DNA of 64,000 nt, taken from contig WLXD01000005.1 of assembly GCA_012103255.1 (NCBI GenBank), positions 124,001-188,000 of the forward strand, given 5' to 3'. This DNA is from Acidobacteriota bacterium. GTDB lineage: Bacteria; Acidobacteriota; UBA890; WLXD01. Below the pieces are notes generated by a model. That model worked only from the letters and a program-made list of their open reading frames with translations, had not been told where the DNA came from and did not search any database. The translations under genes and the position numbers were made by a program. Shown piece after piece: positions 1-64,000 of this stretch. Every line of letters starts with the position of its first letter. The stretch's first letter is position 1.

Positions 1-560
1 GCGGTGGCTACGAGGTGCTCATGACTCGTCAAGGCGACGAGTCGGTTGCGCTGGAGGAGCGTTCTAGTTTCGCCACACGTCAGAACGCCGATATGTTCGT
101 GTCGATTCACATCAACTCGAGCAGCAACCGGAATCTCTCCGGGTTCGAGACTTACTACCTCGATCTCGCGACGGACCCTACGGCGGCGGAAACCGCCTTC
201 CGTGAAAACGACATGGTTGAGGGCGGTATCGGTAACCTCGAAGAGGTGCTCGACGATATCGTCAAGAACGCGAACAAGCGTGAATCGAGAGACCTCGCGC
301 AAGCAATCCAAGACAGTCTGGTCGTTCAAACCAGCAAGTCGTACTCGGACGTTCGCGATCTTGGAGTGAAGCACGCTCCGTTTGTGGTGTTGCTCGGTGC
401 GCGCATGCCGGCCGTGCTGGTCGAGTGCTCATTCCTGAGCCACCGGGACGAAGAGGCCAGACTGCGTGATCCGGAGTACCGGCAGCAGGTCGCGGACGCC
501 ATCTACATCGGCATCGCGAACTACGGCGCGCGTCGACGGATGATGACCGCCGACTACTGA
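1..560 (+). CDS. N-acetylmuramoyl-L-alanine amidase, 5' end outside window
   Basis: Zinc amidase of the Amidase_3 (AmiA/B/C) family, which cuts the amide bond between MurNAc and the stem peptide in the periplasm, usually during septum splitting. The frame is open at the left edge (first full codon at base 3), so the N-terminal signal, first zinc His and first Glu are missing. The 185 visible residues show the LMTRQGDE strand, the zinc histidine in VSIHIN (residue 36 of the visible part) and the catalytic Glu in VLVECSF (residue 141). The end overlaps the convergent PTPS-like gene by 7 bp. Family is clear; which paralogue is not. Confidence 0.93.
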   Translation, partial: GGYEVLMTRQGDESVALEERSSFATRQNADMFVSIHINSSSNRNLSGFETYYLDLATDPTAAETAFRENDMVEGGIGNLEEVLDDIVKNANKRESRDLAQAIQDSLVVQTSKSYSDVRDLGVKHAPFVVLLGARMPAVLVECSFLSHRDEEARLRDPEYRQQVADAIYIGIANYGARRRMMTADY

Positions 561-922
561 GGAGCTCCGCTCGGGACGAACGTTGCGCTGAAGCCGGCGG
601 CTTCACCGATGGTGACCTCGACGAGCCGATGATCCAAGAAGGCGGAGTCGAATTCCGCCGCAAGGTGACGCGCGACGTGTTCCGCGGTTGGACTGACGTC
701 TCCGTATGGCGGCACATCGTTCAGACTGCGCCCGCGATGACGTCCAACCCATGTCTCCAGCCATTGCCGGACGTCCGCGGCCGCGCGCATGGTGTCGCGT
801 GCTTCGAAGCGCACACAGGCACGCCAGTGATGCACGTGAACAGGCTCCTGCGTACCGGCATCATCGATACGGATGCGGTGTGCGGCAGGGAAACTGTCGT
901 AGACTGCGATCAGTTCCGGCAT
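554..922 (-). CDS. divergent 6-pyruvoyl-tetrahydropterin synthase / QueD-like protein
   Basis: A 122-residue protein with the size and motif order of the PTPS/QueD fold: AAHR (His15) and HVHH (His29, His31) as the likely zinc site, LND-P then PT-E in the middle, and a Glu in TIGEAAG near the end that matches the substrate-binding Glu. The catalytic Cys expected just before the HxH pair is absent, and the DHH segment before LND in QueD is replaced by HRGRS. It may therefore do another pterin-type reaction or only bind ligand. ATG start with GAGGA just upstream. Divergent from pgsA, so no operon clue to function. Confidence 0.7.
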   Translation of the reverse strand: MPELIAVYDSFPAAHRIRIDDAGTQEPVHVHHWRACVRFEARDTMRAAADVRQWLETWVGRHRGRSLNDVPPYGDVSPTAEHVARHLAAEFDSAFLDHRLVEVTIGEAAGFSATFVPSGAPQ

Positions 923-1008
923 GCGTTCCTCGGGGCAGGGGACATTCGGAATATTAATCGAACGGCCGGACGACTAGAATCGCGAATATCCGGACCGGGA
1001 TCGCCACT

Positions 1009-1593
1009 ATGACAGACACCAAGTCGACAAGCGCAGCATCAGGGATTCCCGTGGGAGTCCTGTGGAATCTGCCCAATGCGCTGAGCCTGTTGCGCATCGT
1101 CCTGGTGCCGTTCCTCGTCGTTTTTCTGCTTACGCGCTACGCATGGGCCGGACTGGCCGTGTTCTGGGCCGCGTCGTTTACCGACTGGCTGGACGGCTAT
1201 CTGGCCAGGACCCGGAATCAGGTTACGCGCATCGGGAAACTGCTGGATCCGGTGGCCGACAAGCTCCTCGTCTCAGCCGCGTTCATCTCGCTGGTTGAGC
1301 TGGACTTGGCGCCGGCATGGATGGTTGTGGTGATCATCGGCCGCGAGATCGCCGTCACGGGCTTGCGCGCAGTTGCGGCGGACGCTCACATGATCATCCC
1401 GGCTGGGGCTATCGGGAAGTACAAGCTCTGCGCGCAGGTTGTCGCAGTCAGCATTCTGATCCTCCAGCTTCGCTTTGAGTGGCTGGCGCAGTACGCGACG
1501 ATCGCGCTCTGGATTGTGGTGACCCTGGCGGCGCTGTCTGCCGTGCAGTACTTCTGGGCCTTCTGGAGCCGCGTCGGCGAATCGACGCACTGA
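1009..1593 (+). CDS. pgsA: CDP-diacylglycerol-glycerol-3-phosphate 3-phosphatidyltransferase
   Basis: Integral membrane enzyme making phosphatidylglycerophosphate from CDP-diacylglycerol and glycerol-3-phosphate, the committed step to phosphatidylglycerol and cardiolipin. The 194-residue protein carries the complete CDP-alcohol phosphotransferase signature: Asp62-Gly63, Ala66-Arg67, Gly76, Asp80 and Asp84 (DG-x2-AR-x8-G-x3-D-x3-D). Several hydrophobic segments follow, as expected for a multi-pass protein. It stands alone on the plus strand between leftward genes. A TAGAAT hexamer at 975-980 could be a -10 box, but I see no good -35. Confidence 0.94.
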   Translation: MTDTKSTSAASGIPVGVLWNLPNALSLLRIVLVPFLVVFLLTRYAWAGLAVFWAASFTDWLDGYLARTRNQVTRIGKLLDPVADKLLVSAAFISLVELDLAPAWMVVVIIGREIAVTGLRAVAADAHMIIPAGAIGKYKLCAQVVAVSILILQLRFEWLAQYATIALWIVVTLAALSAVQYFWAFWSRVGESTH

Positions 1594-1607
1594 CTGGCGC
1601 CCGAGAG

Positions 1608-2624
1608 CTAGTCGCTGGCGAGAGGTTGCCCATCGCCTGCCGGGGCCGCGAGCGCGGCGAGGAGTCGCTGCCTCACCTCGACGATGAGCTCGTCCGCGTT
1701 GTCTTCCTGGAGCGGTACCTGACCGCCCGCCATCGTGCCGTGTCCACCGGCCGTGCCGAGCCCTTCTATCGCGCGCCGTACCGCATGCCCGGCGTGAGCG
1801 AACGGATCCGTGGTGCGCACAGAAACGGCGAGCGTATTGCCCTGTCGTCCGAGGCACACGGACCAGGTCACTTCGCGAAGCCGCAATAGAAAATCAGCGA
1901 TCTCGGCAACCTGATCAGAGCTCGCCACCGGCCCGAGGTCGGTCATCACGATGTTGCCGTGGACACGAGCTTCGCGGATCGCCGTGAGGTACGTGTCGAA
2001 GTACTCGCGTGGCACTCGTGCCCGCTGGATGCGGGCCACAGTGGCCATGTCCGCGATACGCAGCAGGTCGACGTATATCTCCCGGTCTGCGGCCGATGCC
2101 TCGCGGCCAAGATCCTGCGTTTCCGACCGGATCGCGTAGAAGAGCGCGGTGGCGAGCTGAGTCGTGAGCTCGACGTTCGCGTCGCGCGCGTACTCCGTGA
2201 CGATGGTTGCGGTGGCGCCGTAGTTCGGGCGCACGTCCAGATACCTGACGTTCTCCGTCGCGTCGCTCAGCGGATGATGATCGATCACGGCGCGGATCGC
2301 GGCGCCCGCCATTACCGGGTTGTTTCCAGTGCCGGGCTGCGCGTCCACCAGAGCGACGCCGTCGAATTCACCGACCTCGAGCGTCGAGAGCGGCACCGGA
2401 TCCAGGCCGAGAGCTCGAACCATCGCCCGATTTTCGGCGCGCCCGATCGTGCCGCCGAATCCGACGGTGGTGTCGATGCCTCGTGAGCGCAGGATATGGG
2501 CGAGGGCGAAGGCGCTGGCGAGGCCGTCAGGGTCCGGATTGTCGTGCGGCAGCATGAGCGCCTTGCCGACGTCGGCAAATGCGTTCAGGAAGCCATCGAC
2601 GTGCCCGGGGCGGTCCGGCGTCAC
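1608..2624 (-). CDS. DHH/DHHA1-family phosphoesterase (NrnA/RecJ-like)
   Basis: A 338-residue DHH phosphoesterase, a family that hydrolyses short oligoribonucleotides, pAp or cyclic dinucleotides with two Mn ions. Visible motifs in order: HDNPDPDG near residue 27, LVDAQPG, VIDHHPL (the DHH motif), and a C-terminal GGHGTMAGG typical of DHHA1 RNA-binding domains. The segment normally reading TDT, which supplies a metal Asp, reads SET here. GTG start directly after the TAA of pepA with no gap, so it is probably translationally coupled. Likely an nrnA-type nanoRNase; the exact substrate cannot be told from sequence. Confidence 0.87.
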   Translation of the reverse strand: MTPDRPGHVDGFLNAFADVGKALMLPHDNPDPDGLASAFALAHILRSRGIDTTVGFGGTIGRAENRAMVRALGLDPVPLSTLEVGEFDGVALVDAQPGTGNNPVMAGAAIRAVIDHHPLSDATENVRYLDVRPNYGATATIVTEYARDANVELTTQLATALFYAIRSETQDLGREASAADREIYVDLLRIADMATVARIQRARVPREYFDTYLTAIREARVHGNIVMTDLGPVASSDQVAEIADFLLRLREVTWSVCLGRQGNTLAVSVRTTDPFAHAGHAVRRAIEGLGTAGGHGTMAGGQVPLQEDNADELIVEVRQRLLAALAAPAGDGQPLASD

Positions 2625-4109
2625 TTAGTCGGCCTGGCTCAACCAGTGGACCAACAGGCGAACCCCGAAGCCCACACCCCCGGCGGGTGCGAGCGGCCCC
2701 GACTTGGTTCGGTAGGCCGGCCCGGCGATGTCCAGGTGCGCCCACGGCGTGTGGTCTACGAAGTTCTCGAGAAACTTCGCGGCGGTGATAGCGCCGCCCC
2801 ACCGACCGCCGGTGTTCTTGATGTCTCCTACCTTGCTCTTGATGAGGTCGTCGTAGATGTCGAACATCGGCAGTGGCCATACGCGCTCTCCGACGATTTC
2901 GCCGGCTGCCACGAGTTCACCTCGTAGGTCGTCGTCGTTCGCCATGACGCCGGCAATGTCTTCACCAAGGGCAACCACGCAGGCTCCCGTCAGGGTTGCG
3001 AGATCGACAACGTGACTCGGCTCGAACTCGCGCACGCCGTACGCGAGAGCGTCGGCCAGAATCATCCTGCCTTCAGCGTCTGTGTTCAGGACCTCGATCA
3101 TCTTGCCATTGAGCGCCTCGACCAGATCGCCGGGCCGATAGGCGTCGCCGTCAGGCATGTTCTCGGCCATCGGAATCAGACCCACGATGCGCCGTTGCAC
3201 ATTGATCTCGGCGACCGCGCGCATGGTGCCGGCGACGGCAGCTGCGCCGCCCATGTCGCTCTTCATGTGATCCATGTTGGCGGACGGTTTGATCGAAATC
3301 CCGCCGGTGTCGAACGTCACGCCCTTGCCCACGATGCAGACGGGAGCGGTGCTTTCAGTACCCTCTGGAGCGTGTTCGAGAATCACGAGCCGAGGCGCGG
3401 CGGTGGAGCCACGGCCAACAGCGAGCAGTGCACCCATGCCGAGTTCCGCGGCACGATCCTCGTCGATCACATTGCAGGCGAGACCGACAGACTCGGCGAC
3501 CGCTCGAACATTCTCCGCAAACCGCGGAGGGCGCTTGTCGCTCGGAGACGTGTTGACGAGATCCCTCGCCCAGGTGACTCCCGCACCGATTGCACGGCTG
3601 CGGTCGATTGCCTCCGCAGCGCCACCGCCGGACGGCACCAGCAACTCCTCGATTGTGCTCATGTCGTCCGGCGCAGGCTTGTAGCGCGTGAACCGGTACT
3701 CGCCGAGCAGGAGCGCCTCCGTGGCCGTTGCCGCTGTTTCGGCAGCAGTGCCCACTTCCGTGCGTCCGGCGATCGCCACTCGCGAAGCATTGCGCTGTCG
3801 GGCGACGGCGAAGGCGGTAGCGAACGTCTCGCGCACAGTCTGCACGTCAAGCTCGTCAGGCCTGCCGAGACCCACGAGGAGGATCTCATCCGCAGCCACG
3901 CCGTCGGTGGTAGGTACGGCCAGACAGCGTCGTTTCTTCCCGGTGAAGGCCCTGCTGTTCAGTGCCTCGAGAATGCGGCCGCCGCAGGCGGTGTCGAGTT
4001 CATCGAATGGCTCGGCGGCCTCGGCGTCCTGGAACACTGGCAGGAGAAGACATTCGGTGTCCACTGCCGCCAACGGACCGTCGAACGCTGTGATCTGCGG
4101 ATCGGTCAT
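2625..4109 (-). CDS. pepA: leucyl aminopeptidase (M17)
   Basis: Cytosolic dinuclear-metal aminopeptidase of family M17, 494 residues, the normal length. An N-terminal regulatory domain precedes the catalytic half, which carries KGVTFDTGG (catalytic Lys and metal Asp) and the diagnostic NTDAEGR motif, followed by DLATLTGA. It removes N-terminal residues in peptide turnover; some homologues also bind DNA. ATG start 11 bp after dcd and 0 bp before the DHH gene, in a leftward run PHP-dcd-pepA-DHH. Confidence 0.96.
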   Translation of the reverse strand: MTDPQITAFDGPLAAVDTECLLLPVFQDAEAAEPFDELDTACGGRILEALNSRAFTGKKRRCLAVPTTDGVAADEILLVGLGRPDELDVQTVRETFATAFAVARQRNASRVAIAGRTEVGTAAETAATATEALLLGEYRFTRYKPAPDDMSTIEELLVPSGGGAAEAIDRSRAIGAGVTWARDLVNTSPSDKRPPRFAENVRAVAESVGLACNVIDEDRAAELGMGALLAVGRGSTAAPRLVILEHAPEGTESTAPVCIVGKGVTFDTGGISIKPSANMDHMKSDMGGAAAVAGTMRAVAEINVQRRIVGLIPMAENMPDGDAYRPGDLVEALNGKMIEVLNTDAEGRMILADALAYGVREFEPSHVVDLATLTGACVVALGEDIAGVMANDDDLRGELVAAGEIVGERVWPLPMFDIYDDLIKSKVGDIKNTGGRWGGAITAAKFLENFVDHTPWAHLDIAGPAYRTKSGPLAPAGGVGFGVRLLVHWLSQAD

Positions 4110-4120
4110 CGAGCTGGTCC

Positions 4121-4678
4121 CTAGATGCGCGGCACCGTGATGCCGGTCTGCGACTGATACTTGCCCTTGCGATCACCGTAGGAGGTTTCGCAGACGGGGT
4201 CGCCGCCGAAGAACAGCAATTGCGCGATTCCTTCGTTGGCGTAGATCCGGGCGGGAAGCGGCGTGGTGTTCGATATCTCGAGGGTCACGTGTCCCTCCCA
4301 CTCCGGCTCCAGCGGCGTCACGTTGGTGATGATCCCGCAGCGCGCGTAGGTGGACTTGCCCACACACACCACGAGCACGTCGCGGGGAATCTTGAAGTAC
4401 TCGAGCGAGCGCGCCAACGCGAACGAGTTGGGCGGGATGATGCACTCGCTGCCCTTGTAGTCGACGACCATCGTGTTCTCGTCGAACGACTTTGGGTCCA
4501 CGACGGTGTTCTGCACGTTGGTGAAAATCTTGAACTCGTCCGTCACGCGCAGGTCGTACCCGTAGGAGGACACGCCGTAGGAGATAATCCCCTCCGAAAC
4601 CTGGTTGTCCTCGAAAGGCTCGATCATCTGCTTCGTGGTCGCCATTTCGCGGATCCACGTGTCCGGCTTGATGCTCAT
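4121..4678 (-). CDS. dcd: dCTP deaminase
   Basis: Deaminates dCTP to dUTP, feeding dTMP synthesis. The 185-residue length fits the homotrimeric Dcd family. Seen: SSYGYDLRV near the N-terminus, GKSTYARCG (phosphate and base contacts), and [13 protein letters not shown], which contains the catalytic Glu. I see no dUTPase fusion, so a separate dut would be needed. ATG start 3 bp after the PHP-domain gene, hence co-transcribed with it. Confidence 0.96.
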
Positions 4679-4681
4679 CGT

Positions 4682-5536
4682 CTAACTCACCCCTTTGGCG
4701 GTCTGGTGCGTCCCAGCCCTCTGTCTGAGCCCCTCGCACCAGTCCATCGGTATGCCGGGAACGCCAAGTACTGCATCGCCCCGGCCGGGCCCGTGATAAT
4801 CAGATCCCCCGGAGGGTAGCAAACCCAGCCTCTTGCACAATCCGCGCAGCTGGTGGCGACGCCCTGAGCGATGGCGCGGGTGCACCACCTCCACGCCGTC
4901 GAGGCCTTCGTCGCGCAACGCCGTCAAGAGCTTCTCGCGCACTCGACTGCTTCCCGGATGGGCCACAACGCTGACACCGCCGGCGATATGGACGGCCTCG
5001 ATGGCCTCCGCCGTAGACAGCATCCGCTTGGGCACATGGCAGGTGCGACCGATTCCGAGATACCGGTCGAACGCATCCTGCATCGCGAGTACCTCGCCGT
5101 TGTTGACCAGAACCTGGGCCAGGTGTGGGCGTCCAATGGGCGCCCCATCGGCCGTTTCGAGCACTTCGTCGATCGAGATATTCAGCCCCTGGGCGATCGC
5201 CCGTTGGACGATGACTTCAGCGCGCTCGAGGCGCCACGCGCGTTGGCGCTTTCCGACGTTCATCAGCGCCTCGGCGTCGGGGTCGATGAAGAGGCCCAGC
5301 AGATGGATCTCGCGGTTGCCGGTACGCGAAGAGATCTCGATGCCCGGGATCACTTCAAGCGACAGGCTGGAGGCCGCCGCCTGCGCCTCTCTGATTCCGG
5401 CCGTGGTGTCGTGGTCGGTAATCGCGACGGCGGCGAGGTGCGCCGCGACCGCTGTCTCGACCAACTCTGTTGGCGTGAGCGTTCCGTCGGACCGCGTCGT
5501 GCGCGCGTGAAGATCTGCGCGCGGTTGGCCGTCCAT
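4682..5536 (-). CDS. PHP-domain phosphoesterase with altered HxH motif
   Basis: A 284-residue PHP-domain protein resembling the TrpH/YciV group (nucleoside 3',5'-bisphosphate phosphatase, or RNA 5' exonuclease in E. coli). Metal motifs seen: DLHAR, TDHDT, PGIEIS, EIHLLG, VVAHPG and GGSDYHG. The first normally reads HxH, but here it is His10-Ala11-Arg12, so one expected metal ligand is changed. I chose the ATG at 5536 because GGAGAG lies about 6 bases before it; the longer frame from 5581 adds 15 residues without homology. First gene of the leftward PHP-dcd-pepA-DHH run. Confidence 0.85.
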   Translation of the reverse strand: MDGQPRADLHARTTRSDGTLTPTELVETAVAAHLAAVAITDHDTTAGIREAQAAASSLSLEVIPGIEISSRTGNREIHLLGLFIDPDAEALMNVGKRQRAWRLERAEVIVQRAIAQGLNISIDEVLETADGAPIGRPHLAQVLVNNGEVLAMQDAFDRYLGIGRTCHVPKRMLSTAEAIEAVHIAGGVSVVAHPGSSRVREKLLTALRDEGLDGVEVVHPRHRSGRRHQLRGLCKRLGLLPSGGSDYHGPGRGDAVLGVPGIPMDWCEGLRQRAGTHQTAKGVS

Positions 5537-5566
5537 CGGACTCTCCAGTGATGAGCAAGGAAAGGG

Positions 5567-5595
5567 AGTTTCCGGCGGCAATCAGCTACGGTCAA
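5567..5595 (-). promoter_or_regulatory. possible sigma70 promoter for the PHP-dcd-pepA-DHH run
   Basis: On the minus strand TTGACC (5590-5595) is followed after 17 bp by GAAACT (5567-5572), about 30 bp before the PHP gene start. The -35 is good and the -10 is weak. Confidence 0.35.
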
Positions 5596-5631
5596 GCGAT
5601 CCACAGGACGATAGCGAGGGCTGAGCGCGGA

Positions 5632-5637
5632 TATAAT
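5632..5637 (+). promoter_or_regulatory. perfect -10 hexamer upstream of acyl-CoA dehydrogenase
   Basis: TATAAT on the plus strand, 54 bp before the chosen GTG at 5692. No recognisable -35 at 16-18 bp spacing, so a promoter is plausible but may need an activator. Confidence 0.4.
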
Positions 5638-5691
5638 GACGCGCACCGGCAGTGCCATTCGGCGCGCCAAGCCCACCTTTTGGAGCCACCT

Positions 5692-6840
5692 GTGGATTAC
5701 CGCCTGACGGACGAACAGTCCCTGATCGCCGAGACCGTTCGCGAGTTCGCCGAGACCCGGGTCCGCCCCTTCGTGCGCGAGTGGGACGAGGCACAGAGTT
5801 TTCCCGCCGAGCTGTTCGCCGAGATGGGTGAACTCGGCCTGATGGGCGTGATGATTCCGGAGGAATACGGCGGCGTTGGCCTGGGGCCGCTGGAGCTCTC
5901 AACGGTGATGGAGGAGCTGGGGCGCGTCGATCCCTCGGTCGCCCTGGCCGTCGCGGCTCACAATGGGCTCTGCGTCGGGCATATCGCGGTGGGCGCCAAC
6001 GAGGAGCAGAAGCAGCGTTACTTCCCGAAGCTCGCCACGGGCGAGTGGGTCGGATGCTGGGGCCTCACCGAGCCGCAGGCGGGCTCTGACGCCGCCGGCA
6101 CGCAGACCCGCGCCGAGTGGAATGAGGAGCGCAACGGCTGGATTCTCAACGGCGCCAAGACATTCAATACGAACGGTGCGCGCGCTCACGTCGCCGTGGT
6201 GTTGGCAGTTACGACTCCTGGGCTCGGCACCAAGGGCATTTCGGCGTTCATCGTCGAGGCTGGCACGCCCGGCTATCGAGTGGGTCGAAAGGAAGACAAG
6301 CTCGGGATGCGGGCGAGCGATACGGTCGAGTTGATCCTCGAAGACTGCTTCGTTCCAGCCGAGAACCTGCTTGGGGAACGTGACCTGGGCTTCGTGGACG
6401 CGCTCAAGGTGCTCGACCGCGGTCGGATCAGTATCGGGGCGCTCTCAGTAGGCATTGCTCAGGGGGCGCTTGAGGCCGCTTTGGAATATGCCCAGGAGCG
6501 CCATCAGTTTGGTCGGCCGATCGCGTCTTTCGAGGCGATTCGCGCGAAGCTGGCCCGCATGGCCGCTGGCACGCGCACGGCGCGCGACATGGTTTATCGC
6601 GCGGCGAGGCTCCGCGCCGACGACAAGCCTTTCAAGCTCGAGGCCTCGATGGGCAAGCTCTTCGCCTCCGAAGTCGGGATGTTCGTGGCCGAAGAAGCCG
6701 TGCAGATCTTCGGCGGCTACGGCTACGTGAAGGACTATCCCGTGGAGAAGTTCTTCCGTGACGCGAAGTTGTGCACGATTGGTGAGGGGACCTCGGAGGT
6801 TCAACGTCTCGTGATTTCACGTCAGCTTCTGGCCTCGTGA
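5692..6840 (+). CDS. acyl-CoA dehydrogenase
   Basis: FAD enzyme of the short/medium/branched-chain acyl-CoA dehydrogenase family, making the alpha-beta double bond of acyl-CoA esters. 382 residues from the GTG at 5692, the usual length. That start has GGAG six bases upstream; the frame is open to 5548, but the added 48 residues do not resemble the family. The substrate and FAD loop reads GCWGLTEPQAGSD. The catalytic base sits in IGEGTSEVQR (Glu365). It overlaps the methylmalonyl-CoA epimerase gene by 4 bp (GTGA), suggesting branched-chain amino acid or odd-chain oxidation. Exact chain specificity is not readable. Confidence 0.93.
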   Translation: MDYRLTDEQSLIAETVREFAETRVRPFVREWDEAQSFPAELFAEMGELGLMGVMIPEEYGGVGLGPLELSTVMEELGRVDPSVALAVAAHNGLCVGHIAVGANEEQKQRYFPKLATGEWVGCWGLTEPQAGSDAAGTQTRAEWNEERNGWILNGAKTFNTNGARAHVAVVLAVTTPGLGTKGISAFIVEAGTPGYRVGRKEDKLGMRASDTVELILEDCFVPAENLLGERDLGFVDALKVLDRGRISIGALSVGIAQGALEAALEYAQERHQFGRPIASFEAIRAKLARMAAGTRTARDMVYRAARLRADDKPFKLEASMGKLFASEVGMFVAEEAVQIFGGYGYVKDYPVEKFFRDAKLCTIGEGTSEVQRLVISRQLLAS

Positions 6841-7265
6841 ACTCACCCAGCGAACTCGACTGCCTGCAGCTCGGGCCTCTCGATCACGTCGCGGTCGCTG
6901 TGCGCGATATCGACACTGCGGCGAAACGGTATTCAGCACTCGGGCTCCGTATCGGCCATCGCGAGCAGGTCGGTGATCAGGGCGTCGAGGTGGCCTTTCT
7001 CGAAGCGGACGGGACGGCCACACTCGAACTGGTGTGTCCAACGAGCCCCGACTCTCCGATCGTTGCCTTCCTGGATCGACGTGGTGAGTCGTTGCATCAC
7101 ATCTGCTTTCGCGTGGAAGACATCGATGCGGCTCTGGCTGCTGCTCGGCGCGCGGAGTTACGCCTGATCGATGACGTACCGCGAGCGGGCGCAAAAGGGT
7201 CGCGTATCGCGTTCATCCATCCCGAGGTCACCGGGGTGCTGATCGAGTTGAAGCAGCCGGCCTAG
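6837..7265 (+). CDS. mce: methylmalonyl-CoA epimerase
   Basis: Converts (S)- to (R)-methylmalonyl-CoA in the propionyl-CoA to succinyl-CoA route. A 142-residue glyoxalase/VOC-fold protein with the family pattern: LDHVAVAV (metal His17), TLELV, SLHHICFRV (metal His) and VLIEL (terminal metal Glu). It starts inside the stop of the acyl-CoA dehydrogenase gene, so the two are translationally coupled. Its stop shares bases with the stop of the convergent lipoprotein gene. Methylmalonyl-CoA mutase is not in the window. Confidence 0.93.
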   Translation: MNSPSELDCLQLGPLDHVAVAVRDIDTAAKRYSALGLRIGHREQVGDQGVEVAFLEADGTATLELVCPTSPDSPIVAFLDRRGESLHHICFRVEDIDAALAAARRAELRLIDDVPRAGAKGSRIAFIHPEVTGVLIELKQPA

Positions 7266-8416
7266 TCGCGGTCGGCCAGGCCGCGTTCTTCGGTCAGCAG
7301 GCGAACGCTACCGCCTGAGTCGATCAGAGCGACGCCGAGCGGCCCAACTGCCGCCGGCAGGAGGATGTCATCATCTGACTCGATCCGGACGACCCGAGGA
7401 ACGCCAGGGTCCGCTGGTCCGAAACGCTGCCTTGGTCCGCGGACAAGAAGCCAGGGCCCATACTGCGGACTCACGATGATCCAGCCTCGCCAGGTGGCCA
7501 GGTCCAGGTAGACCCTGCCGTTTGCCGGGATACGGAATTGATGACTGCCGCCGCCCGTGGTGAACGCGTCCGCGGCCGCATCGAGTCCGGGCGCCCAGAC
7601 GAGATCGTCCACCGCGATGGGACTCCCGACCGATCGCATGCCGATGTCCTTGCCAGCCCAAGCTCGATTGCCGTTCCGCTGACGTATTCCGTAGACGCGT
7701 CCATCGACTCCGATCACGTAGAGCGTCATGCTACGTGGGTCCTGATCGACCGCCGGACGCAGTGGCGCGAACTCGATTCGGGAGCTGGTCCATCTGGGTG
7801 TCCCACTCGCAAGGTCGTAGGCGCGCAGCGCGTTATCGTCGCCTGTCACATAGAGGGTTCGGCCGTCGACAGAGGCGGATGCTCGCCTGGCTTCCGGTGA
7901 GGCTGCGGTCCAAGTGGCAGTAAGACCGTCAGCGACGATGTCGATCCGATGGATGCCGTCGGCTCGGATGGCGATGATCGCGCCGTCGGCCACGAGCGCG
8001 TCGTGCAGTTCGCCTGCCTGGGCAAGGAAACCGCGCGGCGTGCCGTCGGGCCCCACGTTGAACCATCCGGTTTCGGCCGGCAGCGCTACGCCGTCGCCGA
8101 GGGCTAGCGGCTGGCCAACCAGCGGATCGCGTAGTTGGACCGACCAGACAAGGCGCCCCGCTTCAAGAGCCTCGACGCGATCCGGGTAGGGCACGAAGAC
8201 AAAACGACTCCCGACAGCGGCTGCGTGAGTGGGGACTTCGACATCGTTGTCCTCGTCCATGACCTGGTACGTCCACTCGACTCTGAGCGCGGGGGCGGAA
8301 ATTTCGTCCGGATTGACACGCGTTGGGACCGGAGCGAGCGGGTCGAGCTGGCCGGCCCCGGAACAAGCTGCGGTGGCCGCGATCACGAACACCATGCAAG
8401 AAGCCCGGACACTCAT
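7262..8416 (-). CDS. PQQ-like beta-propeller lipoprotein
   Basis: A 384-residue exported lipoprotein: hydrophobic leader followed by a lipobox with Cys18 (TAACSG). The rest consists of repeated short blades with Trp and Gly positions typical of PQQ-like propellers (for example GRLVWSVQL and GTPRWTS). BamB is the best-known relative, but I see nothing that proves a role in outer membrane protein assembly. It is the last gene of a long leftward run and overlaps nadK by 4 bp (ATGA). Partner and ligand unknown. Confidence 0.8.
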   Translation of the reverse strand: MSVRASCMVFVIAATAACSGAGQLDPLAPVPTRVNPDEISAPALRVEWTYQVMDEDNDVEVPTHAAAVGSRFVFVPYPDRVEALEAGRLVWSVQLRDPLVGQPLALGDGVALPAETGWFNVGPDGTPRGFLAQAGELHDALVADGAIIAIRADGIHRIDIVADGLTATWTAASPEARRASASVDGRTLYVTGDDNALRAYDLASGTPRWTSSRIEFAPLRPAVDQDPRSMTLYVIGVDGRVYGIRQRNGNRAWAGKDIGMRSVGSPIAVDDLVWAPGLDAAADAFTTGGGSHQFRIPANGRVYLDLATWRGWIIVSPQYGPWLLVRGPRQRFGPADPGVPRVVRIESDDDILLPAAVGPLGVALIDSGGSVRLLTEERGLADRD

Positions 8417-9276
8417 CGCTTCCCCCAGCGCAATTTCGTACGCAAGACCTCGAAATAGGATCGTTGACCGGGATGTAGGAGGTGCAGGCGGTGCGGCGAA
8501 CGCTGCAGCTTCACACGATCTTCGCTGTGCAACTGGATGCCACGCTGGCCGTCAAGGGTGAGGATGATCTGCATGTCCTTGGACACCAGTTCGATTTCCA
8601 CATCTGCGTCACCGGGTAACACGAGCGGTCGATTGCTCAACGTGTGAGGCGAAATGGGCGTCAGCACGATCGCGTCGACATCTGGCGTGACGATCGGACC
8701 TCCAGCAGCAAGCGAATAGGCCGTTGATCCTGTGGTCGTGCACACGATCAGGCCGTCGGCAACGAAGTTGCTCACAAATTCGCCATTGACGGACGCGCGT
8801 AGCTCTACAACACGCGCGAGCTCGTTCTTGTTGATCACCGCGTCGTTCAATACATCGCGGACGAACGGATCCTGTCTCTCGGGTCCGGTAACCGTGGCTC
8901 GCAGCAGTCGCCTTCGACTGTCGGTGTACTCGCCATCAAGAATCGCGTGCGTCGCCGATTCAAGCTCGTCGCGAGGCGTCGGTGTCATGAAGCCCAGGCC
9001 GCCGTAGTTCACGCCGAACACTGGTACGTCGGCGGCGGCCGCACTAGGAGCTATCGATAGCAGCGTTCCGTCGCCTCCGAGGACGATCAGGAGATCGCTC
9101 GCGGCTGCCAGTTGCTCGCGAGGAATACCGTTGCTTCCGATCATCCGTCCGGCTTCATCGTCCAGCGTGACGCTGGCTCCGTGACTCTCGATCACGCCAG
9201 TGAGCCGTTCGAAGTCGACGGTATCCGGGTCAGGCTGTGGTTTCGCCACGATGCCGACGCGCTTGAACTCGGTCAC
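8413..9276 (-). CDS. nadK: NAD kinase
   Basis: Phosphorylates NAD to NADP. 287 residues from the GTG at 9276, whose first bases overlap the tlyA stop (GTGA); an in-frame start farther upstream would lie deep inside tlyA. Motifs: GGDGT at residues 67-71, YGGLGF, NDAVI followed by NELA, and TTTGSTAYSLAAGG near the NAD-binding loop. Cytosolic. Co-expressed with tlyA and ispA by overlap, a common bacterial arrangement. Confidence 0.95.
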   Translation of the reverse strand: MTEFKRVGIVAKPQPDPDTVDFERLTGVIESHGASVTLDDEAGRMIGSNGIPREQLAAASDLLIVLGGDGTLLSIAPSAAAADVPVFGVNYGGLGFMTPTPRDELESATHAILDGEYTDSRRRLLRATVTGPERQDPFVRDVLNDAVINKNELARVVELRASVNGEFVSNFVADGLIVCTTTGSTAYSLAAGGPIVTPDVDAIVLTPISPHTLSNRPLVLPGDADVEIELVSKDMQIILTLDGQRGIQLHSEDRVKLQRSPHRLHLLHPGQRSYFEVLRTKLRWGKR

Positions 9277-10106
9277 GCTGCTGCTCCGGAGTCGCGGTCG
9301 TCCGGGATCGTCACTTGATCGTCCCAGTCTGCCTGGTGAGTCGCCCCGGCATCGTGCCGAAGCTGCAGGAAACACTCCCAGTTACCGGCGGGGCCGCGCA
9401 GAGGACTTGGGCGTGCGGCGATCACGGACCAGCCGGCGCGGGCCGCTGCGTTGGCGACGTGTGCCAGTGCCTGGCGTCTGATCGCTCCCGATCGAACAAC
9501 ACCGCCTTTCTCGACATCCTGAGGCCGCGATTCGAACTGCGGCTTCACGAGAACCAGCGCGTCAGCGGCCTCAGCAACCAGGTGGGTGACTGCCGGCAAC
9601 ACCTTGGCGACGCTGATGAATGACAGGTCCATGACGACCAGACTGGGGGTGGGGTGGCCAGCGAGCGCGTTTGGCGCGAGATTGCGGGCGTTTGTACGCT
9701 CGAGGACAGTGACGCGAGGATCCTGGCGGAGCTTCCAGGCAAGCTGACCATAGCCGACGTCGACTGCGATCACGTGGTCGACGCCTGCCTGGAGTAGGCA
9801 GTCCGTGAAGCCGCCCGTGGAGGCGCCCACATCGATCGCGACGCGTCCGGCAGTGGTGATTCCGGAGGCTTCGAGCGGCTCTAACAACTTGTCGCCGCCC
9901 CGACTAACGTAGCGTTCTCCGGCGATGACGCTGAGGTCAGCAGTTGGTTTCACGGCGGAGCCCGGCTTGTCAGCTGTGTGGCCGTCGACCCGTACCTGTC
10001 CCGCCAGAATGAGTCGCTTCGCGCGGCTGCGGCTATCGACCAGCCCGGCTGAGACCAGCGCTTCGTCGAGCCGCGTTCGACCACCCGTGGCGCGATCGGC
10101 CGCCAT
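9273..10106 (-). CDS. tlyA: TlyA-family rRNA (cytidine-2'-O)-methyltransferase
   Basis: 277-residue protein of the TlyA/hemolysin A family: N-terminal S4 RNA-binding domain (RLDEALVSAGL, SRAKRLILAG, about residues 10-70), then an FtsJ/RrmJ-type methyltransferase with the AdoMet loop IDVGASTGGF and a VVMDLSFIS strand. In mycobacteria TlyA methylates 16S and 23S rRNA. The ATG at 10106 forms TGATG with the ispA stop, which supports this start over the TTG one codon earlier. It is followed by nadK with a 4-bp overlap. Confidence 0.93.
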   Translation of the reverse strand: MAADRATGGRTRLDEALVSAGLVDSRSRAKRLILAGQVRVDGHTADKPGSAVKPTADLSVIAGERYVSRGGDKLLEPLEASGITTAGRVAIDVGASTGGFTDCLLQAGVDHVIAVDVGYGQLAWKLRQDPRVTVLERTNARNLAPNALAGHPTPSLVVMDLSFISVAKVLPAVTHLVAEAADALVLVKPQFESRPQDVEKGGVVRSGAIRRQALAHVANAAARAGWSVIAARPSPLRGPAGNWECFLQLRHDAGATHQADWDDQVTIPDDRDSGAAA

Positions 10107-11011
10107 CAATGACTCCTCGCGATCACGTAGTCGGCGAGGCCTCGCAGCGGTTCCGTATTCTCGCTCGGGAGCGAATCGAGCGCGGTTATGGCGCGGTCGC
10201 GCAGCGCCTTCGCTTCGGCGCGACTGGCTTCCACGCCGATGAGGCTCGGAAACGTGGGTTGGTCGCGCGCAGCATCGCCCCCGGGATTCTTGCCCAACTC
10301 CTCGGCGGTGCCCTCGACGTCGAGGAGGTCGTCAACCACCTGGAACGCCAGGCCCAGAGCGTCGCCGTAGTCGGTCAGCGCCCGTATGGCGGTCGCATCG
10401 CCGGTGCCCACCATTCCTCCTCCCACGACCGATGCGGTGAGCAGGGCGCCGGTCTTGAGCGCGTGGAGTTGACGCAGACCGTCGAGATCCAGGTCGTGGC
10501 CGGCTGCTTCGACATCCAGGGTCTGTCCACCGCACATCCCGACGCTGCCGGAGGCCGAGGCAAGGAGTCGCCCCGCACGTGTCCAGTCGAGTGGATTGCC
10601 GGACGTCAGCGCGGCATCCGATACGACCTCGAAGGCGAGTGCCTGCAGGGCGTCGCCGGCCAGGATCGCGATGGTCTCGCCATAGACGGCGTGGCAGGTC
10701 GGCTGGCCACGGCGCAACGCTTCATCATCGAAGGCGGGCAAGTCGTCGTGGATCAGCGAATAGGTATGGATGAGTTCGACCGCGCAGGCGAAAGGCATGG
10801 CGACCTCTCGGGCGCCGCCGCACGCTTCGGCGCCCGCAAGCGCGAGCATCGGACGCAGACGTTTGCCCCCCGCGAAGACAGAGTGGCGCATCGCGGCATG
10901 CAGAGACTCGGGAATCGCGCTCGCGCCGGGCAGCACCGAATCAAGGGCGGCGTCGACCACGGGCCTGGTTGCCTCCAGGTACTCGCGCGCCGCGGTTGCC
11001 ACTTCAGCCAT
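10106..11011 (-). CDS. ispA: polyprenyl (farnesyl/geranyl) diphosphate synthase
   Basis: Prenyl chain elongation enzyme making C10-C20 diphosphates for quinones and undecaprenyl carriers. 301 residues. Seen: GGKRLRP, first Asp-rich motif DDLPAFD (residues 89-95), and second Asp-rich motif VVDDLLD. The residues before the first motif resemble IspA-type short-chain synthases; product length is not certain. It overlaps xseB upstream by 8 bp and tlyA downstream by 1 bp. The xseB-ispA pairing is widespread, often with dxs next, which is absent here. Confidence 0.93.
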   Translation of the reverse strand: MAEVATAAREYLEATRPVVDAALDSVLPGASAIPESLHAAMRHSVFAGGKRLRPMLALAGAEACGGAREVAMPFACAVELIHTYSLIHDDLPAFDDEALRRGQPTCHAVYGETIAILAGDALQALAFEVVSDAALTSGNPLDWTRAGRLLASASGSVGMCGGQTLDVEAAGHDLDLDGLRQLHALKTGALLTASVVGGGMVGTGDATAIRALTDYGDALGLAFQVVDDLLDVEGTAEELGKNPGGDAARDQPTFPSLIGVEASRAEAKALRDRAITALDSLPSENTEPLRGLADYVIARSH

Positions 11012-11258
11012 CGTCGTCTTGAGCCGTATCGAGTGGGGCGGCCACAGGGTCGCCGTCCAGATCGCGGGTGAGTATTTCTAGCTTCTGCTCGACGCTGCCC
11101 AGGCGCGTTCGGCAGTGCCGGAAGAGTGCGACCGCCTGCTCGTAGACACGCAGCGACTCCTCGAGCGGCACGTCGCCATCCTCGAGTTCGCCAGCGAGCG
11201 CCTCGAGGCGATCAAGGGCTTCGTCGAAGCGCAGTTCTTCGATGTTCTCGTCGGTCAT
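11004..11258 (-). CDS. xseB: exodeoxyribonuclease VII small subunit
   Basis: 84-residue XseB, the helical small subunit that binds the coiled-coil arm of XseA. Typical family pattern: FDEALDRLEALAGELEDG, then PLEESLRVYEQAV. I chose the ATG at 11258 because CAGGAG lies about 9 bases upstream; a longer frame reaches 11339 but runs into xseA. It follows xseA by 38 bp and overlaps ispA. Confidence 0.94.
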   Translation of the reverse strand: MTDENIEELRFDEALDRLEALAGELEDGDVPLEESLRVYEQAVALFRHCRTRLGSVEQKLEILTRDLDGDPVAAPLDTAQDDDG

Positions 11259-11296
11259 GAAAGCCTGCTCCTGAGGTTCCGGCACGTTACCAAGAA

Positions 11297-12670
11297 TCAA
11301 TGATCTCCGGCGTCGGGCCGTGAACGGGTGACGGTGCATTCAAGTTGGCCGCGGGCGAGGCGGACCTGAATGTCGTCGCCTGGTCGGGATCGGGTGGCGT
11401 CGCTCAGAACGGAGCCGTCCTCCGCCTGGCAGAGCGCGTAGCCACGGCCCAGCACGGCCAATGGATTCATGGCTTCGGTGCGCGCGGCCGTGGTGGCCAG
11501 ACGATCTCGTCGGTCGCGGAGTCGTTGGTCCATCGCTCCGCGCAGGGCAGCACTCGAACGCGCGAGACGCCTTTCCGCCTGTGCAAGTAGTGCGCCGGGA
11601 TCGCGCCGTAGCAGCGTGGCGGCCGCAGCCGCGACGCGTGTGCGCGCTTCCTGCCGACGGGACTCCAGAGCACGTTCCGTCTTGTCGGATGCCGCGTCCA
11701 GGCGCTGCTGATGCGCTCGGATCAGGCGCTGGGGTTCCGACATCGATCGGGCCAGGCGCGGGTCGTTGAGTCGCCGTTCGCACAGTGCTGCAGTGGCATG
11801 CATCGCGTGGCCGGAACGTCGTATCGCTTCGGTAACTCGGCGCGCCAGTTCGTCGGACGACGGGGCCACGATCTCGGCCGCCGCAGTGGGGGTGGCGGCT
11901 CGTGCGTCGGCTACAAGATCGGCGATCGAGAAGTCGGTTTCATGTCCGACGGCCGCGATGATCGGGATGGGACACTCCGCAATAGCTCGTGCCACGACCT
12001 CGTCATTGAAGGCCCAGAGATCTTCACGGGAGCCACCGCCGCGGCCGACGATGAGAACCTCGGACTCTCCCTGATCACGCAGCAGACGGATCGCCTCGGC
12101 GATTTCGCTCGGCGCGAATTCGCCCTGAACCCGGGCAGGGGAGAGCAACGCACGCACGGCGACACCGCGGCGCGACCATACCTTGCGCATGTCGTGCCAC
12201 GCAGCTCCGCTAGCGGAGGTGACAACTCCCACGCACGAGGGTAGCGCCGGCAGCGCCTGTTTTGAGGACGGGTCGAACAGGCCCTCGGCCTTGAGCCGTT
12301 GTTTCAACTGCTCGTAGGCCAGCTGTTGCGCGCCTAGTCCGGCCGGCTCGAGTGCGCTGGCTATGAGCTGAAAGCGCCCCTGGGGCTCGTAGATCGACAG
12401 ACGCCCCTGCGCTACGACCTCCATGCCCTCCTCGACGCTGAATGGCACGCGGAGGTTGTCGCTGCGAAACATGGCGACCGGCAGGACGGCATCCTCGTCC
12501 TTGAGGCTGAAGTACCAATGCCCGGTCCTCATCTGGCGGAGACTGGTCACTTCGCCACGGATCCATAGACCGGTGAACGTCGTTTCTAACGCCCAGCGAG
12601 CTTCGCCCAGGATCTCGCTGACCGCCCAGATCTCGCGCTCGCCGTCGAGCGGAAGGGATGCTTGGCTCAT
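11297..12670 (-). CDS. xseA: exodeoxyribonuclease VII large subunit
   Basis: Catalytic subunit of exonuclease VII, a metal-independent single-strand DNA exonuclease used in repair. 457 residues: an N-terminal OB-fold (about 15-110), a catalytic core with IVGRGGGSREDLWAFN and PIIAAVGHETD, then a long charged helical region and a short C-terminal segment (VLGRGYAL). Normal length. The ATG overlaps the stop of the upstream ymdB-type gene (ATGA). Confidence 0.95.
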   Translation of the reverse strand: MSQASLPLDGEREIWAVSEILGEARWALETTFTGLWIRGEVTSLRQMRTGHWYFSLKDEDAVLPVAMFRSDNLRVPFSVEEGMEVVAQGRLSIYEPQGRFQLIASALEPAGLGAQQLAYEQLKQRLKAEGLFDPSSKQALPALPSCVGVVTSASGAAWHDMRKVWSRRGVAVRALLSPARVQGEFAPSEIAEAIRLLRDQGESEVLIVGRGGGSREDLWAFNDEVVARAIAECPIPIIAAVGHETDFSIADLVADARAATPTAAAEIVAPSSDELARRVTEAIRRSGHAMHATAALCERRLNDPRLARSMSEPQRLIRAHQQRLDAASDKTERALESRRQEARTRVAAAAATLLRRDPGALLAQAERRLARSSAALRGAMDQRLRDRRDRLATTAARTEAMNPLAVLGRGYALCQAEDGSVLSDATRSRPGDDIQVRLARGQLECTVTRSRPDAGDH

Positions 12671-13467
12671 TCTTGGGAGTCGGATCCGAACGGTGGGTCG
12701 ACGAACGTCTCGATGCCGATCGCTTCACCGGTTGCAGGATCAGCCTCGACGACCGCACCGGCCACCGCGAGGCCGCCACTGGCGACCTGGAAGCGAACGG
12801 GACGCGCTGTGCGCAGCCGTTCGATCGCGAGGTCGGGTCGAGTACCGATGACTGAATCGTATGGCCCTGTCATGCCCACGTCTGTGCAATAAGCGGTGCC
12901 GCCAGGCAGGACCCGGGCGTCGGCGGTAGGAACGTGCGTGTGAGTGCCGAGCACCGCCGTGAGCCGGCCGTCGCAATACCAGCCCATCGAGAGCTTCTCC
13001 GAGGTCGCCTCGGCGTGCATGTCGAGAAAGATCAATTTGGCACTGCTGCCGATCTCGTCGAGCAGTCGGTCAATGGCGGCCAACGGGCAATCGATCGGTG
13101 GCATGAAAACGCGCCCCTGCAGATTGATCACCGCAATCGAGTCCCCGCTGCGGGTCGTGCCAATGTACAGACCGCTGCCAGGCGGGCGCCCCGGGTAGTT
13201 GTCCGGCCGGAGGAGTCGGGCCTCGGACACGAGGGATTGCTCCACCGAAGACTGGGCCCAGATGTGATTGCCACTCGTGATGACGTCGACGCCCAGGTCG
13301 AGTGTCTCGTCCACGATCTGAGGCGTGATCCCGCGCCCGCCCGCGGAGTTCTCCGCGTTCACCACGGTGAAGTCGACGGCATAGCGTCGCTGCAGCTTGC
13401 GCAGTCTCGCGGCCAGCACATCGCGGCCGGGTTTGCCAATGACGTCGCCAATGAAGAGGAATTTCAA
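12667..13467 (-). CDS. ymdB: YmdB-family metallophosphoesterase (TIGR00282)
   Basis: 266-residue binuclear-metal phosphodiesterase; Bacillus YmdB hydrolyses cyclic nucleotides and affects RNase Y-dependent transcripts and biofilm formation. Motifs: [41 protein letters not shown] and [10 protein letters not shown]. The start is TTG, forming TTGA with the rny stop; AAA-TTC-CTC-TTC follows as in homologues (MKFLFIGD). The rny-ymdB order is conserved in distant bacteria, which supports a joint role in RNA turnover. Confidence 0.93.
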
Positions 13468-15032
13468 TGTGCGATCTCCACCGCGCGAGTCTCGCGGATC
13501 ACGGTGACTTTGATTTCGCCGGGGAACTGGACCTCACGTTCGATCCGATTGGCGATGTCACGCGAGAGCCATAGCGACTCGTCGTCGCTGACCTTGCTCG
13601 GCTCAACAATGATCCGGAGTTCACGGCCAGCCTGAATTGCATACGCCTTCGCCACGCCGCGGAAGGAGTCCGCGATGGTCTCGAGTTTCTCGAGGCGCTT
13701 CACGTAGGTCTCCAGCATGTCGCGCCGGGCACCCGGTCGCGCCGCCGAGAGCGCGTCGGCGGCCTGGACCAGGACGGCCTCAACGGTCGCAGGCTCCACG
13801 TCGAAGTGATGCGCTTCCATTGCCTGGATAACTTCTTCCGACTCGCCATACTTTTGGAGCAAGTCGATGCCGATCTGGAGATGAGTCCCTTCCACCTCTT
13901 GGTCGATCGCCTTGCCGATATCGTGGAGGAGGCCGCCGCGCCGCGCGATTGCTTCTTCACCACCAAGTTCGGCCGCCATGATGCCAGTGATCGTCGAGAC
14001 CTCGACCGAATGGCGGAGCACATTCTGCCCGTACGATGTGCGGTACTTCAGCATGCCGAGCAGTCGGTTCAGTTCCGGGTGCAGATCGTGGACTCCGGCC
14101 TCGGCGGCTGCCGCGGTGCCGTCGACAACGGTCTGTTCGTCGATCTCGGCACGCACGCGCTCGACGACCTCTTCGATCCGGGCCGGATGGATCCTGCCGT
14201 CGGCCACGAGACGTTCGAGAGCGAGCTTGGCGATCTCACGCCGGTACGGGTCGAAGCTCGAAATCAGCACCGCTTCGGGCGTGTCGTCTACGATCAGGTT
14301 CACTCCCGCCATCATCTCGAACGATCTGATGTTGCGGCCCTCGCGACCGATTACGCGGCCCTTCATGTCGTCAGAAGGCAGTTCCACCACCGAGACCGTG
14401 TTCTCGGCGACATGGCCGCTGGCGCAGCGCTGAATCGCTAGTGCGATCACCCGTTGGGCGTCGCGCGACGCCGTGTTCTTTGCCCGATTGACGATCTCCT
14501 CAGCCACACGCGCGCCCTCGTCGCGTGCTTCGCGCGCCATCGCCCGGACAAGCTGGGCCCGGGCATCGTCGCGGTTGTACGACGCCGCTCGCTCGAGCTG
14601 TGTTACGGCTTGGTCCCGGTGTTCGGCCGCCTCCTCCCGTAGGAGATTGACGTCGCGCTCCATGCCGAGCAGGCGTTTCTCGTAGCGCTTGAGTTTGCGT
14701 TGGCGCTCGTCGAGCTTGCCGACGCGCTTCTCGAGAGACTCTTCACGTTCGTGAAGGCGTCCTTCGCTGGCAAGAAGCTGTTGGCGGCGTTCGCGGGCTT
14801 CCTCTTCGAGGGAGGCCCGATCACCGTGGAGTTGTTCGCGGCCTTCGAGTCGAGCCTCTTTCACCGCCGATTCAACTTCGCGCTGAGCGTTCGCGAGAAT
14901 CTCGTCTGCGCGTCGCTGAGCGTCGCGGAGGGCCGCCTGGGCGGCACTCTTTCGAGTGGTGAGCGTGTAGACTACGAGGCCTATCGCAAAGAGGATCGCA
15001 GCGGCCGCGCCGTAGACGATCAGGTCAGGCAT
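13464..15032 (-). CDS. rny: ribonuclease Y
   Basis: Membrane-anchored endoribonuclease that starts mRNA decay. 522 residues, normal length: N-terminal transmembrane helix (about 5-25), long charged coiled coil (about 30-190), KH RNA-binding domain ([15 protein letters not shown]), then an HD domain with LRHSVEVS and [10 protein letters not shown]. Start ATG at 15032 preceded by AGGGGGGTAACA; upstream codons do not match the family. The Shine-Dalgarno G-run can pair with a C-run just upstream. Overlaps ymdB by 4 bp. Confidence 0.96.
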
Positions 15033-15210
15033 TGTTACCCCCCTTTGGCCAAGGGGCAACGACAGAGCGAGACAGCACGGCACGGCGCCGAGCGTTCCGG
15101 GGTCACACGGGTGACGTCAACTACGTTACTGGTGCTGGATCAGCGTGGCGCACGCACTCCACAAGCCCGCCTGAGCGGGATCTGATGGCGCATACGAGTA
15201 GCGGTTGGTG
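15033..15210 (-). other. 178-bp gap between zapA and rny with hairpins, including one over the rny ribosome site
   Basis: No credible reading frame. Read on the minus strand after the zapA stop, there is a CCCGC/GCGGG hairpin with a 4-base loop and no T-run, a GCGTG/CACGC hairpin, a GTCAC/GTGAC hairpin, and finally CCCCTT-GGCCA-AAGGGG (about 15038-15056), whose 3' arm is the Shine-Dalgarno run of rny. This is the only sizeable gap in the run of genes from infC to the propeller lipoprotein. A small RNA, processing site or translational control element is possible. Confidence 0.45.
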
Positions 15211-15516
15211 TCATTCAGTCGGGTTTCCGGGAACATCGTTCAGCGGTTCCAAGGCGGCAAGCAGTCGCTTGCTCATGCTCTGGCACCGTTCATCGATCTC
15301 GGCCTGACGTTGCTCGAGAGCCTTGCGGGTTCGGTAGTAGTCATCAGCGATGTTGAGCGCCGCCAAGATGGCGGCATCAACATCGTTTCCGGGCTCAAGC
15401 TGAGACGCCATTTGTCGCATTCGACGGTCGACATACTCGGCAAGGGCCTGGACAGTTTCAGGTTCTTGTTCTCCGCCTATGTTATAGCGGCGTCCATAGA
15501 TATCAACGGAGGTCAC
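15211..15516 (-). CDS. zapA: cell division protein ZapA
   Basis: 101-residue ZapA, which binds and bundles FtsZ filaments at the division site. Pattern seen: VDIYGRRYNIGG at the N-terminus, ETVQALAEYVD, AILAALNIADDY, then a C-terminal helix rich in Glu, Arg and Gln (coiled coil). GTG start overlapping the stop of the upstream coiled-coil gene (GTGA), so the two are coupled. Found near pheT and rny here. Confidence 0.92.
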   Translation of the reverse strand: MTSVDIYGRRYNIGGEQEPETVQALAEYVDRRMRQMASQLEPGNDVDAAILAALNIADDYYRTRKALEQRQAEIDERCQSMSKRLLAALEPLNDVPGNPTE

Positions 15517-15791
15517 GGTACCGGTGTCTCCTGCGAGGTTTGAGCGGCGGCGAGCAGGCGCTGGCGCACGCGTTGGAGTCGCTCCCGGATAGCCGCGCGC
15601 TCAGCTTCCAGGGCCGCGATGCGATCGTCCGCGTCGGCGGCGGCGCGACGATCAATGTCCGCGGAGTCCGGTGGGACGGATGCGATGTCGGCGGGGGGCG
15701 GCCCGGCGGCGGGCTTCTTCGCGGCATCGGCCACAGTCCGTTCGACCGCGGCGACGGCTTCTTCGAGGGTGGCGAAGGGGTCGTGACTCAT
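15513..15791 (-). CDS. small coiled-coil protein of unknown function upstream of zapA
   Basis: 92 residues, not recognised by sequence. A short helix with Glu and Val (residues 8-25), a Pro/Ala-rich linker, then a Glu/Arg-rich heptad-like helix (about 48-82) likely to form a coiled coil. No signal peptide or membrane segment. ATG start 22 bp after pheT; its stop overlaps zapA by 4 bp, so it is made together with ZapA. By position and shape it could be a division-associated partner (ZapB-like), but I see no homology that proves this. Confidence 0.65.
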   Translation of the reverse strand: MSHDPFATLEEAVAAVERTVADAAKKPAAGPPPADIASVPPDSADIDRRAAADADDRIAALEAERAAIRERLQRVRQRLLAAAQTSQETPVP

Positions 15792-15813
15792 GTCGTCGAT
15801 GGGTGTGGCTCGT

Positions 15814-17859
15814 TCAGCGTTGGCGGGCGTCCAGGTGCTTCACAAGAAGGCCGACCGCGGTGGTGTGCGCTTGCTCGATCTCCTCGGCCGTGAGGGTGCG
15901 CTCGTCGGACCGATAGGTCAACCGGAGCGTCCAAGCCGTGGTGGACTCCGGCAGATCCTCTCCTCGATAGCGTTCGAGCAAACGGTGCTCGACAAGCGGG
16001 GTCCCCGCGGCGTCGACCAGGGCTTCGGCGACCTTGGCGAAGGGCGTGGAGTCGCCCACGATGAGCGACACGTCTCGTTCGGCTGCCGGGTACCGGGGCA
16101 ACGCGGCGATCGCCGGCGGAGACGTTGGCCGCTCGATGTAGTCCTCGATGTCGATCTCGGCGATCCATGCATCGACCTCGAGGCCAAATGCGGCCGCCGC
16201 TGCGGGGTCGATCTTGCCCGCAAGACCGATCGTCGCGCCTTCACAACTGATGGCTGCGCAGGCGCCGGATTGGAATCCTTGATGTTCGGCGGGCGCCCAG
16301 GAAATACTCGGCCAGCGCATGTGATTCCAGATCGTCTCCATCGCACCCACCACGTCGCCGAGCTCGCCGGCACGTCCGCCTGCCACCCAACTTGCCGGCG
16401 CGGAAGATCCGGTCATCAGAAGAGCCAGCGTACGGCGCTCGTCAACGCCACCTTCCGGTTTGGGGGCGAACGTGCGTCCGACCTCGAAGAGGCGCACACG
16501 GCCTGCGCCGACGTTGTGATTGCGACTGGCGGCCGCCACAAGGTTCGGCGTGATGTGGCGTCGCATGACCGCGAACGCTTCGGACAACGGGTTGGACAGC
16601 TGGACGTAGTCGCTCTCCGGGGCAGCGAATTGGTCCTGTTCGTGCCGGGCGGTGAAGACGAAAGAGATGGCTTCCCAGAAACCCAGACCCGTAGCGATCT
16701 CGCGGATCGCTTGCTCGCGAATTAGGCTCGGCTGAGGGCCACCACCGCCAGGGCGACGAAGCACCGGCAATGTGGTGGGTAGTTGGTCGTAGCCGACGAA
16801 TCTCGCGACTTCCTCAACGAGGTCGACTTCGAGCGTCACATCCACCCGGCGCGCCGGAATGCCTACGCCGTATCCGGACTCACTCGTGTCGACTGTGAAG
16901 TCCAACGCAGTCAGAATGCGCGCGACTTCTTCACTCTCGACATCTGTGCCGAGTAAGCCGTGGAGCCGCTCGCGCGACAGTTCGAGACTTCGCGCCGGCG
17001 GAACTTCGCGTGTCACGTCGATCGCTGTAGCGCTGAGTCTCGCGCCGGCGGTTTCCTGCATGAGCGCGCAGGCCCGGTCGACGGCCTGGTCAATGCCATC
17101 AACCGAAAGACCACGTTCGAACCGATGGCTGGCGTCCGTATGCATTCCGTGCCGCTTGGACATCCGGCGAACGGTGACCGCGTCGAAGAACGCGCACTCG
17201 AGCAGAACCCGCGTAGTCGACTCGGTGACGCCAGTATCGTTGCCGCCCATCACACCAGCGAGTCCGACCACGCGGCTGTTGTCCGCGATGACGAGATCGT
17301 TCTCAGTGAGTTCGCGGTCGACGTCGTCGAGAGTGATGAGGTGTTCTCCGGCGTGGGCTCGACGCACGACGATCGCGTTGCCCGCCAACTTGTCGAGATC
17401 GTAGGCGTGCATCGGTCGCCCGACTTCCCACATCACGAAGTTGGTGATGTCGACGACGTTGTTGATTGGTCTCAAGCCAATGGACTCGAGGCGCTCGCAC
17501 AACCATGCCGGCGACGGGCCGACTTCAACATCCAGCGCCACGCGCCCGACAAAACGAATGCACGCCGCGTCGTCGAGCCGAACCGTTGCGAAATCACCAC
17601 TGTCCGCGCCGGGTTCGGCGTCGAAGCTGACCTCTGGAAGCTGCACCGGCTGTTTGCGCGACACCGCGATCTCGCGCGCGATGCTCCAGTGATTCATCGC
17701 GTCTGGCCGGTTGCTGGGGAAATCGAGATCGAGCAGGACGTCGTCGCCGTTCGGGCGCGCATCATCCACGACAAAGCCGAGCATCGACATTGCCTCGTAG
17801 AGCTCGCTCCCGTCGGGGAGTTCCGTGTAGGCGGCGATCCAATCTCGCGAAAAACGCAT
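15814..17859 (-). CDS. pheT: phenylalanine-tRNA ligase beta subunit, lacking the N-terminal tRNA-binding insert
   Basis: Beta chain of the heterotetrameric phenylalanyl-tRNA synthetase. 681 residues against about 795 in E. coli. After the first 35 residues (FSRDWIAAY, LGFVVDD) it goes straight to VLLDLDFPSNRPDAMN, so the OB-fold tRNA_bind (EMAP-like) domain found at about 40-150 in E. coli is missing. The B3/B4 editing region (RFVGRVAL, NNVVDITNFVM, PMHAYD), the B5 domain and the C-terminal anticodon-binding FDX-ACB domain (PRYPAAERDVS) are present. ATG start 7 bp after pheS. Confidence 0.95.
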   Translation of the reverse strand: MRFSRDWIAAYTELPDGSELYEAMSMLGFVVDDARPNGDDVLLDLDFPSNRPDAMNHWSIAREIAVSRKQPVQLPEVSFDAEPGADSGDFATVRLDDAACIRFVGRVALDVEVGPSPAWLCERLESIGLRPINNVVDITNFVMWEVGRPMHAYDLDKLAGNAIVVRRAHAGEHLITLDDVDRELTENDLVIADNSRVVGLAGVMGGNDTGVTESTTRVLLECAFFDAVTVRRMSKRHGMHTDASHRFERGLSVDGIDQAVDRACALMQETAGARLSATAIDVTREVPPARSLELSRERLHGLLGTDVESEEVARILTALDFTVDTSESGYGVGIPARRVDVTLEVDLVEEVARFVGYDQLPTTLPVLRRPGGGGPQPSLIREQAIREIATGLGFWEAISFVFTARHEQDQFAAPESDYVQLSNPLSEAFAVMRRHITPNLVAAASRNHNVGAGRVRLFEVGRTFAPKPEGGVDERRTLALLMTGSSAPASWVAGGRAGELGDVVGAMETIWNHMRWPSISWAPAEHQGFQSGACAAISCEGATIGLAGKIDPAAAAAFGLEVDAWIAEIDIEDYIERPTSPPAIAALPRYPAAERDVSLIVGDSTPFAKVAEALVDAAGTPLVEHRLLERYRGEDLPESTTAWTLRLTYRSDERTLTAEEIEQAHTTAVGLLVKHLDARQR

Positions 17860-17866
17860 CGGTGGC

Positions 17867-18922
17867 TCAGGTAGTGAACTGGCGCAGGAAGCGCAGGTCG
17901 TTCTCGTAGTACGCGCGGATATCGCTCAGGCCGTAGCGGACCTGGGCAATGCGGTCGACGCCCATGCCAAACGCGAAACCCTGAACCTTCGTGGAGTCCC
18001 ATCCGACATTGTCGAAGAGGGCAGGGTGGACCATGCCGCACCCGAGGAGTTCAACCCAGCCTGATCCCTTGCACACCCGGCAGCCGCTGCCCTTGCAGGC
18101 AGGGCAAGTTGCGTCGACCTCGGCCGATGGCTCGGTGAAGGGAAAATAGCCGGGCCGGAACCGGGTGCTCGTTTCCGGCCCGAAGAGGGCCTTGGCGAAG
18201 TGGTCGAGGGTTCCCTTGAGGTCCGCCATCGTGATGTCGGTATCAACGACCAGGCCCTCGCACTGCACGAACATCGGGTTGTGCGTTGCGTCTGGAGTGT
18301 CGCGTCGGAACACTCGCCCGGGAACGATGATTGCGAGCGGCGGTTCGTTCTCTTCCATGTGCCGGATCTGCACGGGCGACGTGTGCGTACGCAAGAGCAG
18401 ATCGCCAGCGAGCATCATGGTGTCCTGCTCGTCCCGCGCCGGGTGATCGTCGGGGAAGTTGAGCGCGCCGAAGTTGTACCAGTCGGTTTCGACTTCCGGC
18501 CCGTCGACGACGGCGTATCCCATCGAGACGAATACGTTCTGGATCTCGAGAAGAGTTTGCGTAATCGGGTGTAGCCCGCCGAGCGGGTCCGGCAGCCCGG
18601 GAAGAGTCGGGTCTACCGCTTCCGCGGCTTCGCGGCTCCGGCGCGCAGAGTCCTTGAGCCCGGTCTCGACGTCGCTGATGCGCGCCGTGATGGTCTGGCG
18701 CACTTGATTGGCCGCCGCGCCGGCTGCGCGCTTGGCGTCGCCGTCCAGATCCCGTAGAGCCTGGAAGAGCGCCGTCACCGCACCACGCTTGCGACCAAGG
18801 TAGGCCGCGTGCAGTTCCTCGGCGTCCTCGAGGCTGGCGACAGCCGTGACGTCGTGCTCGAATCGTTCGAGAACGCCCTGCGCGTCCACCGTCAGATCGC
18901 CGGCGTCAGCCTCGGTGCTCAC
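17867..18922 (-). CDS. pheS: phenylalanine-tRNA ligase alpha subunit
   Basis: Catalytic alpha chain, 351 residues: N-terminal coiled coil (about 1-100) that contacts tRNA-Phe, then the class II core with HPITQ, motif 2 (RVFRRDTPDATH) and motif 3 (GFAFGMGVDRIAQVRYG). A four-Cys insert CPACKGSGCRVC lies between the FxFTEP strand and the GCGMVHP loop; this variant occurs in other bacteria and could bind zinc. GTG start, 8 bp after rplT. Co-transcribed with pheT. Confidence 0.96.
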   Translation of the reverse strand: MSTEADAGDLTVDAQGVLERFEHDVTAVASLEDAEELHAAYLGRKRGAVTALFQALRDLDGDAKRAAGAAANQVRQTITARISDVETGLKDSARRSREAAEAVDPTLPGLPDPLGGLHPITQTLLEIQNVFVSMGYAVVDGPEVETDWYNFGALNFPDDHPARDEQDTMMLAGDLLLRTHTSPVQIRHMEENEPPLAIIVPGRVFRRDTPDATHNPMFVQCEGLVVDTDITMADLKGTLDHFAKALFGPETSTRFRPGYFPFTEPSAEVDATCPACKGSGCRVCKGSGWVELLGCGMVHPALFDNVGWDSTKVQGFAFGMGVDRIAQVRYGLSDIRAYYENDLRFLRQFTT

Positions 18923-18930
18923 GGCCCCGC

Positions 18931-19287
18931 CTAGGCGAGGGCGTTCTTGGCGGTCGCGGTAAGCGCCTCGAATCCCCGGGGATCCTCCACCGCGATCTCT
19001 GCCAGCACCTTGCGGTCCAGACCAACACCGGCCGTACTGAGGCCATGCATGAACTGGCTGTAGCTGAGACCGTGCTCACGGGTCGCCGCGTTGATGCGAA
19101 CGATCCAGAGTCGGCGGAAGTCACGCTTCTTACGCTTACGCCCATGGAAGGCGTATGCGAGGGCGCGATCAACGGCATCACGAGCCTGGCTGTAGGTACG
19201 GCTCTTGGCGCCGTAGTAGCCCTTGGCTTGCTTCAGAATGCGCCGGCGGCGCTTTGTGTGGACGTTTCCACGCTTTACGCGGGCCAT
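18931..19287 (-). CDS. rplT: 50S ribosomal protein L20
   Basis: 118-residue L20, basic throughout, starting MARVKRGN and with the family segments GYYGAKSRTYSQARDAV and LWIVRINAATREHGLSYSQFM. It binds 23S rRNA early in large-subunit assembly and in other bacteria represses the infC-rpmI-rplT operon. ATG start 23 bp after rpmI. Confidence 0.97.
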   Translation of the reverse strand: MARVKRGNVHTKRRRRILKQAKGYYGAKSRTYSQARDAVDRALAYAFHGRKRKKRDFRRLWIVRINAATREHGLSYSQFMHGLSTAGVGLDRKVLAEIAVEDPRGFEALTATAKNALA

Positions 19288-19310
19288 CGTAGTTCTCCGT
19301 TCTTGAGCGG

Positions 19311-19505
19311 CTAGTCGTTGAGCAGGCGGTCGACGCGCTTGTGGTCGGCGCTGCTTACGAGTGCCGACTTGCGAAGGCGCCGGACTCGATCAGGCGACTT
19401 GCTCGCCATCATGTGACTCTTGTAGGCGCGGCTGCGTTTCAGCTTGCCGCTGCCGGTGCGCTTGATGCGCTTGGCGGCCCCGCGATGTGTTTTTAGCTTC
19501 GGCAT
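19311..19505 (-). CDS. rpmI: 50S ribosomal protein L35
   Basis: 64-residue L35: [21 protein letters not shown] and a Lys/Arg-rich body, the usual length. Placed between infC (55 bp upstream) and rplT as in most bacteria. Confidence 0.97.
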
Positions 19506-19560
19506 GGGTGTCCTCAGTGGCTCGCTTGAATTTCTCTTGTCGGCGCGATGCCGACCCCGG

Positions 19561-20070
19561 CTAGTCCCGCTTCGGGGTAAGCACCATGTGCATCTGTCGG
19601 CCCTGCATCGAAGGGCGGCTCTCGACGCGGAACATTTCGTCGCCGAGATCTTCCTGAACTCGCTCTAGAATCGCGCGCCCCAACTCAGGGTGAACGACCT
19701 CACGGCCTCGGAACATGATCGTCGCCTTGACCATGTGGCCCTGGTCCAGGAAACGCTTAATGTGATTGAGTTTGAAGCCGTAGTCGTGATCGTCGATCTT
19801 GGGCCTGAATTTTACCTCTTTCAGCTGCGGCTGATGTGACTTCTGCTTCTTGTCCTTGGCAAGGCGATATGTGTACTTGCCATAGTCCATGAGTCGGCAC
19901 ACAGGCGGCTTGGCCATGGGTGCCACCTCAACGAGGTCCATCCCCGCATCACGGGCACGTTGCATTGCATCGTCCGTATCGACTACGCCGGCTTGCTCGC
20001 CCTCGGCGTCAATCAGTCGGACCTGGGGGACTCGAATGTTCTCGTTGATGCGGTGTCGCCGGTCGCTGAT
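19561..20070 (-). CDS. infC: translation initiation factor IF-3 with apparent AUC start
   Basis: IF-3 controls start-codon fidelity on the 30S subunit. The first ATG (19965) would remove the conserved N-terminus. Reading upstream in frame gives [18 protein letters not shown], the standard IF-3 opening, with no ATG, GTG or TTG before it. The best start is ATC at 20068-20070, preceded by GAGGT at 20078-20082 with 7 bases between; the protein is then 169 residues, a normal length. E. coli infC uses AUU so that IF-3 represses itself, and the same control is likely here. Linker [17 protein letters not shown] and C-domain are intact. Begins 40 bp after tRNA-Val. Confidence 0.9.
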
Positions 20071-20077
20071 GCTCGTA

Positions 20078-20082
20078 ACCTC
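20078..20082 (-). promoter_or_regulatory. Shine-Dalgarno site that fixes the AUC start of infC
   Basis: GAGGT on the minus strand, seven bases before ATC at 20070. No Shine-Dalgarno-like site fits the downstream ATG at 19965. Confidence 0.6.
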
Positions 20083-20110
20083 GTGTTTTGGGACGGAAGC
20101 GAGTGCACAG

Positions 20111-20183
20111 TAGGCGCGGCCGGGCTCGAACCGACGACCTCTTCCGCGTCAGGGAAGCGCTCTCCCAGCTGAGCTACGCGCCT
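20111..20183 (-). tRNA. tRNA-Val (anticodon GAC)
   Basis: 73 nt cloverleaf on the minus strand. Acceptor AGGCGCG pairs with CGCGCCT, discriminator A; T8, A9; D stem GCTC/GAGC; anticodon stem CTTCC/GGAAG with loop CTGACGC (anticodon GAC, reads GUC); T stem GTCGG/CCGGC with loop TTCGAGC. CCA is not encoded. It sits between the promoter at 20260-20289 and infC, so it is probably cut from the infC operon leader. Confidence 0.96.
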
Positions 20184-20203
20184 GGGTGATTGACCTGGAC
20201 AGC

Positions 20204-20243
20204 AAAACGGCCCCCTAGCCCGCCAGCGCGCGCACGGGAGCCG
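20204..20243 (-). terminator. terminator-like hairpin between the operon promoter and tRNA-Val
   Basis: On the minus strand CGGCTCCC (20236-20243) can pair with GGGGGCCG (20208-20215), 8 bp with one T-G pair and a 20-base GC-rich loop, followed by TTTT. It lies about 10 bases after the predicted transcription start, so it could act as an attenuator. The T-run is short, so it may be weak. Confidence 0.4.
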
Positions 20244-20259
20244 CGTCCGAGTCCGAGAC

Positions 20260-20289
20260 AATATAGCAGCGCCCGCGGAAAACGGTCAA
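20260..20289 (-). promoter_or_regulatory. sigma70-type promoter of the tRNA-Val-infC operon
   Basis: Minus strand: TTGACC (20284-20289), 18-bp spacer, TATATT (20260-20265), with TGC directly before the -10 (extended -10). Best-scoring promoter by eye for this run of genes. Confidence 0.72.
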
Positions 20290-20313
20290 CGCGATATCTA
20301 CCTGGAAAACGCC

Positions 20314-21009
20314 CTAATCGTGGCGTCTGCGAGACGTCCGTGGGCCGGAAAAGAACGCCACGACGACTCCCGAGAGGACGTCCGCCGGGAGATGGGCTAC
20401 ATAGCCGTGGAAGACGAGGTTGCCCCATGTCTCGGCACCAGCGACGGACTCACCCTGCAAACGCTCGAGAATCAGGACCCAATCCAGTCCGAGAATGTAG
20501 AAGGGCGCCAGCGCAACCATGAAGCCGAGCACCCGCATCGGGTGCCTGACGAGGCGCATCGCGTAGTAGAACGCGATCACCAGTGCCATCACGAGCACGG
20601 AGTTGTAGTAGGTGCGTAACTGCAGTCCGGCCCACGGTTCCTGCCACGCCATTGCGGCAGGCACAGCAGCGGCAAGCATCACAACGGCTGTCCGCCACAC
20701 CCATCGCGGGTGCTGAAGCGGTTTGTCGGCGGGGGCCAGCCACCCGGCCATCGCTGCGGCAGCTATGTGCCCGACGATGTAGCCCCACTCCACGCTCGAT
20801 CCGATCAGCCCGGTGCCAGTGAGCAACAAAGCCGGACCTGCAGCGAGCACTTGGGAGTACGCGCCTCGACGACTGCCGAGAAACGAGCCGGCCAGCAGGG
20901 CAATGCCGGTGCCGAGCGAGTATCGACCGAGGGTCAGCTCGTACCCGAACGCGGTCGCCGCGAGCGTAGCCAGTGCCCAGGCCCATGCGGGCCATTCACG
21001 TGGTGTCAT
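20314..21009 (-). CDS. multi-pass membrane protein, possibly BioY-like
   Basis: 231 residues with about six hydrophobic segments. The stretch GTGIALLAGSFLGSRRGAY followed by GYIVGHIAAAAMAGWLA resembles the Gly-rich helices of BioY/ECF S-components, and HLPADVLSGVVVAFF near the end recalls the final BioY helix, but the middle does not match well. No ECF ATPase or biotin gene is nearby. Could be a substrate-binding subunit of a vitamin transporter or an unrelated membrane protein. ATG start; the neighbouring M14 gene ends 38 bp upstream. Confidence 0.5.
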   Translation of the reverse strand: MTPREWPAWAWALATLAATAFGYELTLGRYSLGTGIALLAGSFLGSRRGAYSQVLAAGPALLLTGTGLIGSSVEWGYIVGHIAAAAMAGWLAPADKPLQHPRWVWRTAVVMLAAAVPAAMAWQEPWAGLQLRTYYNSVLVMALVIAFYYAMRLVRHPMRVLGFMVALAPFYILGLDWVLILERLQGESVAGAETWGNLVFHGYVAHLPADVLSGVVVAFFSGPRTSRRRHD

Positions 21010-21047
21010 CTGTCCACCCTAGTTGACCCTGCCCTCGCCGCGCACGC

Positions 21048-22646
21048 TCAGCGTGCTGGTACTCGAACGATCGGGTAGATGGCGGAGGCTTCGATGGCCT
21101 CGTCGAGGAAGTTCCAGTTGGCAAGCCCGTCGTCAGAGCGCGGCTCCAGGAGGTAGAACGCGAGGCGTGCAAGCGGTTGGTTCATTTCAACACGCCACGT
21201 GGCTGCTGGGATTTCCCGATTTGCGAGCTCATATGCCCCTTCGATTCGTCGTTCCTGGTGACCCTGGAACTCGCGGGCTGCCTGCTGCGAGGACTCGATG
21301 TGGAATTCCTCGACCTGCATGACCTGGCTCGTCGATGTTTCGGTGAGCCTAATGCCGTGCGCGCGCAGACGATCGATCACGGCGTCCAGTTCGCCAGGCA
21401 CGAGGTAGGCCGCTGGAACGGTCTCGGTCGCGGTGGGCTCGAAACTACCGTACTCGTACATTCGTTCAGGTCGCACCACATCACGCCGGATCAGGTGGCG
21501 GCGTCCGGTGAGCGGGTGGGTGCCGTTCTCGGTATCGCCCATCAGGATTTCGACCTGCTCGTCGGATCGAGCGGCGGTCGCCCGGACGCCCAATTCGTCG
21601 CCCGGGAGGCTGGTGGCGTCGGCAGCGTCTATCGCGGCGCGGATGTCGACGTCGTTGGTCGCCGCGTAGTCGACGATTTCGCGCACGAAGTACAGCGACG
21701 CCAGGACGCGATTTTCGAAAGTCGCGTAGGCGTAGGCTTCCGAGAGAATCGCGACCCGGTTGCGGAGCCCGATGTAGTTGTTGTTGAACCGTGGGCGGTG
21801 GTCGAACGTGTACCAGCCCGGTTCAGCGTCGCGACGGAACGGGGTGTTGCCGTAGTAGTAGTACTCCCACCCGTATTTTGCGCGGATCGACTCCGTCATC
21901 GCCGGTAGCCAGCGGTCGCGGAGGAGATCGTCGATCGCCGAATGCGTGTTGGGGTTGAGCGGCGGGGAGTACGTCAGGTGATACGCGTGGCGCGTGCCGT
22001 TCGTCGTATGGAGATCGACCGAGACGTGCGGGTCGTACTCACGCATCATCCCGACGACCGATCGCGCCTCGGGCGACTCGAGCTTCATGTGGTCGCGGTT
22101 GAGGTCCAGATCCTGGGCGTTCGGCCGCTGGCCCATGCCACCGTACGGTCCGTTCTGTCCGGGTCGATTGCCGAGATCGACACGTTCGTTCCCGTCGGCG
22201 TTGTAGATCGGAGCGATCAGCAGCACAACATCCTCGAACCAAGCGTTGTGATCGCCCTGCGCCACCTCGCGGAGCAGCATCTGCAGCGCTTCCTTGCCGC
22301 ATACCTCGCCGGCGTGGATGTTCCCCTGCAGATAGACACGTAGCTTGCCGCTGTCGGCCACGGCTGCTGCCGATGCATTCTCGACGCGTCCCGCGACGAT
22401 CAACGGGATACGACGGCCCTCGTTCGTGTAGCCCATCGTGCCGGAGTGCAGCAGGTCGGATTCCGGAACCACAGCGTCGATGAACTCCATCACGTCGGCG
22501 TAGCGCGAAGTCTCCATGTAGTCCGATGCTTCGGCGCGGGTGCGAGGAGTCTGCGCGATCGATTCCGGCGTGATGAATGCAGGACCGATGAGGCCGAGAG
22601 CTAGCAGAGAACAGGCGCGCAACGCGCTGGAGCGGAGTCGGATCAT
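21048..22646 (-). CDS. secreted M14-family zinc carboxypeptidase
   Basis: 532 residues from the ATG at 22646, which has GAGG seven bases upstream and opens a clean signal peptide (basic start, hydrophobic core, AQ near residue 32). Zinc motif NIHAGEVCGKEA (HxxE), then DLHTTNGT for the third ligand and AILSEAYAY for the catalytic Glu. The DLDLNRDH segment fits M14 substrate Arg/Asn positions. C-terminal 180 residues form an accessory domain. Likely acts on peptides outside the cytoplasm. Start at 22700 is possible but would bury the signal peptide. Confidence 0.88.
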   Translation of the reverse strand: MIRLRSSALRACSLLALGLIGPAFITPESIAQTPRTRAEASDYMETSRYADVMEFIDAVVPESDLLHSGTMGYTNEGRRIPLIVAGRVENASAAAVADSGKLRVYLQGNIHAGEVCGKEALQMLLREVAQGDHNAWFEDVVLLIAPIYNADGNERVDLGNRPGQNGPYGGMGQRPNAQDLDLNRDHMKLESPEARSVVGMMREYDPHVSVDLHTTNGTRHAYHLTYSPPLNPNTHSAIDDLLRDRWLPAMTESIRAKYGWEYYYYGNTPFRRDAEPGWYTFDHRPRFNNNYIGLRNRVAILSEAYAYATFENRVLASLYFVREIVDYAATNDVDIRAAIDAADATSLPGDELGVRATAARSDEQVEILMGDTENGTHPLTGRRHLIRRDVVRPERMYEYGSFEPTATETVPAAYLVPGELDAVIDRLRAHGIRLTETSTSQVMQVEEFHIESSQQAAREFQGHQERRIEGAYELANREIPAATWRVEMNQPLARLAFYLLEPRSDDGLANWNFLDEAIEASAIYPIVRVPAR

Positions 22647-22831
22647 CAGTGCCTCGCGGTTCGTGGAATTCAGGGCCCGGAGAATACCGCGATCCTCCAT
22701 GCGAGGGTCCTGGGGACGCTTGAGGGATGCGGGCCGTGCAGGTAGCTTCTTGGCATTGAAACCGCACTCTACCTGGGCGCGCTCCTGGAGCGGCGCCCTC
22801 CTGAACCGAAAATACCTGAGGCTCGATCACC

Positions 22832-23530
<699 letters not shown>

Positions 23531-23570
23531 CCCGACGCCGCTGTTCCGTACTCGAATGAGGAGTGAGAGC

Positions 23571-24911
23571 ATGGCGCGTCGCTTTGTCTGCGTCGCGCTC
23601 TTGCTCCTCGCTGCCGCCGCCGCCGCGTGCGCGGACGCGCCACCACGCCCGGTGATCCTGGTGGTCGTCGACACCCTGCGCCCCGATCATCTGGGCATGT
23701 ACGGCTACGAACGGCCGACCTCGCCGGGCCTGGACGCCTGGGCGGAGCAGGGCCAGGTTTTCGATCGGGCCTATTCGAGTTCTTCGTGGACGTTGCCGGC
23801 CTTTGCCACGATGTTTACCAGTCAGTATCCGGTGCGGCACGGCGCAGGGACCATGCTGACATCTGGCCCGCGGGCTGCCGACGATGTCCGTGGTCGCGAA
23901 CGCTTTACCGGGCTCGACACCGCATTCCCGACGTTGGCTGAGGTGTTCGGCGCGGCTGGTTATAGAACGGGTGCGGTGTTGAGCAATCCGTTCCTGCACG
24001 AGAACTTCGGGGTTTCGCGCGGATTCCAGGACTATGACTATGCGGCTCGCCGCCGCGCGGACGAGATCGTCGATCGGAGCCTGGATTGGATCGCCGCGCG
24101 CGAGGGGGCACCGTTCTTTCTGATGGTCCACTTCATGGATCCTCACCTGCCTTACGACGCGCCGGCACCGTTGCGAGGGCGCTTCACGGCGGAAACCTCA
24201 TCAGCGCTCGAGTACCCAGTGGCTCGCGTCCACGACGTGAGACGGCAGATGGCGGAGTTTTCCGACGCAGATCGGCAGTTCGTGGCCGCGGCGTACGACG
24301 AAGAGATCGCCTACCTCGATAGCGAGGTCGTCCGGCTTTTCGAGTCGCTGCAGTCGCGTGGAGTCTGGGAAAACGCCATCGTCCTTCTGACCTCGGATCA
24401 CGGCGAGGAACTGTTCGAACATGGCGGCTTCGAGCACGGACACAGCTTCTACGACGAAGTAGTTCGCATCCCGTTTCTCTTGTGGGGAGCCGGAACCGGA
24501 CGCCGGCCGGAGCCCGTGTCACTGCTCGATGTCGGCCCAACCTTGTTGGCGGCCGCAGGCGTTGCGTTGCCTGAAGGACTCCAGGGGCTGTCGGTGCTCG
24601 AGGCAGGCGCGGAGGGAATCGCTGCCGAACGTGGCTTGGTGGGCGAAGGAACGCTCGATCATCGTGACCTTCGGGCCGTAGTCCTGTGGCCGTACAAGAT
24701 CCTGTTCGAGGACGATCAGGCCATTGCTGCGTTCAATCTGGAGAACGATCCGGCTGAGTCCGTAGACCTCCTCGGCTCGGCCGACACTGCTCTCGAAGGG
24801 CTCGTGACGGCTGCTGCCAGGCTTCTCGAGTCGCCAAGTGGTTCCCTCAACGAGGCCACGCTCGATCCCTCGGTTCTCGAACAGCTTCGCGATATCGGGT
24901 ACATCCAGTGA
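23571..24911 (+). CDS. sulfatase/alkaline phosphatase-superfamily lipoprotein
   Basis: 446 residues from the ATG at 23571 (AGGAG eight bases upstream). Hydrophobic leader and lipobox with Cys20. Sulfatase-fold metal motifs: VVVDTLRPDH (Asp34), LTSDHGEEL and FEHGHSFYDE. The nucleophile loop reads SSWTLPAF, so the residue in place is Thr74; the C/S-x-P-x-R motif needed for formylglycine is absent. That resembles LTA synthase or phosphoethanolamine transferase more than true sulfatases. It ends EQLRDIGYIQ, almost the same as the second paralogue at 32757. The stop overlaps the GT-C gene by 4 bp. Confidence 0.87.
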   Translation: MARRFVCVALLLLAAAAAACADAPPRPVILVVVDTLRPDHLGMYGYERPTSPGLDAWAEQGQVFDRAYSSSSWTLPAFATMFTSQYPVRHGAGTMLTSGPRAADDVRGRERFTGLDTAFPTLAEVFGAAGYRTGAVLSNPFLHENFGVSRGFQDYDYAARRRADEIVDRSLDWIAAREGAPFFLMVHFMDPHLPYDAPAPLRGRFTAETSSALEYPVARVHDVRRQMAEFSDADRQFVAAAYDEEIAYLDSEVVRLFESLQSRGVWENAIVLLTSDHGEELFEHGGFEHGHSFYDEVVRIPFLLWGAGTGRRPEPVSLLDVGPTLLAAAGVALPEGLQGLSVLEAGAEGIAAERGLVGEGTLDHRDLRAVVLWPYKILFEDDQAIAAFNLENDPAESVDLLGSADTALEGLVTAAARLLESPSGSLNEATLDPSVLEQLRDIGYIQ

Positions 24912-26806
24912 CGGGCGCCTTGCCAGCGGGTAGGGCGGCCGAATGGAAGGGATGGCTGATGGCGCTCGGTCTTCCCGCGCTCTTGTTCGCGTGGACGATG
25001 TATGGCGGCGCGGGCGGCCGTGTGGCGATCGGAGACGCGGTCAAGTTCCAGTTCATCGGGCGCGCGCTTGCCGTTCCGCACGAGCCCGGGTACCCGCAGT
25101 ACGTCCTGCTCAGTTACGTATGGTCGCTGCTGCCACTCCCGACCACCCTCGCGTTCAAGATCAACGTTCTCTCCGGCGTTTTCGCGCTCATCGCCGGAAC
25201 GTTCGTGTACCTCAGCGCGGTCAGGTTGGCGGGCTCGGTATGGGCCGCGGTGCTGGCCACGTGGTTTCTGTTGCTCAGCGCGGATGTCTGGTTGCTGGCG
25301 ACGCAGGCCGAGGTCTACACCCTCAACCTAGCCTGGGTCGCGATTGTCACCTGGGCGGGGTTGCGCTGGCGCGCGACGAGGTCAGATCGCTGGCTTGTGG
25401 CGATGATGTTCGCCTACGCCCTCAGTTTCGGGAATCACCTGCTGATGGTGACCATGCTGCCGGCACTCTTGGCGTTGGTGCTGGCCACCGATCGCAGCGT
25501 GCTCACAAGCCCAAGAATGATGGCGGCGGGCGCGGCCGCAGTGGGCACCGGCCTCGCGCAGTACCTGTTCCTCTGGTGGCGGTCCTACTATCCCGTACCG
25601 GGCATGCTGCCGCGGTTTCCACCGAACGCAAGCTTTCTAGACATTCTTCGATGGAGCGCGGGAGCTCACTTCACCGAGAAGCACTTCCTGTCCTCGGGCA
25701 TTTCCGGGTGGCCGTCAAGAATGATCGAGACCTGGGGTTATGGGTTCCTCGTGCTCACGCCGACACTGGTCGCCGTGGCTGCCTACGGACTCCGGCTGCT
25801 ATGGCGTCGCGATCGCGGCAGCACTCTGTTTCTCGTCGCGGTCGCGCTGGGAGTTACCGCTTTTGCCTCCGCGTACGAGATCAGGAGCTGGCCTTACTAC
25901 TGCTTCCCGGCATGGCTCGCCCTTGTTCTGGCATTCGCTGTCGGTGCATCGGACATCTTCGGTCGCGGGCGCCGATGGCAGATCGGATTCTCATCCGCGC
26001 TGGCGATCAGCTTGCTCTACGTGGCCGTTGGTACCTATGGCGAACTCGTCGCCGCCGACCCTCCATACGACAGCGCCGCCGCCGTGGAGGTGGCGCCCTC
26101 GAACGCGATCATTGTGCCGTCGTTGGCCACCCGCACGGCTGGAAACCTCGGCCACTACTACGCGACTGTCTATGGCCAGGACCACGTCCGGGAGATGACG
26201 TTCGTTGGCGCGCGCGATCTACTCCAGGATCCGGATCTGCTGCTCGGACGACGTCACGTTTATGCCCAGTCGGCCGTCGAGGCGGAGTGGCTCTGGAGTC
26301 GCGGCGTGGAGGGTCTGCTGACGCTCGTATCGCCCGGGAGTTCGGATTCCGGCTTCACGTCCAGGACCCCTCAGCCGATAGAGCGCGTCTTCTACGGACT
26401 CCGCGGCAATGTGGTTTCTTTGGTCATTCGCCGCACCGGAGAGCGGGTGCCCCACGAGCCTTCGTTGTTCATCACGGTGCTGGCGCCTGGCCTCACCCAT
26501 GCGCGGGCGACGCTACGCTGGCCGCTCGACAGCAACTCGGACTGGGCGGAACAGTTCCGGATCGCGCTACGACGCGCGCGACAGCACGAAACGCTGCTGG
26601 TGCTTGGTTTGCAGATGACGCCGGCCCAGCGTAGCGAGGTCTCACTGGCTCTCACCCGACTACTCGATCAGGCGCCCGACCTCGACACGGTGGGGGACGA
26701 TTTCGTCCTCGCGTTCCGACGTGGAATGCGTGAGCGCCTGCCTCTGTTGCAAACGCTCACGCATGAAGGTGTCGAGGTGGCTCTGCCGCTAGCGCCTAGC
26801 CGGTGA
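24908..26806 (+). CDS. DUF2723 GT-C fold membrane glycosyltransferase
   Basis: 632 residues. The N-terminal 360 residues contain many hydrophobic helices; the first loop reads IGDAVKFQF then VPHEPGYPQY, the DUF2723 signature (a GT-C fold family that uses polyprenyl-linked sugars). The last 250 residues are soluble-looking. Likely sits in the inner membrane with its active loop outside. GTG start inside the stop of the sulfatase-like gene (GTGA), so the two are coupled and probably modify the same envelope glycan, lipid or protein. Acceptor and sugar unknown. Confidence 0.8.
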   Translation: MTGALPAGRAAEWKGWLMALGLPALLFAWTMYGGAGGRVAIGDAVKFQFIGRALAVPHEPGYPQYVLLSYVWSLLPLPTTLAFKINVLSGVFALIAGTFVYLSAVRLAGSVWAAVLATWFLLLSADVWLLATQAEVYTLNLAWVAIVTWAGLRWRATRSDRWLVAMMFAYALSFGNHLLMVTMLPALLALVLATDRSVLTSPRMMAAGAAAVGTGLAQYLFLWWRSYYPVPGMLPRFPPNASFLDILRWSAGAHFTEKHFLSSGISGWPSRMIETWGYGFLVLTPTLVAVAAYGLRLLWRRDRGSTLFLVAVALGVTAFASAYEIRSWPYYCFPAWLALVLAFAVGASDIFGRGRRWQIGFSSALAISLLYVAVGTYGELVAADPPYDSAAAVEVAPSNAIIVPSLATRTAGNLGHYYATVYGQDHVREMTFVGARDLLQDPDLLLGRRHVYAQSAVEAEWLWSRGVEGLLTLVSPGSSDSGFTSRTPQPIERVFYGLRGNVVSLVIRRTGERVPHEPSLFITVLAPGLTHARATLRWPLDSNSDWAEQFRIALRRARQHETLLVLGLQMTPAQRSEVSLALTRLLDQAPDLDTVGDDFVLAFRRGMRERLPLLQTLTHEGVEVALPLAPSR

Positions 26807-29024
26807 CCCAGAGCGGCACAGGGAGCATGAACTGCGCTTCCTTCGCAGGGTCGGTCACCATGATCATCAACTCGTAGTAGCCGGCCGGTAGGTCGGCAGG
26901 CAGGGTGGCCTTCACGAGGATCTGGAGACCGTCGCTCTCGGTATCGTGGAAGCTGGCGAAGATGGTCTGGGCCGCGAGAGCTACCTGCTCGCCAGTGCTT
27001 GCCTGCAGAACCATGCCGAATTGCGCCGCGACGCTACCGTCGGGGTTCTTCGTCAGGTTGTGCGCAACCAGGTACGCATACTGCTCGGACCCTGCTGGGC
27101 CAGACAGAACCGCGGCCGGCGTGACTTCGTTCTCGCCAATTACGAGCGGATACGAAACGGGACCGTCGACCTTGTGTTCGGGAGGCGTGGCAGCGTTGAA
27201 GCCGCGCATCATGAGGCCCGGGTGGTCCCAGTCGACTCCGACCGGACCTGACACAACGGGGTCGCCTGACGCGTGATGGCCCATCGCGGTTGTGGGTGTC
27301 GTGACCGCGCTGATCCTGCCGATTTCCTTGTCGCGCAGGACAACGCGCACGCGCCGGTCGCCCGGCGTAGCCCACAGCAAGTCGTAGTAGCGGAACGGCA
27401 AGCCGGCCGCGGGAGACTGACGCATGCGGTCCATGTCGAGTTCGATGTCGCGCGCCGAGAAGTCACTCATGCGGTCCTGGTCGTCCAGAACGTACGAGAG
27501 GATCTCAAGCTGGACCTTCGTATCGGCCCCGCTGTCGGCAAGCTCTTCCATCTGGCTCCACGGAACCTCGATGATGACCGGGACACGATTGCGAATCCCG
27601 TTGCCGTAGAAGCCTCCCGATGCGACATCGAAAACTAGATCGGTCTCGGTAATTCCCTTCGTGACGAATTCAGCGAGCTGGAGCTGTTTCTGAACCTCGC
27701 TCATGTTGGCGTAGTCAACCGGAGCTGCCAGCTCCTCAGGGGCGTCTACGGTCGCTCCAGCCGCGGTGGCATTGATATCGAGCTTGAGGATTTCCGGATC
27801 GCCTGGTTGGCGCGCAAAGGCGATGACGTAGTAGGAGCGGTTGGCCTGCTCTATCTCTCCCAGTGCGCCCACGATGTCGTTGGTTTCCCAGTGCATCTGG
27901 CCACCTGTGGCAGATGCCAGCGAGGTGAGTGCGCTACGCGACCCGCCGCGTGAGTCGAAACTGCCACCGCTGGTCTCCATGCTGCCGATCGATGTTCGAT
28001 CGCGGCCACCGCCCAGCCCGGAAGGATCGACCACGTGGATCACTGCGTCGGCAGAGCGGAACACCTCCAGGGAATCGTCCAAGGAGGCCCGTACGTCTGC
28101 GCTGCCGAAACGTTCGTCACCGCTCGACGTGGCGAGGGCAAGACCGGCATTTTCCTGCATGTCGGTGGTCATGTCCGAGAGTTCGCCCAGGGACTGGCCA
28201 GTCAGCACTGCGTCGTCGAAGCCCTGGGAGAAGTAGATCACGTGTTTGCGGCCACGAATATTGCGCAGGATGTCGCCGACCTGCTGCATCTGACCCGTAT
28301 AGCTCGCTACCAGATTGCTGTAGTCGTTGTACTCAAGGCCGCGAACTTGTTGAGACATCTCGGCGAGTGCGCCTGCCACATCCAGGGGAGCACCTGCGCC
28401 GCCAGGCTCGTTGCCACCGGTCGCAACACCGCCGGCTTCCGCGAGGGCGAGGTCGAGGATCGGATTAGCCAGGAAGCCTGCGCGAGCGATGTTCTTCGTG
28501 GCTTGGTTGAGCCCGAGGCCGTTGATCGCGGTGAGGATTTGCTCTCGATCGCGGGTGAGCGGAACTACTAGTCGAGCGCCGGAGACCGTGTTGAACGTCG
28601 CGATCCCAACAAGGTCGCGCGGGCTCAACTGGTTCTCGACGAAATCTCGTGCTGCTTCCTGGGCCTCGACAACTCCTCGGGGGTTGTTGAATGCGGCGTC
28701 GAAGAACAGTACCCACTGCCGCCAGCCGGCCGGAGGTACATCGGCCGCCGCCCCCGCGTCGACGTCGCTGACATTCACCTCGTACACCGCAGTGATCGGG
28801 CGACCGTCGCCGTCGACGCTGAGGGTGAAGTCGGACGCTTCGAGCCCGGGCACGAACGCGCCGTCCGACCCCGTCACTCGAACCTGAAACTGAACGACGT
28901 CAACGCGGGCGCGGAACTGGGGGCGCTGCTGGGCTAGCGACGCGAGTGGCGCGGCCATCATGGCCACGAGTGCGAGCGCAGTCAGACGCCTGGCGTTGCG
29001 GTAGCGAGGAGAGGAAGAGCGCAT
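26796..29024 (-). CDS. secreted VWFA-related acidobacterial domain protein
   Basis: 742 residues from the ATG at 29024 (GAGG five bases upstream), with a signal peptide ending near AQQ (about residue 32). The first domain (VDVVQFQVRV, LEASDFTLSVDG) and the VWA core that follows match the VWFA-related domain typical of Acidobacteria. The usual DxSxS metal site reads DAAFNN, so metal binding may be altered. A Gly/Ser-rich loop (about residues 330-360) and a C-terminal half with beta-rich segments follow. Function unknown; such proteins are thought to mediate surface contacts. The end overlaps the convergent GT-C gene by 11 bp. Confidence 0.82.
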   Translation of the reverse strand: MRSSSPRYRNARRLTALALVAMMAAPLASLAQQRPQFRARVDVVQFQVRVTGSDGAFVPGLEASDFTLSVDGDGRPITAVYEVNVSDVDAGAAADVPPAGWRQWVLFFDAAFNNPRGVVEAQEAARDFVENQLSPRDLVGIATFNTVSGARLVVPLTRDREQILTAINGLGLNQATKNIARAGFLANPILDLALAEAGGVATGGNEPGGAGAPLDVAGALAEMSQQVRGLEYNDYSNLVASYTGQMQQVGDILRNIRGRKHVIYFSQGFDDAVLTGQSLGELSDMTTDMQENAGLALATSSGDERFGSADVRASLDDSLEVFRSADAVIHVVDPSGLGGGRDRTSIGSMETSGGSFDSRGGSRSALTSLASATGGQMHWETNDIVGALGEIEQANRSYYVIAFARQPGDPEILKLDINATAAGATVDAPEELAAPVDYANMSEVQKQLQLAEFVTKGITETDLVFDVASGGFYGNGIRNRVPVIIEVPWSQMEELADSGADTKVQLEILSYVLDDQDRMSDFSARDIELDMDRMRQSPAAGLPFRYYDLLWATPGDRRVRVVLRDKEIGRISAVTTPTTAMGHHASGDPVVSGPVGVDWDHPGLMMRGFNAATPPEHKVDGPVSYPLVIGENEVTPAAVLSGPAGSEQYAYLVAHNLTKNPDGSVAAQFGMVLQASTGEQVALAAQTIFASFHDTESDGLQILVKATLPADLPAGYYELMIMVTDPAKEAQFMLPVPLWVTG

Positions 29025-29204
29025 TGCAGCCTCGATCGATTTCAGGGGGCTTGTTTGGACGCCGCACGACGTCCGAGCACCGGGAGCATGCCGCATTCAC
29101 GGCGAAAACGAAACGTGCTCGACCCTCCTCCCGTGCCCCTCTCTGTGTGGCATGCTCGCGTTGCCCGTCTCGAGACTCCCACGGATTCCTGCGTTCGGAG
29201 CGAT

Positions 29205-32200
29205 ATGGCTACTCTGAGAACTCACCACGCGCGCGTCTTTCTTCTGGCCGGCCTCGTGCTGGCGCTGCCGGCGCTGGGTCAAACGGTGGACGAGAACGCC
29301 GAGTCCGCCAAGGCGGCCGCGCAGGACAAGAGTCTGCCGCTCATCACGACTCGAACGCTCGACTTCACAACCGATGAGGGGACTTGGATCTCGCTCGACG
29401 TGTCGCCGGACGGCGAGACGATCGTGTTCGAGTTGTTGGGCGACCTCTACACATTGCCCATCGCCGGAGGGCAGGCCGAGCGCATCACAAGCGGTCAGGC
29501 GTACGACATGCAACCGCGGTACTCGCAGGACGGGACGCGAATCGTCTTCATCAGCGATCGCAACGGTTCTGAGAACCTCTGGGTAGCGAATGCGGACGGG
29601 TCCGACCCCGAGGCACTGACGACCGGTGAGAAGCAGAGCTATGTTTCGCCGATCTGGGCCCCGGAGGAGGACTATGTTCTCGCGACCAAGGGGAGTCAGC
29701 TGTGGCTGTACCACCTGGATGGCGGCTCTGGCGTGCAGGTCACTGGCCACGACGACGGAGCCCCTGCACACGCTGGTGTCGCCGCGTCGGATGATCCTGG
29801 TTACCTCTGGGTCAACCTCCGGGGACGCCCTCAGGGCGGGTTTCCCACGAGCAGTTTTGAGCCGCGAACTCACGACGCGCCATCCGCGGCGATCCAGAGC
29901 TCTCCGCGCCAGGTCGGGCCATACCAGATCGGCCTACTCGATCGCGAGTCGGGCATGGTCCGTGTGCAGACGCACGAGCACGAGGGCGCATTTCGACCTG
30001 TGGCGAGTCCGGACGGCCGATGGCTCGTGTACGCCACGCGCTACGACACTCGTGAAGCTCTCAGGCTCGTGGATCTTCAGACCGAGGACGAAAGCTGGCT
30101 TCTCATGGACGTCCAGCGCGACGACAGCCAGGGTGGCGGGATGCGCGATCGTGATGTCTATCCCGGGTCGGCTTTTCTGCCGGACTCTAGCGCGCTGATC
30201 ACGAGTTTCGGCGGCAAGATCTGGAGCGTCGCGGTGCCGTCGGGGGATGTCACGCCGATCCCATTCTCGGCGCGCGTCGAGCAGGAACTCGGTGCTCTGG
30301 CCAAGTTCGAGTACCCGATCGACGACGACCAGCTCACCGTGTCGCAGATTCGCGGCGCCCAACCGTCGCCGGATAGTTCTCGATTGGTGTTCTCCGCCCT
30401 CGATCGTCTGTGGATTGCCGACTTGCCCGCCGCATCGGCTGCAGTGGTCGAACCGGTCGTGCTCGACGACGAGACAGAGACACACTCCACGATTCGAGAC
30501 GCGAGTCGACTGACGACCGGCGACGACGTGGAGCACGCGCCGGTTTGGTCTCCGGACGGGGCGTATGTCGCGTATGTCACCTGGAATGACGAGACTGGCG
30601 GCGACATCTACCGCATGCGCGCTGACGGCTCGGGCGCTCCGGAGCGACTGACTACAACATCCGCCTTCTACGACAAGATCGCTTACTCGCCAGACGGAGA
30701 TCGGATTGTTGGTGTGCGCGGCAACAAGATGCACCGGATGCGCACGCTGGAGGACTTCGGCAACCACGCGACGACCGCCGAACTGGAGTACATGTGGTTG
30801 CCGGCCGACGGCGGCGATACGACCCGAATCGCGTGGGTCGGCAGCGGCGCTACGCAGCAGGGCCGCAACGCGCCGCACTTCGGGCCCGAAGCTGATCGGA
30901 TCTACGTCTGGACAGGACGTGACGGTCTGATTTCGATGCGCTACGACGGCACAGACGTACGGACACACCTTCACGTGACCGCGCCGTCCGGCAACAGGTT
31001 CGGACCCGCACGTCCGGAGGAAGTCTTGATTTCGCCTGGCGGGGGCTACGCTCTGATCCGGGTCAACCGCAATGTCTTCATGAGCGTGGTGCCGCCCGTT
31101 GGCGGGGAGGCCCCAACCGTGTCACTCGGGGGCGGTGCCGCGGTTCCAACCTGGCGCTTGACCGAGATCGGTGGTGACTTCATCGCGTGGGATGCCGACG
31201 GAGCGACCGCGCTCTACTCGATCGGCCGGAGTTTCTTCCGCTACTCGCTCGAAGATGCGGAGGCTGTCGCGGATGCGATCGACGCCCATCAGGCCGCGGA
31301 AGAGGAGGCTGACGAGCCCGACGAGGAAAGCAGTACGCCCGCCGAGGAAGCCGAGATGGATTCCGCGGCCGAGGGCGAGACGGAGACGGAGTCGGGGGCT
31401 GATAGCGATGCTGACGCTGGTGACGACGCCGAGCAGGAGCCCGAGATTCCCCAGTACCGAGCGGATCGCGTCGATGTCGAGATAGTCGTCGACAAGGACA
31501 AGCCTAAGGGGACGGTTGCGCTTCGCAACGCGCGCCTTATTACGATGCGCGGCGCCGAGGTGATCGAGCGTGGAGACATCGTCATCACCGACAATCGCAT
31601 CGTGGCCGTCGGGCCGAGCGGCGAGGTCGATATCCCGAACGACGCGACAGAGCACGACATGTCCGGCAAGACGATCTACCCGGGTCTCGTCGATATCCAC
31701 GCTCATACCTGGGTCGCATGGGGCGTGCATCGCGAGCAGGTTTCCCAGTTCCTGGCCCAGCTCGCATACGGCGTGACAACTCAACGCGATCCACAGACTT
31801 CGTCCGAAGATGTCGTGACGTACTCCGATCTCATGGAGACGGGCGAACTCATCGGCCCGCGGATCTACTCCACCGGGCCCGGCGTGTTCTCCAACGACAA
31901 CATCAAGAGTCTGGATGAAGCGCGAGACGTGCTGCGCCGCTACTCGGATCACTACAACACCAAGACGATCAAGCAGTACATGGCCGGAGACCGGAAGGTG
32001 CGGCAGTGGGTCATCATGGCCGCGCGCGAACTGGGCCTGACGCCGACCACGGAAGGCGGAAGCAACTTCACGATGAACCTGACGCTGATGCAGGACGGCT
32101 ACGCCGGCCTGGAGCACTCGCTTCCGATCAGCCCGTTCTACCGGGATGTGGTCGAACTCGGCGCCTTCAGCGAACTGGTCTACACGCCGACGTTCATTGT

Positions 32201-32747
32201 TGCCTATGGCGGTCCGAGCGGGCGTCAGTACTACCTCACCCGAACGGACATGGACTCTGTGGAGCGATTGCGTTTCTTCACGCCACACGACGAGCTCGAC
32301 AAGTGGAAAGCCACGCAGTGGTACCGCGAAGATCAGTACGTGCACTTCCTGCACGCCGAGCAGCTCAAGAAATGGATGGACGCTGGCGGCAAGGCGGGGC
32401 TCGGATCCCACGGTGAGGTGCAAGGGCTCGGCACCCACTGGGAACTCTGGATGATGGCCTCCGGCGGGCTGGACAACCATTCCGCTCTGCGGATGGCGAC
32501 TCTCGACAGTGCCGATGCGATCGGACTCGCTGGAGACATTGGCTCGCTCGAACCCGGGAAGTTGGCGGACCTACAGGTGCTCGACGCTAATCCGCTCGAC
32601 GATCTCGAGAACACCACGGCAATCAGCTTCGTGATGAAGAACGGCCGGCTCTACGAGGCGGCTACTCTGACCGAGATCTGGCCACGCCAGCGTCCACTCG
32701 AGCCACAGTGGTGGTGGAAGGTCGAACCGGAGGAAGCCGAGCAGTAG
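29205..32747 (+). CDS. TolB-type propeller fused to an amidohydrolase, exported
   Basis: 1180 residues from the ATG at 29205 (GGAG five bases upstream) with a signal peptide ending near ALGQ. Residues about 40-690 are WD40/TolB-like blades (LDVSPDGETI, PRYSQDGTRIVF, PVWSPDGAYVAY). A 70-residue acidic Glu/Asp/Ala linker follows (about 690-760), then an amidohydrolase domain with GTVALRNARLI, the metal pair His832-Ala-His834 and GLEHSLPIS. Where most relatives have a metal Asp, it reads GLGSHGEVQGLG. Probably hydrolyses a cyclic amide or peptide outside the cytoplasm; substrate unknown. Confidence 0.87.
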   Translation: MATLRTHHARVFLLAGLVLALPALGQTVDENAESAKAAAQDKSLPLITTRTLDFTTDEGTWISLDVSPDGETIVFELLGDLYTLPIAGGQAERITSGQAYDMQPRYSQDGTRIVFISDRNGSENLWVANADGSDPEALTTGEKQSYVSPIWAPEEDYVLATKGSQLWLYHLDGGSGVQVTGHDDGAPAHAGVAASDDPGYLWVNLRGRPQGGFPTSSFEPRTHDAPSAAIQSSPRQVGPYQIGLLDRESGMVRVQTHEHEGAFRPVASPDGRWLVYATRYDTREALRLVDLQTEDESWLLMDVQRDDSQGGGMRDRDVYPGSAFLPDSSALITSFGGKIWSVAVPSGDVTPIPFSARVEQELGALAKFEYPIDDDQLTVSQIRGAQPSPDSSRLVFSALDRLWIADLPAASAAVVEPVVLDDETETHSTIRDASRLTTGDDVEHAPVWSPDGAYVAYVTWNDETGGDIYRMRADGSGAPERLTTTSAFYDKIAYSPDGDRIVGVRGNKMHRMRTLEDFGNHATTAELEYMWLPADGGDTTRIAWVGSGATQQGRNAPHFGPEADRIYVWTGRDGLISMRYDGTDVRTHLHVTAPSGNRFGPARPEEVLISPGGGYALIRVNRNVFMSVVPPVGGEAPTVSLGGGAAVPTWRLTEIGGDFIAWDADGATALYSIGRSFFRYSLEDAEAVADAIDAHQAAEEEADEPDEESSTPAEEAEMDSAAEGETETESGADSDADAGDDAEQEPEIPQYRADRVDVEIVVDKDKPKGTVALRNARLITMRGAEVIERGDIVITDNRIVAVGPSGEVDIPNDATEHDMSGKTIYPGLVDIHAHTWVAWGVHREQVSQFLAQLAYGVTTQRDPQTSSEDVVTYSDLMETGELIGPRIYSTGPGVFSNDNIKSLDEARDVLRRYSDHYNTKTIKQYMAGDRKVRQWVIMAARELGLTPTTEGGSNFTMNLTLMQDGYAGLEHSLPISPFYRDVVELGAFSELVYTPTFIVAYGGPSGRQYYLTRTDMDSVERLRFFTPHDELDKWKATQWYREDQYVHFLHAEQLKKWMDAGGKAGLGSHGEVQGLGTHWELWMMASGGLDNHSALRMATLDSADAIGLAGDIGSLEPGKLADLQVLDANPLDDLENTTAISFVMKNGRLYEAATLTEIWPRQRPLEPQWWWKVEPEEAEQ

Positions 32748-32756
32748 GGCCGGCTG

Positions 32757-34088
32757 CTACTGGATGTAGCCGAGGGCTCTGAGCTGCTCCGCCCGCTCAG
32801 GCGGTAGCTCGCCCTGGGTGTGTTCCTGTTCCGCCGTGCGCAGTAGCTCGATGAGTTCGGACATTGCTTCCGCGATGGCTGCTTGGTGCTCGAGCGCGTC
32901 TTGTAGCTCGTGGCGATCCGTTTGCATGTCGTAGAGACGGTCAACGCCGTCCGTGGCGAAGAGGTACTTCCACTCGTTGCTGAGCAGGGCATAGCGCAGT
33001 CCGTCGTCCCATCCGCGCTCCCGGTGGGTCCGCTCCGCGAGTACGTAGTCGCGCTCATCGGTGGCGTCGCTGAGCAGATCCAGACCTTCGAACTGAGCCT
33101 CGAGTCCGGCGTCCGGACGGAGAGCGATTCCGGCAAAGAGAGTCGGCAGTACATCGAGGCTGGAGGCAAGCGTTGCCACTCGCCCCGGGCGCGCGCCCAT
33201 CCCGGAAGGCCACTTGATAACCAGCGGTACGAACAGCTGTTCGTTGTGGATCGTGCCGTGGTCGCGCCAGCCGTGCTGGCCAAGCCCCTCACCGTGGTCT
33301 GACGTGACAACCATGGCCGTCGTGTCCCACCGACCGGTATCACGCAGCGCGCCAGCAAGGCGGCCGACCTGGGCGTCGGCGTAGCGGATCTCCCCGTCGT
33401 AGGCGTTGTTCCAGCGCAGGTTGCGCTCCGATGGCTCGATTCCACGCTCTTCGAAGAACTCGAAGAGGCCCTCGTCGGTCGAGTAGACGTCGTATTCCGG
33501 CAGGGGTTCGTACGGTGCGTGGGGATCCCAGAGATGGACCCATAGGAAGAACGGCGAGTCCGCTGGGCGCCCTTCGAGCCAGCCGAGAGCCAGGTCGGTA
33601 GTCTCGGCGTTGAGGCGGTCTCGGCCGTCAGGTTGGTCGAAGTGCTCGAAACCGATCTGGATGCCGGTGTGATCCTTGAGGGGGGCAGCACTCACGAACG
33701 CTGCGGTCGTGTAGCCCTTCTGGGTGAAGACCTCTGCCGCGGTGCGGATCCCGTCGAGACCGAACTGCTCGCCCATGTGCGCGAAGTTCCCCTTGATGCC
33801 GTGGGTCATCGGGTGCGTCGACGTCATCAGCGAAACGTGGGCGGGGAGCGTGGTCGACATTGTTGTGATCACGTTCTCGAAAACGGTCGCCTCAGCGGCT
33901 AGGGCGTCTAGGTTCGGGCTCGTGTCGCGGAAATACCCGTAGGCGCCGATGTGGTCGGCGCGTAACGTGTCGATCGTGACGATCACCACCGATGCGGGTG
34001 GCGCGTCATCGCCCGGGCCGGTTTGGCCACACGCGCCAATGGCGACGCAGGCGGTGAAAGTTAGGTGCCAACGAGAAGGTGATCGCAT
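32757..34088 (-). CDS. sulfatase/alkaline phosphatase-superfamily lipoprotein, second paralogue
   Basis: 443 residues with a lipobox at Cys20 (IGACG). Sulfatase-fold motifs VTIDTLRADH (Asp40), VTSDHGEGLGQHG and DHGTIHNEQLF. The nucleophile loop is STTLPAHVS with Thr80; no formylglycine C/S-x-P-x-R motif. Ends EQLRALGYIQ, matching the tail of the protein at 23571-24911. Convergent with the propeller-amidohydrolase (9 bp between stops) and divergent from the HExxH gene. Probably a phospho- or sulfo-ester hydrolase or transferase at the cell surface. Confidence 0.87.
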   Translation of the reverse strand: MRSPSRWHLTFTACVAIGACGQTGPGDDAPPASVVIVTIDTLRADHIGAYGYFRDTSPNLDALAAEATVFENVITTMSTTLPAHVSLMTSTHPMTHGIKGNFAHMGEQFGLDGIRTAAEVFTQKGYTTAAFVSAAPLKDHTGIQIGFEHFDQPDGRDRLNAETTDLALGWLEGRPADSPFFLWVHLWDPHAPYEPLPEYDVYSTDEGLFEFFEERGIEPSERNLRWNNAYDGEIRYADAQVGRLAGALRDTGRWDTTAMVVTSDHGEGLGQHGWRDHGTIHNEQLFVPLVIKWPSGMGARPGRVATLASSLDVLPTLFAGIALRPDAGLEAQFEGLDLLSDATDERDYVLAERTHRERGWDDGLRYALLSNEWKYLFATDGVDRLYDMQTDRHELQDALEHQAAIAEAMSELIELLRTAEQEHTQGELPPERAEQLRALGYIQ

Positions 34089-34194
34089 GATATTCGGGAT
34101 TCAAACACAAGCGCTGCGCGGAGGCCCGCGGTTGGCTAGTTTCGCGCGCCAAGCTGGTTCCGCTAGTCTCCTGGCCATTCAACGGAGGTGTGGA

Positions 34195-36054
34195 ATGATT
34201 GAACGTCTGGGATTCCGGCTCGTTCGAGCTGCAGCTGGATTCGTGCTGGTCGTGGCATTCGGGATCACTCCCGCGGTTGGCGCCCAGCAACAAGTTGTCA
34301 GTCAGCACGCGATTGTCGACTACTCGGCCCAGCTCGGGATCGCGACAACAGTCGCCAACACCGTCGACCAGATCTGGGGCCCGATGGTCGCCTTCTTCAC
34401 GCCGCTCGGACTGACCGATCTGAGTCCGATTCAGATTCAGCTGGTGGCTTCGGTTCCTGGGCAGGCGCCGGGCTATACCCCGATTGCGGCGCCGCACCAG
34501 ATTCAGATGAGCCTCGCCAATCCAGTGACGATCTCCGGGCAGCCTTCGTACCAGACCACCGTGGCTCACGAGATGTTTCACGTCCTGGCGTATCGCGCTG
34601 GCGTCGTGACCTCGGCCAAGGCGCAGAACCAGAAGAACTACTGGATCATCGAGGGGGTGGCGGAACTCGCTGAGCACATGTTCCTGCCGCAGAGGCCGCA
34701 CAAAACCGTGCGATTTCAGAACTATCTCTCCCGGACCTCGCGGCACGGCGTGGCGCTGGTGGATTCCAGTTACTACGCCAGTCTCTTTCTCTATTACCTA
34801 TGGAAGGATCGCGGGCGTTCAGACCTACCGTACGACCTCATGGACTATCTGCGCTCGCAAGACGGTGAACAGATCATCCAGATCCAGAACTTCGGTCAGT
34901 ACTGGAAGGATTTCACCGAAAAGATGTGGAACGACACGCCTGCTCAGCCGGTGCTCGTCGATGGCGCGCCGGTGAGCACCGCGAGCGGCTCCACGCTGCG
35001 GCCGAACTTCAATGAGCCTGGCGTGCGCGAGGCCGTCCCGGCCAGCGGGACCGTCTCGGTGGATGTCGAACTGCCAGCGCTTTCGTGGAAGCACTTCATC
35101 TTCGAAGTGCCGTCGTCGAACGTGTTCGCGAGTTTCTACATGGGGCAACTCGCCAAAGAACAGAACTTCATCACCCACGCCTACGTGCGCGACGCGGCGA
35201 GTCAGGCCTGGAGCTACGAGGACTGGACCGGCAAGCCGTATCGGCGCTTCTGCATACAGCAGACAGGCGTGTGCGCCAACGAGCAATCCGAAAACATCGA
35301 CCGTGTGGCGCTGATCCTGGCCAACATGGACGACTCGACTGAACTGGATGACACGATCGCCGCGGGGACCCTGGCCGATCGCTGGCGCCTCACAGAGGTA
35401 CAGGTAGCGAGCGATAAACGCGTCCCCGTTGCGCGTGATCTGAATCTGGAAATGGGTTCGGGCGGAGGTCTCCTCGTTCGCTCCCATGGCTTCTGGCTCG
35501 TCTTCCCGGAGTCCGACTTCGAGGGCGAATCACAACTCGCATACGACTACATCAACAGCGCGTGCCGGATGAAGGGCTTCGTCAAGTTTCGCCGCGACAA
35601 TGAGACGGCCGAGTATGAGGTCGACGAGGAGCGTGACAAGTACAGCTGGGAAACAACGCGGCTCGAGGTCGGGGGACTGATCAATACGCCTTCCGGCTGG
35701 TGGTGCGGATTCGAGGATCAGCTCGAAGGCGGCCTGGCCGGCGGGGGGCTCGCAGCCGGCGGTTCCGTGGCCGCGATCTTTACCCGGCTCAACACCCGTG
35801 AGTACCCATCGCAGAGTTTTGCCGGTCGACTGTCGCGGGTGATGAAAGCAGTGCTCAGCCTGCAGGTGCCCGCCGGCGGCGCGAAGGAGGTGGTGATGTA
35901 CCAGTACACCACTGGCGACCGCACTGTTCTTCAAGTCGAACTGCAGGGCAACGTGCGCGCTTTCTTCGAGCCGGACCCCACGAGTGCCGGCGGCGCCGGC
36001 GTTGCTGCGCTGGAACGGAGGCGCACGGCGCCAAGCGTCGCGGCGCAGCGATGA
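34195..36054 (+). CDS. secreted HExxH protein, putative gluzincin of unclassified family
   Basis: 619 residues; GGAGGTG lies six bases before the ATG at 34195, and the first 30 residues form a signal peptide ending VGAQQ. The zinc motif HEMFH has His125, Glu126 and His129; a likely third ligand is Glu153 in WIIEGVAELAEHM, 24 residues on, the pattern of gluzincins such as peptidase MA-like proteins. The remaining 450 residues do not resemble any family I know; they contain scattered Cys (FCIQQTGVC, NSACRM, WWCGFE) that could form disulfides, and a Gly-rich stretch. Single gene, no operon partner. A protease role is inferred from the motif only. Confidence 0.7.
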   Translation: MIERLGFRLVRAAAGFVLVVAFGITPAVGAQQQVVSQHAIVDYSAQLGIATTVANTVDQIWGPMVAFFTPLGLTDLSPIQIQLVASVPGQAPGYTPIAAPHQIQMSLANPVTISGQPSYQTTVAHEMFHVLAYRAGVVTSAKAQNQKNYWIIEGVAELAEHMFLPQRPHKTVRFQNYLSRTSRHGVALVDSSYYASLFLYYLWKDRGRSDLPYDLMDYLRSQDGEQIIQIQNFGQYWKDFTEKMWNDTPAQPVLVDGAPVSTASGSTLRPNFNEPGVREAVPASGTVSVDVELPALSWKHFIFEVPSSNVFASFYMGQLAKEQNFITHAYVRDAASQAWSYEDWTGKPYRRFCIQQTGVCANEQSENIDRVALILANMDDSTELDDTIAAGTLADRWRLTEVQVASDKRVPVARDLNLEMGSGGGLLVRSHGFWLVFPESDFEGESQLAYDYINSACRMKGFVKFRRDNETAEYEVDEERDKYSWETTRLEVGGLINTPSGWWCGFEDQLEGGLAGGGLAAGGSVAAIFTRLNTREYPSQSFAGRLSRVMKAVLSLQVPAGGAKEVVMYQYTTGDRTVLQVELQGNVRAFFEPDPTSAGGAGVAALERRRTAPSVAAQR

Positions 36055-36073
36055 CCCTCCTTCGCCTCAGGGC

Positions 36074-36112
36074 ACAAGAAAGCCCCGCGAACCTCTTGAT
36101 TCACAGGGCTTT
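36074..36112 (-). terminator. rho-independent terminator of tRNA-Thr
   Basis: Minus strand: AAAGCCC (36106-36112) pairs with GGGCTTT (36079-36085), followed by CTTG. On the plus strand it also lies 20 bp after the HExxH gene, so it may work in both directions. Confidence 0.6.
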
Positions 36113-36117
36113 GCAAG

Positions 36118-36189
36118 AGCCGGCGCGGGGAGTCGAACCCCGGACCTGCTCATTACGAGTGAGCTGCTCTGCCTCTGAGCTACGCCGGC
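36118..36189 (-). tRNA. tRNA-Thr (anticodon CGT)
   Basis: 72 nt cloverleaf on the minus strand. Acceptor GCCGGCG pairs with CGCCGGC, discriminator T; T8, A9; D stem GCTC/GAGC; anticodon stem GCTCA/TGAGC with loop CTCGTAA (anticodon CGT, reads ACG); T stem CGGGG/CCCCG with loop TTCGACT. CCA not encoded. Own promoter upstream. Confidence 0.96.
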
Positions 36190-36200
36190 CGGGAACGGTC

Positions 36201-36229
36201 AGTTTAGCCACGTCGGATTGGGGCCGCAA
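36201..36229 (-). promoter_or_regulatory. sigma70-type promoter of tRNA-Thr
   Basis: Minus strand: TTGCGG (36224-36229), 17-bp spacer, TAAACT (36201-36206), about 11 bases before the mature tRNA 5' end. Correct geometry for a stable RNA promoter. Confidence 0.65.
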
Positions 36230-36311
36230 ACATGTTTTCGATGCGGCGCGGCAGGCTTTGGCCGGAGGTCGCTGATCCGGACATGAGCCCGCCACGGCAC
36301 AGCGGGCCCGT

Positions 36312-36319
36312 GCTACACT
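36312..36319 (+). promoter_or_regulatory. extended -10 element upstream of smc
   Basis: TGC-TACACT, with TACACT at 36314-36319. The TG one base before the hexamer fits an extended -10 promoter; no clear -35. It lies 93 bp before the smc start in the 223-bp tRNA-Thr/smc gap, where I see no gene. Confidence 0.45.
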
Positions 36320-36412
36320 CGCGGCCGTATTTGGGGGGCATGCCGAGCGTGGGGACGCTTCGGCAGCTATTCGGACACCTTCCAGGGGTAATGGTAGGGG
36401 AGGTCTCGACGC

Positions 36413-39400
36413 GTGTGGCGTCTATCCAGACTTACGATTAACGGCTTCAAGTCGTTCGCTGACCGGGCCGAGCTGGTTTTTCCCGAGGGCATTACTGCTG
36501 TCGTCGGGCCGAACGGGTGCGGCAAGAGCAATATTTCCGACGCCATCGTGTGGGCTCTCGGCGAGCAGAGCACGAGTGCGCTTCGTGCGCAGCAGATGCG
36601 CGACGTGATCTTCCAGGGGAGCTCGGGGCGCAAGCCAAAGGGCGCCGCGGAAGTCACTCTCCACCTCACGGTCCGCGACAAGGTTGAGGATCCGGCAGAC
36701 CAACTGGTGCTGGGCGTCGCAGAGGATGGCGGTGAGATCCGAGTCGCGATTGAAGGCGCGGAAGTGGATCTCGGCGACTCGACGCCTGCGACGGCTGATG
36801 GAGACGCGGTAGCGGTCGAGCCACAAGGCCCAGCGACTGGCATCGCCGTGGCCGACTATCCCGAAGACGAGTTGTCGGTTACTCGCCGACTCTTGCGTTC
36901 CGGCGACAGCGAATACCTGCTCAACGGCAAGAAGTGCCTGTTGCGCGATATTCGCGAGCGCCTGCTGGGCACGGGTCTCGGCTTCCGAACGTGCTTCACG
37001 ATCGGGCAGGGAAAGATCGACCAGATTCTTTCGGCCGCACCTATGGAGCGCCGGCAGCCTATCGAAGAGGCAGCTGGCATCTCGCTCTACCGGCGTCGCC
37101 GCCATTCAACGAACCTGAAACTCGAAGCCACCGCCCAAGACCTTGCGCGAGTGCAGGACATCTGCGACGAGGTCGCGCGTCAGATGCGCAGCCTGAAGCG
37201 TCAGGCCGGACGTGCGAAGAAATACCGCGCGCTGCGCGATCAGCTCCGCACGACCGAGTACATCTGGTTCGGTCATCGACTTCGCGAAGTGGAGTCGGCC
37301 CGCGATGTTGTGAAGGCCGAGCAGCAGGCCGCCGCGATGGGCGAAGAAGTTGCGCGTGAGCGTATGGAGTTCGCTACCCGCGAGTGGGAGCAGGCACGAC
37401 GTGCATGGCGAGAGCAGCGCCAGCTCCAGACGCGACGCAGGCAGGAGCTGTACAACGCTCAGGTGCAGCAGGAACGCGCCAAGGCAGAGTCGACCCGTCA
37501 GCGCGATCGCGCGGCATTCGCGATCCAGCGCCTCGAGGACGCCGAGCGCAAGATCGTGGAGATCAGAGAGCAACGTGCGGGCGATGCGGAGATTGTCGAT
37601 GCGCGTCGTCGTGCGTCCGCCGAGGCCGACCAGGCAGCGCATGCGGCGGAACGCATGCATCAGGAGACCGCCGAGCGCCTCGATCCGGTTACCCACTTCG
37701 AGCCGGCCCCCGTACCGGAATCCGAACGCGAGACCACCCTGGAGATCCACTCGCTGGCAGCCAGCGTCGAGGTGGCTGACCAGTATCGTGGGGCGGTTGC
37801 CCTCGTTCTCGGTCGGCGTCTGACGCTTCCATTGCTGGACGATGAGCAAGTCGGCCCGTGGCTCGACTACGTCGCTGATCGGCGTGGCGTTACGGGCGGA
37901 TTGCGCCATCCAGGCGTGGCCGTGACCACAGAGTTGCCAGCCGGGGTAGACGCGGTCCCGTTGCTTGACTACGTGAAAGGCGCCAACGACGTCGCGCAAG
38001 CGGTGCTGTCAGACCTACTGTCGGGGATCTGGCTGGTCACCGATGCAGATGCTGTGATGCAGTACTCGGCGGACTATCCAGGACACGGCTTCGTGGACGC
38101 GTCGGGTAGCGCCTGGGCACGAGGCGCCGAGTTCCGTCGGCGGCAGGGCACCACCGACGTCGATGCTATCTCCGAAGGGCGGCGTGCTACGCGCCTGCGT
38201 ATGAAACAGACCGAGGACGCCGCGCCCGAAGCCGTCGGACCGCCTCCCGAGGAGGTCGAAGCCGCGCGGATTCAGGTGGAACAGGCTGCTACGGCATTGC
38301 GCTCAGCGCGAGCCCAGGCCGCGGCCGCCGCACGCGAGTACCAGGTGTCGGAGGCTGGCCTCAAGCGTCTCGATAGCGAGATCCGCCGGCTTGATGAGGA
38401 GTGCGAGGCGCTACGGCGCACCAAACTCGACGCGGATACGCGAGCTGGCAATGCTGATGTCGAGGCGGAATCGTCGGCGAAGCGAACCACCGAACTGGAG
38501 GGCGCGCTAGCGAACGAAGAGACCGAGGCCAGCGCGGACGAGGAAGGCCAGCTCGGCGGGCTCGAGGCCGCGGTGAGCGCGGGACGCCGTGAGACGGAGC
38601 GCGCGCAGTCGCGCCGTGCCGGCTCGGAGGTACGAGCCGCGGAGGTCCGCGTCGAGCGCAACCACCTGCAGCAGCAGGTGCGCGAGCGTCTCGACAAGGA
38701 GCCTCACAAGTTGCTTCGCGAACTGGCCGAGACCGAGGCTGCGCAGGCAGAAGCTGGAGAGTCCACGCCGGCGCCGAACCTGCATGAGCTCGATCGGACC
38801 ATCCGCGACGTGCGGAACCAGATCGATCGACTGGGCCCGGTGAACCTCGTGGCGTACGACGACTACGAGACGCAAAAGGACCGATTCGAGGATCTCGATG
38901 GTCAGCGCCGCGACCTGGTTCAAGCCGCGGACAACCTGCGGGCTGCAATTCGCAAGATTGACGGTGACTGCGTGCAGAGGTTCGCCGACGCCTTCGACGC
39001 TATCGACGGCTACTTCAACCGCATCTTCCGGCAGCTCTTCGGCGGTGGCCGCGCCGGCATGCGACTGGAGAATCCGGAAGACCCGCTCAACAGCGGCATC
39101 GAGATCATGGCGCAGCCGCCGGGCAAGACCCTTCAGAGCATCCGTTTGATGTCGGGCGGCGAACGATCGCTCATCGCGTTGGCGCTGATGTTCGCGATCT
39201 TCGAGTACCATCCGGCGCCGTTCTGCATCCTGGACGAGGCCGACGCGGCTCTCGACGAGCGCAATGTCGGTCGCTTCGTGCAGGCGCTGCACCATTTCCA
39301 GGAGCGCGCGCAGTTCATCATGATCACGCACAACAAGCGCAGCATGGAAGTGGCTGATCTGCTCTACGGCGTGACGATGGCCGAGACCGGTGTTTCCAAA

Positions 39401-39424
39401 CTGGTATCGGTGTCGCTCAACTAG
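36413..39424 (+). CDS. smc: chromosome segregation protein SMC, short-armed
   Basis: ATPase of the SMC-ScpAB condensin. 1003 residues against about 1180 usually. N-head with GPNGCGKS (32-39) and, at about 86-154, a roughly 55-residue acidic/Ala-rich insert absent in B. subtilis SMC; first coiled arm about 225-440; hinge about 444-585; second arm about 600-805; C-head with MSGGERS and ILDEADAALDE. Both arms are about 90-100 residues shorter than usual. GTG start with GGGGAGG upstream. scpA and scpB are in the same window at 51.7-53.1 kb. I regard it as SMC rather than RecN because of the hinge and head motifs. Confidence 0.92.
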   Translation: MWRLSRLTINGFKSFADRAELVFPEGITAVVGPNGCGKSNISDAIVWALGEQSTSALRAQQMRDVIFQGSSGRKPKGAAEVTLHLTVRDKVEDPADQLVLGVAEDGGEIRVAIEGAEVDLGDSTPATADGDAVAVEPQGPATGIAVADYPEDELSVTRRLLRSGDSEYLLNGKKCLLRDIRERLLGTGLGFRTCFTIGQGKIDQILSAAPMERRQPIEEAAGISLYRRRRHSTNLKLEATAQDLARVQDICDEVARQMRSLKRQAGRAKKYRALRDQLRTTEYIWFGHRLREVESARDVVKAEQQAAAMGEEVARERMEFATREWEQARRAWREQRQLQTRRRQELYNAQVQQERAKAESTRQRDRAAFAIQRLEDAERKIVEIREQRAGDAEIVDARRRASAEADQAAHAAERMHQETAERLDPVTHFEPAPVPESERETTLEIHSLAASVEVADQYRGAVALVLGRRLTLPLLDDEQVGPWLDYVADRRGVTGGLRHPGVAVTTELPAGVDAVPLLDYVKGANDVAQAVLSDLLSGIWLVTDADAVMQYSADYPGHGFVDASGSAWARGAEFRRRQGTTDVDAISEGRRATRLRMKQTEDAAPEAVGPPPEEVEAARIQVEQAATALRSARAQAAAAAREYQVSEAGLKRLDSEIRRLDEECEALRRTKLDADTRAGNADVEAESSAKRTTELEGALANEETEASADEEGQLGGLEAAVSAGRRETERAQSRRAGSEVRAAEVRVERNHLQQQVRERLDKEPHKLLRELAETEAAQAEAGESTPAPNLHELDRTIRDVRNQIDRLGPVNLVAYDDYETQKDRFEDLDGQRRDLVQAADNLRAAIRKIDGDCVQRFADAFDAIDGYFNRIFRQLFGGGRAGMRLENPEDPLNSGIEIMAQPPGKTLQSIRLMSGGERSLIALALMFAIFEYHPAPFCILDEADAALDERNVGRFVQALHHFQERAQFIMITHNKRSMEVADLLYGVTMAETGVSKLVSVSLN

Positions 39425-39453
39425 ACCGCGCGCCAGGTCGGTCTACACGAGTC

Positions 39454-40152
39454 ATGTACGATCCTGTGGTGAGAATCCCATCGCGCTCGATGGTTCCTGT
39501 GGCCTTGTTGCTTGCGGCCGGAACTCTGTCATGTGCAACCACAGGTGCGAGTGCGCCGACTGCTCCCTCGACGCAATCCGATGGTCCGCCCATCATCCAG
39601 CCAGGCGCACCCGGGCAGCCCAGCCGGCAGATCACTCGTGCCGAAGCCACCGATCTGTCCGCGATCGAGCACACGGCTGCTGATGTCCGGTTCATGCAGG
39701 GAATGATCGGGCATCACGCGCAGGCCCTCGCGATGGCCGAGCCAGCTTCAGATCGCGGCGGAAGCGACGGGGTGAAGCTGCTCGCACAGCGGATCGACCT
39801 TTCGCAACAAGACGAGATCCGCATGATGCAGGAGTGGCTGGCGGCGCGCGGGGAAGATGTCCCGTCCGTCGACCACTCGCACAGCGGAATGCTCATGCCC
39901 GGAATGCTCACGCCCGAGCAGATGGCTGAGCTCTTGGCGGCACGTGGTGCCGACTTCGACACGCTTTTTCTAAGGTTCATGATCCAACACCACAACGGTG
40001 CTTTGACGATGGTGAACGACCTCCTTGCGCAGCCTGCCGCTGGCCAAGAGACGACGATCGCCGCTTTCATTGCCGATGTTGTCGCAGACCAGCGCGCGGA
40101 AATGGACCGTATGGCGGCCATGCTGCGCGATATGCCCGAAGAGGAACGATGA
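39454..40152 (+). CDS. DUF305 lipoprotein, possible metal-binding
   Basis: 232 residues with a lipobox at Cys27 (LSCATT), a Pro/Ser-rich linker (30-60), then a DUF305 helical domain. The helices carry His and Met in pairs: MQGMIGHHAQAL, DHSHSGMLMPGM and MIQHHNGALTM. Some DUF305 proteins (CopM in cyanobacteria) bind copper, and these residues suit Cu or another soft metal. ATG at 39454 chosen; an ATG at 39490 would give a shorter leader with the lipobox kept. Its stop overlaps the propeller gene (ATGA). Confidence 0.85.
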   Translation: MYDPVVRIPSRSMVPVALLLAAGTLSCATTGASAPTAPSTQSDGPPIIQPGAPGQPSRQITRAEATDLSAIEHTAADVRFMQGMIGHHAQALAMAEPASDRGGSDGVKLLAQRIDLSQQDEIRMMQEWLAARGEDVPSVDHSHSGMLMPGMLTPEQMAELLAARGADFDTLFLRFMIQHHNGALTMVNDLLAQPAAGQETTIAAFIADVVADQRAEMDRMAAMLRDMPEEER

Positions 40153-42062
40153 CTCTGCAGATCGCTCGCCCAGTTGTTCTCCTGCTCTGCGCTTCGCTTC
40201 TTGGCGGCGTATCGGTTTCATCCGCACAGTCTCAGCAGTCAGACGATCGTGTCGGTCTGGCAGCCGGCTTCCGCGATGCTGGGGTGGCGGCTCGGAACAT
40301 TGAACTCGTGCGTACATTGGCCAAGCCAGACGGCTTCTTCGATCCGGAGGCACCGGCCGGACGCCCGCGCCGGCCACCGGTACCGGATCCGCCGGCTGAT
40401 GCCGCCGCCGACGCCGAAGCACAGCCTGCAGCTCCGCAGCCCCCCGCGCCGGGCAGCGGCCTCAGCTACACAAACACCGACTTCGCATTTCAGGGCGACC
40501 ATCTATTCCTGGGCAACTACCACGGCTTCAACGTCTACAGCATCGAGGATCCGACCCGCGCTGAGCTGGCGGCTTCGATCGTCTGCCCGGGCGGACAGGG
40601 GGACGTGTCGGTATACGGCAACCTGTTGTTCATGTCCGTGCAGGACACGCGGGCGCGGCTTGATTGCGGCGTCCAGGGTGTCGCCGAGCCGGTGAGTCCG
40701 GAACGGTTCCGCGGTGTCCGGATCTTCGACATCAGCGACCTGCGGGCGCCGCAGCAGGTTGCTGCCGTCCAGACCTGCCGTGGTTCGCACACGCACACGT
40801 TGATCGTCGATCCCGATGATGACGCGAACGTCTTTCTCTACAACTCCGGTACGAGTTCGGTGCGTCCTGGCCAGGAATTGGCGGGCTGTGTTGGCGCCCC
40901 AGACCCGGATGCCGAGGAGAGTGCAGAGGAGGATCCAGACGCACCGGTGGACCCGAATACATCGTTATTCTCGATCGACGTCATCCAGGTCCCTCTCGCG
41001 GAGCCTGAGCGCTCCCGCATCGTCAGCAGCCCCCGCGTCTTCGCGAATCTCGAGACGGGCGACATCTCGGGACTATGGCCCGGCGGCGACCACGGTCAGG
41101 GGACCCAGAGCTCACGTGAGACCCGACAGTGTCACGACATCACGGCCTACCCGGAGATGGGCCTGGCCGCCGGCGCGTGTTCAGGGAACGGAATCTTGCT
41201 CGACATCTCCGACCCGGTGAACCCGGTGCGGATCGATCACGTTGTTGATGACGCCTTCGCGTTCTGGCACTCGGCGACGTTCAACAACGACGGCACGAAG
41301 ATCGTGTTCACCGACGAGTGGGGTGGCGGCTCGCGGCCACGCTGCCGCGCCAGCGACCCGAAGACCTGGGGTGCCAACGCGATCTTCGACATCGTCGACG
41401 GCAAGATGAGGTTCAAGGGCTACTACAAGCTGCCGGCGCCGCAAACGGAGCAGGAGAACTGCGTGGCTCACAACGGCTCGCTGATCCCGGTGCCGGGCCG
41501 CGACATCATGGTGCAGGGCTGGTACCAGGGTGGCCTGTCGATCTACGACTTCTCTGATTCCGCCCACGCGGTCGAGATCGCCTACTTCGATCGCGGGCCT
41601 GTGGACGCGAACGACCTTATCTCCGGCGGCTACTGGTCCGCGTACTGGTACAACGGTCACGTTTACGGTGCCGAAATTGCTCGTGGTCTGGACGTCTTCC
41701 GCTTGCTGCCGAGCGAACATCTGTCGCAGAACGAGATCGATGCCGCGGCCCTGGCGACAGCAAACGAGGTCAATGTTCAACATCAGCAGCAGGTGAGCTG
41801 GCCTGACGTTCCCGTGGTTGCCCGCGCCTACATGGATCAGCTTGAGCGAGGCCATGGAATCGGTATGGACCGGCTCACGGCAGTAGGCGATGCGCTCGAC
41901 CGTGTGGAGAGTGGAGTCGGGGAGTCGACCGCGATGAAAGCTGACCTCGACCAGCTTGCAGCAGACCTTCAGGCCGACTCGGAGGAGGCGTTCGCCTTGA
42001 ACCAGAGTCGCCTCGTGCTGCTTGCCGGGACGCTGAGCGGTATCGCAGCCGAGTTGCGGTAG
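40149..42062 (+). CDS. LVIVD-type beta-propeller protein, exported
   Basis: 637 residues with a signal peptide ending near SSAQ. After a Pro/Ala linker (about 70-100), repeated blades carry patterns such as GVRIFDISD, GILLDISDPVNPV and GLSIYDFSD, characteristic of LVIVD propellers. His- and Cys-containing loops recur (CRGSHTHT, CHDITAY, CVAHNG). The last 110 residues are helical. Starts inside the DUF305 stop (ATGA), so the two exported proteins are made together and probably work together. Ligand not known. Confidence 0.8.
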   Translation: MTLQIARPVVLLLCASLLGGVSVSSAQSQQSDDRVGLAAGFRDAGVAARNIELVRTLAKPDGFFDPEAPAGRPRRPPVPDPPADAAADAEAQPAAPQPPAPGSGLSYTNTDFAFQGDHLFLGNYHGFNVYSIEDPTRAELAASIVCPGGQGDVSVYGNLLFMSVQDTRARLDCGVQGVAEPVSPERFRGVRIFDISDLRAPQQVAAVQTCRGSHTHTLIVDPDDDANVFLYNSGTSSVRPGQELAGCVGAPDPDAEESAEEDPDAPVDPNTSLFSIDVIQVPLAEPERSRIVSSPRVFANLETGDISGLWPGGDHGQGTQSSRETRQCHDITAYPEMGLAAGACSGNGILLDISDPVNPVRIDHVVDDAFAFWHSATFNNDGTKIVFTDEWGGGSRPRCRASDPKTWGANAIFDIVDGKMRFKGYYKLPAPQTEQENCVAHNGSLIPVPGRDIMVQGWYQGGLSIYDFSDSAHAVEIAYFDRGPVDANDLISGGYWSAYWYNGHVYGAEIARGLDVFRLLPSEHLSQNEIDAAALATANEVNVQHQQQVSWPDVPVVARAYMDQLERGHGIGMDRLTAVGDALDRVESGVGESTAMKADLDQLAADLQADSEEAFALNQSRLVLLAGTLSGIAAELR

Positions 42063-42108
42063 CCGACTCGTTACGCAGCCGCGCCTGTCCATTGGCGCAC
42101 GCGGTCGA

Positions 42109-42876
42109 TCAGTCGGGCTCGATCCATGCCTGGATGCGATCGCCCACCGCTCCGAGGGTTGCGGTCGCGGCGCGCCAGTCTCGCTGGGCATTGCGCAGCG
42201 CCATGAAGCCAGCGAGCCACGGGGTACTTGACCCCGCGGCGGCGCGTGCCCACTTGCCCCAGCGGACGGCACCGTCCGGGCGGAGGATCTCGTGTCGTGG
42301 TCGCGGCAACGGATTGTCCGCTCGATCGGACACAACGCGTACCGCGGCAAACGGGATGGTCATCGCCTGGGCGAGCCTGGCCCACGCGCCTCCTTCCATC
42401 TCGACCAACTGGGCTCCTGCGGCCAGAAGAGGTTCCCGTGCCACTGCATCGCCGACCGAGGTGTCCACGGTGGCGGTCACTGCCTCGGTGGCTCGCAGCT
42501 CCGCCAGGCTTGCACGCAACGGGGGAGGGAGCGGAGCCGCGGTGTGCGCATACTCGCCGACCCACGTTGACGTTACGAAGCACTGACCGGGAAGCGCGGT
42601 TTGGTCGAGCCCGCCCGCGAAACCCACGTTGAGAACAAAGTCTGGTCGGGTAGCTTCGATCGCCGCTCGCGCCGCGGCGTCCCCGCCACGGCCGACGCCC
42701 GCGACGCGGACGGACGCCGGCCTCCGACCGGGCTCCGGGAAGAGCACAGCCGCCTCGATCTCGGCGGCAACCAGGATCAACGTGTTTTCCGGAGCGGCGA
42801 TGGTTCGCACGTGTCGAGCGTTGGCCGGCAGGTCGGTGCGGCGAGGGCTAAGGTGGTCCGCACTAAGGTATTCCAC
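42109..42876 (-). CDS. nucleoside phosphorylase/MTAN-family protein
   Basis: About 255 residues of the PNP/UDP phosphorylase superfamily: ILVAAEIEAAVLF at the start, LNVGFAGGLD (phosphate loop region) and LVEMEGGAWA, the ribose-binding MEG motif of MTA/SAH nucleosidases, then RVVSDRADN. Could act in purine salvage, as a futalosine hydrolase or as a hopanoid-linked phosphorylase. Start uncertain: GTG at 42876 or GTG at 42810; neither has a Shine-Dalgarno site. Divergent from recG with only 30 bp between the longer start and recG. Confidence 0.8.
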   Translation of the reverse strand: MEYLSADHLSPRRTDLPANARHVRTIAAPENTLILVAAEIEAAVLFPEPGRRPASVRVAGVGRGGDAAARAAIEATRPDFVLNVGFAGGLDQTALPGQCFVTSTWVGEYAHTAAPLPPPLRASLAELRATEAVTATVDTSVGDAVAREPLLAAGAQLVEMEGGAWARLAQAMTIPFAAVRVVSDRADNPLPRPRHEILRPDGAVRWGKWARAAAGSSTPWLAGFMALRNAQRDWRAATATLGAVGDRIQAWIEPD

Positions 42877-42906
42877 TCGTTTGCTTGTGACAGACAGGAC
42901 AACGCT

Positions 42907-44991
42907 GTGTCGCTGGAACTGGATGATTCCGTCGGAGAAGTAGCTGGCGTGGGGCCAGCACGCGCGGAAGAGCTGCGCGCAGCCGGCATCCTGACCGTCG
43001 GCGATCTTCTGTCGTATCTGCCGATGCGATACGAAGATCGTTCCGTTCGAACGCCCGTGTCCGATCTACGGCCGGGGATGCGAACCGGAGTCGACGTCGA
43101 GGTGCTGAGCGTGAGGCGGAAGGGCCGCCCCGGCCCCCGAAGAGCCACGGAAGCGATGGTGGCGGACGATACCGGCGAGGCCCTGGCGATCTGGTTCAAT
43201 CAGCCATACATGGCCACGCGTTTTGAGAAAGGCGATCGCGCGCATCTCTTCGGGCCAGTGGACGAGTACAAGGGCGCAATCCAGTTGATCAACCCGGTGG
43301 CAGCCGACAATGCCGATTCGCCTCACCTCGGGCGCCCCGTCCCTATCTATCGCCGAATCGGTTCGCTGGGCCCCGGGATCCTGCGTCGTCTCGTGAGTAG
43401 CGCACTCGATCAGCTGGCGGCCGACCAGCAGCGCCTCCCGGCCGAAGTGACTACGCAACTGGGCCTGATTCCGATGCGCGATGCTCTGCGCGAGTTGCAC
43501 TACCCGCCCACGGGCGCTGATCTGGCGCTGTGGGAGGATCTGCGATCCGACGCGCATCGTGCTCTCGCGATGGCCGAGTTGATCGACTTCCAGACAGTGC
43601 TGGGACTGCAGCGCCAGCGCGACGAGATCGAGCCCGGGATCGCACGGTTGCTCACAGCGGCGGCTGTCGATGGTGTCGTCAGTGAGTTCCCCTTCACTCT
43701 TACCGAAGCGCAGTCTCGGGTCCTGAGAGAGGTGTGCGACGACCTCAGCGCGGACTACGCGATGCATCGCCTGGTCCAGGGCGACGTGGGCTGCGGCAAG
43801 ACCGCAGTGCTCGGCGCGGCCGCGCTCGCCGTGGCCCTGCAGGGGGAACAGGTTGCGGTCCTGGCGCCGACCGAGATCCTCGCTCGGCAGCACAGTGTCA
43901 CGCTCGGAACGTGGGGAGCGGCGCTCGGCGTGGACGTCCTGACGCTGCTCGGGGCGGACCCGAAGCCGACTCGTGCCGCCGCTGCGCAGCGCCTGCGCGA
44001 AGGTGGCCCGTTGCTCGTCGTGGGGACACACGCACTATTGCAGGACTCGGTGGAGTTCGAGCGGCTCGGGCTCGTGGTGATCGATGAGCAGCACAGGTTT
44101 GGCGTCGGGCAGCGCGCTGCCTTGCGTGCCAAGGGGCGCCTACAGGGGACGCAACCCGACTTGCTGGTCACCACGGCAACCCCGATCCCGCGCAGCCTGG
44201 CGTTGACGATCTACGGGGACCTCGATGTCAGTCGGATCGACGAGATGCCGCCGGGCCGGTCTCCGGTCGCAACTCGTCGCCTCGAGCGCGATGAATGGCC
44301 CACACTCATCGACCGGCTGCGCGCCGTGATCGAGAGCGACGCACGCGCGTTCGTGGTGGCCCCGGCAATCGAGTCGGAAGAAGACGGACCGGAGACACTT
44401 GCGACCGTTCAGGCGGTCGCGAAGCGGCTCTCCGAGGAGCTTGGCTCCGATGTTGTGGCGATCCTGCACGGTCGTCAGGATTCGGAGACTCGTGAATCCA
44501 CGATTGAGGACTTCTCGCAGGGCAAGCGGCCCGTGCTCGTTGCGACCACCGTGATCGAGGTCGGACTCGACATACCCGCTGCGACTTTGATGGTCGTGGT
44601 GCAGGCGGAGCGCTTCGGCCTAGCGCAGCTCCATCAGTTGCGAGGCCGCGTCGGGCGCGGCGAGCGGAACGGTGAGTGTTGGTTGATGGTCAGTTCTGAC
44701 ATCACGCCGACGGCCGCCGCGCGCATCGAAACGTTGTGCGAGACCAACGACGGCTTCGTGGTGGCCGAGAGCGATCTCGAGTTGCGCGGCGCCGGCGAAC
44801 TGCTCGGCTACCGCCAGACGGGTCCGTTCGGCTTTCGCATCGCCAACCCGCGTCTGCATGCCGACTGGCTCCGGGATGCGCACCAGGTTGCGTTGGAGTT
44901 GGCTCGGGTGGACACGACGGCAGCTCTTGAGTATCGGGAACGCCTGCGATCGACCTGGCGAACCCGCACTCGACTCGCGCGAGCGGGCTGA
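42907..44991 (+). CDS. recG: ATP-dependent DNA helicase RecG
   Basis: Branch-migrating helicase acting on stalled forks and Holliday junctions. 694 residues from the GTG at 42907, the family length; the frame is open to 42601, but those codons cover the divergent gene and do not match RecG. N-terminal wedge OB-fold (about 60-180), Walker A GDVGCGKT at 292-299, DEQH at 393-396, ATPIPRS (motif III) and RGRVGRG (motif VI). AGGA lies eight bases before the start. It overlaps rsmD (TGATG). Confidence 0.95.
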   Translation: MSLELDDSVGEVAGVGPARAEELRAAGILTVGDLLSYLPMRYEDRSVRTPVSDLRPGMRTGVDVEVLSVRRKGRPGPRRATEAMVADDTGEALAIWFNQPYMATRFEKGDRAHLFGPVDEYKGAIQLINPVAADNADSPHLGRPVPIYRRIGSLGPGILRRLVSSALDQLAADQQRLPAEVTTQLGLIPMRDALRELHYPPTGADLALWEDLRSDAHRALAMAELIDFQTVLGLQRQRDEIEPGIARLLTAAAVDGVVSEFPFTLTEAQSRVLREVCDDLSADYAMHRLVQGDVGCGKTAVLGAAALAVALQGEQVAVLAPTEILARQHSVTLGTWGAALGVDVLTLLGADPKPTRAAAAQRLREGGPLLVVGTHALLQDSVEFERLGLVVIDEQHRFGVGQRAALRAKGRLQGTQPDLLVTTATPIPRSLALTIYGDLDVSRIDEMPPGRSPVATRRLERDEWPTLIDRLRAVIESDARAFVVAPAIESEEDGPETLATVQAVAKRLSEELGSDVVAILHGRQDSETRESTIEDFSQGKRPVLVATTVIEVGLDIPAATLMVVVQAERFGLAQLHQLRGRVGRGERNGECWLMVSSDITPTAAARIETLCETNDGFVVAESDLELRGAGELLGYRQTGPFGFRIANPRLHADWLRDAHQVALELARVDTTAALEYRERLRSTWRTRTRLARAG

Positions 44992-45554
44992 TGCGGATCA
45001 TCGCGGGCAGCGTGCGCGGCACTCGTCTGCAGGTGGCTGATGTGCCGGGGCTGCGACCCACGGGAGATCGGCAGCGCGAGACTCTGTTCAATGTTATCCG
45101 CGAGGTGCTGCCCGACGCAGAGGTCCTGGACCTCTTCGCGGGCACAGGAGCGCTCGGACTCGAGGCCCTGAGCCGAGGTGGTCGCGAAGCGACCTTTGTT
45201 GAAAGCAGCCGGAAGGCCGTCGCGATGTTGCATCTCAACATCGCCAAGTGCGGTTTCGAGAGCGCGTCGAAGGTGATTCAGAGCGAGGCAATCAAAGGAC
45301 TGCGACGCATCGCAGAACATGGCCAGACGTTTGATCTGGTCTTCGCCGATCCACCCTGGGCGGCAGATAGCACCCAGGCCTGGCTCGATTCGCTCGCCGC
45401 GGTGACGCGGGCGGAAGCGCTGCTGTGTCTGGAGCGCGAGAGCGGTACGGAAGTGGGGCAACACGCTGCCTGGGAGCCGCGCCGCGTGCTTGGTATCGGC
45501 GAGACTACGTTCCATTTGCTGACCCGAATAGTGCCCTCTCACGCTGACTGCTAA
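44991..45554 (+). CDS. rsmD: 16S rRNA (guanine966-N2)-methyltransferase
   Basis: 187-residue AdoMet methyltransferase modifying G966 of 16S rRNA. Seen: MRIIAGSVRG, RPTGDRQRETLFN, the AdoMet loop LDLFAGTGALGLEALSRG, and catalytic DPPW where most relatives have DPPY or DPPF. The ATG shares a base with the recG stop. Followed 46 bp later by coaD, a conserved pair. Confidence 0.94.
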   Translation: MRIIAGSVRGTRLQVADVPGLRPTGDRQRETLFNVIREVLPDAEVLDLFAGTGALGLEALSRGGREATFVESSRKAVAMLHLNIAKCGFESASKVIQSEAIKGLRRIAEHGQTFDLVFADPPWAADSTQAWLDSLAAVTRAEALLCLERESGTEVGQHAAWEPRRVLGIGETTFHLLTRIVPSHADC

Positions 45555-45600
45555 AGTGCGTCATTGGTCGTGATCGATCTTCGATGAAGGGGGCAGCAGC

Positions 45601-46080
45601 GTGCGCACGGCGATTTATCCAGGATCGTTCGATCCTCCGACCAACGGGCATCTCGACCTGATCGAGCGGGCACGGGCTGTGTTTGACCGTGTCGTGGTAG
45701 CGGTGTTGCGGAACCCCCGCAAGGAACCGATGTTCACCGTGGAAGAGCGTGTGGAAATGCTGCGCGAGGTCACTTCAGGAGATCCCGGTGTCGACGTCGA
45801 GGGATTCGACGGTCTTCTGGTGGACATGGCCCGCACGCACAGAGCCCAGGCGATCATTCGCGGTTTGCGCGCGGTGTCGGATTTCGAATTTGAGTTTCAG
45901 ATGGCCCTGATGAACCGTCGACTCGACGACAATGTCGAGACGTTGTTCATGGTTCCCCATCAGGCCTATACCTATCTTTCGTCCAGTTTGATCAAAGAAG
46001 TCGCGGGCCTCGGTGGGGCGGTGGATGAGCTCGTTCCGCCCGAGGTTCTCACCCGACTCCAGGAACGTTTCAAGCGATGA
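45601..46080 (+). CDS. coaD: phosphopantetheine adenylyltransferase
   Basis: 159-residue nucleotidyltransferase for the fourth step of CoA synthesis. PGSFDPPTNGH contains the TxGH motif (14-17), and the ISSS/T-like loop near the end reads YLSSSLIKEV. GTG start with AGGGGG seven bases upstream. Its stop overlaps the aminotransferase gene (ATGA). Confidence 0.97.
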   Translation: MRTAIYPGSFDPPTNGHLDLIERARAVFDRVVVAVLRNPRKEPMFTVEERVEMLREVTSGDPGVDVEGFDGLLVDMARTHRAQAIIRGLRAVSDFEFEFQMALMNRRLDDNVETLFMVPHQAYTYLSSSLIKEVAGLGGAVDELVPPEVLTRLQERFKR

Positions 46081-47273
46081 GCGAGACAATCTCGATTCCT
46101 CTCTCCAAACGCGTCGGCGGCATCGGCCCGTCAGCCACGCTCGCAGCCAGCGAACGCGCCAACCAGTTGCGCGCGCAAGGTGTGGACGTGCTGGACCTCG
46201 GCCCCGGCCAGCCGGATTTCGACACTCCGGAGCACATCCGTGACGCGGGCGTTCGGGCGATTCGCGAAGGGCGCACTCGCTATACACCTGCCGCCGGGAT
46301 TCCGGATCTCCGCGAGGCGATCGCTGATATGTACTCGCATCGCGAGGGAGTCGTGTATCGACCGAACGAAGTCATGGTGACGGCCGGGGGCAAACAGGGG
46401 CTCTTCAATATCTTTGCGGCTGTGCTGAACCCGGGCGACGAAGTCATCGTCCCTACGCCTTACTGGGTGAGCTTTCCCGAGCAGATCAAGCTCGCAGGCG
46501 GCATTCCGGTGTATGTCGACACCGAAGAGTCAGACGCGTTCTCGCTGCGTGCCGAAACCATTCTCGATGCGGTCACCGATCGCACGCGAATGGTGGTTCT
46601 GAACACGCCGAGCAATCCGAGCGGCGCCGTCATCGGCCGCGAACAGATGCAGGATCTCGCGCGTCTGGCGATAGAGCGCGGGATCTATCTGCTTGTCGAC
46701 GAGTGCTATGCGGCGCTGATCTACGACGGGGCCGAACACGTGACGCCGCTCGTTGTCGGTCCGGAGGCGCAGAACATCACGATTCTCTGTGGATCGTGTT
46801 CGAAGGCCTACGCCATGACCGGATGGCGTATCGGCTACGTCGCGGCACCCGCGCCGCTGATCAAGGCGTGCTCGAGCCTGCAGGGACACTCCACTTCCAA
46901 TGCCACGTCCATCAGTCAGTACGCAGCACTCGAGGCGATCACCGGTGACCAAACGCCCGTTCGCCAGATGCTCACCACGTTTGCCGAGCGCCGCGACGCC
47001 GTGATTCCACGGATTCGCGAGATCCCCGGAATGACCACGGTCGAGCCACGCGGCGCATTTTATGCGTTCCCGAATATCTCGGAGTTGCTCAACGACGAGC
47101 TGCCGACTTCGGCAGACTTCGCGACCTGGCTCATAGACGAGTGTCATGTCGTCACCGTTCCCGGCACGGCCTTCGGCCGCGACGGCCATCTGCGGCTGTC
47201 CTATGCGACGTCCATGTCGGTGCTGGAAGAAGCGCTGGACCGGATCGCCGCGGCCTGCGAGAAGCTCGCCTGA
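46077..47273 (+). CDS. class I pyridoxal-phosphate aminotransferase, aspartate type
   Basis: 398 residues, fold type I aminotransferase of the AspB-like (Ib) group: N-terminal [43 protein letters not shown], and the cofactor lysine Lys243 in [14 protein letters not shown]. Ib enzymes mostly act on aspartate and sometimes on prephenate or other substrates; substrate is inferred. ATG start overlaps coaD. Confidence 0.9.
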
Positions 47274-47286
47274 GTGGGTGACCCTC

Positions 47287-49281
<1,995 letters not shown>

Positions 49282-49287
49282 GGGAGA

Positions 49288-51093
49288 GTGCCTGCCGAAG
49301 CCATCCGCGCCCGCGTCGAGGATCTTCCCGTGGCGCCCGGCGTGTACCTGTTCAAGAACGCTGCAGGTCACGCGATCTATGTGGGCAAGGCTAACCGAAT
49401 CCGCGACCGGATCCGATCGCATCTGCGTGGCGGTTGGGAGGAGCGGCGGCAGCAACGCATGCTCGATGAGGCTGTAGACATCGAGGTCATCGTCACCGAT
49501 TCGGAAGTCGAGGCCCTCGCGCTCGAGAACAGTCTGATCAAGCAGAACAACCCGCGGTTCAACGTTCTGCTGCGCGACGACAAGAACTATCCATACCTGC
49601 GATTGACGGAAGGCGAGAGGTTCCCGCGACTACAACTCGTACGCGGAATGGAGTCGGACGGTGACTCGTACTTCGGCCCGTACATCCCGAACACCCGGGC
49701 TCGGTTAATGCAGGTGGTGGTCTATCGGAGTTTCGGTCTGCGGCCCTGCAACATCGACATTGATGGCTCGTGGGAACGGCCGTGCCTGTACTACGACATT
49801 GGCGAATGCGCGGGGCCTTGTGTCGAATCGCTGTGCAACGACGACCAATATGCGGAGATCAGCAAAGAGGTGAAGCTGTTTCTTCAAGGGCGTGGCGAAG
49901 ATCTGCGCGGTGATCTTGAAGGCAAGATGCAACGGGCGGCTGACAACCAGGCCTACGAACGGGCCGCCCACTATCGCGACCTTCTGCAGACCGTCGAGGC
50001 GAGCACCCGTGAGCAGAAGATGGCGTCGCGAGACCTGGGCAACCGGGACCTCTTTGCGATTCATCGGGAGGACGACCGCGTTGCTTTGCAGGTGTTTCTT
50101 GTCCGCGACGGACTGGTGGTGGAGCGTCGGCAGTATTTCTGGGACGACGTTGGTGGTGCCGACGATGAAGAGATCCTCACGACCTGCGTTCAGCAGTACT
50201 ACCACGGTGGCACTAACGTTCCAGCCGAGGTTTGCTTGCCTAGGGAGATCGCCGGAGCCGACGTGCTTGCGGATTGGCTAAGAAGCGAGCGTGGCAAGGC
50301 AGTGCAGCTGCTGGTGCCCAAGCGCGGACCCAAGAAGCGCTTGCTGGAGCTCGTAGCGCAGAATGCACAGCTCGCATTCGCGCATCGCTATGAGAAGAAT
50401 GAAGCAGAGCGTGGGGCACAGCTTCTGCAGGAACTCCTCGATCTCGGTCACCCGCCCCAGGTTCTCCAATGCATCGATGTTTCGAATCTGCAGGGCAAGC
50501 AGATCGTCGCGAGCCTGGTGAGCCTTCGCGATGGCCGCCCCGACAAGAATTCCTACAAGCGCTTCAAGATCCGCGATCTGCCCGGCCAGGACGACTTTGC
50601 GTCGATCGCCCAGGTCGTGACCCGTCATTTTCGCCGCGTTCTCGATGGGGACGTGAAGCCTCCCGACCTGTTGCTGATCGACGGGGGGAAGGGCCAACTG
50701 TCGGCCGCCGTAGGTGCGCTCGACGAGTTGGGGATGCAGCAGCAACCGGTGGTCTCGATCGAAAAAGGAGAAGAGAAGCTGTTCGTCCCTGGTCGCGATC
50801 CGGTGCCCCTGCAACCGCACCCGGAGGCCCTGCGACTCGTGCAGCAGGTGCGGGATGAGGCTCATCGTTTTGCGATCACGTATCACCGCGCGCTGCGCAG
50901 CAAGACCGTGATCCGTTCTCAGCTCGACGATATTCCCGGCGTGGGGCCCAAGCGTCGCCGCGAGTTGCTCGAGCACTTCGGCTCGGTTGCCTGCATCAAA
51001 GCGGCGTCTCGCGAGGACCTGGTCGCGGCAGTTGGCCCTGTGCTGGCCGCTCGGATCATTGAGTTTCTGGCAGCCGACGAGGTCCCGGGATAG
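49288..51093 (+). CDS. uvrC: excinuclease ABC subunit C
   Basis: 601-residue dual-incision nuclease: N-terminal GIY-YIG domain (GVYLF, then IYVGKANRIRDR), a Cys-bearing central region (RPCNIDIDGSW, CLYYDIGECAGPC), UVR motif for UvrB contact, RNase H-like EndoV domain (CIDVSNLQG, LLIDGGKGQL), and a C-terminal helix-hairpin-helix pair (IPGVGPKRRRELLEHFGS). GTG start six bases after the uvrB stop. Confidence 0.96.
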   Translation: MPAEAIRARVEDLPVAPGVYLFKNAAGHAIYVGKANRIRDRIRSHLRGGWEERRQQRMLDEAVDIEVIVTDSEVEALALENSLIKQNNPRFNVLLRDDKNYPYLRLTEGERFPRLQLVRGMESDGDSYFGPYIPNTRARLMQVVVYRSFGLRPCNIDIDGSWERPCLYYDIGECAGPCVESLCNDDQYAEISKEVKLFLQGRGEDLRGDLEGKMQRAADNQAYERAAHYRDLLQTVEASTREQKMASRDLGNRDLFAIHREDDRVALQVFLVRDGLVVERRQYFWDDVGGADDEEILTTCVQQYYHGGTNVPAEVCLPREIAGADVLADWLRSERGKAVQLLVPKRGPKKRLLELVAQNAQLAFAHRYEKNEAERGAQLLQELLDLGHPPQVLQCIDVSNLQGKQIVASLVSLRDGRPDKNSYKRFKIRDLPGQDDFASIAQVVTRHFRRVLDGDVKPPDLLLIDGGKGQLSAAVGALDELGMQQQPVVSIEKGEEKLFVPGRDPVPLQPHPEALRLVQQVRDEAHRFAITYHRALRSKTVIRSQLDDIPGVGPKRRRELLEHFGSVACIKAASREDLVAAVGPVLAARIIEFLAADEVPG

Positions 51094-51102
51094 CATCCAT
51101 CC

Positions 51103-51741
51103 ATGTCGACTTCTGTGATCATTGCTCAGATAATTGCCTTCGCCATCGCGATTTCCTTCCATGAGGCAGCGCACGCCTGGAGTGCGAACAAGTTGGGGGA
51201 TCCGACGGCGCGGTTGCTGGGCCGGATCACGATGAACCCGCTCAAGCACATCGATCCGGTCATGACGGTTCTCTTTCCCGCCCTGCTGATCTTCGCCGGG
51301 TTGCCGCCATTTGGCGCCGCGAAGCCCGTGCCTGTTGACCCACGGAATCTCTCCGATCCGCGTCGCGACCACGCATGGATTGCAGCCGCCGGCCCGATCA
51401 GCAATGTGATTCTTGCCGTTGGCGCAGTGGTGCTTTTGCGTTTCGTGATGCTCGACCCGGTGCGGGCGGCTATTCCCGCCAGCGCATGGTTCATGTTGTT
51501 CCTGGTTCTGCAGGCAACCCTGATGGTCAATCTCATCCTGGCCACCTTCAACATGATCCCGCTGCCCCCGCTCGACGGCTCCTGGATCCTGTCAGCAATG
51601 CTGCCCGGGCCCGTCGCTGCGTTCTATCGACAGCTGCAGCCATACGGCTTCGTCATCTTGATCGCGCTCATGTACACGGGGGCGCTACGCGTGCTGTTCC
51701 GTCCCGTGCTCGCCTTCGGCGCGGCACTAGCGGGATTCTGA
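51103..51741 (+). CDS. site-2 protease family (M50) membrane metallopeptidase
   Basis: 212 residues with several hydrophobic segments. The zinc motif HEAAH sits in the first helix, and the third ligand is in NMIPLPPLDGS. Small S2P-like proteins of this kind lie next to scpA in many bacteria; their substrate is mostly unknown. No PDZ domain. Overlaps scpA by one base (TGATG). Confidence 0.88.
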   Translation: MSTSVIIAQIIAFAIAISFHEAAHAWSANKLGDPTARLLGRITMNPLKHIDPVMTVLFPALLIFAGLPPFGAAKPVPVDPRNLSDPRRDHAWIAAAGPISNVILAVGAVVLLRFVMLDPVRAAIPASAWFMLFLVLQATLMVNLILATFNMIPLPPLDGSWILSAMLPGPVAAFYRQLQPYGFVILIALMYTGALRVLFRPVLAFGAALAGF

Positions 51742-52496
51742 TGGGCGAGCCTGCAGCGGATCCGTTCCGCGTCAGTGTCGGAGACTTCGAGGGCCCGCTC
51801 GATCTGCTCCTTCACCTCGTGCGGCGCCACGAAATGCCGATCCAGGATGTGCCGCTCGCGGACATCACGGCTGAGTACGTACAGACGCTGGAGTTCCTGG
51901 CGACGATTGATCTGGAGCCAGCGGCGGAGTTTCTCGAAGTTGCCGCGAATCTGGTGCGACTCAAAGCCCGCTCATTGTTGCCGCGTCCCGAGGCACCCGA
52001 GGATCCCGAGGCAGCCGCTGCCGAGGAAGCAGCGCTGCTGCAGCAGTTGGTCGAGCATCAGGTCGTCCGGATGGCGGCGACTCGGCTGCGACACCGCGAA
52101 GCTCAGGCCGCCTCGGTCTGGTTTCGCGGCGAACCGGACCCGGGCGGAATCGAAGCTAGCGAAGAGGAAGTCGTCGAGGCCGACCTCTTCGCGTTGGTCA
52201 CGGCGTTCAAGACCGTTCTCGCTGGAGTCGACGAGCCCACCACGTTCGAGATCTCGCGCGAAGACTACCCGGTCTCGGCATGTCGTGACGAGATCCGGGC
52301 CAAGGTCGCGGGCGGGCAACCAGTGCCGTTCCTGGACCTGTTCGAACCGGGCACTCCGCGGGGCAAACTGATCTCGACGTTTCTGGCATTGTTGGAACTC
52401 ATCCGTGCCGTCGAGATCCGTGCCTTCCAGGATGGTCCGCTCGGCGCGATCCTCATATTCCCGTGCGAGGACGCCGCCGAGAGCGACGAGTCATGA
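51741..52496 (+). CDS. scpA: segregation and condensation protein A (kleisin)
   Basis: 251-residue kleisin linking the SMC heads: FEGPLDLLLHLVRR at the N-terminus, then a helical SMC neck-binding part (AEFLEVAANLVRLKARSLLP), a charged linker, and a C-terminal winged helix (FLALLELIRAVEIRAFQ). The ATG forms TGATG with the upstream M50 gene and its stop overlaps scpB (ATGA). Confidence 0.94.
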   Translation: MGEPAADPFRVSVGDFEGPLDLLLHLVRRHEMPIQDVPLADITAEYVQTLEFLATIDLEPAAEFLEVAANLVRLKARSLLPRPEAPEDPEAAAAEEAALLQQLVEHQVVRMAATRLRHREAQAASVWFRGEPDPGGIEASEEEVVEADLFALVTAFKTVLAGVDEPTTFEISREDYPVSACRDEIRAKVAGGQPVPFLDLFEPGTPRGKLISTFLALLELIRAVEIRAFQDGPLGAILIFPCEDAAESDES

Positions 52497-53050
52497 CCGA
52501 GCCGGACAACAAGTTGATGGCGGCCGTCGAGGCTGCCCTGTACGCGGCTGACGAACCCGTCCCAGCGGCGCGGCTGGCCGAGGTCCTGACCAAGGCGCGA
52601 GTGCTCGCGGTGGAGGACGTTCCGGCCGTTCAGTCGGCCTGCCTGCACCTCGAGGACCGATACCGTGCGACAGGCTCGGGCCTTCAGATCTTCGAGATTG
52701 CCGGTGGCTACCGAGTGGGCACTCGCCCCGGCCTGGACGACATCGTGCGCGCTCTTCGGCACGTCGAGAAGCCATCACGGCTGTCGATCCCGGTTCTGGA
52801 GACGCTGGCGATCGTTGCGTACCGACAGCCCGCGACGACGGCCGAGATCCAGGCCATCCGTGGCCGTGATCCGGGGGCGGCACTGCGGCGGCTACGAGAC
52901 ATGGGTTTGGTAAAGATCACAGGACGTCGTCAGGCGGTCGGTCGACCGTTTACCTACGGTACGACGGACAAGTTCCTGGAGTTGTTCGGTCTACGTGACC
53001 TCGAGGAACTCCCTGCGCCGGAGGAGTTCCAGGAGCTCCTGGAGGCCTGA
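52493..53050 (+). CDS. scpB: segregation and condensation protein B
   Basis: 185 residues of two winged helices (KLMAAVEAALYAADEP, then SIPVLETLAIVAYRQPAT, IQAIRGRDPGAALRRL and GRRQAVGRPFTYGTT). It dimerises and binds the ScpA middle region. The ATG at 52493 overlaps the scpA stop; a frame extending to 52463 lacks homology. Confidence 0.94.
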   Translation: MTEPDNKLMAAVEAALYAADEPVPAARLAEVLTKARVLAVEDVPAVQSACLHLEDRYRATGSGLQIFEIAGGYRVGTRPGLDDIVRALRHVEKPSRLSIPVLETLAIVAYRQPATTAEIQAIRGRDPGAALRRLRDMGLVKITGRRQAVGRPFTYGTTDKFLELFGLRDLEELPAPEEFQELLEA

Positions 53051-53051
53051 C

Positions 53052-53789
53052 TTGGGCGCAGCGCGGTTGCAGAAGCTCATTGCCAACGCTGGCCTTACGT
53101 CGCGCCGCAAGGCGGAGGACTGGATCCGTGCCGGGCGCGTCTCCGTCGACGGGGAAACCGTCACCGACCTCGGGCGGCAGGCGGACCCCCTCACGCAGCA
53201 GGTTCGGGTCGATGGTGCACCGTTGCCGTCTCCGGAACGCGTGGTGCTCGCTCTCCACAAGCCAGTGGGCGTCGTGACCTCCATGAGCGATCCACACGCC
53301 GATCGTATCGTCACAGACCTGCTTGGAGATGATGTTGCTGAGCGCGTGTTCCCAGCCGGCCGCCTGGACAAGGACAGCGAGGGACTCGTCTTGATGACGA
53401 ACGACGGAGCGCTCATGCAGGCTATGACGCGGCCGGGCGGTCCTGTCGCCAAGGTGTACGAAGTGGATGTCCGCGGACTGCCGCAGATCGATGTGCTGAG
53501 TGACCTGCGTGATGGGGCGACGATCGACAAAAGGACGCTGTTGCCGTGCGCGATCAAGATCATTCGTGAGCGATCCGCAGGTTCGCGCTATCGGGTGACG
53601 CTGCATGAGGGCAAGAAGAACCAGATTCGCCGCATGTTTGGTGACCGGGGGCACCGCGTGCAGAGATTGGTCCGCACGAGTATCGGGCCCATTCAGCTCG
53701 GATCCCTACCCGTTGGCGAATACCGCCAACTCGCCGCTGATGAGGTCGAAGCACTCTGGGCCGTTGCGAAGGGGGAGGCGAGGCTGTGA
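53052..53789 (+). CDS. rRNA pseudouridine synthase, RsuA/RluB family
   Basis: 245 residues from a TTG start with GGAGG six to seven bases upstream: S4 domain (LQKLIANAGLTSRRKAEDWI), then the synthase core with catalytic Asp in GRLDKDSEGLVLMTND and EGKKNQIRRMF near the end. An ATG at 52995 would overlap scpB by 55 bp. Next to scpB, as in many genomes (RluB is common there). Overlaps cmk (GTGA). Confidence 0.9.
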   Translation: MGAARLQKLIANAGLTSRRKAEDWIRAGRVSVDGETVTDLGRQADPLTQQVRVDGAPLPSPERVVLALHKPVGVVTSMSDPHADRIVTDLLGDDVAERVFPAGRLDKDSEGLVLMTNDGALMQAMTRPGGPVAKVYEVDVRGLPQIDVLSDLRDGATIDKRTLLPCAIKIIRERSAGSRYRVTLHEGKKNQIRRMFGDRGHRVQRLVRTSIGPIQLGSLPVGEYRQLAADEVEALWAVAKGEARL

Positions 53790-54439
53790 CTCTGCGCATC
53801 GCGATTGACGGTCCCAGCGGCGCCGGCAAGTCCACCCTGGCGAGACGGCTCGCGAGCCACCTCGATCTTCCCTACATCGACACGGGTGCTATGTATCGAG
53901 CGGTCGGTCTCGAGGCGACGCGTCGTGGCTGTGTCAGCGCTCAAGAACTGACGGACATGGTCTCGGAGCTCGACCTGGCCGTGGTTAGCGATCCGTCGGA
54001 CTTCCGAGTTCTCCTTGCGGGCCTCGACGTTACGGGTGAACTGCGGTCGACCGATGTCAGCATGCGCGCGTCGGAAGTGGCACAGGTTCCGGCAGTGCGT
54101 TCGTGGTTGGTCGAACGACAGCGCGCGATTGCCTCCGACGGCGCGGTGCTGGAGGGGCGCGACATCGGCTCCGAAGTGCTGCCGGATGCCGAGCTCAAGC
54201 TGTTCATTACCGCCGACGAGTCTGTGCGGATTCAGCGGAGAGCCGTTCAGCTCGGTGACGGGTGTGAGGCGACCTTGGCGCGCGAAATTCGCGAGCGCGA
54301 TCGGCGCGATAGTCAACGGAAGGCGTCGCCTCTGGTGGTCCCGGAGGGCGCTGTGGTCATCGATACTGGCCACGACAACGAGGATGGCAGTTTCGCCCGA
54401 ATTCTCGAAGCCCTCGATCAGGCGCTGAAAACGCGTTGA
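53786..54439 (+). CDS. cmk: cytidylate kinase
   Basis: 217-residue CMP/dCMP kinase: P-loop IDGPSGAGKST (residues 7-17), YIDTGAMYRAVG, EGRDIGSEVLPDAELKLF, RERDRRDSQRKASPL. GTG start overlapping the pseudouridine synthase stop. Followed by rpsA, the usual neighbour. Confidence 0.96.
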   Translation: MTLRIAIDGPSGAGKSTLARRLASHLDLPYIDTGAMYRAVGLEATRRGCVSAQELTDMVSELDLAVVSDPSDFRVLLAGLDVTGELRSTDVSMRASEVAQVPAVRSWLVERQRAIASDGAVLEGRDIGSEVLPDAELKLFITADESVRIQRRAVQLGDGCEATLAREIRERDRRDSQRKASPLVVPEGAVVIDTGHDNEDGSFARILEALDQALKTR

Positions 54440-54464
54440 CAGCCCTCCGGGGCGGCCCTACCAT
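54436..54464 (+). promoter_or_regulatory. sigma70-type promoter of rpsA
   Basis: TTGACA (54436-54441), 17-bp spacer, TACCAT (54459-54464). The -35 covers the cmk stop codon. It leaves a leader of about 60 bases before rpsA in which CCCGC (54474-54478) can pair with GCGGG (54499-54503). Confidence 0.65.
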
Positions 54465-54521
54465 GGCGGTCTGCCCGCAAGCGGCATCAGTGTGCCTGGC
54501 GGGTAAATTCTGTTCGGAGGA

Positions 54522-54536
54522 ATGAAAATATTATGA
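54522..54536 (+). other. five-codon leader frame overlapping the rpsA start
   Basis: ATG AAA ATA TTA TGA. Its TGA shares bases with the rpsA ATG at 54533. GGAGG (54516-54520) is 1 base before this ATG and 12 before the rpsA ATG, neither ideal. Confidence 0.35.
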
Positions 54537-56443
54537 CGGACGAAACCGTCCAGCCTGAAGAGGCTGCACCCACCACGAAACCTGAAGAGGCCGCGCCAGC
54601 GGAGCCTGAAGAGGCTGCGCCAGCGGAGCCCGAAGAGGCCGCGCCCGCGCAGCCCGAAGAGATCACACCGACGGCTTCGGCCGATCTGCTTGCCCAGCTT
54701 GATGCTATGGAGGGCGGCGAGATCGATCCCGAAGTCATGATGCAGCTCTACGCCGAGAGCCTGAAAGACCTCACCGAAGGCGACGTTGTCAACGGTCGCA
54801 TCATCGAGGTGCGCGACACCGAAGTGGTTGTCGACATCGGCTACAAGTCCGAGGGTCTCGTCCCTATCGACGAGTTCAAAGATGCCCTTGGCGAGATCAA
54901 CATTGAGGCCGGGGACGATGTAGAGGTTCTACTCGTCCGCCGCGAAGACCGCCACGGCAACGTGGTCGTATCGCGCGGCAAGGCCGAGCAGATGAAGGTC
55001 TGGGGCCGCATCGAAGAGGCCTTCGAGTCCGAGGAAACGATCACTGGTGTCGTTACCGATCGGGTGAAGGGTGGCCTTTCGGTCGACATTGGCGTCCGCG
55101 CCTTCTTGCCGGGTTCGCAGGTAGACCTGCGACCGGTGCGCAACCTCGAAGCCATGAAGGGCGAAGAAATCGAGGTTCGGGTCATCAAGGTGAACCGTCG
55201 CCGCGCGAACGTCGTTGTTTCGCGCAAGGCCGTTCTCGACGCATCGCGCGCTGAGGAGAAGACGGTCACTCTCACGAAGCTCGTGCCGGGCAACATCCTG
55301 CGCGGCGTCGTGAAGAACATTACCGACTACGGGTGCTTCACCGACCTGGGCGGAATCGACGGCTTGCTGCATATCACCGATATGTCGTGGGGCCGTATCG
55401 CGCATCCGAGTGAGATGTTCGAGATCAGCGACGAAATCGACGTCGTTATTCTCAACTTCGACCCAGAGCGTGAGCGTGTTTCGCTTGGCTATAAGCAGCT
55501 CAGCGAAGATCCCTGGATCGGCGTGACCGAGGAGTATCCGGTCGGCGCTCGCATGCAGGGCAAGGTAGTCAGCCTGACTGACTACGGTGCCTTCGTGGAG
55601 CTAGAAGAGGGCGTTGAAGGCCTGGTGCACATCTCCGAGATGACTTGGAAGAAGCGCATCAAGCACCCGTCGAAGCTCGTGCAGATCGGCGATCCAGTCG
55701 ACATCGTGATTCTCGATGTTGACGAGAGTTCGCGACGCATCTCGCTCGGGATGAAGCAGACGGAGCCCAACCCATGGCGTGTCATCGCCGAGAAGTACCA
55801 CGAAGGTCAGGTCATCACCGGACGCGTCCGGAACCTGACCGACTTCGGTGCATTCGTAGAGATCGAAGATGGCATCGACGGGTTGATTCACATCTCCGAC
55901 ATGTCCTGGACCAAGCGCGTGGAGCATCCCTCCGAAGTGCTACAGAAGGGCCAGGAAGTCGAGGTGGCGGTTCTCAACGTTGACGTCGAGCGACAGCGAC
56001 TCTCGCTGGGTCTCAAGCAGCTCAGTCCGAACGTCTGGGATCAGTTCGTTGCAACCCACAAGGTTGGCGATCAGATCGACGGCGTGATCACGAAGCTCAC
56101 CAACTTCGGTGCCTTCGTCGAGCTGGAAGAGGGCCTCGAGGGCTTGCTTCACGTCTCCGAGATCTCGGAGCGTCACGTCAAGGATCCGGCCGACGAGCTC
56201 AAGGTGGGCGAGCCGGTTCAGGTTCGCATCCTCAAGGTCGAGACGGATTCTCGGAAGATCGCGCTCACTCTGCGTGATTCCACCGAGGAAGCGACTCGCG
56301 AGGCTGCTGAGGTCGAGAGCTACGAGCCGAAGACGAAGTACGAGAAGGACGGGACGATGACTCTCGGTGATCTCGTGGGCAACATCTTCGGTTCCTCGCG
56401 CAGCGCCGCCGAGGACGATGACGAGGACGAGGACGAAGTCTAG
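54533..56443 (+). CDS. rpsA: 30S ribosomal protein S1
   Basis: 636 residues with six S1 domains starting near GDVVNGRI, ETITGVV, GNILRGVV, GARMQGKV, GQVITGRV and GDQIDGVI; the last four carry the classic DYGAFVEL/HISEM pattern. Captures mRNA on the 30S subunit. It starts with an unusual 45-residue Glu/Pro/Ala-rich tail built from repeated PEEAAPAE units, so total length is above the E. coli 557. C-terminus acidic (DDDEDEDEV). In E. coli S1 represses its own message. Confidence 0.96.
   Translation: MTDETVQPEEAAPTTKPEEAAPAEPEEAAPAEPEEAAPAQPEEITPTASADLLAQLDAMEGGEIDPEVMMQLYAESLKDLTEGDVVNGRIIEVRDTEVVVDIGYKSEGLVPIDEFKDALGEINIEAGDDVEVLLVRREDRHGNVVVSRGKAEQMKVWGRIEEAFESEETITGVVTDRVKGGLSVDIGVRAFLPGSQVDLRPVRNLEAMKGEEIEVRVIKVNRRRANVVVSRKAVLDASRAEEKTVTLTKLVPGNILRGVVKNITDYGCFTDLGGIDGLLHITDMSWGRIAHPSEMFEISDEIDVVILNFDPERERVSLGYKQLSEDPWIGVTEEYPVGARMQGKVVSLTDYGAFVELEEGVEGLVHISEMTWKKRIKHPSKLVQIGDPVDIVILDVDESSRRISLGMKQTEPNPWRVIAEKYHEGQVITGRVRNLTDFGAFVEIEDGIDGLIHISDMSWTKRVEHPSEVLQKGQEVEVAVLNVDVERQRLSLGLKQLSPNVWDQFVATHKVGDQIDGVITKLTNFGAFVELEEGLEGLLHVSEISERHVKDPADELKVGEPVQVRILKVETDSRKIALTLRDSTEEATREAAEVESYEPKTKYEKDGTMTLGDLVGNIFGSSRSAAEDDDEDEDEV
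54554..54661 (+). repeat. tandem 24-bp coding repeat in rpsA
   Basis: One 27-bp and three 24-bp units (54554-54580, 54581-54604, 54605-54628, 54629-54652) plus the first bases of a fifth, each beginning CCT/CCC-GAA-GAG and encoding PEEAAPAE-like residues. Not CRISPR: units are in frame and adjacent. Confidence 0.85.
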
Positions 56444-56479
56444 TCGGGGCGGTGCGCCACGGAGTACGCTGACAGGGCG

Positions 56480-56755
56480 ATGACCAAGGCTGATCTGATC
56501 GAAGAAGTGGTAGCCGTGACTGACCTGAGCCGACGGAGCTCGGAGCAGGTCGTCACGGTGTTCTTCGACAGCATCGTGGAATCGCTTCGTCGGGGCGACA
56601 AGGTCGAGTTGCGGGGTTTCGGTACATTCCGGTTGCGGCATCGCCGCGCTCGGGTGGGCCGCAACCCCAAGACCGGCGAGAGCGTTCAGGTGCCTGCCAA
56701 GGCGGTGCCGTACTTCAAGCCTGGTAAGGAACTTCGTCGGTTGGTCAACAACTGA
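56480..56755 (+). CDS. HU/IHF-family DNA-bending protein
   Basis: 91 residues: MTKADLIEEVV, dimer helix, VELRGFGTFRLRHRRARVGRNPKTGE and a C-terminal helix; the arm Pro in GRNPKTGE fits the DNA-intercalating tip. Placed right after rpsA as ihfB is in proteobacteria, so IHF-beta is likely, but HU cannot be excluded. Confidence 0.9.
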   Translation: MTKADLIEEVVAVTDLSRRSSEQVVTVFFDSIVESLRRGDKVELRGFGTFRLRHRRARVGRNPKTGESVQVPAKAVPYFKPGKELRRLVNN

Positions 56756-56819
56756 CGAGTCCGTCGGTTCGGCGGATGTAGGTACGGAAACTCCCTGGAT
56801 TGCCTGATGGAGAGCGCCC

Positions 56820-57761
56820 TTGAATCCCCTTCTGAATGAAGACGAACAGGCGGCCCGGGCAGCAGCTCGGACGATGGCCGCCGAGGCGTTCTCGGTAGGC
56901 GCCGCGACGCCCGAAGCTATTGGCGCTGCCGCGGCGTCCGTAACGGCCGCTGACGGTGTGCAGTCCAACCTGCACATGACGCTTGCGGTGGAAGAGATCG
57001 CTCGTGTAGCGCCGGCTGCGGGTGCTGCCGTGGGCAGTGTCGCTGCCGCTGCGCTCGTGCTCCGCGAGGCTGGACAGGAACCCAACGGCCTGGCCGTTTG
57101 CGTGGGCGGAGGCTCGGTGTCTGCCGACGAGTCTGGCGTAGCAGGGACTTCGGAGCCGGTGCCAGCGGCACAATACGCGGATCGCTTCATTGTGATCGGC
57201 GACGACGCTGTGTGGATGGCGGCCGGTGCCGCGACAAGCGCCGACCTCGACGGCTTGGCCGGATCGGGCTTGGCGCGCGTTGAAGTATCGAGCGGCGAAC
57301 AGATCGGAGGCGCAGATCTCGCGCAGTTGGGCCGCGCCGTGTTGCGACTGCAGCAGTCCGCCGTGGCCGTGGGGATCTCCGCTGCTGCCCAGGATGCGGC
57401 GCTGACAGCGATCGCTGATGCGAAGGAGTCCGGCGGCGCGCCGGATCGTTCGCAGGCGGTGCAATGGGCGCTCGCAGACATTGCGACGGAAGCAGAGGCG
57501 GCTCGTGTGGCTACATGGCATTCGGCTTGCGCCGATACCACCGACCAGGGGTCAGCGATGGCACTTGTGTTGGCGACCGACGCCGCAGCAAAGGCCGTTC
57601 GACTCGCTGCCAAGATTGGCGGCGTGGAGTCGGCGGCAGCAGGCGGCCGGATGGCTGAACTGCAGCGTGACGCCAAGCTTGTCGAACTCTTGGGTGGCGG
57701 CGCTGCTGCTCAACTTGGGACGATCGCCGACGCGCTTCTTCCTGACGTTCCTCGCGCCTGA
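56820..57761 (+). CDS. degenerate acyl-CoA dehydrogenase-like protein without catalytic Glu
   Basis: 313 residues, very Ala-rich. It looks like a shortened acyl-CoA dehydrogenase: NEDEQAARAAARTMAAE at the start, a reduced beta domain (EPVPAAQYADRFIVIG), and a C-terminal four-helix part ending RDAKLVELLGGGAAAQL. In the intact neighbour the same spot reads RDARVTTIYEGTSEIQ, so catalytic Glu363 corresponds to Gly292 here and activity is unlikely. TTG start with GGAG seven bases upstream. The intact gene follows 8 bp later, so they are co-expressed and may form a heteromer. Not a pseudogene: the frame is open and regular. Confidence 0.75.
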   Translation: MNPLLNEDEQAARAAARTMAAEAFSVGAATPEAIGAAAASVTAADGVQSNLHMTLAVEEIARVAPAAGAAVGSVAAAALVLREAGQEPNGLAVCVGGGSVSADESGVAGTSEPVPAAQYADRFIVIGDDAVWMAAGAATSADLDGLAGSGLARVEVSSGEQIGGADLAQLGRAVLRLQQSAVAVGISAAAQDAALTAIADAKESGGAPDRSQAVQWALADIATEAEAARVATWHSACADTTDQGSAMALVLATDAAAKAVRLAAKIGGVESAAAGGRMAELQRDAKLVELLGGGAAAQLGTIADALLPDVPRA

Positions 57762-57769
57762 GGCGCGGC

Positions 57770-58924
57770 GTGGACTGGAAGCTCACCGCGGATCAGTCAA
57801 TGATTCGCGAAATGGTGCGAGAGTTCGCAGACGCGGAGATCGCACCTCACGCCGCAGAATGGGATCGCCGTAAGGAATTCCCGAGCGCGACCTTCGAACA
57901 GCTTGGGGAACTCGGCCTCTTCGGCATGGTCGTGCCCGAGGAGTGGGGCGGGGCCGGACTCGACGGTACGGCGTATTGTCTCGCGCTGGAAGAGTTGGGG
58001 CGGGTCGATGCCTCGACCTGCGTCGCCATCAGCGTAACGAACTCCGTGTATTGCGCGCCGGTGAACAAGTTCGGTACGGATGCACAGAAGGATCGGTGGC
58101 TGCGCCCGTGCGCGAGCGGTCAGTGGCTGGGCGCATTCTGTCTCTCCGAACCAGATGCGGGGTCTGACGCCGCCGGACTCACGACGCGCGCGGAGCGCCG
58201 TGGTGACGACTACGTGCTCAATGGATCCAAGGCGTGGATCACCAGTGGCGAGGTGTGCGGAGCGATGCTGGTCTTCGCCGTCAGCGGCGAAGTGGCTGGC
58301 AAACCCGAGTTCAGCGCATTCATCGTGCCGCGCGAGCATGACGGGGTGGCGATCATCCATCGCGAAGAGAAGATGGGATTGCGCTCCTCGTGTACGAATC
58401 AAGTCGGCTTCGAGGACTGCGTACTGTCGTCGGACCACCTGCTCGGTAACGAAGGCGATGGCCTGAAGATCGCGCTCGACAGTCTGGATGGCGGTCGTGC
58501 TGGCATCGCGGCGCAGTCCGTCGGTATCGCACAGGGCGCGTTCGACGTCGCGCATTCGTATCTCCAGGAACGAGACGCGTTTGGGGGGCCGATCGGTCGG
58601 TTCGAGGGGCTTCGACACGAGTTGGGACGAATGGCCGCCGAGATCCGCGCCGGCCGGCTGTTGTACCTGCGCGCGGCTACTCTCCGGGATCGCGGGCTGC
58701 GGAACACGCGACAGGCGGCCATTGCCAAGCTTCACGCCAGCGAAGCGTCGAATCGAATCGCCTACCAGGCGGTTCAGATGCACGGCGGATATGGCTACGT
58801 AACTGACTACGATGTCGAACGCTTCTACCGCGACGCCCGAGTGACCACGATCTATGAGGGTACTTCTGAGATTCAGCGGCTCGTGATCGCGCGAGCTGTG
58901 CTGCAGAGCGCGACGGGCGCGTAG
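57770..58924 (+). CDS. acyl-CoA dehydrogenase, intact
   Basis: 384 residues, full length. Seen: LTADQSMIREMVREFAD, the substrate and FAD loop FCLSEPDAGSDAAG, ALDSLDGGRAGIAAQSVGIAQGA, HGGYGYVTDYDVERFYRDAR and the catalytic Glu363 in YEGTSEIQRLV. Likely short- or branched-chain specific; exact substrate unclear. GTG start 8 bp after the degenerate paralogue. Followed by a 131-bp gap with no gene seen, then trxA. Confidence 0.93.
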   Translation: MDWKLTADQSMIREMVREFADAEIAPHAAEWDRRKEFPSATFEQLGELGLFGMVVPEEWGGAGLDGTAYCLALEELGRVDASTCVAISVTNSVYCAPVNKFGTDAQKDRWLRPCASGQWLGAFCLSEPDAGSDAAGLTTRAERRGDDYVLNGSKAWITSGEVCGAMLVFAVSGEVAGKPEFSAFIVPREHDGVAIIHREEKMGLRSSCTNQVGFEDCVLSSDHLLGNEGDGLKIALDSLDGGRAGIAAQSVGIAQGAFDVAHSYLQERDAFGGPIGRFEGLRHELGRMAAEIRAGRLLYLRAATLRDRGLRNTRQAAIAKLHASEASNRIAYQAVQMHGGYGYVTDYDVERFYRDARVTTIYEGTSEIQRLVIARAVLQSATGA

Positions 58925-59055
58925 TCGACCTTCCTGCGGTATGGGATACTCGTCTGTCCGCGGGCGAAAAGGGTTCTCGACTGCGGCGAAGATCTTAAGG
59001 TGGGGACGCGCGCATAGGCGAAAGGCGTCGAGCGCGGCTTATTGAGGAGAAGGGT

Positions 59056-59394
59056 ATGAGCGATCACACAGTTGATTTGACCAGCGAGAACTTCGACACC
59101 GAGGTCTTGCAGAGCGACGTGCCGGTATTGGTGGACTTCTGGGCGGTATGGTGTGCGCCCTGCCGCATGATTGCGCCGGTGGTGGACGAGTTGGCGGAGA
59201 CCTACGACGGCAAGGTCAAGATCGGCAAGCTCAATGTCGATGAGAACGGCGATATTGCGTTCCGCTACAACGTCCGGGGTATTCCGGCACTGCTGATGTT
59301 TGGTGGCGGTCAGGTGGTGGACCAGATGGTGGGCGCGGGCTCTCGCGATCGAATCGTAGCTATGATCGACAAGGCCACATCGGCCCCCGCATAG
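59056..59394 (+). CDS. trxA: thioredoxin with CAPC active site
   Basis: 112-residue thioredoxin: [21 protein letters not shown], with active site Cys33-Ala-Pro-Cys36 instead of the common CGPC, then [25 protein letters not shown] containing the cis-Pro. No signal peptide, so cytosolic reductant for ribonucleotide reductase and others. AGGAG upstream of the ATG. The yceD gene begins two bases after its stop. Confidence 0.94.
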
Positions 59395-59395
59395 C

Positions 59396-59911
59396 GTGAT
59401 TGTTCGGCCAAAGGACCTCGAACTCGGACCGCGCCGCTGGGCTGGCTCTGTTGCGGCGCCGGACCCCGCGCCCGGAGCAGGTATCGACCTGCGCGGTCCG
59501 ATCGCGTTTGGGCTCGAGGTCGAGGACCTGGGCGGACGGCTCAAGGTATCCGGGTGGTTGCACGCTATTCCACGAATCGACTGCTCCCGCTGCCTGCTTC
59601 CGACGTCCGTAATCGTTCGTCGAGAGTATGACCTGACATTCGAATCGACCGAAGCGATCGCAACTGAAGAAGAAGTCGAGCTTGACGAGGCTGATCTCGA
59701 CATCGATTATTACCCGGGTGACGGCATCGACCTGCGGCCGATCCTGGCTGAGCAGGTACTGCTCGATCTCCCGGTGAAGCCTCTTTGCGGCGAAGCATGC
59801 AAGGGGCTGTGCGCGCAGTGCGGGACGAACCTCAACGAAGAGGGTTGCGACTGCGAGGCCCCAGTGGACCCTCGCCTGTCAGCGCTCGGCGAACTACGCG
59901 ATCAGCTCTAG
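59396..59911 (+). CDS. yceD: YceD family protein (DUF177)
   Basis: 171 residues of DUF177: IDCSRCL with two Cys, an acidic middle, then CGEACKGLCAQCGTNLN and CDC, a Cys pattern suited to zinc. Homologues precede rpmF in most bacteria and are linked to 23S rRNA/large-subunit assembly. GTG start. Confidence 0.9.
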   Translation: MIVRPKDLELGPRRWAGSVAAPDPAPGAGIDLRGPIAFGLEVEDLGGRLKVSGWLHAIPRIDCSRCLLPTSVIVRREYDLTFESTEAIATEEEVELDEADLDIDYYPGDGIDLRPILAEQVLLDLPVKPLCGEACKGLCAQCGTNLNEEGCDCEAPVDPRLSALGELRDQL

Positions 59912-59937
59912 ACGCATCTCGATCAAGGATCATTCAG

Positions 59938-60123
59938 GTGGCACTTCCCAAGAGAAAACACTCCCGCGCTCGACGTGACCGTCGCCGCACCCATGACGCG
60001 TTGGCTCGTCCGGCGCAGTCGCTTTGCCCGGAATGCGGGCGGCACAAGGAACCGCACCGTGCGTGCGGACACTGCGGCCATTACAAGGGCCGCGAGGTCA
60101 CTACGGGAACCGACGACGAGTAG
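59938..60123 (+). CDS. rpmF: 50S ribosomal protein L32
   Basis: 61 residues from GTG at 59938, encoding MALPKRKHSRARRDRRRTHD, then zinc pairs CPECG and CGHCG. Shorter than any start upstream in the same frame. AAGGA lies eight bases before the start. Sits between yceD and plsX, the standard order. Confidence 0.95.
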   Translation: MALPKRKHSRARRDRRRTHDALARPAQSLCPECGRHKEPHRACGHCGHYKGREVTTGTDDE

Positions 60124-60165
60124 ACGTCGGCCTGCCTTGCACGCTCCTACGCGGTCGGAGATCCC

Positions 60166-61170
60166 ATGAAGATCGCCGTTGACGCGATGGGCGGCGACCA
60201 CGCGCCGCGCAATCCGGTTGATGGTGCCGTGCTGGCCGCGGCTCAGATCGACGCAGAGATTGTCCTGGTCGGCGACGAGGTTGCCGTCGGCGCCGAACTA
60301 GGTCGGCACGGAAACCCGTCGGGTATATCGGTCGTTCACGCCGAGGAAGTCATCGGCATGGACGAGTCCGTGGCCACCGGAGTGCGCCGAAAGCGCAAGT
60401 CGTCGATCCACGTTGGGGCCCGGCTCGTCCGCTCAGGCGACGTCGACGGTTTCGTCTCTGCCGGAAATACCGGTGCCGTCATGGCGGTCACGAAGGTAAT
60501 CGCCGGGACGCTTCAAGGTGTGGATCGTCCTGCGCTGGCAGTAGTACTGCCGACCCAGACCGGGCGAGTGATCGTGCTTGATGTCGGGGCGAACGTTGAT
60601 CCCAAGAGCCAGCACCTGGTGCAGTTTGGACTCATCGGCGATCAGCTTGCGCAGCAACTGCTTGGCGTCAGTCGACCGCGGATTGGATTGCTGTCGATTG
60701 GTGAGGAGGCGGTCAAAGGGAACGAACTCGTGCGCAGCGCCCACCGCGTGCTGGCGGAACAGTCGATCGATTTTATCGGCAACATCGAGGCGCGTGATCT
60801 CTATCGAGGCAGCGCTGACGTGGTTGTCAGTGACGGGTTTACCGGCAACATCTTGCTTAAAACAAGCGAAGCGGCCGTGGAGACTCTGCGAGTACTCATG
60901 CGCGAGGAGTTCACACGCACGGTTGCTGGGCGGCTCGGAGGGTTGTTCGCCCGAGGGGCGTTTCAGCGGCTCCGCGGTCGGGTGGACTACGAAGAGTTCG
61001 GGGGCGCGCTACTCGTGGGTGTGCGCGGATTGACGGTTATTTCACACGGGCGCTCGACGCCCCGCGCGTTGAGCAATGCAATCAAGCTCGTCGGAGACTA
61101 TGGCAGGCACGGACTCGATCATCGCGTCGAGGAAGCGCTGGCAAACCAGGTGGCCGCGCCGGCTGAATAG
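60166..61170 (+). CDS. plsX: phosphate acyltransferase PlsX
   Basis: 334 residues. Makes acyl-phosphate from acyl-ACP for phospholipid synthesis: VDAMGGDHAP, AEEVIGMDESV, SAGNTGAVMA, LDVGANVDPKSQHL, DGFTGNILLKTSE. ATG start; the next gene fabD starts 17 bp after its stop. Confidence 0.96.
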   Translation: MKIAVDAMGGDHAPRNPVDGAVLAAAQIDAEIVLVGDEVAVGAELGRHGNPSGISVVHAEEVIGMDESVATGVRRKRKSSIHVGARLVRSGDVDGFVSAGNTGAVMAVTKVIAGTLQGVDRPALAVVLPTQTGRVIVLDVGANVDPKSQHLVQFGLIGDQLAQQLLGVSRPRIGLLSIGEEAVKGNELVRSAHRVLAEQSIDFIGNIEARDLYRGSADVVVSDGFTGNILLKTSEAAVETLRVLMREEFTRTVAGRLGGLFARGAFQRLRGRVDYEEFGGALLVGVRGLTVISHGRSTPRALSNAIKLVGDYGRHGLDHRVEEALANQVAAPAE

Positions 61171-61187
61171 GCAGGGGAGTAACTCAG

Positions 61188-62120
61188 GTGAGTGTGAACA
61201 CAGGATTCGTATTCCCCGGTCAGGGGTCCCAGCACGTGGGCATGGGACAGGCGGCTGCCGCCGAGTTCCCGGAAGCAGCAGCCGCATTCGAAGAGGCAGA
61301 CGACGCTCTGGGGTTTTCTCTCTCCGCGCTGTGTTTTGGTGGGGATGAGGAAGAACTGCGTCGCACGGAGAACACCCAGCCGGCGATCCTGACCGTGAGC
61401 GTGGCGCTGCATCGCGTTCTCCAGGCACGTGGCGCGGCCGCCACCTGCATGGCGGGACATTCGCTCGGCGAATACTCGGCGCTGGTTGCGGCGGGAAGTC
61501 TTGATCTGGCGACGGCAGTTCGACTCGTTCGTGCTCGGGGCCAGTACATGCAGAGCGCCGTGCCTGAAGGGCAGGGCAGCATGGCCGCGGTCCTTGGACT
61601 CGAGGATGGTGTCGTCGAGGAGGTCTGCGCGGCGGCCGCGGAAGGTGAAGTGATTTCAGCGGCGAACTACAACGCCCCCGGCCAGGTCGTTATTGCCGGC
61701 GCCGTTGCTGCGGTGGAACGCGCGGTCGATCTTGCCAAGGAACGGGGTGCGCGCCGAGCGATGCTCTTGAACGTGTCGGCTCCGTTCCATTGTGAACTGA
61801 TGGCACCCGCCGCAGCTGAACTCGATGCACGCCTGGCCGAAGTGCAGTTCGAGGATCCCGCGGTGCCGGTGATGTGTAACGTCGACTCGGTGCCGCTGAC
61901 TCGCGCTGCGGACCTACAATCGGCCCTGCGTCGCCAGGTGACCGCACCGGTGCGGTGGGTCGCCAACCTCGCGGCGATGCTCGGTCACGGCACGGAGCAG
62001 CTGGTAGAGATCGGTCCGGGTAGGGTTCTGACCGGGCTCGCCAAACGTGCTGCGAAGGGGACCCCGGCGCTTGCGGTGCAGGGGCCGGACGACGTCGCGA
62101 GCTATATTGCCGTCGAGTAG
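61188..62120 (+). CDS. fabD: malonyl-CoA:ACP transacylase
   Basis: 310 residues. Loads malonyl onto ACP. FPGQGSQ near residue 9, nucleophile Ser92 in AGHSLGEYSAL, Gln in QPAIL, and catalytic His in APFHCELM. GTG start with GGGGAG eight bases upstream. Part of the plsX-fabD-fabG-acpP-fabF cluster. Confidence 0.96.
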   Translation: MSVNTGFVFPGQGSQHVGMGQAAAAEFPEAAAAFEEADDALGFSLSALCFGGDEEELRRTENTQPAILTVSVALHRVLQARGAAATCMAGHSLGEYSALVAAGSLDLATAVRLVRARGQYMQSAVPEGQGSMAAVLGLEDGVVEEVCAAAAEGEVISAANYNAPGQVVIAGAVAAVERAVDLAKERGARRAMLLNVSAPFHCELMAPAAAELDARLAEVQFEDPAVPVMCNVDSVPLTRAADLQSALRRQVTAPVRWVANLAAMLGHGTEQLVEIGPGRVLTGLAKRAAKGTPALAVQGPDDVASYIAVE

Positions 62121-62148
62121 ACGGAGTCTGGAACCACGGAGGGTCGAG

Positions 62149-62895
62149 GTGGGTAAGCGTCACGAGGGCAAAGTCAGTCTGATTACGGGCGCATCGCGCG
62201 GGATCGGGCGAGCCATCGCTGAACGACTGGCTGCTGAAGGCAGTGATGTGGTTCTCGCGGCTCGAACCGAGGCCGCCTGCGAGCCGGTTGCCGAAGCGGC
62301 TGCCGCGCACGGCGTCCGAACAATGAATCTCGCGCTCGACGTGGGGGACGCGGACTCCGTGAAGGCAGGCGTGAAGGCCGCGCTCGATGAGTTCGGGCAG
62401 GTGGATCACCTGATCAACAACGCCGGAATCACGCGCGATGATCTTCTGTTGCGGCTCAAGGATGACGCGTGGGATGCGGTGCTCAAGACAGACCTCACGG
62501 GCGTCTTTCTGTGTTCGCGCGCCGTGCTAAGATCGATGCTTCGCCGGCGGCAGGGCCGCATCGTTTCGATCAGTTCAGTTGTCGGTCTCATGGGCAACGC
62601 CGGCCAAACCAACTATGCTGCGGCCAAGGCCGGAGTGCACGGTTTTACCAAGGCGCTGGCGCGCGAAGTCGCGTCGCGATCCATCACTGTCAACGCGATC
62701 GCTCCTGGGTACGTCGAGTCAGACATGACAGACGGGCTAACGGACGACATCAAGCAACAGTTGCAGGAGCAGATCCCGCTCGGACGGATGGGTAGCGGCG
62801 AAGATATCGCTGGCGTTGTGAGTTTTCTGCTGTCGGACGACGCTGCTTATATGACCGGTCAGGTCTTGAGCGTCGACGGCGGTATGTATATGTAG
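62149..62895 (+). CDS. fabG: 3-oxoacyl-ACP reductase
   Basis: 248-residue short-chain dehydrogenase from GTG at 62149 (GGAGG six bases upstream): NADP motif [12 protein letters not shown], catalytic Ser142/143, Tyr156 and Lys160 in the SISSVVG-NYAAAK segment, and the C-terminal [20 protein letters not shown]. Reduces beta-ketoacyl-ACP in fatty acid elongation. Confidence 0.96.
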
Positions 62896-62942
62896 TCACT
62901 GTTGTTCGCGCGCGGGCGCGAACTGAACTCCGGAGGAATCAA

Positions 62943-63173
62943 ATGGACGTCCAGGAACGCGTAAAGGGAATCATCGTGGAGCAGCTCGGCGTGGATGCAG
63001 CCGAGGTCACGCCAGAGGCATCGTTTATCGATGATCTCGGCGCGGATTCTCTCGACACGGTTGAGCTCGTGATGGCTTTCGAAGAGGAATTCGATATCGA
63101 GATTCCTGACGAGGTCGCCGAGAAGATCACGACCGTCAAAGACGCCTACACGCACATCACCGCGGCCGGCTAG
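62943..63173 (+). CDS. acpP: acyl carrier protein
   Basis: 76 residues, acidic, with Ser36 in [12 protein letters not shown] as the phosphopantetheine site. GGAGG seven bases before the ATG. Carries the growing acyl chain. Confidence 0.97.
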
Positions 63174-63217
63174 ACGCGACCCTCGAAGTCACCGCCCTGG
63201 GCGGAGGTGAGAGCGCC

Positions 63218-64000
63218 ATGAATCGACGTGTAGTGGTCACCGGAATCGGCATGATCACGCCGGTCGGTCTCGATACCGAGACCACCTGGGCCGCGCTTCT
63301 GCGCGGTGAGAACGGCGTGGGACCCATCACGAAGTTCGACGCCACGGACTACGGGGCGCGGATCGCGGGAGAGGTGCGTGGTTTCGACCCGTTGCAATTC
63401 GTCGAAAAGCGCGACCTCAAGAAGATGGATCTGCACGTGCAGTACGCCATCGCGGCGGCGCGGAACGCCTGGGAGATGGCTGATGTCGAGGGCGCGTATG
63501 AGCCCGAACGCATCGGTACGCTGATCGGTTCCGGGATCGGCGGACTGAACATCATGCAGAAATTCCACGCCGTGCAGATCAAGCGCGGTGCGGGAAAGGT
63601 CAGTCCCTTTTTTATTCCCGGTCTGATCGTGAACCTGGCTTCGGGGTGGGTGTCGATCATCCACAACCTGAAGGGGCCCAACTCGGCCGTCTGTACCGCC
63701 TGCTCAACGGGTAACCACGCGCTCGGAGACGCCTATCGAATCATCCAACGCGGCGAAGCCGACGCCATGGTTGCGGGTGGTTCCGAAGGCGTCGTGTGTT
63801 CGCTGGCAGTGGACGGGTTCGCCGCGATGCGTGCGCTGTCGACGCGGAACGACGAGCCGGAGCGAGCGTCGCGTCCCTTCGACGCTGATCGCGATGGGTT
63901 CATCCTAGGCGAGGGCGCTGGCCTCATGGTGCTCGAGGCGGAAGAGACCGCGCTGGCACGCGGCGCAACGATCATGGCCGAGGTCGCGGGCTACGGAATG
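63218..64000 (+). CDS. fabF: beta-ketoacyl-ACP synthase II, 3' end outside window
   Basis: First 261 residues of FabF: VVVTGIGMITPVG, catalytic Cys162 in CTACSTGNHA, and GGSEGVVCSLAVDGF; the catalytic His pair lies beyond the window. ATG with GCGGAGG upstream. Last gene of the lipid cluster here. Confidence 0.95.
   Translation, partial: MNRRVVVTGIGMITPVGLDTETTWAALLRGENGVGPITKFDATDYGARIAGEVRGFDPLQFVEKRDLKKMDLHVQYAIAAARNAWEMADVEGAYEPERIGTLIGSGIGGLNIMQKFHAVQIKRGAGKVSPFFIPGLIVNLASGWVSIIHNLKGPNSAVCTACSTGNHALGDAYRIIQRGEADAMVAGGSEGVVCSLAVDGFAAMRALSTRNDEPERASRPFDADRDGFILGEGAGLMVLEAEETALARGATIMAEVAGYGM

Follow-up and report, generated by a model that had tools for sequence, protein, structure and literature searches.

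Most of the known heteromeric acyl-CoA dehydrogenases (ACADs) that include a dead subunit come from steroid degradation, and there the intermediate stages of their origin are difficult to trace. Within the window (the whole 64,000-nucleotide stretch of acidobacterial DNA analysed here), two adjacent genes raise the question of whether such an arrangement has also arisen elsewhere: a degenerate ACAD gene, here called A, lies directly before an intact one, B. Is A a non-catalytic subunit of the enzyme to which B belongs, a protein repurposed for other work, or a gene in the course of being lost?

The two genes and their products

Gene B (57770..58924, plus strand, GTG start, 384 aa) is a complete short-chain-type ACAD and the proposed catalytic subunit. 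Its product has the N, M and C domains of the family together with the catalytic Glu363, found in the motif IYEGTSEIQ and encoded at 58856..58858 on the plus strand. The best NCBIfam model for B is the acryloyl-CoA reductase AcrC, at 408.6 bits versus a cut-off of 640, and the nearest proteins in a PDB sequence search are putative and short-chain or butyryl-CoA-type dehydrogenases. The window contains one more complete ACAD gene at 5548-6840 (plus strand), of 430 aa with N, M and C domains.

Gene A (56820..57761, plus strand, TTG start, 313 aa), the proposed non-catalytic subunit, ends 8 bp before B on the same strand, the spacing given in the original prediction. Its sole Pfam match is the ACAD C-terminal domain PF00441, which covers residues 166-307 (E 9.8e-13, 48.9 bits versus a cut-off of 22.4), and BLASTP aligns A with B at 26% over 132 aa (E 6e-5), so the claim that the two proteins are alignable over the C-terminal helices is borne out. 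The alignment also reproduces the predicted pairing of Glu363 of B with Gly292 of A (codon 57693..57695, plus strand), and A has no catalytic base at this position. The same position is occupied by Gly in the window and by Gly, Gly, Asp, His, His and His in the six other A copies read from this bacterial order, with Glu in none of the seven. Window A further lacks the SEPxAGSD flavin/CoA motif, the W-x-T motif and the Thr that follows the catalytic Glu-Gly. The residue before the Arg256 equivalent is, we assume, the site of the catalytic base in IVD/LCAD-type enzymes; no substitute Glu is seen at this known alternative site in the alignment of A, and a base there was rejected. By these comparisons A is predicted to be catalytically dead. 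Two further features of the original prediction were confirmed, namely a reduced beta domain, seen as a shortened region at residues 92-163 that is mostly of low confidence in the structural model, and a high alanine content (27.8%, versus 13.3% in B).

The AF2 model of A has a predicted ACAD fold (mean pLDDT 74, pTM 0.80). Unlike the shortened beta region, which is largely not well predicted, the C-terminal helical bundle has block-mean pLDDT values of 78-97 over residues 161-290 and includes a helix at residues 212-237. VIA-align superimposes the model on human SCAD (7y0a) with Z 30.5 and rmsd 3.3 over 304 residues, and VIA gives Z 28.5 and rmsd 3.5 over 302 aligned residues with the steroid enzyme Tcur3481-Tcur3483 (6wy8). 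As SCAD scores higher, the model is not specially close to the heteromeric enzyme.

Conservation and constraint across the order

A pair made of a Glu-less A and a Glu-bearing B is present in seven of the nine genomes available for the order, a recurrence that makes the pair more than a chance arrangement and that answers the suggestion in the original prediction to look for it in other genomes. In all seven assembled loci A directly precedes B on the same strand and in the same order, with gaps of -16 to 47 bp, and A was not found alone in the order. The catalytic Glu is present in 5/5 readable B sequences. The upstream neighbours rpsA (54533..56443) and an HU/IHF-like gene (56480..56755) and the downstream thioredoxin gene trx (59056..59394), all on the plus strand, are conserved as well; the four loci with full flanks (the window, G001, G004 and G005) share the order cmk-rpsA-HU-A-B-...-trx-YceD-plsX-fabD-fabG. 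That some lineages of the order lost A independently was considered and rejected, as the stretch is unassembled in G006 and G002, the two genomes from which A seems absent: one contig of G006 breaks off within HU and a second opens with a B12-binding gene ahead of trx, and G002 has no match to trx and only a 39% match to HU. The A of G007 and the B of G008 are cut by contig ends. The partial B of G003 (L173, 4187-4852) fits the family for 172 aa and then departs from it near the contig end; it is possible that this frame is an assembly chimera, and it was left out of trees and residue counts.

Within these loci A varies widely. It is about 375-385 aa long in a sister family, about 353 aa in G003, 323 aa in G001 (locus L061, of the same genus as G000, the window's own genome) and 313 aa in the window, and its alanine content ranges from 14% to 28%. 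Within the genus, the A proteins are 53% identical and the B proteins 83%. Such lost catalytic residues, progressive shortening and rising alanine content are what would be expected of a duplicate on its way to becoming a pseudogene. Against this stand seven A copies read without a frame break, the invariant motif QxxQWxLADxATE, and dN/dS values for A of 0.164 (G004-G005, dS 0.72) and 0.185 (G000-G001, where dS is 2.19 and synonymous sites are near saturation). B gives 0.065 and 0.083, and the values of A resemble those of the functional neighbours YceD (0.194) and cmk (0.173 and 0.093). The ratios indicate that A is a constrained gene under purifying selection and, at a dN/dS of 0.16, therefore not a pseudogene; we rejected that reading on the ratios and the intact frames, and regard it as very improbable. 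An antisense frame of 578 aa (55940-57676, minus strand) overlaps the end of rpsA and the greater part of gene A, and is probably a high-GC by-product, since the plus-strand frame is the one under purifying selection.

If A is maintained, it could still have left the ACAD complex, with B acting as a self-sufficient homotetramer and A repurposed as a regulator, chaperone or scaffold. B does have every catalytic residue and most FAD residues, and A evolves two to three times faster than B. The strict adjacency of the two genes in 7/7 loci is hard to reconcile with such a role, and the segment of A that survives best is an ACAD core helix, not a new surface; a repurposed A thus seems to us unlikely.

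Intact pairs and the origin of the degenerate partner

The lineage of A was followed by a profile search of 396 genomes, 387 of them outside the order, in which at most five candidates were scored per genome; 80 of the 421 confirmed relatives were kept. Members of the order score 313-591 bits against the profile of their own A, and none above 261 bits was seen in the rest of the 396 genomes. Among the matches listed, there are at least 11 tandem A-B pairs in six other families and one single A. A set of 12 genomes with intact genes was drawn from adjacent or top matches, with pairs from six families and G028 from a seventh; the catalytic Glu is present in 12/12 A and 11/11 B among those examined. 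In gene order, in the B clade, and in an A matched by synteny and a moderately supported tree, these pairs are like those of the order, and they differ from them in that both members retain the catalytic Glu (11/11 pairs, plus the single A).

The single intact A (L174, from another family) sits at the same cmk-rpsA-HU locus, where HU is followed by HIT, A, methylmalonyl-CoA mutase, a B12-binding protein, a thiolase, an OB-fold protein and trx; the OB-fold domain adjoining the thiolase is of ChsH2 type. Parts of this arrangement recur within the order, as L062 has HIT between HU and A, and L170 has mutase and B12-binding genes between B and trx. A mutase also follows the intact pair of L165, and none follows that of L175. 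The tree places the B of the order inside the B clade with support of 100/99. The A of the order groups with other A at 89/88, in a tree from which the A sequences of the window, G001 and G003 were left out as too long-branched, and the rival grouping of order A with B has a p-AU of 0.058. The position of A in the tree is thus suggestive and not decisive, the topology with B being only marginally disfavoured; because the long branches weaken the placement, it is synteny that carries the claim. Synteny and tree together lead us to conclude that, in this order, the A gene of an ancestral tandem pair lost its catalytic function. A would then have shrunk from about 375 to 313 aa after that loss. 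The history that these comparisons point to is the decay, specific to this order, of one of two tandem genes, arisen separately from the ChsE enzymes of steroid catabolism.

The FAD site and the proposed complex

Residues Q292, R281, F284 and Q349 (MCAD numbering) are taken here to be contacts of the FAD-ADP moiety, and their distribution between A and B is uneven. The helix Gln (Q292) is present in 10/11 B proteins of other families and in 72/75 Glu-bearing ACAD frames from other genomes. The three exceptions, L073, L127 and L129, carry B-like RDARVTT or RDGRATT sequences, and the Gln-less frames of L073 and L127 directly follow another ACAD gene. In A this Gln sits in a segment running into the QWxLAD motif. 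The sliding windows rank the corresponding helix (B281-304 in B numbering) first of 91 for conservation in A, at 0.83, and residues 210-237 of A (RSQAVQWALADIATEAEAARV, 57447..57530, plus strand) form the best preserved A segment across the order. The overlapping window B277-300 is the sixth lowest of 91 for B, whose residues 278-303 (58601..58678, plus strand), the helix with Glu at the Gln site, are among its least conserved stretches. The other contacts are distributed differently. The Arg281 equivalent is found in 1/7 and that of Phe284 in 0/7 A (the R-x-x-F-G loop), the Gln349 equivalent in 6/7 (window A has Lys there) and that of Gly352 in 7/7. B keeps the equivalents of Arg281 (6/6), Phe284 (6/6), Gln349 (5/5) and also Gly352.

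The reading that we favour, with some confidence, is an A-B heteromer in which A would be the non-catalytic subunit in the FAD-sharing position. Such a complex would probably be A2B2, each A-B pair presumably having a single FAD and a single active site. B would bind the flavin and the acyl-CoA and supply the base; the C-terminal helical bundle of A would pack against B and complete the assembly; and A could offer part of its neighbour's FAD-ADP half-site through the invariant helix Gln and a Q-x-x-G segment. Electrons would then pass to ETF, an alpha gene of which is present on contig C7 of the window's genome. B probably acts on a short- or branched-chain acyl-CoA, judging from its relatives and from the methylmalonyl-CoA mutase genes beside related pairs; the mutase of the window's own genome lies elsewhere, on contig C1.

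The same residues also bear on another arrangement, in which B2 forms the canonical FAD-sharing dimer and A joins through the dimer-of-dimers face or as an A2 cap, with no FAD role. B retains Arg281, Phe284 and Gln349 and so could still build a canonical homodimeric FAD site, and A, whose best kept part is the C-terminal bundle, has lost the first two of the contacts that B keeps, which weakens the case for the A-B complex. What speaks against the B2 dimer is the helix Gln, replaced in 6/6 B of the order (by Glu in window B) and kept in 7/7 A, and we consider this arrangement improbable. The retention of the Gln in A and its loss in B look like a division of labour between the two chains. The reciprocal change is a single evolutionary event, noticed after the fact, and in G109, from another family, the helix Gln of B is lost though its A is intact. 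An A-B heteromer is the best reading of a gene always found beside B, as the original prediction of an accessory subunit had it; the two lost FAD contacts count against that prediction, and the association itself is inferred.

A second system in the same order combines similar parts. On contig C1 of the window's genome, at about 878255-886822 on the plus strand (L195, 1756-10323), a frame of 2,855 aa encodes in turn an FAD oxidoreductase, a FixX-like CIKCETCW segment recognized by eye, a degenerate ACAD, a Glu-bearing ACAD and, near its end, ETF alpha. The oxidoreductase appears to be FixC/ETF-QO-like, a reading of a generic Pfam match. A 680-aa stretch around the degenerate domain was found in 6/247 Acidobacteriota genomes, all of this order; the fusion frames measure 2,855, 2,900 and 2,921 aa in G000, G002 and G004, and the others are cut by contig ends. 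The catalytic Glu is absent from the degenerate domain in 6/6 and present in the live domain in 4/6, those whose contigs reach it. A single polypeptide of this kind could pass electrons all the way from acyl-CoA to quinone. That a dead and a live ACAD are joined in one protein raises the plausibility of an A-B complex in the window but is no proof of it.

Quite possibly, two ACAD systems that combine a dead and a live unit have evolved in this order outside steroid catabolism. One would be a split pair, in which the dead partner is being worn down step by step to a C-terminal helical scaffold, and the other a fusion of about 2,850-2,920 aa. The intact pairs, together with the sister family's full-length dead A, would mark natural stages on the way from tandem enzymes to an obligate heteromer whose pseudo-subunit is minimal. 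Related genomes contain intact pairs, dead partners of full length and one that has shrunk, partly at one conserved locus, and the series allows a test of what share of a catalytic subunit must remain when a heteromeric flavoenzyme uses it as a mere partner. Among open-licence PMC papers we found none on a dead ACAD partner in Acidobacteriota and none on an ETF-QO/ACAD/ETF fusion.

Comparison with known heteromeric enzymes

ChsE4-ChsE5 and ChsE1-ChsE2 (FadE26-27 and FadE28-29) are described as alpha2beta2 steroid ACADs of Mycobacterium, in which flavin ring, Glu and substrate all sit in the alpha subunit and the ADP-ribose of FAD is touched by beta (PMC11153573, PMC8399759). The likeness is that of two genes, one encoding a subunit with Glu and flavin site and the other a subunit without Glu, and the adjacency of a Glu-bearing and a Glu-less gene, typical of ChsE/IpdE pairs, is found in A and B. 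By analogy B would fit the alpha role and A the beta role in part. Unlike the ChsE pairs, A and B are both of short-chain (SCAD/BCD) type by PDB sequence search, they adjoin rpsA, HU and trx instead of steroid genes, and the losses in A go much further, extending to two supposed FAD-ADP contacts. No steroid-degradation gene cluster is present among the neighbours tested, in keeping with the predicted setting outside steroid genes. Among the NCBIfam models of heteromeric steroid enzymes only IpdE2 is listed for B (68.3 bits versus a cut-off of 450) and none for A; membership of the ChsE/IpdE subfamily was rejected on these below-cut-off scores and on the SCAD/BCD types of the nearest PDB sequences. 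Of the ChsE-like arrangement originally proposed, the juxtaposition of a Glu-less and a Glu-bearing gene thus holds, and the kinship gives way to a separate origin.

Tcur3481-Tcur3483 (PDB 6wy8) has its fold in common with the A model and differs in its steroid substrate. CasC, described as two fused ACAD domains (PMC8399759), resembles the window's pair in having two ACAD units, which in CasC work together; CasC is fused and steroid-specific, whereas the pair in the window is encoded by two genes.
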